Virus record (IMG/VR): IMGVR_UViG_3300027123_000152
Span: 1-22,625 of that record
Strand: one strand, 5' to 3'
DNA from: a virus
Length of the DNA stretch: 22,625 nucleotides
The translations under genes and the position numbers were made by a program. Position 1 is the stretch's first letter, and each line of letters begins with the position of its first letter. The notes under the pieces were generated by a model. The model did no database searches. It was not told where the DNA came from and was given only the letters and a program-made list of their open reading frames with translations. Below, piece by piece: positions 1 to 22,625 of this stretch.

Positions 1-557
1 CCATGATATTTGTAATCTTCATACATCAAGTCAGAGCGAATAGCATATTTTATGCCTTTCGTTACCATAGCACCTTGATGCATTAACTTGTGGGGGAATA
101 TAACAACACTGCCTTGTTTCCCTTTAACTTTAGCGTGTTCAAATTCAGTTTCGCCGCCTTCATAGGAATCGTTCAAATATATCAAAACTGTATATTTGCT
201 ACGGTTGCCATTCTTGCGGGTGGAGCCATCAACATGCCAGCCAAAATATTCATTGGGATAATAACGATAGCAACGGAATGTGTCATCAACACTCAAAACA
301 TTGTCATCACCAATCTTTTGCGGTACAAATGGCTTTATGACATTGAAGATGCGCTGGGCAAAATCGGTATCTTCAATGTTCACACGGGCATTATTACGCA
401 AGTTTGGCTTTGCCTCATGTGTACCATCGCCATTATTGACGGTTGCAAATTGATATCCAAGAGATTCAGTATATCCTATCAGGTTGTCACATTCTTCTTT
501 TGTTAGGACGTTGAATATCTCAACAACACCCATACCATATAATTTAAATTCTGCCAT
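1..557 (-). CDS. 2-oxoglutarate/Fe(II)-dependent oxygenase (prolyl 4-hydroxylase-like), C-terminus cut by window edge
   Basis: The reading frame opens at ATG 557 and runs off the left edge after 185 full codons. It has the double-stranded beta-helix signature of the P4Hc/2OG-Fe(II) oxygenase superfamily: the WHVDGS motif gives iron ligands H108 and D110, the segment YTVLIYLNDSYEGGETEF (about 122-139) is the typical core strand, H160 in LMHQG is the distal iron ligand, and KGIKYAIRSDL (about 167-177) supplies the basic residue that binds 2-oxoglutarate. All catalytic residues are therefore present and only a few C-terminal residues should be missing. The family hydroxylates protein or nucleic-acid side chains using oxygen and 2-oxoglutarate. 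The substrate here cannot be inferred. The gene overlaps the 3' end of the preceding gene by 14 bases. Family assignment is firm and the biological role is unknown. Confidence 0.88.
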   Translation of the reverse strand, partial: MAEFKLYGMGVVEIFNVLTKEECDNLIGYTESLGYQFATVNNGDGTHEAKPNLRNNARVNIEDTDFAQRIFNVIKPFVPQKIGDDNVLSVDDTFRCYRYYPNEYFGWHVDGSTRKNGNRSKYTVLIYLNDSYEGGETEFEHAKVKGKQGSVVIFPHKLMHQGAMVTKGIKYAIRSDLMYEDYKYH

Positions 558-846
558 AATTATGATCCACTATTTCTTTGAATAGGTAAATGTATTTCTT
601 TTCTTCTTCTGGTAAACCCAAACTATCATATGTTTCGGTTAGAACATTACATTCTATCAATTTTTTGAATGACCATCTTGCTTCATTCAAGGTCATACAA
701 AAGGCACCATAGCAATAATCGGCATCTTTTCTTGTAACATAACCCCTATGATTTAACATATCTTCAATATGTTTGAAAACTTCTATTTCTTCGCCATGAT
801 GTGTCATACATCCGGGGGAACCACGTTGTTTACAGCAAATATACAT
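544..846 (-). CDS. Hypothetical protein, 100 aa
   Basis: I do not recognise a family. The ATG at 846 shares one base with the stop of the preceding gene (TAATG arrangement), which indicates translational coupling and fixes the start. The protein begins with a short cysteine-containing stretch (C4, C5, C13), then a mainly helical acidic body containing EEIEVFKHIEDML and PEEEKKYIYLFKEIV. The cysteines are not spaced as a clear zinc ribbon. No signal peptide or membrane segment is visible. Its 3' end overlaps the start of the 2OG-oxygenase gene by 14 bases, so it belongs to the same leftward operon. Coding status is well supported by the tight packing; function is unknown. Confidence 0.7.
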   Translation of the reverse strand: MYICCKQRGSPGCMTHHGEEIEVFKHIEDMLNHRGYVTRKDADYCYGAFCMTLNEARWSFKKLIECNVLTETYDSLGLPEEEKKYIYLFKEIVDHNYGRI

Positions 847-1409
847 TATAACCTCATTGCATATGATAGTCTTGGTTCGGCAAAAGCGGTTCCATAACTA
901 TAAGTTAATTTTTCATTGTTTATTGTAACAGACCTTTTGCCATATGAACCTAATTCAATATTTGTTCCAAGGCTGTTTATATCAAATCCATCTTCTGTTT
1001 TTTCTACAACAACATCTAGATACTTGCTGAAAAATGATGTTGCATATAACATAAAATCTACATATTCAGATTCATCATATGAGAACAATTCACATTTAAT
1101 AAATGCTTTGAAATGTGTATTGTCTTGCATTTCATCACGAATGCAAGGTGTCAACGCCATGTAGCATGAGTTACGGTTTAGAATTCCTTGTTCATGCAGA
1201 TAGAGGAAACTTTGTTCGGCGCTACCAACATATGACATCCCGCTACTGTGATGTAATAATACAACCCACTCTGGACATGTTAGACGATTGATATGATCTG
1301 GGACGATGTATGGTACATCAATTATTTCAATGTTTTTATATTTTGAGAAATAATTCAAACCATCAATTATTATTTTTGTCGATGTTATGCTTGGGTTGTC
1401 GGTGCCCAC
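846..1409 (-). CDS. Minimal class II aminoacyl-tRNA-synthetase-like catalytic domain protein
   Basis: A 187-residue protein starting at GTG 1409, with an AAAGAG-like ribosome site upstream, whose sequence can be read as a bare class II aaRS fold. Residues 27-37 (IEIIDVPYIVP) resemble motif 1 with its conserved proline. Residues 60-69 (YVGSAEQSFL) resemble the strand before motif 2 in SerRS/AsnRS-type enzymes. Residues 88-108 contain PCIRDE followed by HFKAFIKCEL, the motif 2 pattern of (F/I)RxE, loop, then H/RxxxFxxxE. Residues 150-157 (NIELGSYG) and 173-180 (GTAFAEPR) resemble the strand and motif 3 (GxGxxxxR). No tRNA-binding domain fits in this length. It could activate an amino or other acid, or be a non-enzymatic relative like other aaRS paralogues. 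The start overlaps the MazG-like gene by 47 bases. Fold assignment is motif-based and tentative. Confidence 0.6.
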   Translation of the reverse strand: MGTDNPSITSTKIIIDGLNYFSKYKNIEIIDVPYIVPDHINRLTCPEWVVLLHHSSGMSYVGSAEQSFLYLHEQGILNRNSCYMALTPCIRDEMQDNTHFKAFIKCELFSYDESEYVDFMLYATSFFSKYLDVVVEKTEDGFDINSLGTNIELGSYGKRSVTINNEKLTYSYGTAFAEPRLSYAMRL

Positions 1410-1641
1410 TTGTAAATGCTCTTTTTGTTATTTTGCTCATTTTTATCAATGACTCAAGTGTTATGGATGGATGGTATTTTTCAAGATATGCTTCAATTGC
1501 TCCTATTGCATCTGAAAGTTCAATAAGAACCATTAATTCACAATCTTGCTTTTTGGCATCCAAAGCCTCAAGAATTTCTTCTTGGACTTTGGACAACTCA
1601 CCATACACACCTTTTTCTATTTTGTCAAGATGGTATGTCAT
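1363..1641 (-). CDS. MazG-like nucleotide pyrophosphohydrolase
   Basis: A 92-residue all-helical protein matching the MazG/phosphoribosyl-ATP pyrophosphohydrolase-like family that is common in phages. The metal-binding pattern is visible: GELSKVQEEILEALDA (about 14-29) supplies the first acidic pair and ELSDAIGAIEAYL (about 41-53) supplies the ExxD pair. The tail SLIKMSKITKRAFTSGHR is the usual family ending. Such enzymes hydrolyse nucleoside triphosphates to monophosphates and are thought to sanitise or rebalance nucleotide pools, or to lower alarmone signalling. Its start overlaps the 3' end of the HAD-like gene by 17 bases and its own 3' end overlaps the aaRS-like gene, so the cluster is translated from one message. 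Family confidence is good; the exact substrate is not predictable. Confidence 0.8.
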   Translation of the reverse strand: MTYHLDKIEKGVYGELSKVQEEILEALDAKKQDCELMVLIELSDAIGAIEAYLEKYHPSITLESLIKMSKITKRAFTSGHRQPKHNIDKNNN

Positions 1642-2203
1642 AATGTTTTTTAACCAATGTTAATACTTCATCCATCATACGCATCACTCCATCAACACTT
1701 CCTTGAAAATATTCAACCCCATGTGTAGTTGGACGAGTATATTTTAAGACAATACTCTTGATATTTTCTTTTAAATCAGCATCATCATCTTTGTTTTTAT
1801 CGACAAGGAAATCATGTATCATTTTCCATTCAGTATCTGGATCAAAACCAGCCTTGTCATCAATCAGGATACTAAAATAGAACTTCTGATCAAAACAACC
1901 ATATTCGGTATTAGCAAACATGGGGTTTTCATTGAAAAAGTCAACACGAACCCCAGATTTATTGAAGAACTCAATAATCTTTTGTTGTTCATGTTCATAA
2001 CATGACGACCACAGAATGATTTTACTGTGCGGGCATTTCATGATTTCTTTCAATGCGGGAACAACTTGATCGTTGATCCATTCATATTCACCAGATTGAT
2101 AGCTTGAACGTAGACAAACACCGTGAAGGTCAATCTTCCAGAAAATATGTGGGTACTTTTCGGAATGTTTATCATAAGCATTTTTTACTGCACGGAGAAT
2201 CAT
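1625..2203 (-). CDS. HAD-like protein with altered motif I (DxH instead of DxD)
   Basis: A 192-residue protein with a HAD Rossmann-like core. KIDLHGV (23-29) is motif I with candidate nucleophile D25. IILWSS (62-67) is motif II with the serine. QKFYFSILIDDKAGFD (106-121) contains a motif III lysine (K107) and motif IV acidic pair D115/D116. In most HAD phosphatases the second residue after the nucleophile is Asp, the general acid. Here it is H27, so phosphatase activity may be weak, changed or absent. About 70 further residues follow the core and I do not recognise them. The start codon overlaps the stop of the preceding gene (ATGA at 2203-2200), indicating coupling. It may be a nucleotide or nucleic-acid 5'/3' phosphatase relative, but the substrate is unknown. 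Confidence 0.7.
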   Translation of the reverse strand: MILRAVKNAYDKHSEKYPHIFWKIDLHGVCLRSSYQSGEYEWINDQVVPALKEIMKCPHSKIILWSSCYEHEQQKIIEFFNKSGVRVDFFNENPMFANTEYGCFDQKFYFSILIDDKAGFDPDTEWKMIHDFLVDKNKDDDADLKENIKSIVLKYTRPTTHGVEYFQGSVDGVMRMMDEVLTLVKKHYDIPS

Positions 2204-2589
2204 ATGTTTGGCCTCAAGAAAAAGCTGAATATTAGGGAAGACATATTTTTGGATACATCAAACTTGATTATGGTGTGATCCTGAAACATCTTGTTTATTT
2301 CGGTGATTATAACATTATAGAAGTCACTTGACAAGCCCTCACGAATGCCATCATTTAAGACAGATACCATCACTAGTACAGCCGGTTGTTCTACCGTTGT
2401 TGATATAAAGAAAAAGTATTTTTTTGTTTCTTTTATAATAACATAATTATATTTTTCATTATCAATTGCTTCTTGCACTCTACGTTTTAAATCCTTTATC
2501 AGTGAGAACAATTTTTCGTTTTGTTCGATGGTGTTTCGGTGTTCAACTTCTTTCAAATAAAGTTCTATGTCTTTTTTTGATTTAAGCAT
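2200..2589 (-). CDS. Hypothetical protein, 129 aa
   Basis: Not recognised. The N-terminal half (residues 1-50) is highly charged and predicted helical, with heptad-like spacing in the segments from ELYLKEVEHRN to KRRVQEAID. The C-terminal half alternates hydrophobic strands (YFFFISTTVEQPAVLVMVSV) and a final helix, suggesting a small alpha/beta fold. No signal peptide is seen. The hydrophobic runs look like buried strands rather than membrane helices. The ATG at 2589 lies inside the end of the 40-residue gene upstream (8-base overlap), and the 3' end overlaps the HAD-like gene by four bases. It is thus a middle gene of a coupled operon. Function unknown. Confidence 0.65.
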   Translation of the reverse strand: MLKSKKDIELYLKEVEHRNTIEQNEKLFSLIKDLKRRVQEAIDNEKYNYVIIKETKKYFFFISTTVEQPAVLVMVSVLNDGIREGLSSDFYNVIITEINKMFQDHTIIKFDVSKNMSSLIFSFFLRPNI

Positions 2590-2704
2590 TCCAGTGTCTC
2601 CATGTATTTGCTATTATGTGAAGACATGTTATGACCTCTAATGTTCTTATCCAATAAATTAGGGTGTGGTCATAAAACTTTTTCATTTGTGTTCCTAAAC
2701 TCAT
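2582..2704 (-). CDS. Small hypothetical protein, 40 aa
   Basis: A short reading frame of 40 codons plus TAA. The start at 2704 is supported by a good Shine-Dalgarno (AAGGA at 2715-2711, six bases upstream) and by an 8-base overlap with the next gene, which is typical of coupling in this window. The peptide begins MSLGTQMKKFYDHTLIYWIR and has an aromatic, amphipathic character with three tryptophans and four histidines. One stretch around residues 15-32 is hydrophobic enough to lie along a membrane, but it is interrupted by charged residues. It is the first gene downstream of the 82-base inverted-repeat RNA element, so expression of this cluster may be controlled there. Function unknown; a conserved homologue would settle coding status. 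Confidence 0.55.
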   Translation of the reverse strand: MSLGTQMKKFYDHTLIYWIRTLEVITCLHIIANTWRHWNA

Positions 2705-2727
2705 TTAATTTCCTTATTCAATGCGTT

Positions 2728-2809
2728 TATAAGGCGATTTTAGACACTTTCTCTATCAGGATGATAAATGGTACTGCCGTCAAGTATAGTGGGCTAAAAT
2801 CGCCTTATA
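2728..2809 (-). ncRNA. Candidate structured RNA: 16-bp perfect stem enclosing a three-way junction
   Basis: Two perfect 16-base inverted repeats (TATAAGGCGATTTTAG at 2728-2743 and its exact complement at 2794-2809) enclose 50 bases. Read as minus-strand RNA, the enclosed part folds further. A four-pair stem joins 2791-2788 to 2748-2745. Inside it sit a hairpin with UACU/AGUA and a seven-base UGACGGC loop (2786-2772) and a hairpin with UAUCA/UGAUA and a three-base loop (2766-2754). The long stem, nested helix and two arms form a three-way junction. There is no U-run after it, so it is not an ordinary terminator. It lies between two genes of the same direction, just before the ribosome site of the 40-residue gene. 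It could be a regulatory leader, a processed RNA or a nuclease/protein binding site. The fold was read by eye and no energy was computed. Confidence 0.5.
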
Positions 2810-2816
2810 GGTTGTT

Positions 2817-3110
2817 TTATCCTATGGTGTTCAAATCAAATGCATATTCTTTGACAATATACTTAGTTGTATTTTGAATAGCACTAATCAAAGCCAGATT
2901 ATGTGTAGATATGTCTGAGGTGATGTAATAATCATCAGGGTCAATTCCCAAAGATGATACTTCATCATATATGAAATTTTTATTATTTTGTGCGGTGAAT
3001 TTAAACTTCAAGCAGCCATTATCTTTGGCGATTGAGTAGTTTAAAATGACAGATTCTGAAATATCGGGATAATCAATGTGGAGTGTTTCTTCTTTAATAA
3101 GGTTTGTCAT
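2817..3110 (-). CDS. Hypothetical protein, 97 aa
   Basis: Not recognised. The protein has an N-terminal strand-rich half (LHIDYPDISESVILNYSI, then CLKFKFTA) and an acidic central loop with DPDDYYITSD, ending in a helix with ALISAIQNTTKYIV. There is no signal peptide, membrane segment or metal-binding motif. It starts at ATG 3110 after a 170-base leader that separates it from the terminator of the RNA-ligase gene, so it is probably the first gene of its transcription unit. The structured RNA candidate lies directly downstream of its stop codon. Function unknown. Confidence 0.6.
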   Translation of the reverse strand: MTNLIKEETLHIDYPDISESVILNYSIAKDNGCLKFKFTAQNNKNFIYDEVSSLGIDPDDYYITSDISTHNLALISAIQNTTKYIVKEYAFDLNTIG

Positions 3111-3273
3111 GTTAAAATCTCAGTTTGGTTATTATTAAATCCATTTGTTGTTTTTCCTAGTATGGTTTGGAACCATTTTGGTAATATACCGTTTTTTCAC
3201 AATACAGTATATTATTTTTAAGTATTAATTCATTATAGTTTTGTAATTTTATTCATTAACAAACTAATAAAAC
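3111..3273 (-). promoter_or_regulatory. AT-rich leader/promoter region before the 97-aa gene
   Basis: This gene-free stretch lies between the RNA-ligase terminator and the next start codon and should carry a promoter. A perfect minus-strand TATAAT is at 3237-3232, with only a weak TTGTTA at 19-base spacing, so the assignment is tentative. Downstream of it the leader contains two small dyads: GGTA-ATA-TACC (3180-3190) and ATGGTT-TGG-AACCAT (3162-3176). These can also pair with each other in an alternative way (ACCA-AAA-TGGT). No coding sequence is seen. Confidence 0.35.
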
Positions 3274-3302
3274 AATCATGACACTTATTCAGTGTCATGA
3301 TT
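3262..3302 (-). terminator. Rho-independent terminator overlapping the RNA-ligase stop codon
   Basis: An 11-bp perfect stem (AATCATGACAC at 3274-3284 with 3292-3302) and a seven-base loop that contains the TAA stop codon (3287-3285). On the minus strand it is followed by a U-rich run (TGTTTTATT). The coding region thus ends inside the terminator hairpin, an economical arrangement. It closes the unit that runs through the virion block into the RNA ligase. Confidence 0.75.
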
Positions 3303-4361
3303 TTCAAGATAAACGTTTGATATAGCTTTGAATGTATAGGAACGATTCATGAACGGTTGATTCGATTTGAATACAATACCTTCACGGACAGGGGCATTGA
3401 TAGATTTACCATCGGCATATTTCAATATTTCAGACATGAAATTATCCTTAGAAAAAGAAGACAAACTAAAGTTTTCTTCAATTACAGGAACATGTTTCAA
3501 CCCCAATTCAGCAACAACCTTGCGGCGTTCGGTGGGATAAAGATACTTTCCGGACTCAATATCAAAAACATCAAAAACAAAAAATTGAAGAGTTTCGAAT
3601 CTTTCGTAATTTTTTTGAATATCAACGCCAACCAGTTCACCTTGTACTGCATATGACTTTCCAGTTTTAGCATGATATTCGATCAAACGTTCGATGATAT
3701 GATCACGCTTTTGGATATCACAATAATGGTTATTCTCTTGGTTTAGTTCCAATTGGAAATTACGTGAACAAACACCATTATCATTAGTTCCTGTTACCGT
3801 TTGGTAAAAAACAGTCATAGAAGCACCATTCATTTTCAATGTCACTTCATAATCAAGATTGTTTTCAGCCGACATATTATAAACATGTGGCAGGTTTTGA
3901 ACACGTTCTTGGTCAGTCTTGAAAACAAAGCTTGGGAATAGTCCTTTAGCGTTGCCACGAAGACGTGCCAATACTTTAGGTTCATATTTCAAAACGTTGA
4001 AGTCTTCTGTAAGATCACTTTCCAAGTCGTATTTCCCAAAATCAACATTTGGGAACACAGAAAGGGGAAGCAACAGTCCCTGAGACAAAACACCACGAAG
4101 GCGAATTGTCTTGATGCGAATGCGGGGATCATTATAAACAATTCCACCATGATTCAACTGTGCCTTATCCGCAAGAAACTTGAAAGTGTCATTAAGCTTA
4201 ATTAGTGAATCTACTTCAAAGAAAACACCAATGTCACCAACTTTAAATTCATTTGCCTTGACAATACATTTCCAACCATCAATAGAAGCCAGAACGATTT
4301 TATCTGCTTTGGGGATAGGTGTTATTTCAGTTACTTTTCGCAGTGTTACAAGCTTTCTCAT
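3285..4361 (-). CDS. RNA ligase, DRB0094 (Rnl5-like) family
   Basis: A 358-residue ATP-dependent RNA ligase of the covalent nucleotidyltransferase superfamily. Motif I is KMNG with the adenylated lysine K176. Motif Ia is SRNF (199-202). Motif III is in AVQGELVG (238-245) and motif IIIa in FFVFDVFD (260-267). Motif IV is REGIVFK (326-332) and motif V is in TFKAIS, with K345. The first roughly 150 residues form the N-terminal OB-like domain typical of Deinococcus DraRnl-type ligases, visible from MRKLVTLRKVTEITPIP through FKVGDIGVFFEVDSLI. The complete motif set indicates an active enzyme that seals 3'-OH/5'-phosphate RNA ends or nicks. In phages RNA ligases usually repair host nuclease damage to tRNA or mRNA. 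The gene follows the acidic-tailed protein gene by seven bases and ends in a terminator. Confidence 0.9.
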   Translation of the reverse strand: MRKLVTLRKVTEITPIPKADKIVLASIDGWKCIVKANEFKVGDIGVFFEVDSLIKLNDTFKFLADKAQLNHGGIVYNDPRIRIKTIRLRGVLSQGLLLPLSVFPNVDFGKYDLESDLTEDFNVLKYEPKVLARLRGNAKGLFPSFVFKTDQERVQNLPHVYNMSAENNLDYEVTLKMNGASMTVFYQTVTGTNDNGVCSRNFQLELNQENNHYCDIQKRDHIIERLIEYHAKTGKSYAVQGELVGVDIQKNYERFETLQFFVFDVFDIESGKYLYPTERRKVVAELGLKHVPVIEENFSLSSFSKDNFMSEILKYADGKSINAPVREGIVFKSNQPFMNRSYTFKAISNVYLENHDTE

Positions 4362-4368
4362 TTATACC

Positions 4369-4878
4369 TCAATAGTCGTTGGAATCAAAAATGTGTTCAT
4401 CAGTGTCATGACGATCATCACGATAATCATCTTCGTCATAATCGTCATCCACATCATCCCTTGTGATAATATTAACATCAACACTACCAGAGATATAGAA
4501 ATCGCCGCCAATACTTCGAATAATATCGCCAGCAGAAAGTTCAACAATTACACCTAGACGTTCTGTGTCAACAAATGATGACTCAATTTCAATGAACGAT
4601 TCAGGAACTACCCCTAGCATTCCCGCATCTACAGGAAAATCATGACGTTTGGAACCAATGTAACCAGCATAATTGCCATCACCATATGCTGTGCTAAAGC
4701 CAACGACTTCAACATTTTCGGAAACAGCGATTGGACTTTCATTAAGCCCAAACCACGAATTGCATAGGTTCCCCCATGTATTGTCATTTGAAAAACAATA
4801 GCAAGGGTCGCCGATATAGTATTTCCCTGTAATATTGACAAGAACGGTATCATCCGGAAGCATGGTGAAAAAAGTCAT
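4369..4878 (-). CDS. Hypothetical protein with YIGDPCY motif and Asp-rich tail
   Basis: A 169-residue protein. I chose ATG 4878 because GGAA lies seven bases upstream; an in-frame TTG at 4890 has no better site. Near the N-terminus is KYYIGDPCYCFS, a motif that recurs in small phage and bacterial proteins of unknown function, followed by an aromatic segment. The middle is strand-rich with many glycines (AYGDGNYAGYIGS). The last roughly 30 residues are dominated by Asp, Glu, Arg and His (for example DDDYDEDDYRDDRHD), a strongly acidic disordered tail. It lies between the late gene with the RBS hairpin and the RNA-ligase gene. The acidic tail might bind basic proteins or divalent ions. Function unknown. 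Confidence 0.7.
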   Translation of the reverse strand: MTFFTMLPDDTVLVNITGKYYIGDPCYCFSNDNTWGNLCNSWFGLNESPIAVSENVEVVGFSTAYGDGNYAGYIGSKRHDFPVDAGMLGVVPESFIEIESSFVDTERLGVIVELSAGDIIRSIGGDFYISGSVDVNIITRDDVDDDYDEDDYRDDRHDTDEHIFDSNDY

Positions 4879-4941
4879 ATGTTTTTCCAAAAATTAGGTG
4901 TTGATGTAATATATCATGTTTTGAAAATCTTTACTGTTTCA

Positions 4942-5121
4942 TTAGTGTAACAAAACATATGTGAGGAAAAAGTTTAAAATAAAAAACATAGCCATTAAAG
5001 GTTCCAAAACTTGAGATGAATGGGCACCCTGATCAACTTCTTTAAAAGCCATTTCACGCAATGGTTCTAACATATAGAGACAAAACGCAGAAACCGCCAT
5101 AATAATAAGTGGTGTTGTCAT
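4942..5121 (-). CDS. Small two-helix membrane protein, 59 aa
   Basis: A short gene of 59 codons plus TAA. Its ATG at 5121 overlaps the stop of the preceding gene (ATGA, 5121-5118), which supports both coding status and the start; GGA lies five bases upstream. The peptide starts MTTPLIIMAVSAFCLYMLEP, giving a first hydrophobic segment at about residues 4-18. A polar, mildly acidic linker (LREMAFKEVDQGAHSSQ) follows, then a second hydrophobic helix at about 41-58 (LMAMFFILNFFLTYVLL). The size and two-helix topology fit holin-like or other small phage membrane proteins, and its place after virion genes is compatible with late expression. The exact role is not known. Confidence 0.65.
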   Translation of the reverse strand: MTTPLIIMAVSAFCLYMLEPLREMAFKEVDQGAHSSQVLEPLMAMFFILNFFLTYVLLH

Positions 5122-5726
5122 ATAAGTCCAACACTATTCAATAGCATTATCAATTGTTTAGCATCTGGATTTGTATACATGTCCGGGATGTTATTTTCGA
5201 CGGAATTATTAGTGAAATAATTGCCATTGGTTTCTACAGAGCGCCCTTCGTAAACAAACCAAGCAGATACTGTTCCAAAACGGGTGCCAATATTAAAGTA
5301 TTCATCTCCTGTCAAAGAAATAACCTGTCCGGGATTTACGATAAAAACTTGTTTTGTCTTGATGCCAATATGTTCACGAGATAAAACACTGGAATCACCA
5401 TCTTCGGTATACGTGTATTCATTAGCCAACACTGCAATATCATTCATTGCCTCTTCAACTGTCCAGACGCTGACAAAACCTTTGATGCATTCAATAGCGA
5501 TGTTTCTGCCGTATTGGGTGAAAGGATATGTTATACCATTTCCGCAGTTTATGGGTAATGAATTTTGTAAATTGTTGTTACTTTCAGTAATATAAAGCTT
5601 TATGCCTTTGGTGGGGGTGTCGATTAGATTAATCATGTGTAAACCCTTTACACCATAATTAAGATAGGAGTTTTCTGCGACGTTTTTGATGTTTTCTTTA
5701 ACAATATGTTTTACGAGTTCTTTCAT
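5118..5726 (-). CDS. Hypothetical protein, 202 aa, with hairpin-occluded ribosome-binding site
   Basis: Not recognised. The sequence is strand-rich, with SVWTVEEAMND, KQVFIVNPGQVISLTGDEYFNIGTRFG and a Gly/Asn-rich C-terminal part, and it resembles a compact beta-domain protein. No signal peptide or membrane segment is seen. The ATG at 5726 is preceded by AAAGGGA six bases upstream. That Shine-Dalgarno forms part of the 3' arm of a perfect 17-bp hairpin (5730-5788), and a TATAAT-like box lies at the edge of the loop. Expression is therefore probably restricted to transcripts that start inside the hairpin. It follows the baseplate genes and is coupled to a small membrane protein. A late virion or lysis-stage role is an inference from position only. 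Confidence 0.65.
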   Translation of the reverse strand: MKELVKHIVKENIKNVAENSYLNYGVKGLHMINLIDTPTKGIKLYITESNNNLQNSLPINCGNGITYPFTQYGRNIAIECIKGFVSVWTVEEAMNDIAVLANEYTYTEDGDSSVLSREHIGIKTKQVFIVNPGQVISLTGDEYFNIGTRFGTVSAWFVYEGRSVETNGNYFTNNSVENNIPDMYTNPDAKQLIMLLNSVGLI

Positions 5727-5729
5727 TAT

Positions 5730-5788
5730 TTTTCCCTTTGTGATATTTGTTATTATCTACGACGCCAAATTATATCACAAAGGGAAAA
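5730..5788 (-). promoter_or_regulatory. Perfect 17-bp hairpin hiding a ribosome site, with a promoter-like box inside
   Basis: Bases 5730-5746 and 5772-5788 are exact inverted repeats around a 25-base interior. On minus-strand RNA the 3' arm contains AAAGGGA, the Shine-Dalgarno of the gene starting at 5726. TATAATTT (5774-5767) straddles the 5' arm and loop. It matches the T4 late box TATAAATA at six of eight positions and also contains a perfect sigma-70 -10. Starts about six bases beyond the box would lie in the loop, so that transcript would lack the 5' arm and have a free ribosome site. Read-through transcripts would form the hairpin. T4 late genes such as e and soc use this logic. Confidence 0.6.
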
Positions 5789-5799
5789 TCTAGTCAATA

Positions 5800-6963
5800 T
5801 TAATTGATTGTTATTTCAGGATCATATGCGGTAAAGGACATTCCTGTTTGTGTTGGTAAATTGATATTAACATTTCCTAACATTAGCAACCCGGCAGGAT
5901 GTGTGGTTGACTTTACTAATACCTCATAATCTTTTACCATTATATTACTTGTTATGACATAAGAGTATGTTTGATACTTGTAACTGTCCTGAATTACACA
6001 TGTTCCTGATAATAATCCTCGTTGGGAAAGATATGCCCCTGTTTCATAGAACACACCACCAACATAACATTTTAATGAAGCTCCTTTATTGTTAGCATTG
6101 GTTATATTGAAAGTTGTTAGATACCCATAACCAGAATTTTCAACGATTAATGTTTTTATACCACCATTATCGTCTATGCTATTAACTTTTATAATAGCAT
6201 TTTCAAATGAACTTTCTCCGACGGGGATAACCTCACCAATACTATACCCTGAACCTGATATACCATCACCATTACCATCTGTTTGTACTTCAACCTTCCA
6301 AACATTTCCACTTAGTATTGATGAATATTTTTGCAGATTATCTCTAGTTTCAATGACTTCATTGTTCAAGAAAACACCAGACATGTTAGACAGTTCAATT
6401 ATATCATATGTAAAATCACCAATATTTGAACTGGTAACTTTATCCACAATAGCAACTGCCCCGGATATGATACCAAAAACTTTTCTCCCAACGATAGATA
6501 TTTCTGTTTTTGATGTTGTTTTTATGATTGTCTTTTTGCTCCATTCGCCGTCAGAACAACGAAGAATAAGCTCACCCGGATAATTAATAGTTGCTATGTC
6601 ATTGTATGCTATTCTAAACAAAAACTCTATAGAGGATTCTGTTCCCTTAGCCAAATAGAAATGTTTTATATATTTTAATAGTTTTCTTCTATCAGCAACT
6701 ATATCCTTTGGTAATGTTGGTGCCAGTTCTTGATAAAAAAACTCCAAAAACTCATCTTTTGTTTTTTCAATACTAAATGAATCTGGTAGATTGTATATTT
6801 CACTTATAACATTATTTTCTTGTTCTAAGTATTTGTAATAATGTTGTACAAAGTTCACAAAATTAGGGTATCTTTCACGCACATACATCGAAAATTGGTA
6901 TGGAACCAATTTAGATATTGTTTTATTTTTACCACTAACAGTGTCTATATTTTTATTTGCCAT
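5800..6963 (-). CDS. Probable baseplate/virion structural protein
   Basis: A 387-residue protein. The N-terminal region resembles a group of T4-like virion proteins that begin with a short segment, then a pattern like YPNFVNFVQHYYKYLE (about 33-48) and an acidic helix with FLEFFYQELAPTLPK. The following region (LLKYIKHFYLAKGTESSIEFLFRIAY) fits the same group. The rest is beta-rich and Gly/Ser-rich, like baseplate or fibre-attachment proteins. The ATG at 6963 lies one base after the stop of the gp6-like gene, so the two are tightly coupled. Position next to gp6 and gp25 supports a baseplate role. Exact T4 equivalence is not claimed. Confidence 0.7.
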   Translation of the reverse strand: MANKNIDTVSGKNKTISKLVPYQFSMYVRERYPNFVNFVQHYYKYLEQENNVISEIYNLPDSFSIEKTKDEFLEFFYQELAPTLPKDIVADRRKLLKYIKHFYLAKGTESSIEFLFRIAYNDIATINYPGELILRCSDGEWSKKTIIKTTSKTEISIVGRKVFGIISGAVAIVDKVTSSNIGDFTYDIIELSNMSGVFLNNEVIETRDNLQKYSSILSGNVWKVEVQTDGNGDGISGSGYSIGEVIPVGESSFENAIIKVNSIDDNGGIKTLIVENSGYGYLTTFNITNANNKGASLKCYVGGVFYETGAYLSQRGLLSGTCVIQDSYKYQTYSYVITSNIMVKDYEVLVKSTTHPAGLLMLGNVNINLPTQTGMSFTAYDPEITIN

Positions 6964-6964
6964 T

Positions 6965-8734
6965 TTATACTCTATTCAAAGTCAAAGAAATAGTGTTTAT
7001 TTGTCCAATGTTTCTCTGCGTTATTGAAATGTCATTGTCATATGGTGTTGCATATATCGACAAGAATAACTCACCTGTTTGTGTGTTTGCGTTATCAACA
7101 TTATCCAAACTTCCTATGGTAATGTTTGGTACAGAAAGTTTTCCTACTGCATAATTTACCGTTCCAATATTATTTGCTATCAATGTTTTTACATTATTTT
7201 GATAACGATATATCGCTAAAACTCCATTCATCTGACTATCATCAATAAAACAATTAGTATTTCCTTGGTATGTGAATGTGGATGAAGAAATAGTACCGGA
7301 GTTGAGTTGGTTGTTGAATGTAACGTCGAAAAATGTTTTGCCACCAATAACCGGATTAATGCGTTTCTCCAAAAATATCTTAGTGCTATTTGCAATAATA
7401 CTAGAATCACAAAAGTCAATTGTTCTTAAAAATACAGAATAATGGAAATCTTTATCAAATGATGACAATTGGTTGCTTTCAAAACTCTTTATAGCATCAT
7501 TTACTTTATTAGTCAAATCTGCTTCCGACACAGATAGTTTTGAACCGTCAAAAATCACTGTTATGCGCAAATTAATATAAATGTAATCTGGCTCATATAT
7601 TATTGGGGTGACTGTTATCATGTTATACTTTTTTAGGAAAGCAACAATATTACTTTTATCATATGTTGTCAAAAACAAACCGTTTTTTGGTTTCACTACA
7701 ACAATAACTTTACCGTATTGCGGGGGGTCGAGTGTATCGCCGCCATATGAAATAGCATCTTCGACCATGTTGTATTTCGCTTTAAGAATAGAAACATAGT
7801 CTGTGTCAATGACGGCACGGTTTTGTGTAGTATACATTAACGGTGCCATCTTTTTCATTGATTCTATTGTTTCTGGCTCCGACCCGCCTGCGGATGGGTT
7901 GACAACTAACACCTTTAATTTTCCGTTAACGGGTGTAACTGATGGTGTAAACACATCAAAACCATTTGCTATGCTTCCTGCACAAACCAAATATTTGATG
8001 ATAGCAACACTACCAACTTCCGGCTTACTTCCCAATATACCATCGCCAAAGTTCAATACGATTCTACCATCAGCATTTTCGTGATAGAAAAAAACATTGT
8101 CAGTTGGTTTTAAACTAACTAAATCGGAAAATAAAGTATAAGATGTTGTAACATTATTTGTGTTAATTACGTCAATAGTTGTTTGAGTGATATCAACATT
8201 TAAGTTTGGAATGATAAACCCATTTTTAAGAATATCATCTGTTATAGATTGTGTATATGTGAAACGTTTACCTTCATACACATCAAATGGTTCAGAAAGA
8301 TACCTTCCGTTTATTTCATTTATTTCTACGCTTTGGGTGGAAGTAAAAATATAAAATGAGTTTCCAACATTAGCAGATAAAGTTGGAGTGATTGAAAATG
8401 GTGTGAATACAGACGAACCTGAATCCTTGATATACTCGTATTGAAGGGTTGCTTTGGCAGCAGTAGCTGTTTTCACAGTATAACTCAAATCATGAACACG
8501 ATCAACAACAGAACTTCTTTTTATGGCAGTGTATAGGCGTGATTCATTAGCTACTTGGTTCATAAAGAACGCCAAATACGTTGTGTTTAAAGACATCACA
8601 TCTAAAAGAGTTGATGATGCCGAACCATTAAAGTTGTAGTCAGTGTATTCATCCTGTTTGGAAAGATATTCTTTGAAACCAGAGTTCAATGTATCAAAAT
8701 CAGGCAATACTGTTGGCAAATTTTGGGCAGTCAT
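6965..8734 (-). CDS. 6: Baseplate wedge protein, T4 gp6-like (baseplate J family)
   Basis: A 589-residue protein with the hallmarks of T4 gp6 and baseplate J proteins. The N-terminus has the typical pattern DEYTDYNFNGSASSTLLDVMSL (split here as about residues 28-41 and 42-49), then NTTYLAFFMNQVANESRLYTA and SVVDRVHDLSYTVKTATAAKATL. The central part has the family's NFGDGILGSKPEVGS (about 224-238) and SAGGSEPETIESMKKMAP (about 279-296), with the conserved GG and E residues, followed by the TDYVSILKAKYN segment. T4 gp6 is about 660 residues, so this is a slightly short but complete relative. It forms the wedge ring that holds the baseplate together. AAGGA lies seven bases before the start. It follows the gp25-fusion gene by 15 bases. 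Confidence 0.9.
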   Translation of the reverse strand: MTAQNLPTVLPDFDTLNSGFKEYLSKQDEYTDYNFNGSASSTLLDVMSLNTTYLAFFMNQVANESRLYTAIKRSSVVDRVHDLSYTVKTATAAKATLQYEYIKDSGSSVFTPFSITPTLSANVGNSFYIFTSTQSVEINEINGRYLSEPFDVYEGKRFTYTQSITDDILKNGFIIPNLNVDITQTTIDVINTNNVTTSYTLFSDLVSLKPTDNVFFYHENADGRIVLNFGDGILGSKPEVGSVAIIKYLVCAGSIANGFDVFTPSVTPVNGKLKVLVVNPSAGGSEPETIESMKKMAPLMYTTQNRAVIDTDYVSILKAKYNMVEDAISYGGDTLDPPQYGKVIVVVKPKNGLFLTTYDKSNIVAFLKKYNMITVTPIIYEPDYIYINLRITVIFDGSKLSVSEADLTNKVNDAIKSFESNQLSSFDKDFHYSVFLRTIDFCDSSIIANSTKIFLEKRINPVIGGKTFFDVTFNNQLNSGTISSSTFTYQGNTNCFIDDSQMNGVLAIYRYQNNVKTLIANNIGTVNYAVGKLSVPNITIGSLDNVDNANTQTGELFLSIYATPYDNDISITQRNIGQINTISLTLNRV

Positions 8735-8749
8735 TTTTAATCCTTTAAA

Positions 8750-9673
8750 TTATGTTCTTGTAATGAACGTATTGAATGTGTTTATTTTATCAAATGTTTT
8801 TATTCTATAGAATATTTTCACATACAGTTCATGTCTTTCTGGTGTAGATTCTACTAATATATCTACGACATTTATTCTTGGTTCATGGTTGACAATGACT
8901 TGGAATAATTCCGAGCGCAATTCCATTGACATCAAGTTATCTGATAGTGCAAACAACAAAGACCTTATTTGTGATGAAACATTATAATGGTCAAATGGTC
9001 TTTCAAACTTTTTAGTCAAAATTATATTTTCAAGACTTTGATTTATAGCATTAACATCATACAAACGAGCAATATCGCCTGAAATTGGGTGTGGTAAAAA
9101 ATCAAAAGAGAAATCGCTAAACAAGAAATTTTTAGTGATTTCTCTGTTTTGTGTTTGACGAACAATTTCAACCCCAACAACAGGAATGTCTTTAAAACCA
9201 ATAATACATGGATAAACTTTGTTTACATTTGTTATGACTTCTGGGTTGAAAAATATATCCTGTATAATATCATCACCACCAAACATTGTTGCAGTGTTTG
9301 GGATGGGGTCAACATGGTAGCGGAAGTTCATAGTAGGTTGATATATTGTATTGGTATTAACTATATCATCTACTAATATATTTCTGCTGAGAATATCAGT
9401 GTTTGCCGGGCCATATGCAATATTTGTATTCGATATTACATTAGGAAATAACGTAAACTCTATTGAAGATGGCCCATAAACAGTTGACGTATTACTAATG
9501 GTGGTCGCAAAGAATCCTATACCAACATCACTATCAGTATAAATTATATTCGAATTGGTAATATCATCTGGTTGTATTTCTAATGATACATCAACAACAT
9601 CGTATACATTAGAAATACTTGTATTGTCAATGAAAATTAAACCATCACTGCCATCAATAATTATATCGGCCAT
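8750..9673 (-). CDS. 25: gp25-like baseplate wedge protein fused to an N-terminal repeat domain
   Basis: A 307-residue protein in two parts. Residues about 186-307 match the GPW/gp25 family: NQSLENIILTKKFERPF, a central helix with QIRSLLFALSD, then NHEPRINVVDILVES and YVKIFYRI, including the conserved EPRI. T4 gp25 is only about 130 residues. The extra N-terminal 160 residues contain at least six copies of a short motif like (I/V)xNTNxxY at residues 38, 59, 80, 104, 124 and 147, spaced 20-24 residues apart. This resembles the beta-solenoid-like NTNTIY/SNTFYSP repeats seen in some phage fibre and surface proteins. The protein would place a repeat domain on the baseplate wedge. It sits between a small structural protein and gp6. 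Confidence 0.85.
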   Translation of the reverse strand: MADIIIDGSDGLIFIDNTSISNVYDVVDVSLEIQPDDITNSNIIYTDSDVGIGFFATTISNTSTVYGPSSIEFTLFPNVISNTNIAYGPANTDILSRNILVDDIVNTNTIYQPTMNFRYHVDPIPNTATMFGGDDIIQDIFFNPEVITNVNKVYPCIIGFKDIPVVGVEIVRQTQNREITKNFLFSDFSFDFLPHPISGDIARLYDVNAINQSLENIILTKKFERPFDHYNVSSQIRSLLFALSDNLMSMELRSELFQVIVNHEPRINVVDILVESTPERHELYVKIFYRIKTFDKINTFNTFITRT

Positions 9674-9690
9674 TTACAATCTCAATTTTA

Positions 9691-10089
9691 TTAAAGGGCG
9701 AAAATACCACTACCACTGAATGTAACCGTGATATTACCACCATTTGTTGTAAATGGTAAACCTGTACCTGTGTCAACGTAACCTATTAAACGTTGTATAG
9801 AACCGTTATCAAAATAAACAATATATCCTTTTACTGAAATACCCGATGCGACACCTGTAATAGTAGGATCGGCAGCATCAAATATATTATTTGTTACTGT
9901 TTTCGTACCTAATGAAACAATTGATCCTGCAACAATGTTACCACTAACACTTGAATATGTTGATGTCGCTGTTACTGAACCTATTGCATTATTGACTAAA
10001 GCCAGCTTTATAGTGGTGCCACTTGTCATGTCACCGAAAGTGCCTTTCATCAATTCGTATTTTCCTTCGTTAACTAAAGTATTAGCCAT
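9691..10089 (-). CDS. Small virion structural protein
   Basis: A 132-residue protein of a family common in phage structural regions. It starts with MANTLVNEGKYELMKGTFGD and continues with a TIKLALVNN strand, has a Ser/Thr/Val-rich core, and ends with IVYFDNGSIQRLIGYVDTG, GLPFTTNGGNITVTF and a GIFAL C-terminus. Related proteins have the same 'DtIKvALVd ... GLPvTtNGG ... GIF' layout and are usually annotated as structural. It is all-beta with no signal peptide. GAGG lies six bases upstream of ATG 10089. The gene is directly behind an exact late promoter (TATAAATA) and is the first gene of the virion block, so strong late expression is expected. The exact location in the virion is unknown. Confidence 0.8.
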   Translation of the reverse strand: MANTLVNEGKYELMKGTFGDMTSGTTIKLALVNNAIGSVTATSTYSSVSGNIVAGSIVSLGTKTVTNNIFDAADPTITGVASGISVKGYIVYFDNGSIQRLIGYVDTGTGLPFTTNGGNITVTFSGSGIFAL

Positions 10090-10124
10090 GTTAAACCTCG
10101 TTGATTAGTTTAACACTATTTATA
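10090..10124 (-). promoter_or_regulatory. T4-type late promoter TATAAATA with adjoining dyad over the start codon
   Basis: TATAAATA lies at 10124-10117 on the minus strand, an exact match to the T4 late consensus recognised by the gp55 sigma with gp33/gp45. Initiation is expected near 10111. The leader contains GTTAAAC (10113-10107) and GTTTAAC (10096-10090), a 7-bp stem that reaches the base before the ATG and has GAGG at the loop edge. A transcript starting at the late site would lose part of the 5' arm, as in the hairpin at 5730-5788. Confidence 0.8.
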
Positions 10125-10137
10125 TGGATTTTTTTGA

Positions 10138-10164
10138 TAAAGAAAAGAGCCGTTAGGCTCTTTT
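10138..10164 (-). terminator. Rho-independent terminator between early and late blocks
   Basis: A 9-bp perfect stem (AAAAGAGCC at 10143-10151 with 10156-10164) closed by a four-base loop. The minus-strand RNA ends in a run of U broken by one C. It follows the stop codon of the deoxyribosyltransferase-like gene and precedes the late promoter, separating the two transcription units. Confidence 0.85.
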
Positions 10165-10697
10165 TATGTTGATGGTTCTAATTCATCAGGGTGGGGTATA
10201 TCTATTGAAGGTATGTTTCCAAACTCTTGTGCGAGGATACGAATGAAGTCAAAGAACTCATCTTTAGTATCAAGCTGAGCAATGCCATATCGTTGACAAA
10301 CAATATCGACATTTCCTTTACGCCAATAACCTTCTGGGCAGCATACTAATACCTTTTCAGGGGTTGCTGCTAGGATACCTAATTCCAATAATGTTATTGG
10401 GGATTTCGTATCAGGATCGAAATACATCAGGATCATGTCAGCTTTATCAATATGGTCTAATTCCCATGTAACTTGTTGCTTAAACGGGCCAAAACTAGCG
10501 TCTTGGGGCCATGAACTGTCCCAATCATCACGCCTTGGGCTAAAAATAGTTACAGAGCTATTTTTAAGAATGTTTTGTACTTCTGATTGCCAATCTTCGG
10601 CTTTCCCCATTTCAATAGAACCAGCCAAAAATATAGTTAAGTTTCCACTATCAATTTGGTCTTGTGTCAATTCATTGGGTGGTTTTAATATAAACAT
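10164..10697 (-). CDS. Nucleoside 2-deoxyribosyltransferase-like protein
   Basis: A 177-residue protein with the motifs of the nucleoside 2-deoxyribosyltransferase-like superfamily: FLAGSIEMG (23-31), SPRRDDWD (53-60), QVTWELDHIDKADMILMYFD (75-94) and SPITLLELG (99-107), in which E105 is the likely nucleophile. VCCPEGYWRKGNVDIVC (118-134) is a segment shared by the DRTGG-less phage and bacterial members. Enzymes of this fold exchange bases on deoxyribonucleosides or cleave the N-glycosidic bond of nucleotides. A role in phage nucleotide salvage or in making a modified nucleotide is possible. AAGGA is five bases before ATG 10697. It is the last gene before the terminator at 10.15 kb. Family assignment is good and the reaction is inferred. 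Confidence 0.8.
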   Translation of the reverse strand: MFILKPPNELTQDQIDSGNLTIFLAGSIEMGKAEDWQSEVQNILKNSSVTIFSPRRDDWDSSWPQDASFGPFKQQVTWELDHIDKADMILMYFDPDTKSPITLLELGILAATPEKVLVCCPEGYWRKGNVDIVCQRYGIAQLDTKDEFFDFIRILAQEFGNIPSIDIPHPDELEPST

Positions 10698-10706
10698 AAT
10701 TTTCCT

Positions 10707-11132
10707 TTATTTTATTTCCAATATTTTAAAATAATTAACCAAGTCGTAGTATACTTCTTGAACGTTATTAACATTCATAAATGTTTTTCTAACTCCGGTT
10801 CCGCCGTAAAACAAAATGTATTTCTTTTGTTCATCACATTCTTTATCAATGAAATATGACTCGATTGATTTCAATAATATAGAAACTTTTTCATCGGTAT
10901 TCAAATCCATAGCATCGTGGTATTCCGATTCTAGTAACATTTCGGATGCAAGGTCAAAATCAAGATCAAATGCTTCGTCAACATTTTTGAATAAATGCAA
11001 ATACGGTTTATCATCGTCGCACAATATAAATTTTACATTTTTGAATGTTTGTTGTAGATACTCTAAAAAACTACAGTCTTCACGCAACATTCTGGAAGAA
11101 AGTATACACTTCATACAATTATCTGATATCAT
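10707..11132 (-). CDS. Hypothetical protein, 141 aa
   Basis: Not recognised. The N-terminus has MISDNCMKCILSSRML with a CMKC pair but no matching second pair, so a zinc site is unlikely unless shared with another chain. The centre is acidic (DEAFDLDFDLASEMLLESEYHDAMDL) and helical. Near the C-terminus is FYGGTGVRKTF, which superficially recalls a P-loop but lacks the required GK(S/T) spacing. No signal peptide or membrane segment is seen. It begins nine bases after the stop of the zinc-finger gene and ends nine bases before the deoxyribosyltransferase-like gene, so it is part of the same operon. Function unknown. Confidence 0.65.
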   Translation of the reverse strand: MISDNCMKCILSSRMLREDCSFLEYLQQTFKNVKFILCDDDKPYLHLFKNVDEAFDLDFDLASEMLLESEYHDAMDLNTDEKVSILLKSIESYFIDKECDEQKKYILFYGGTGVRKTFMNVNNVQEVYYDLVNYFKILEIK

Positions 11133-11141
11133 AATATAGTC

Positions 11142-11540
11142 TCAATAATCTGGCATTGTTGAATTATAATGGTTTTTCTTTATACGGTTTAGAACATATT
11201 TCATATCGCTATCTAATTTTGGTCTACTTTCCACGAAAGCCGGGCCAACATTTCTCGACTCATTGTGGTCAAACCCACATTTGGGGCATATTTTTGTCCT
11301 TGAGTCTCCATATAAAGTTCCAACTATAGAAGATTCATTACATGATTTACATTCAAAAAGAAAAAATAAATTTAGCGGTTCGCAGGAATAACAACGTGTG
11401 GATTCTTCCTCAGTTAAAACAACAGGAGAACCATCAGCAGTAATATAGTTTTCAAGGTCTGTTGATAAAATGCGGCGATGTGGGCTACCGCATTTATCAC
11501 AATCTAACCATTCGCCTTTTCTGACATATGGATTATACAT
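11142..11540 (-). CDS. Zinc-ribbon protein, 132 aa
   Basis: A 132-residue protein with four CxxC pairs: CDKC (about 14-17), CYSC (about 50-53), CKSC (about 64-67) and CPKC (about 85-88). This spacing suggests two zinc ribbons in series, each built from two CxxC knuckles. The segment between the first and second pairs (RRILSTDLENYITADGS) is polar and strand-like, and the C-terminal tail is basic (KYVLNRIKKNHYN). Such proteins commonly bind nucleic acid or mediate contacts with polymerase. No DNA-binding specificity can be read from sequence. It sits 12 bases downstream of the DUF6433-like gene in the replication-related operon. The zinc-binding call is firm and the role unknown. Confidence 0.75.
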   Translation of the reverse strand: MYNPYVRKGEWLDCDKCGSPHRRILSTDLENYITADGSPVVLTEEESTRCYSCEPLNLFFLFECKSCNESSIVGTLYGDSRTKICPKCGFDHNESRNVGPAFVESRPKLDSDMKYVLNRIKKNHYNSTMPDY

Positions 11541-11552
11541 GACAAGCCCCTA

Positions 11553-12374
11553 TCACGCTTTAGGCTTAGGTGGTCTTCCGGGGCCACGCTTTTCAGTAAC
11601 TTCTGGAACATCAACCTTTGGTTTAGGTGGTCTTCCGGGGCCACGCTTTTCAGTAACTTCATTGATGATATTTTCAACGTTTTCACCATAGGACTCGTTA
11701 AAATCATCCAATTCATCTTCAAAAGACTGTGGTGTTTGTTTCTGGGGTGTTACATCAGCTTTTTGTGGTGTTGGTTGCTCAATTTTTGGTGGTAGAACTG
11801 CGCTAAATGCTTCACGGAAGAAATCTTCTGTTAAACCGGGATAAACATCTTGATCTAATTCTTTTTGAATCATCATCCAAAACAATGCTGCCTCATCCTT
11901 ATGCATTGTTTCCAATTGCTGTATCAATGCGTTTTCACGCTTCATTTGATTAGCAATCTTGGTTGGGCATTCAGCAAATAATGCTATTTTACGGATTGCC
12001 TTAAACAATGTATTGGGAGCCATCCCGAAATCATTAGAATCATTCTTCATGTATGGTGGTGGTGTATCCGGAAAATTGAATTTTACCATTGGGTGATACA
12101 AAACTTCCATAAACTTACGCATGAGTTCAGCATTTTTTGGTTCACGTTGCCACCACATACGAATCATCATGATCTTATCGTCTTTTGACTCTTGATCACA
12201 AATAGCTTTTAGTATTTCAGGTAAAAATATTGTACCAATAGGATTCTTTAGTCGTTGCCACATGTCAACTTCTTTTTTAGGCTGATTTTTGTTTCTGGTG
12301 GATTGACGAATAGGAATTGGCATGCCATATTCATCAACATATTGATTAAGTTCTGGTATTCTATTTTGTGTCAT
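11553..12374 (-). CDS. DUF6433-like phage protein with two C-terminal AT-hooks
   Basis: I prefer ATG 12374 (MTQNRIPELNQYVDEYG), because related proteins begin near this point; an in-frame ATG at 12443 would add 23 basic, poorly conserved-looking residues. The body matches a T4-superfamily group (DUF6433-like) with the pattern ILKAICDQESKDDKIMMIRMWW, followed by LYHPMVKFNFPDTPPPY and a helical region ending around ALFWMMIQKELDQ. The C-terminal 70 residues are disordered: a Pro/Gln-rich linker, an acidic patch (DELDDFNES), then two copies of KRGPGRPPKPK. These are AT-hook motifs that bind the minor groove of AT-rich DNA. The hooks are encoded by a perfect 38-base direct repeat with a 57-base period. 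It is adjacent to RNase H, which suggests a DNA-transaction role. Confidence 0.7.
   Translation of the reverse strand: MTQNRIPELNQYVDEYGMPIPIRQSTRNKNQPKKEVDMWQRLKNPIGTIFLPEILKAICDQESKDDKIMMIRMWWQREPKNAELMRKFMEVLYHPMVKFNFPDTPPPYMKNDSNDFGMAPNTLFKAIRKIALFAECPTKIANQMKRENALIQQLETMHKDEAALFWMMIQKELDQDVYPGLTEDFFREAFSAVLPPKIEQPTPQKADVTPQKQTPQSFEDELDDFNESYGENVENIINEVTEKRGPGRPPKPKVDVPEVTEKRGPGRPPKPKA
11566..11660 (-). repeat. 57-bp-period direct repeat encoding two AT-hooks
   Basis: Bases 11566-11603 and 11623-11660 are identical over 38 positions, offset by 57 bases, which is 19 codons. Each copy encodes VTEKRGPGRPPKPK. Identity at the DNA level, including third codon positions, indicates a recent in-frame duplication rather than two anciently conserved hooks. 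Confidence 0.9.
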
Positions 12375-12470
12375 TATACTTCTTATCCTTTTAATTCTTT
12401 GTTTTAGTTTTAGAAAATAATCTAAAACATGTTTCCATAACATATATAGGAACCTTTTTTTTAAACACCT

Positions 12471-13340
12471 TTAGAAATCATTTGCATTGTTATACAAGTT
12501 TCTAAGACCCTTTTCTATAAAATATGTTAATAATTTTGCTTTTGGTTTTGGTTTGTAATTAACATATTCATTGATAATTTGTTTTTTATAATCTTCCGGT
12601 ATACAACTCAAGTCAATAAGTTTCTTATTACGTTCGTAATTTTCTACATGTTCGGCGGAAACACCATTATTGTAAACAGATTCAATCAAACTTTCACGCA
12701 CTGGTTTCTGTCGCTTTTTAATAACAAAAGAATCTGAATCAGACAACATATTAGGTATACCGTCGCCAGAATCACCTCTGACAATATGTTCAATCAAAAA
12801 ACGGTCAGGTTCTGGTTCACGCATCCACTTTTTTTCCATAGGGTTCCATTGGACAATGTGTTTATTTTTTTGTAACTGCTTAAAGTCTTTGTCACGTGAG
12901 ATAATCAAAATATCTTGGTCTTCCTCAAACATCCCCTCGCCAACCGGCTCATTTTTTGATATATAGTCACTTAAAACGGCAATAACATCATCTGCTTCAC
13001 AACGAGGAACTGCAATAACGTGATATGGCATGTAGTCACGAAACTCTTGTTGGATATTGCTAATTGATTTAAATATCATTTCCCAATCAAGATGGGATTC
13101 TTCACGTGATTTTTTGCGATTATATTTGTAATATGGAAATATGTCTTTACGCCATGCGTTTCCAGTGTCACAACATATAATAAGTTTTCCATATTTGTGG
13201 GCGAATTGTTTTTTATATGATAACATCATGTTTAGTGTCAAATGACGTATCATACTTTCATCCAAAGATTCACCGAATGTTCTATCACCAACACTAACGG
13301 CTGAGATGATGGTTGGGTTGAAATCTAAAAGTATTGCCAT
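12471..13340 (-). CDS. rnh: RNase H / 5'-3' exonuclease (T4 Rnh-like, FEN-1 family)
   Basis: A 289-residue protein close in size to T4 RNase H (305 residues) and with all the metal-binding acids of the FEN-1/5' nuclease family. D6 is in AILLDFN and D58 in IICCD. The cluster CEADD (114-118) and SRDKD (148-152) follow, and VRGDSGDGIPN (187-197) gives the final pair and the start of the helix-hairpin-helix region. It removes RNA primers and short DNA stretches from Okazaki fragments in T4-type replication. AAGGGA lies five bases before ATG 13340. The C-terminal 60 residues are basic and would contact DNA or the single-strand-binding protein. It precedes the DUF6433-like gene. The assignment is firm. 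Confidence 0.92.
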   Translation of the reverse strand: MAILLDFNPTIISAVSVGDRTFGESLDESMIRHLTLNMMLSYKKQFAHKYGKLIICCDTGNAWRKDIFPYYKYNRKKSREESHLDWEMIFKSISNIQQEFRDYMPYHVIAVPRCEADDVIAVLSDYISKNEPVGEGMFEEDQDILIISRDKDFKQLQKNKHIVQWNPMEKKWMREPEPDRFLIEHIVRGDSGDGIPNMLSDSDSFVIKKRQKPVRESLIESVYNNGVSAEHVENYERNKKLIDLSCIPEDYKKQIINEYVNYKPKPKAKLLTYFIEKGLRNLYNNANDF

Positions 13341-13367
13341 AAAAGTCCCTTTATGTGAATTATGTGT

Positions 13368-13697
13368 TTATTTTTTTATTGATTTATTTTGTATGCGTGT
13401 TGATATATTGTCAAATATTTCGGTAGCATCGTGGATAAAAACATTAGTTGGATCATATTCCATACCAAATTTAATATTGTTCATTATACATATTGTTATT
13501 AGATTTTCCATTGCCACATTAAACTCAGTGGAGTCAAGAAATCCATTGTACGGATTCTTAATTGCACAAAATAAAAGATTTATTAGTGTCAACTCTATCT
13601 GTTTCAAATACATTTGCTTTTCGATGGTATAACACTCGATCTGATGTCGTAACTCGTCATTTTGTTTAACCAATTCATCATATGTAGGGTTATCCAC
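13368..13697 (-). CDS. Hypothetical protein, 109 aa, with N-terminal coiled coil
   Basis: Not recognised. The first 40 residues have a coiled-coil appearance (DELVKQNDELRHQIECYTIEK). The rest is a mixed helical segment including NLLFCAIKNPYNGFLDSTEF and a terminal basic tail. No catalytic motif, signal peptide or zinc site is seen. The ATG at 13697 lies inside the last codons of the deoxyribonucleotidase-like gene (8-base overlap), consistent with coupling. RNase H follows 27 bases later. It could be a small dimeric accessory protein, but this is only inferred from the coiled coil. Confidence 0.65.
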   Translation of the reverse strand: MDNPTYDELVKQNDELRHQIECYTIEKQMYLKQIELTLINLLFCAIKNPYNGFLDSTEFNVAMENLITICIMNNIKFGMEYDPTNVFIHDATEIFDNISTRIQNKSIKK

Positions 13698-14133
13698 AGA
13701 GATACCTCACTACACTATCCCAATCAGGAAACTTTTCTGTTCCGAAATGAATATGTTCGCCAGTAAACTTATCTACTCCATTTTTTAAACGATCATCAAT
13801 CAAATAATCTCCCATGAGAAGATTTTTATGATGTGAAAGAATCAAACGCTTTTTTGCAGGTTCGCCAAGATATGTTTTTACCCATAGTAGTTTATCTGAC
13901 CAAGCACTACTATTTTCCCAAGGAGCGGTACTAAGAATGTATGAATCGTAAACGGAAGAGATTCGATGAAATGCCATAATAGCATTTTTGTTTGGTGTCA
14001 TAAACTTGAATAGGCCGGGGATTTCATCATAACGGCCATCATATTCTTTCAACGTTTTTTCATCTACGAACTGTAATGCGTATTCAAAGTTGACTAACAC
14101 ATTATCCATATCAAAGTACACTATTTTTTTCAT
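13690..14133 (-). CDS. 5'(3')-deoxyribonucleotidase-like HAD phosphatase
   Basis: A 147-residue protein starting at ATG 14133, two bases after the preceding stop and with GAGA upstream; an in-frame upstream ATG at 14172 would overlap that gene and lacks support. Motif I is YFDMDNVLVNF with nucleophile D8 and acid D10. Motif II is ILSTAPW with T69. A motif III lysine is in HHKNLL (K103), and motif IV is LIDDR (D113/D114) followed by GEHIHFGT, typical of the NT5C family. These enzymes remove 5' or 3' phosphates from deoxyribonucleotides. In a phage this would fit control of dNMP pools. Unlike the second HAD protein in this window, its catalytic residues are complete. Confidence 0.85.
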   Translation of the reverse strand: MKKIVYFDMDNVLVNFEYALQFVDEKTLKEYDGRYDEIPGLFKFMTPNKNAIMAFHRISSVYDSYILSTAPWENSSAWSDKLLWVKTYLGEPAKKRLILSHHKNLLMGDYLIDDRLKNGVDKFTGEHIHFGTEKFPDWDSVVRYLCG

Positions 14134-14135
14134 TA

Positions 14136-14930
14136 TTATCTCAAATGGGGTTGGTATTGGTATAGATAACAATCTTTGCGTATAAAAGGAGCATCATTAC
14201 GCAAAATAATTGTTTTGTCTAATGTTTCAATGTTATTGTGGTTGTTTATATCACCTTTCAAACTGCGTATAAAATAGCTTTTTTTGGAAGTCCATACCAA
14301 AAACCCATCAGTGTTTGCCACTGCGGTTTGAAGAGTTTGACTATCTGGGTATGGTTCGGATATGTTTATTGTAGTCTTTTTATTCAATGTGACCTTTTTA
14401 ATGAGTTTCATAGTTTTTAACAAACTTTTATGATCAATCTCATTAATACCCTTACATTCAATAGTAAAAGCTTGCTTTCTACATGTTAATGCATAAGCTT
14501 TTATTGTAATAGGTGAGCCTTCCCACACAGCATATTTTACACCAATTGTTTGACAAAAGTCAACATAATCTTTTGCATATTGATCATTGTTTATCAAAAC
14601 AAACTCAGTACAATTTTTACTTGCATGAACATCTACAATATAATCAGCATCATCAATGTAAATCTTTAGTTTTTCTTTTAATAAATCATCACCATAAATG
14701 CGATTTAAGTCGCAGTTTGGATTATATTCACGTATTCCATTTAATATACCATGTTCATTAACTGCATGAGCAAAAATTATTTTCTTGTAAATTGAAAATA
14801 ATTTTTGCATATATTCTTGGTCAACTTCTAATTGATATAATGCCTCAATAGGTGTATATTCATTACCATGCACCCCAGACAACAATAACAACACGCCAGT
14901 TCCTTGGCCTTCATATGTTTTTATATTCAT
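14136..14930 (-). CDS. Aspartoacylase/succinylglutamate-desuccinylase-like zinc hydrolase
   Basis: A 264-residue member of the AspA/AstE branch of zinc carboxypeptidases (M14 fold). H21 and E24 in GVHGNE are the first zinc ligands. NEHG (58-61), R67 and the segment NPNCDLNR (70-77, N76/R77) bind the substrate carboxylate. H102 in DVHAS is the third zinc ligand, and E158 in IECKG is the likely general base. The set matches human aspartoacylase (H21, E24, R63, N70, R71, H116, E178), so an active hydrolase is expected. Family members cleave amides such as N-acetyl-aspartate or N-succinyl-glutamate. The phage substrate is unknown. A C-terminal strand-rich region follows. The start overlaps the gp46 stop by four bases (ATGA). 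Confidence 0.82.
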   Translation of the reverse strand: MNIKTYEGQGTGVLLLLSGVHGNEYTPIEALYQLEVDQEYMQKLFSIYKKIIFAHAVNEHGILNGIREYNPNCDLNRIYGDDLLKEKLKIYIDDADYIVDVHASKNCTEFVLINNDQYAKDYVDFCQTIGVKYAVWEGSPITIKAYALTCRKQAFTIECKGINEIDHKSLLKTMKLIKKVTLNKKTTINISEPYPDSQTLQTAVANTDGFLVWTSKKSYFIRSLKGDINNHNNIETLDKTIILRNDAPFIRKDCYLYQYQPHLR

Positions 14931-16645
14931 ACACCTATCCTACTAAATCCATTTTTCTTTTCTATTTTTATTGTTGATCGTAATTTATCTTCCAAACCAC
15001 CTTTATGACTTATAACAAAAATGTTGACTCCTGCTTTTTGAATATCATCTAAAATTACCAACAGGTCATCCGTGCCGTCACTATCAACTGATGCATCAAA
15101 GGTTTCGTCCAAAAATAAAAGATTGGTGTTAACACTATTTTTTATACTTGCCACCTTTCTCCATGCAAAACTTATACTCAAGTCAATTCGTTGACGTTCA
15201 CCCATAGAAAGTGTATGGTATGAGAAATCCCCCGGTGTTCTTGCATCAAGAGAAACATCCAGATTTTTGTCAATACTAAAACGTATTGGTGAGTTTAGGG
15301 ATTGCAAATAATAGTTAACTGATTGATTCAAAACTGGAATATATTGGTTAACAATTGTTGATTTTATTCCTTCATCTTTTAACAACTGTGCCGCAAGTGC
15401 CAGTGTATTTTTACGCTTGATGAAAGACTTTTCCATTTCTTTCAATTGCTTCAATTCGGTTTTAGCATTATCATAATCTTCCTTATGTTTTTCAACACCG
15501 ATAGACTCGTTTTTAACCATTTCCTTATAAATCTTGACACGTTTTGAAGCAGTTTCCTTAACATGATCCAATTGATTAATCATGTTTGTTATCTCATTGG
15601 TTAAAGATGACTTTTGAAATAAAAATGTTTCATATTCGAAGTTTAGTTGTTTGGCATTTTCATATTCTTGGTTCAATATACCCAACTGCTTATTGTTAGC
15701 TTCAATTTCATCCTTTGCAGTCTGAATGTGTTTTTCTTTGTGTTCATCAGATACATCCTGTCCACACTCACTACACTCTCCTGCCATTTTAGTGAATTTT
15801 TTGATAAGCTTATTTTTCAGCGTGTTGTCATATTCCAATTCATTGATTGACTTCACTAAACGCTCTATATTCGCTTTTAAGGCTGGTATATCATGGGGGA
15901 ATGCCATTGCCTTTAATTGTTCGTTTTTGGCCTCTATTCCGCTTGTAAGCTCGTCTATGGTGGCTTTTAACTGCTTTAGTTCTTCTTTTTCGTTTTCACT
16001 ATTCTTGGTGTTGTTATCACGCAATTTGGTGTAAAGTTCTTTTTTCGATTCAAGAATACCTTCTTTTATTTTCAAAAGATTTTGGTGTTCCATGTATTCT
16101 TCTTTAAATGCATTTATCTTCAATTTTAGCAATTTGTTCATTTCGGTGAACACATTTATTTCAAGAAGTGTTTCAATAAGATCACGCTTTTCTTTTGCAG
16201 TCATCAGCATGAATGGTTTGAAGTCGCAACCTAAAACACCAGTCTTGATAATTCCAGTAACGGAAGTCTGTAAAACTTGTGTTTCAAGATAAGTTTGCAT
16301 GTCACGAATGGATGCAGATTCTTCTATTTTAACTCCATCCTTGACAATATAAAAAATATTTGGTTTGATACCACGAACAATGACAAAGTTTGAATTATTT
16401 TTAGTGAAATGAAGTTCGACCACACAATCACGCTGATTGGTTTTGTTGATCAATTCATTTTTATTAGAACCACGATATGTGTTGCCTTTTATTGCAAAAA
16501 CAAAAGCCTCAATCCAAGACGACTTCCCAGAACCGTTTTTTCCAACTATTAAGGTGGTTGGGCTTTTATTAAAATACAGAGTAGTAGGAGTATCACCATA
16601 ACTCATAAAGTTTTTTATTGTTATTTTTTCCCAATGAATATACAT
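14927..16645 (-). CDS. 46: Recombination nuclease subunit gp46-like (SbcC/Rad50 family)
   Basis: A 572-residue ATPase of the SbcC/Rad50 family, close to T4 gp46 in size (about 560). It has Walker A GKNGSGKSS (35-43), a long coiled coil broken at a zinc hook CSEC (291-294), the ABC signature LSMGERQ (479-485), Walker B LLFLDETFD (509-517) and an H-loop VISHK (544-548). With its gp47 partner, not seen in this window, it resects DNA ends for recombination-dependent replication and degrades host DNA. A sigma-70 promoter (TTGACA-N17-TACAAT) lies directly upstream, giving a leader of about 35 bases with AAAGGA at the ribosome site. The gene is coupled to the downstream aspartoacylase-like gene. Confidence 0.93.
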   Translation of the reverse strand: MYIHWEKITIKNFMSYGDTPTTLYFNKSPTTLIVGKNGSGKSSWIEAFVFAIKGNTYRGSNKNELINKTNQRDCVVELHFTKNNSNFVIVRGIKPNIFYIVKDGVKIEESASIRDMQTYLETQVLQTSVTGIIKTGVLGCDFKPFMLMTAKEKRDLIETLLEINVFTEMNKLLKLKINAFKEEYMEHQNLLKIKEGILESKKELYTKLRDNNTKNSENEKEELKQLKATIDELTSGIEAKNEQLKAMAFPHDIPALKANIERLVKSINELEYDNTLKNKLIKKFTKMAGECSECGQDVSDEHKEKHIQTAKDEIEANNKQLGILNQEYENAKQLNFEYETFLFQKSSLTNEITNMINQLDHVKETASKRVKIYKEMVKNESIGVEKHKEDYDNAKTELKQLKEMEKSFIKRKNTLALAAQLLKDEGIKSTIVNQYIPVLNQSVNYYLQSLNSPIRFSIDKNLDVSLDARTPGDFSYHTLSMGERQRIDLSISFAWRKVASIKNSVNTNLLFLDETFDASVDSDGTDDLLVILDDIQKAGVNIFVISHKGGLEDKLRSTIKIEKKNGFSRIGV

Positions 16646-16684
16646 ACAAATCCTTTTATAAAATACTTCCTAACGTGTATACAA

Positions 16685-16713
16685 ATTGTAACACGATGTT
16701 ACAAACATGTCAA
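16685..16713 (-). promoter_or_regulatory. Sigma-70 promoter of gp46 with overlapping dyad
   Basis: TTGACA (16713-16708), a 17-base spacer ending TGT, and TACAAT (16690-16685) form a near-consensus extended -10 promoter on the minus strand. An 8-bp dyad, TTGTAACA-TCG-TGTTACAA (16704-16686), covers most of the spacer and the -10 box and could be an operator. The terminator of the preceding gene is immediately upstream. Confidence 0.8.
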
Positions 16714-16738
16714 GAAAAAAAGGGAGACTATGCCCTTA
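16714..16738 (-). terminator. Short terminator after the membrane-protein gene
   Basis: A 5-bp stem (AAGGG/CCCTT, 16720-16724 with 16733-16737) with an eight-base loop, followed on the minus strand by a run of U. It is weak in stem length but directly abuts the gp46 promoter, the expected place for a unit boundary. Confidence 0.5.
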
Positions 16739-16752
16739 ATAATACGATGGTA

Positions 16753-17076
16753 TTATTCTTGTTTTTTTAACAAGAGTTTCCCATAATTGAATATTTCCCC
16801 TAAAACATTACATGCTATCCAAAGAAAGTTGACAACACCAAATATAATTACGGAAATAAAACATGAAGTGAATATAATATCTGCGTCTTGTTTATCTGAA
16901 ACTAAGATAAGGGCATACCACACATAAAAAACCACAAGCGAATGAGCGATAATAATTTTTGTTACTGCTTCTTTCAATTTATGATCATACATGTCGAATA
17001 CTGCAAATGTAAAATAAAACGGCATTATGAAAAAGAATATCAATTGAAAAAGATAATCTAAAATTGTGTGTATCAT
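16753..17076 (-). CDS. Hypothetical membrane protein, 107 aa
   Basis: A 107-residue protein with three likely membrane helices. They lie at about residues 5-27 (ILDYLFQLIFFFIMPFYFTF), 40-60 (IIIAHSLVVFYVWYALILV) and 70-94 (FTSCFISVIIFGVVNFLWIAC). The loop after helix 1 is mixed-charge (DMYDHKLKEAV) and the C-terminus is basic (GKLLLKKQE). There is no cleavable signal peptide. GGAG five bases upstream supports ATG 17076, just after the preceding stop. It is an early-side gene ahead of the gp46 promoter, so a holin role is less likely than an inner-membrane effector such as superinfection exclusion. That is an inference only. Confidence 0.7.
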   Translation of the reverse strand: MIHTILDYLFQLIFFFIMPFYFTFAVFDMYDHKLKEAVTKIIIAHSLVVFYVWYALILVSDKQDADIIFTSCFISVIIFGVVNFLWIACNVLGEIFNYGKLLLKKQE

Positions 17077-17078
17077 TT

Positions 17079-17279
17079 TTACTCCGAGAATGCTTGTATA
17101 CGTCTACCTAATATGTCACTATACTGTGTCATAACAAGTAATTGTAGATTAAGAAGAACCTTTTCATCGCTGTCTAGGGTTTTGAATATATCTGATTGAG
17201 TGGTGAATGTAGTTAATTTGTTGATCTTGTCATCCAAGTCTTCTTTTTCTTGAACAACACGTAATTGATGTGCTTCCAT
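17079..17279 (-). CDS. Small helical phage protein, 66 aa
   Basis: A 66-residue all-helical protein that resembles a small group of widespread phage proteins with the layout 'HQxRVVxEKxxLDxKIxKL ... YxxILxxRI'. The visible matches are HQLRVVQEKEDLDDKINKLT (4-23) and LLVMTQYSDILGRRIQAF (about 47-64). The two helices would form a hairpin, and the family probably dimerises. The start ATG 17279 follows the preceding stop by one base. Function in the group is unknown to me. The heptad-like spacing fits a protein-protein contact module. Confidence 0.7.
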   Translation of the reverse strand: MEAHQLRVVQEKEDLDDKINKLTTFTTQSDIFKTLDSDEKVLLNLQLLVMTQYSDILGRRIQAFSE

Positions 17280-17280
17280 G

Positions 17281-17538
17281 TTATAAATCTCTATCTAAAT
17301 CCATTATTTTGTTTATATCAAGAACACTAAAACATTTATCCTCATCAACCCAACAGTATGACGGAGAATCTTGTGCCGTATTTCTAACTTGATATTCTAT
17401 TTTTATATGAGTGTTGTTATTAACAACACGTTTGACAATGCGCCTATCAAATATCTTTGTTTTATAAACAGACGCATTAGCAATGCAAACGAAAATATGG
17501 TCTTCCTGACCATATTTGTATAAGGCTGAATCAGTCAT
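17281..17538 (-). CDS. Hypothetical protein, 85 aa
   Basis: Not recognised. It is a small strand-rich protein (HIFVCIANASVYKTKIFDRR, then THIKIEYQVRN) with an acidic C-terminus (INKIMDLDRDL). No zinc site, signal peptide or membrane helix is seen. AGGGGA five bases upstream of ATG 17538 is a strong ribosome site and fixes the start. A 44-base gap containing a small hairpin separates it from the acidic ArdA-like gene. Function unknown. Confidence 0.65.
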   Translation of the reverse strand: MTDSALYKYGQEDHIFVCIANASVYKTKIFDRRIVKRVVNNNTHIKIEYQVRNTAQDSPSYCWVDEDKCFSVLDINKIMDLDRDL

Positions 17539-17582
17539 TGAAATCCCCTAAACAAACGTTATTTACGTTGTTCAAAAGATGT

Positions 17583-18056
17583 TCAACTTGGAATGTATAA
17601 GTAATATTGACCATCAAAACGGAACTCTTCAATTCGATCATTTGTCATGATATCATGTGCATAACGCTCAATATTAACATAGTACAAGATGAATGTGTCG
17701 TCAATATCAATGTTAAAACGGTCAGCTACACATTGTTGTGCATACGTATTGATGTCACCAATAAAAATGTTGATATCTTCAAGTTTACAATGATTTACAC
17801 CAAGGACGTACTTAGCATACATTTGTGCCTTGCACAATTCATCAGCGGTGTCAAAATCCTTCAAAATTTGAAGAAGTTCTTCGTCACACACAATACCTTC
17901 CGGAACAACATGCTTGGCAAAACCATAGTCATCTTCAATGTTGAAGACCTTATTTCCATCAATCATCAATTCTTGAATGGAAAAAATATCGTTCGTCTCA
18001 AATTCCTGAGAAGAACCGTTTTCAGACACAAGATCGAAATACCAATAGTTGCTCAT
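17583..18056 (-). CDS. Acidic protein resembling ArdA antirestriction proteins
   Basis: A 157-residue, highly acidic protein with about 31 Asp/Glu against 10 Lys/Arg, spread over the whole chain. It resembles ArdA in size (about 165) and in parts of its layout. VFNIEDDYGFAKHV (37-50) recalls the ArdA 'IhDyEgF' region. DINTYAQQCVADRFN lies where the ArdA helical middle lies. LYYVNIERYAHDIMTNDRIE (about 124-143) closely follows the ArdA C-terminal pattern 'YiDyEayARDl'. ArdA dimers mimic bent DNA and occupy type I restriction enzymes. A TTGCAA-N17-TATACT promoter lies directly upstream, giving early expression as expected for an antirestriction protein. The call rests on pattern and charge, not a search. 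Confidence 0.5.
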   Translation of the reverse strand: MSNYWYFDLVSENGSSQEFETNDIFSIQELMIDGNKVFNIEDDYGFAKHVVPEGIVCDEELLQILKDFDTADELCKAQMYAKYVLGVNHCKLEDINIFIGDINTYAQQCVADRFNIDIDDTFILYYVNIERYAHDIMTNDRIEEFRFDGQYYLYIPS

Positions 18057-18088
18057 GAAGATTACTCAGTATGTGTGTTGATAGAGCT

Positions 18089-18117
18089 AGTATAACATCA
18101 TTTACTCAATTTTGCAA
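18089..18117 (-). promoter_or_regulatory. Extended -10 promoter before the ArdA-like gene
   Basis: TTGCAA (18117-18112), a 17-base spacer ending TGT, and TATACT (18094-18089) form an extended -10 sigma-70 promoter on the minus strand. Initiation near 18082 would leave a leader of about 25 bases. It overlaps the 3' end of the preceding gene. Confidence 0.65.
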
Positions 18118-18387
18118 TGGTTTTGTTTTATCTCTTTTAGAAATGAAATCTGTCAATTTCTGCAAAGATTTGACATCGCCATTAGAAGCCATATTATCAA
18201 TTTCCAAACTCAATGCTTGCACTAATTGTGTTTGTATAATAAAGTTATGTAAATCAATAATTTGTGATTTTTTAATTGTTATTGTGTTTTCATTCCCCAT
18301 TTTATCGTCAAATGTTACCGTTAGATCACCAGACAAGTCATGGTTTCCGATAACTTTACCAAAATCTGTAATAAATGTATGACTCAT
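18106..18387 (-). CDS. Hypothetical protein, 93 aa
   Basis: Not recognised. I chose ATG 18387 because GAGG lies six bases upstream; the in-frame ATG at 18399 lies upstream of that site. The N-terminal half is strand-rich (HTFITDFGKVIGNHDLSGDLTVTFDDK) and the C-terminal half is helical and mixed-charge (LQALSL-type stretch, then SLQKLTDFISKRDKTK). No membrane helix or zinc site is seen. It is the first gene after the NAMPT terminator and the promoter for the ArdA-like gene overlaps its end. Function unknown. Confidence 0.6.
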   Translation of the reverse strand: MSHTFITDFGKVIGNHDLSGDLTVTFDDKMGNENTITIKKSQIIDLHNFIIQTQLVQALSLEIDNMASNGDVKSLQKLTDFISKRDKTKPLQN

Positions 18388-18409
18388 AATTTTCCTCATT
18401 AGTTAAAAT

Positions 18410-18437
18410 ACAAAAAGGCCCATATGGGCCTTTTTGA
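18410..18437 (-). terminator. Strong palindromic terminator after the NAMPT gene
   Basis: A perfect 24-base palindrome (AAAAAGGCCC and its complement around ATAT, 18412-18435) that forms a 10-bp GC-rich stem flanked by A and U runs. It works in both directions and ends the NAMPT unit. Confidence 0.9.
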
Positions 18438-18446
18438 TGTTTCAGT

Positions 18447-19913
18447 TTACCACAACCCGGTGTTTTTACGAACTTCTTCCATCGTAAACTCACGAGTCAA
18501 CGGAACTTCGTGACCCCACTTTCGGTTGTAGATATAAACCGTTTCAAGAACATCTTCACGGCTATCCTTCTTATCATCAGCAACGGTAATGTAATTATCA
18601 CCATCACGAACAACCTTCAAGCGTCCCTTCTTAGAAGCCTTAGTCATATCAGTCTTCGGCATCTTTTGAACATCACGACCTGCGCCATAGATTTCAACAT
18701 ATGCACATTTCTGAGCAAAGCGGAAAGTGTCACGGTCATGCTTCTGCAACAGGCCACCACCCATACCGAATGCAACGTTTTCGATAGAGTAGCCAGCAGC
18801 TTCAACCGCTTCGATAATTTCAGGAAGAGATTCCATATTGATACCATCACCTTGAATAACACGTACACAAGAAGCAAGAACCTTATAACCCTTGCTGTTT
18901 ACAGTAGAACCGAATGCTTCGTCAAGCCATTGTAGGCAACTAACAACAGATTCAGCCGGAACACCAGAGTCAGGACGCACAACAATGGTACTACCAGAGT
19001 TGATAATCAAATCCTTTAGAGTCTTGCCGATGTGGTTACGAACCGCATTTTCCATGTCATAGCTGTCAACAACCATTGCGAGAAATTGAGAGCTACCGCC
19101 ATAATTCTTGGCAAACTTGCGAATGTGGTTTTCGAAAGCAGCACATTCACCATCACGACCCCAAGAGGTAACGGTGCTGTGTTCCATTGCGGCAATCGAA
19201 TATGCCAACATTGCAACAGTGTTGTAAACGCTCTGGGCAGTGCGAATAGAAGAAACGGTATCACTCCCCATGAAGTTGACCAAGTGTCCCATACCACCAA
19301 TTGCAGCAGCTTCTTGGCAATATGCGCCACGGCTGCCAAAATCATGCAGCTTGAACAGAACTTCGCTTTTTGCATCAGCATCAGAAGACTTTTCAAATGC
19401 TTCAATGAGTTTTACCTTCATGTGATAGCTGATGGTAGCAACGTTGATCATAGCCCAATTGCGAACAATTAGGGTTTCAATGTATTGTGGCAACCATGCG
19501 ACGTTTTCATCAAGGCTTTCGATGCTGAACAGGCAGTTGCTACGGTCAATAACAGTACCTTCTGGAATTGCACGAATTTCAAGTGGCAAGTAACCACCGT
19601 GTACGTCAACAATATAGCGCCAGCCTTCTTCATTGAAACAACCCATGTGTTCCATGAAAAATGCTTTAGCATCGGTAACTTCATCGTGAGTTACACGAAC
19701 TGAAAGAATGGTTTTGATGATGTATTGAAGACCAAACATCACGATCTTCTTAAAGCCTTCGCCGAGGCGAGATTCGAAGTAGGAATAAAGCTTAGTCATT
19801 CCTTCTGGGTATTGAGCGTATTGGCTTGCCTTGTACGAATCAATATCGAACAGAGGACTGAGAACGGGACGGGTGAATCGGACAATAGGGGTAAGTTTGA
19901 ACTTAGGTTTCAT
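18447..19913 (-). CDS. nadV: Nicotinamide phosphoribosyltransferase (NAMPT/NadV)
   Basis: A 488-residue enzyme nearly identical in length to human NAMPT (491). It joins nicotinamide to PRPP to form NMN. Family motifs are present in order: DSYKASQYAQYP near the N-terminus, KLHDFGSRGAYCQEAAAIGG, SIAAMEHSTVTSWG with the catalytic histidine, MVVDSYDMENAVRN, VVRPDSGVP, VIQGDGINM and FGMGGGLLQK. The start is ATG 19913, with GAGG eight bases upstream; longer in-frame starts exist upstream but overlap the promoter. Together with NMN adenylyltransferase encoded 1 kb away it gives the two-step NAD+ salvage route known in phage KVP40 and as a counter to NAD-depleting defences. The gene looks less AT-rich than its neighbours. 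A strong terminator follows. Confidence 0.95.
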   Translation of the reverse strand: MKPKFKLTPIVRFTRPVLSPLFDIDSYKASQYAQYPEGMTKLYSYFESRLGEGFKKIVMFGLQYIIKTILSVRVTHDEVTDAKAFFMEHMGCFNEEGWRYIVDVHGGYLPLEIRAIPEGTVIDRSNCLFSIESLDENVAWLPQYIETLIVRNWAMINVATISYHMKVKLIEAFEKSSDADAKSEVLFKLHDFGSRGAYCQEAAAIGGMGHLVNFMGSDTVSSIRTAQSVYNTVAMLAYSIAAMEHSTVTSWGRDGECAAFENHIRKFAKNYGGSSQFLAMVVDSYDMENAVRNHIGKTLKDLIINSGSTIVVRPDSGVPAESVVSCLQWLDEAFGSTVNSKGYKVLASCVRVIQGDGINMESLPEIIEAVEAAGYSIENVAFGMGGGLLQKHDRDTFRFAQKCAYVEIYGAGRDVQKMPKTDMTKASKKGRLKVVRDGDNYITVADDKKDSREDVLETVYIYNRKWGHEVPLTREFTMEEVRKNTGLW

Positions 19914-19982
19914 GTTTAGTGCCTCACTAATTAATTTTTTGACAGTTTTCTCTTTTACAAGAGTCGCAGCACCTCGCTGCAT
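19914..19982 (-). promoter_or_regulatory. NAMPT 5' leader with three small hairpins
   Basis: The leader between the predicted start site (about 19982) and ATG 19913 contains three hairpins: GCAGC-GAGGT-GCTGC (19980-19966), CTCTT-GTAA-AAGAG (19963-19950) and TTAGTG-AGG-CACTAA (19930-19916). The last one places the GAGG ribosome site in its loop and stem, so folding would limit translation. The first one closely matches the hairpin in the NMN-adenylyltransferase leader. A ligand or protein sensor is possible but not shown. Confidence 0.5.
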
Positions 19983-19988
19983 AGTGGT

Positions 19989-20017
19989 ATTTAACCACAT
20001 TTCCAACCGCTTGTCAA
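19989..20017 (-). promoter_or_regulatory. Promoter of the NAMPT gene with dyad at the -10
   Basis: TTGACA (20017-20012), a 17-base spacer ending TGG, and TTAAAT (19994-19989) form an extended -10 promoter on the minus strand. The -10 box lies in a dyad GTGGT-TAAAT-ACCAC (19998-19984). It sits within what would be the coding region if a longer NAMPT start were used, which supports the start at 19913. Confidence 0.65.
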
Positions 20018-20029
20018 GTAGTTTGTACT

Positions 20030-20197
20030 TTATAGTGGCAGTGAATCTATACGTTTGAAAATACGGCTTTTCAATTTGTTCAAAGCAACAAGCATTTTCA
20101 ATCTAAACGAACGTAGTTGTTCCACGGCTTCTTTAGGATCACCGCCATTTTCGATGAACTCAATTATTTTATCAAGTTCTGAAAGTTTCATACTCAT
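20030..20197 (-). CDS. Small helical protein, 55 aa
   Basis: A short gene of 55 codons plus TAA. Its ATG at 20197 overlaps the stop of the preceding gene (ATGA, 20197-20194), supporting coding status. The peptide begins MSMKLSELDKIIEFIENGG and continues with a helix rich in Lys and Arg (QLRSFRLKMLVALNKLKSRIFKR). It looks like a two-helix DNA- or protein-binding peptide with a net positive charge. There is no membrane segment. It lies just upstream of the NAMPT promoter. Function unknown. Confidence 0.6.
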   Translation of the reverse strand: MSMKLSELDKIIEFIENGGDPKEAVEQLRSFRLKMLVALNKLKSRIFKRIDSLPL

Positions 20198-20673
20198 GAT
20201 ATAGCCTTTTGTTTGGTGTTTAATTCGCCGCTCAAATACAACAATTTCAAATAAACGGCATGTACATAACCAAAAATCATTTGGTCGTATTGAATACTGA
20301 ACTTTAAACCTTCAATATAGGCATTGTCAATACCCATCATAGACCATTGGTCGGAACACACATACGAAATTGACATGTCATGTTCGTCTAAGCCAAATGT
20401 TATTTGATCTGGTATACCGATATAACCAAATACTTTCGCATATGATTCAAAATCATGAAAATCATAGTTTTTATCATAATGATTAACAATGACAAAAAAC
20501 ATTTCTGTTAATGTTTTTTCATTTTCTTCTTTGCATGTACATGCAAATGTACTATAATAAATCGTGTCATTATAAGTGTTTACCTCAACATCAAACTCAT
20601 AACCATTTTTCAAAACAACAGCCTTGAGTTTTTTGTATAAGTCTTGGCGGTATTCATCAAACTCTGTTGACAT
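20194..20673 (-). CDS. Hypothetical protein, 159 aa
   Basis: Not recognised. ATG 20673 is chosen because GGGGA lies five bases upstream and the preceding gene stops one base earlier; an in-frame ATG at 20718 would overlap that gene by 44 bases. The protein starts MSTEFDEYRQDLYKKLKAVV. It has a mixed alpha/beta composition with aromatic-rich strands (TYNDTIYYSTFACTCKEEN, MSISYVCSDQWSMMG) and a C-terminal helix with hydrophobic residues (AVYLKLLYLSG). The cysteines are not in zinc spacing apart from one CTC pair. No signal peptide. It may be a small globular accessory protein. Function unknown. Confidence 0.65.
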   Translation of the reverse strand: MSTEFDEYRQDLYKKLKAVVLKNGYEFDVEVNTYNDTIYYSTFACTCKEENEKTLTEMFFVIVNHYDKNYDFHDFESYAKVFGYIGIPDQITFGLDEHDMSISYVCSDQWSMMGIDNAYIEGLKFSIQYDQMIFGYVHAVYLKLLYLSGELNTKQKAIS

Positions 20674-20674
20674 A

Positions 20675-20971
20675 TTAATCCCCGGAATCAACGTCAAAAT
20701 GGTCGCCGCAATTTTCACATGTATACGACATTAAGCAACGACCAGTACGTTCACCCTTGTACGAATGTTTGCATGGTTTACCCTCTTTATTCAGACGAAC
20801 CATGCCGGTTGGCTTACCATACATCTTTTGGGCACCACAGTTAGTGCAGTCAACACAATCGTCAACCGCACTATAACCATACCAGCCCCCTGCTTTAGCA
20901 TAGTCTGGTATTACTTCTTGTACACGTTTTGTCCCATTACAAACAGGACAAACACCATATTCTATAGTCAT
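20675..20971 (-). CDS. Zinc-binding protein, 98 aa (DnaJ-like zinc finger motifs)
   Basis: A 98-residue protein with CPVCNG (8-13), CVDCTNC (about 39-45), a Cys-Lys-His pair (CKH, about 67-69) and CENC (about 85-88). CPVCNGT recalls the CxxCxG repeats of DnaJ zinc domains, and the last pair gives a second knuckle. It probably folds around two zinc ions. The tail after CENCGDHFDVD is acidic. The gene follows the NMN-adenylyltransferase gene by nine bases and leads to a gene one base beyond its stop, so it is in the same operon. A chaperone or nucleic-acid role cannot be distinguished. Confidence 0.7.
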   Translation of the reverse strand: MTIEYGVCPVCNGTKRVQEVIPDYAKAGGWYGYSAVDDCVDCTNCGAQKMYGKPTGMVRLNKEGKPCKHSYKGERTGRCLMSYTCENCGDHFDVDSGD

Positions 20972-20980
20972 GGTAAACTC

Positions 20981-22090
20981 TCAGATTTTTGCAAACTTCA
21001 TCATGGAGCGGATAATATGGAAATGATCCTCAAAAAAGTTACCTTCGAGTTGATTCAAATTTTCCAATGGAACCCATTCCGCCTTTTCAGCATCGTCAGA
21101 GCCAACTACCTTCGGCAATTCTTGTTCGTCCAAAATGAACAAACCAGCATGCGTAATTGTACGACCACGCAAAGAACGTCCCGGCGCATCGAATACTTCG
21201 ATAGCTTTCAAACTACCATTCAACTTTCCCGGTGGAATACGGATTTTTGTTTCTTCATTCAACTCACGAAGAATGCCATCACGAACCTTTTCATTGTGGT
21301 TCAAAAAGCCACCGGGAAGGGCATAGCAACCACGACCGGGAGATTCCTTGCGGCGGATAACCAACACACAACCATTAGAGAACACAACAGAATCACAGGT
21401 CACAAAAATTGGAGGATATGGTGCTACAGACCACATTTCCTTGTATTTTTCATAATGTTCGTATTCTTCGGTGATCCAATCAAGTCGGTTATAATCAAAG
21501 TTTTCGAACATGGCATCAAACGCCTTGATACCCATACGGGAAACCAAATAGTTTTTGACCATTGATTCAAATTGAACGGAATCGCTGTTATATTCACTCT
21601 TACAAATAGACCACGTTTTATACATGAAATTACGCAAGTTGGTTGCGTGAATCATTTCAGTTTTTCCATTATCCGTGTAGTGGAACGGTTCTACTTCACT
21701 CGACTTGTACAGGGGAAACCACTTCAAATATTGACTGGTTTGGTCTTTCGTAAACCCATAAATGGTGTATGTGTTTTCAGTAGGAACAACGGCTTGGTAA
21801 GCAACCCATTTGATTTGCTTACGAACATCAAGAACCCATTCTTGATCGTCATATAGATTGTCACGGACATTAACAAAAATGATTTTTTCAGGTGCGGAAA
21901 CACTTGCAAGAATGATTTTTTGGATTTCAGTTTCATTCAAAAGCTTTTTTGGGTTGTGCGCAGCTTTAAAGCTACCGTTGACTACAATGACGTAATCGCT
22001 CTTAGCAAGAGCGGATTCAATGAGATGAATGTGACCCAAGTGTGGGGGATTGAAACGGCCAATAACAATGCCATATTTCATTTTTTGCAT
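20981..22090 (-). CDS. nadM: Bifunctional NMN adenylyltransferase / Nudix hydrolase
   Basis: A 369-residue two-domain protein. The N-terminal domain (about 1-190) is a NadM-type adenylyltransferase with GRFNPPHLGHIHLIESAL carrying the HxGH motif and ATNLRNFM in place of the ISSTxxR motif, so it joins NMN and ATP to NAD+. The C-terminal domain (about 205-369) is a Nudix hydrolase with GGFLNHNEKVRDGILRELNE followed by ET, in which the usual final Gly of the Nudix box is Lys. Similar fusions act in NAD+ salvage and clean-up of ADP-ribose. ATG 22090 has GAGGA eight bases upstream; an in-frame ATG at 22126 has none. It acts after NAMPT, encoded 1 kb downstream. Confidence 0.92.
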   Translation of the reverse strand: MQKMKYGIVIGRFNPPHLGHIHLIESALAKSDYVIVVNGSFKAAHNPKKLLNETEIQKIILASVSAPEKIIFVNVRDNLYDDQEWVLDVRKQIKWVAYQAVVPTENTYTIYGFTKDQTSQYLKWFPLYKSSEVEPFHYTDNGKTEMIHATNLRNFMYKTWSICKSEYNSDSVQFESMVKNYLVSRMGIKAFDAMFENFDYNRLDWITEEYEHYEKYKEMWSVAPYPPIFVTCDSVVFSNGCVLVIRRKESPGRGCYALPGGFLNHNEKVRDGILRELNEETKIRIPPGKLNGSLKAIEVFDAPGRSLRGRTITHAGLFILDEQELPKVVGSDDAEKAEWVPLENLNQLEGNFFEDHFHIIRSMMKFAKI

Positions 22091-22130
22091 GATGTTCTTC
22101 CTCAGAATGTATAGGTTTGTTTTCATAAAA

Positions 22131-22145
22131 GCATCACTTCGATGC
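22131..22145 (-). promoter_or_regulatory. Leader hairpin of the NMN-adenylyltransferase gene
   Basis: GCATC-GAAGT-GATGC (22145-22131) forms a 5-bp stem with a five-base loop, followed by UUUU. It starts about nine bases after the predicted transcription start. It matches the first hairpin of the NAMPT leader (GCAGC-GAGGT-GCTGC) in stem length, loop size and loop sequence (GARGU), with compensating stem changes. Confidence 0.55.
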
Positions 22146-22160
22146 CATTAATATGTAGCA

Positions 22161-22189
22161 AGTGTATCACAAGATACACTTTTTGTCAA
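22161..22189 (-). promoter_or_regulatory. Promoter of the NMN-adenylyltransferase gene with overlapping dyad
   Basis: TTGACA (22189-22184), a 17-base spacer ending TGA, and TACACT (22166-22161) form an extended -10 promoter on the minus strand. An 8-bp dyad AGTGTATC-TTGT-GATACACT (22180-22161) covers the spacer and the -10 box, a likely operator. It overlaps the stop region of the preceding gene by a few bases. Confidence 0.75.
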
Positions 22190-22407
22190 TCGTCTTTCTT
22201 CTCTTTACCGCCAGCACGGTGTCCCATTTCAAAACCATTTAAGAATTGATACATTTCATGGATTGTTTGAACTTCTATCCCATAAGACCAATTTTCACGT
22301 TTTATAATGATTTTGGTTCCATGATAAGAAATATCAAAATTGAACTCTTTTGCTATACGTCTGGCTTCATCATTCGCACGTAATTTTTCAGCATCATCGT
22401 ACATCAT
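22186..22407 (-). CDS. Hypothetical protein, 73 aa
   Basis: Not recognised. A small protein with an N-terminal charged helix (DDAEKLRANDEARRIAKEF), a strand pair (DISYHGTKIIIKRENWSYG) and a C-terminal helix with MGHRAGGKEKKDD, a basic, flexible tail. AAGGA five bases before ATG 22407 is a good ribosome site. The start overlaps the preceding gene by 14 bases. The fold resembles a small alpha/beta nucleic-acid-binding module, but no motif proves it. Confidence 0.6.
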   Translation of the reverse strand: MMYDDAEKLRANDEARRIAKEFNFDISYHGTKIIIKRENWSYGIEVQTIHEMYQFLNGFEMGHRAGGKEKKDD

Positions 22408-22625
22408 ATTTTTCCTTTAGACGTAAGTATTCGGTACGTTCAAGTTCTTCTTGGCGTTTCTGGTATTCCTGTTCTTCACGGTCGATACGTTCTTGAATGG
22501 GTGCGTTATATTCATTAATGAGATTTTTCAATTTTTCATGAAAATTATCAATAATTAGTGTTGAAACCGTAACAACACGTGGTTTGTGTTTATATTCAAT
22601 ACCATCAAACAAATATTTTATTTTG
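22394..22625 (-). CDS. Hypothetical coiled-coil protein, N-terminus outside the window
   Basis: The frame stays open to the right edge, so the start probably lies outside. A TTG at 22612 is possible but has no clear ribosome site, and the ATG at 22605 is out of frame. The visible part has a strand-rich beginning (KHKPRVVTVSTLII) and a long charged helix (QERIDREEQEYQKRQEEL) typical of a coiled coil. No catalytic motif is seen. The 3' end overlaps the next gene by 14 bases. Function unknown. Confidence 0.55.
   Translation of the reverse strand, partial: KIKYLFDGIEYKHKPRVVTVSTLIIDNFHEKLKNLINEYNAPIQERIDREEQEYQKRQEELERTEYLRLKEKYDVR

Follow-up and report, generated by a model that had tools for sequence, protein, structure and literature searches.

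The transposase genes of IS10 (Tn10) and IS50 are translated from RNA made at their native promoters, while RNA that comes in from neighboring DNA adopts a fold in which the transposase start is hidden; this protection from outside promoters was reportedly set out by Davis, Simons and Kleckner in 1985 (cited in PMC2965389). In phage T4, the locks that have been described all concern late genes, for which early or middle read-through RNA is silent and a late promoter frees the ribosome site (PMC2988022, PMC3014915). Here, a hairpin over a ribosome site is analyzed in the window, i.e., the whole stretch of 22,625 nucleotides that was studied (positions 1 to 22,625 of IMG/VR record IMGVR_UViG_3300027123_000152), the source of which is an uncultured T4-like phage distant from T4. 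The site most likely acts in the manner of the T4 locks, except that its promoter is of an early type. We propose that it keeps read-through RNA from expressing an accessory gene; this gene would be on early or constitutively through a sigma70 promoter and off in late read-through RNA, and we assign this reading a probability of roughly two in three. The proposal draws on computed evidence, namely a repeat that is rare by chance, the match to a promoter, the placement of the ribosome site in one arm, the opening cost, the recurrence of such sites in the T4 group, and the covariation of the regB stem.

Hairpin over the Ribosome Site

The leader, TATTGACTAGATTTTCCCTTTGTGATATAATTTGGCGTCGTAGATAATAACAAATATCACAAAGGGAAAAATAATG, lies on the minus strand downstream of the stop codon (5802-5800) of a baseplate wedge gene (5800-6963, minus strand). 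This gene closes the structural block, and RNA reading through from that block would be locked. The leader contains an inverted repeat of 17 nt per arm, with 100% complementarity and a 25-nt spacer. The 5' arm, TTTTCCCTTTGTGATAT (5772-5788), overlaps the spacer and -10 element of a promoter, and the 3' arm, ATATCACAAAGGGAAAA (5730-5746), holds the Shine-Dalgarno sequence of a 202-aa gene. A perfect repeat of at least 15 bp with a spacer of up to 60 nt was found in 0 of 200 dinucleotide shuffles of the whole window, and the folded leader of the 202-aa gene gave z = -3.9. The Shine-Dalgarno sequence AAGGGA (5738-5733, minus strand), recognized from the sequence and by computed anti-SD pairing, lies entirely within the 3' arm, shortly 5' of the ATG at 5726, which bears out the preliminary description of a ribosome site held in the 3' arm of a perfect 17-bp hairpin. 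Since the stop codon of the upstream baseplate gene is located 11 nt ahead of the stem, a ribosome that finishes this gene should barely disturb the pairing.

An intrinsic terminator at the hairpin was considered and rejected, as the stem has no T run and was not reported by the terminator scan. No Rfam families or tRNAs were found in the window. A second perfect repeat in the window (2728-2743 / 2794-2809), of 16 bp with a 50-nt spacer, occupies the gap before the gene at 2589-2200; neither a good promoter nor a ribosome site was recognized in its arms, and a possible 40-aa ORF follows it. A further perfect repeat of 15 bp, GCAAAAATTATTTTC / GAAAATAATTTTTGC (14770-14784 / 14794-14808), falls within a coding region (14930-14136).

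Promoter Nested in the 5' Arm

The promoter scan identified the sigma70-type -35 hexamer TTGACT (5797-5792, minus strand), directly past the stop codon of the upstream gene, and the -10 hexamer TATAAT (5774-5769), separated by a 17-nt spacer. Together, these hexamers match the sigma70 consensus at 11 of 12 positions, the -35 being near-consensus and the -10 exact, and an extended -10 of the TGTGn type, TGTGA, is present at 5779-5775 on the same strand. The box TATAATTT begins at 5774 with its first bases within the arm, so that the earlier statement that a box starts in the 5' arm stands; it shares 6 of 8 positions with the T4 late box TATAAATA, against the 11 of 12 for the sigma70 hexamers. 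A late promoter of the T4 type, i.e., TATAAATA without a -35, is therefore not what this site displays: a TATAAT accompanied by a -35 and an extended -10 forms a sigma70-type promoter that overlaps the 5' arm. The sequence match suggests that this promoter is active, and from the position of the -10, RNA is predicted to start within 5770-5755, at about 5762.

Three sites of this quality (11/12 with a 17-nt spacer) are present in the window, each of them on the coding strand, where 0.43 would be expected for the two strands together. The second (16713-16685) lies just upstream of a gp46-like recombination gene, the T4 counterpart of which is not structural, and the third (2334-2306) lies within a coding region. 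In the interval 16685-16737, a terminator-like hairpin is followed by the second of these promoters, whose spacer and -10 are covered by the dyad TTGTAACA-TCG-TGTTACAA, which could be an operator.

Computed Strength of the Proposed Lock

The opening cost, defined as the energy needed to open positions -18 to +3 of a gene, was compared across 33 window genes. The 202-aa gene in read-through RNA has the highest value of the 33, 17.1 kcal/mol, while in the short RNA the cost falls to 2.2-3.0 kcal/mol for every start from 5770 to 5755. When the lost 60 nt were replaced by shuffles, the real opening cost was reached in 0 of 2000 cases; the lost leader thus pairs with the ribosome site beyond what shuffled leaders achieve. 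The same measure applied to known T4 locks as positive controls gave 17.0 kcal/mol for gene 49, 14.2 kcal/mol for I-TevII, and 8.9 kcal/mol for soc. Hence, in the long RNA, a stable hairpin encloses the ribosome site in its 3' arm, and sequence and folding point to an internal promoter that would yield RNA devoid of the 5' arm. Two further elements of the preliminary description agree with these computations, namely that RNA starting near 5761 without the 5' arm has an open ribosome site (a cost of about 3 kcal/mol) and that baseplate read-through RNA is locked for the 202-aa gene (17 kcal/mol).

The 202-aa Gene and Its Surroundings

The gene behind the proposed lock lies at 5118-5726 (minus strand, ATG at 5726). 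Its frame has a codon usage similar to that of the neighboring genes, and the other five frames score lower. Its product matched no Pfam family and has a weak N-terminal match to phrog_8313 only; a PDB sequence search with the protein returned nothing significant, and a single-sequence AlphaFold model had a mean pLDDT of 30 and was unusable. No homologue was found by tblastn in 50,697 phage records or in viral contigs. Relatives were sought through the 202-aa protein, two baseplate genes, a 132-aa gene, and the RNA ligase, and this search yielded one near-identical contig only, which ends inside the upstream gene, before the hairpin site. The combined arm and box, CCCTTTGTGATATAAT, had 24 matches in viral contigs, approximately the chance level, of which 0 carried the second arm.

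The neighbors of the 202-aa gene are baseplate and RNA ligase genes. Elsewhere in the window, a NAMPT-like gene and a nucleotidyltransferase/Nudix-like fusion (18447-20006 and 20981-22126), the latter recognized by sequence reading only, could represent a possible NAD salvage pair.

Proposed Mechanism and Timing

In the proposed mechanism, the 5' arm incorporates a host-sigma70 promoter, while the 3' arm carries the ribosome site of the 202-aa gene. RNA from the nested promoter (about 5762) would start in the loop, form no stem, and be translated. RNA entering from the baseplate operon would contain both arms and fold into the 17-bp stem, leaving the 202-aa gene untranslated. The gene would accordingly be expressed early, or constitutively, and would be kept off in late RNA. 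The activity and timing of the promoter, the read-through from the late operon, and the repression itself are postulated parts of this scheme.

The preliminary description had termed the site a late-gene switch, a label that does not fit the host sigma70-type promoter with its near-consensus -35 and its exact and extended -10. Furthermore, the only exact TATAAATA of the window (10124-10117, minus strand) precedes the structural genes that would make the locked read-through RNA; it lies 27 nt upstream of the first gene in the structural block 10089-5800 and is itself preceded by a terminator-like hairpin. Because the count of TATAAATA in the window is not above chance (1 vs 3.2 expected), it is the position of this copy that marks it as a candidate T4-type late promoter ahead of the structural block. 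From the position of this one box, RNA reading into the 202-aa gene would presumably be late. The timing is thus probably opposite to that first described, i.e., early or constitutive on and off in late baseplate read-through. This order is suggested by the class of the promoter, which is of the host sigma70 type, and by the neighboring genes, from which the RNA that reads in is presumably late. A strong sigma70 promoter might remain active late, in which case the hairpin would only prevent extra expression.

Recurrence at Early Promoters of the T4 Group

A lock scan under one rule covered 15 phages: T4, seven other members of the T4 group, and seven distant relatives. Promoters were required to be of the sigma70 type, with a -35 matching TTGACA or TTTACA at no fewer than 5 of 6 positions and a start 14-60 nt before the gene, and a strong lock was defined by a gain of at least 8 kcal/mol on leader loss with at most 2% of leader shuffles as good; gene starts were simple ORF calls rather than curated annotation. 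Strong locks were found at 28 of 427 early-type promoters, compared with 7 among 600 sampled genes that lacked a promoter match (Fisher p ~3e-6), and one of these seven controls proved to be an early promoter that the rule had missed. T4 (10/34), RB69 (3/46), JS98 (5/43), and 44RR (4/34) account for the enrichment; the other eleven phages show no significant excess (6/270 vs 6/440, p 0.28). RB49 had no strong lock among its 55 early-type promoters, and none was detected by the scan in pf16, V45v66, ACP17, or DLP6.

The named locked early genes of T4 (NC_000866, minus strand) are regB (62279-62740), alc (135772-136275), alt.-3 (122742-123032), nrdC.8 (53358-53885), modB (12507-13130), and motB.2 (7661-8161), with denV weaker; the early-type promoters of these loci sit in hairpins that cover the ribosome site. 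Long dyads across the -10 also occur at the T4 early promoters of ipII (65416-65718), ipIII (65834-66415), dmd (20371-20553), and an ORF at 57828-57932, where the ribosome site is not reached or is only bordered. An e/soc layout was observed at the loci L098 14369-15076, L097 13622-15103, L093 9010-9777, and L092 4835-5521 (Rhizobium phage RHph_I1_18), in which a late-type box, GATAAATAC or AATAAATAC, is located at the 5' arm and the hairpin covers the ribosome site.

The regB stem is kept with differing sequences in T4, RB69, JS98, and viral contigs. With the -35 box and the Shine-Dalgarno sequence, rather than the pairing, as anchors for the arms, two-sided changes were found at 7 of 14 pairs and 86% of cells pair, in a set of only six related sequences, too few for shuffle figures to be read as probabilities; when the register was slid by 1 to 3 in these six, there were no two-sided changes and at most 53% of cells paired. 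For regB and motB.2, and for alc when distant groups are compared, most swaps of arms reduce the pairing. Compensatory change that supports pairing is therefore seen for regB in T-even relatives. We tentatively suggest, at slightly less than even odds, that the T4 group and the window phage share a class of early locks, in which a sigma70 early promoter is nested in a hairpin over the ribosome site of its gene; takeover genes such as regB, alc, and modB would then need RNA from that promoter for their translation and would remain off in RNA reading through from upstream. Such an early-gene class is not described in the open-access T4 reviews cited above, and an earlier description in older specialist papers is possible.

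Alternative Explanations

A late switch of the T4 e/soc type, in which TATAATTT would serve as a late box and the gene would stay untranslated in earlier read-through and open late, is unlikely. It would account for a layout identical to that of e and soc, for the partial agreement of TATAATTT with TATAAATA noted above, and for the placement of the 202-aa gene after baseplate genes, and relatives do have late-type locks too, strong in 20 of 293 late-type sites. However, a late promoter has no need of the correctly spaced -35 and extended -10, and an exact TATAAATA already heads the structural block. The baseplate read-through is itself presumably late, and therefore a late switch would have no earlier RNA to silence.

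The repeat could also act in DNA, as two inverted repressor sites that cover or loop the promoter, with the RNA stem as a by-product. Such an operator would fit the overlap of the repeat with the -10 and the 42 bp between the arm centers, which correspond to four helical turns, and the promoter at 16713-16685 likewise has a small dyad over its -10. However, no operator requires an arm to end exactly over a Shine-Dalgarno sequence; the window has no further close copy of the arm (0 matches with 1 or 2 mismatches) and no recognized repressor gene, and the regB stem of T4 relatives covaries as its sequence changes, as expected of RNA pairing, which makes this explanation quite improbable. Very improbable, in turn, is that the hairpin is the end of the baseplate RNA, i.e., an RNase III-type processing site or a 3' stabilizer, and that the promoter is present by chance. 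A long perfect stem so close behind the stop codon of the last baseplate gene would suit this role, but the stem lacks the T run needed for termination and was missed by the terminator scan, and both the position of its end over the Shine-Dalgarno sequence and the overlap of the other arm with the promoter would be left unexplained. Cleavage in the loop would likewise free the ribosome site and may be an addition to the lock.

Implications and Comparison with Known Systems

If the read-through lock is correct, promoter activity alone does not set the timing of expression, and the origin of the RNA makes the same DNA productive or silent. The known locks of T4 postpone the expression of late genes; a lock on early genes would stop the synthesis of early, possibly toxic takeover proteins despite polymerase read-through, and RNA-seq coverage of locked genes need not imply translation. 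Since regB and alc lie in T4, a tractable laboratory phage, the idea of an early lock is directly testable.

Compared with IS10 and IS50, in which the arms derive from the ends of the mobile element, the window site shows no trace of a transposon, and RNA reading in would come from the phage's own operon. An IS10/IS50-type end with a transposase was considered and rejected, given the absence of a Pfam match, the weak phrog_8313 match, and the baseplate and RNA ligase neighbors.

The window site shares with T4 e, soc, 49, and I-TevI/II/III a promoter in the 5' arm and a Shine-Dalgarno sequence in the 3' arm (PMC3014915, PMC2988022); as in those genes, its long RNA would be silent and its short RNA open, at similar opening costs. 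In the e/soc group, however, the promoters are late (TATAAATA, without a -35), and it is early or middle RNA that stays silent, whereas at the window site the promoter is of the sigma70 type and the silent RNA is presumably late, i.e., the reverse order. The parallel to e and soc that was first drawn thus holds for layout and logic, while the T4 early genes regB and alc are the closer counterparts. Like the window site, regB, alc, modB, nrdC.8, alt.-3, motB.2, and denV of the T4 group have a sigma70-type early promoter in the 5' arm and the ribosome site in the 3' arm, with a similar computed strength and often a TGTGn-type -10. These genes are unrelated to the 202-aa gene of the window. The T4 early promoters have a GTTTAC -35, a start about 21 nt before the ATG, and short loops, in contrast to the TTGACT -35, the start about 36 nt before the ATG, and the 25-nt loop of the window site, which is closest in shape to a 44RR locus (L173, 8948-9472, start at -33). 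Because the late promoter that defines the e/soc group is missing, the window site is best placed as a variant of that group.
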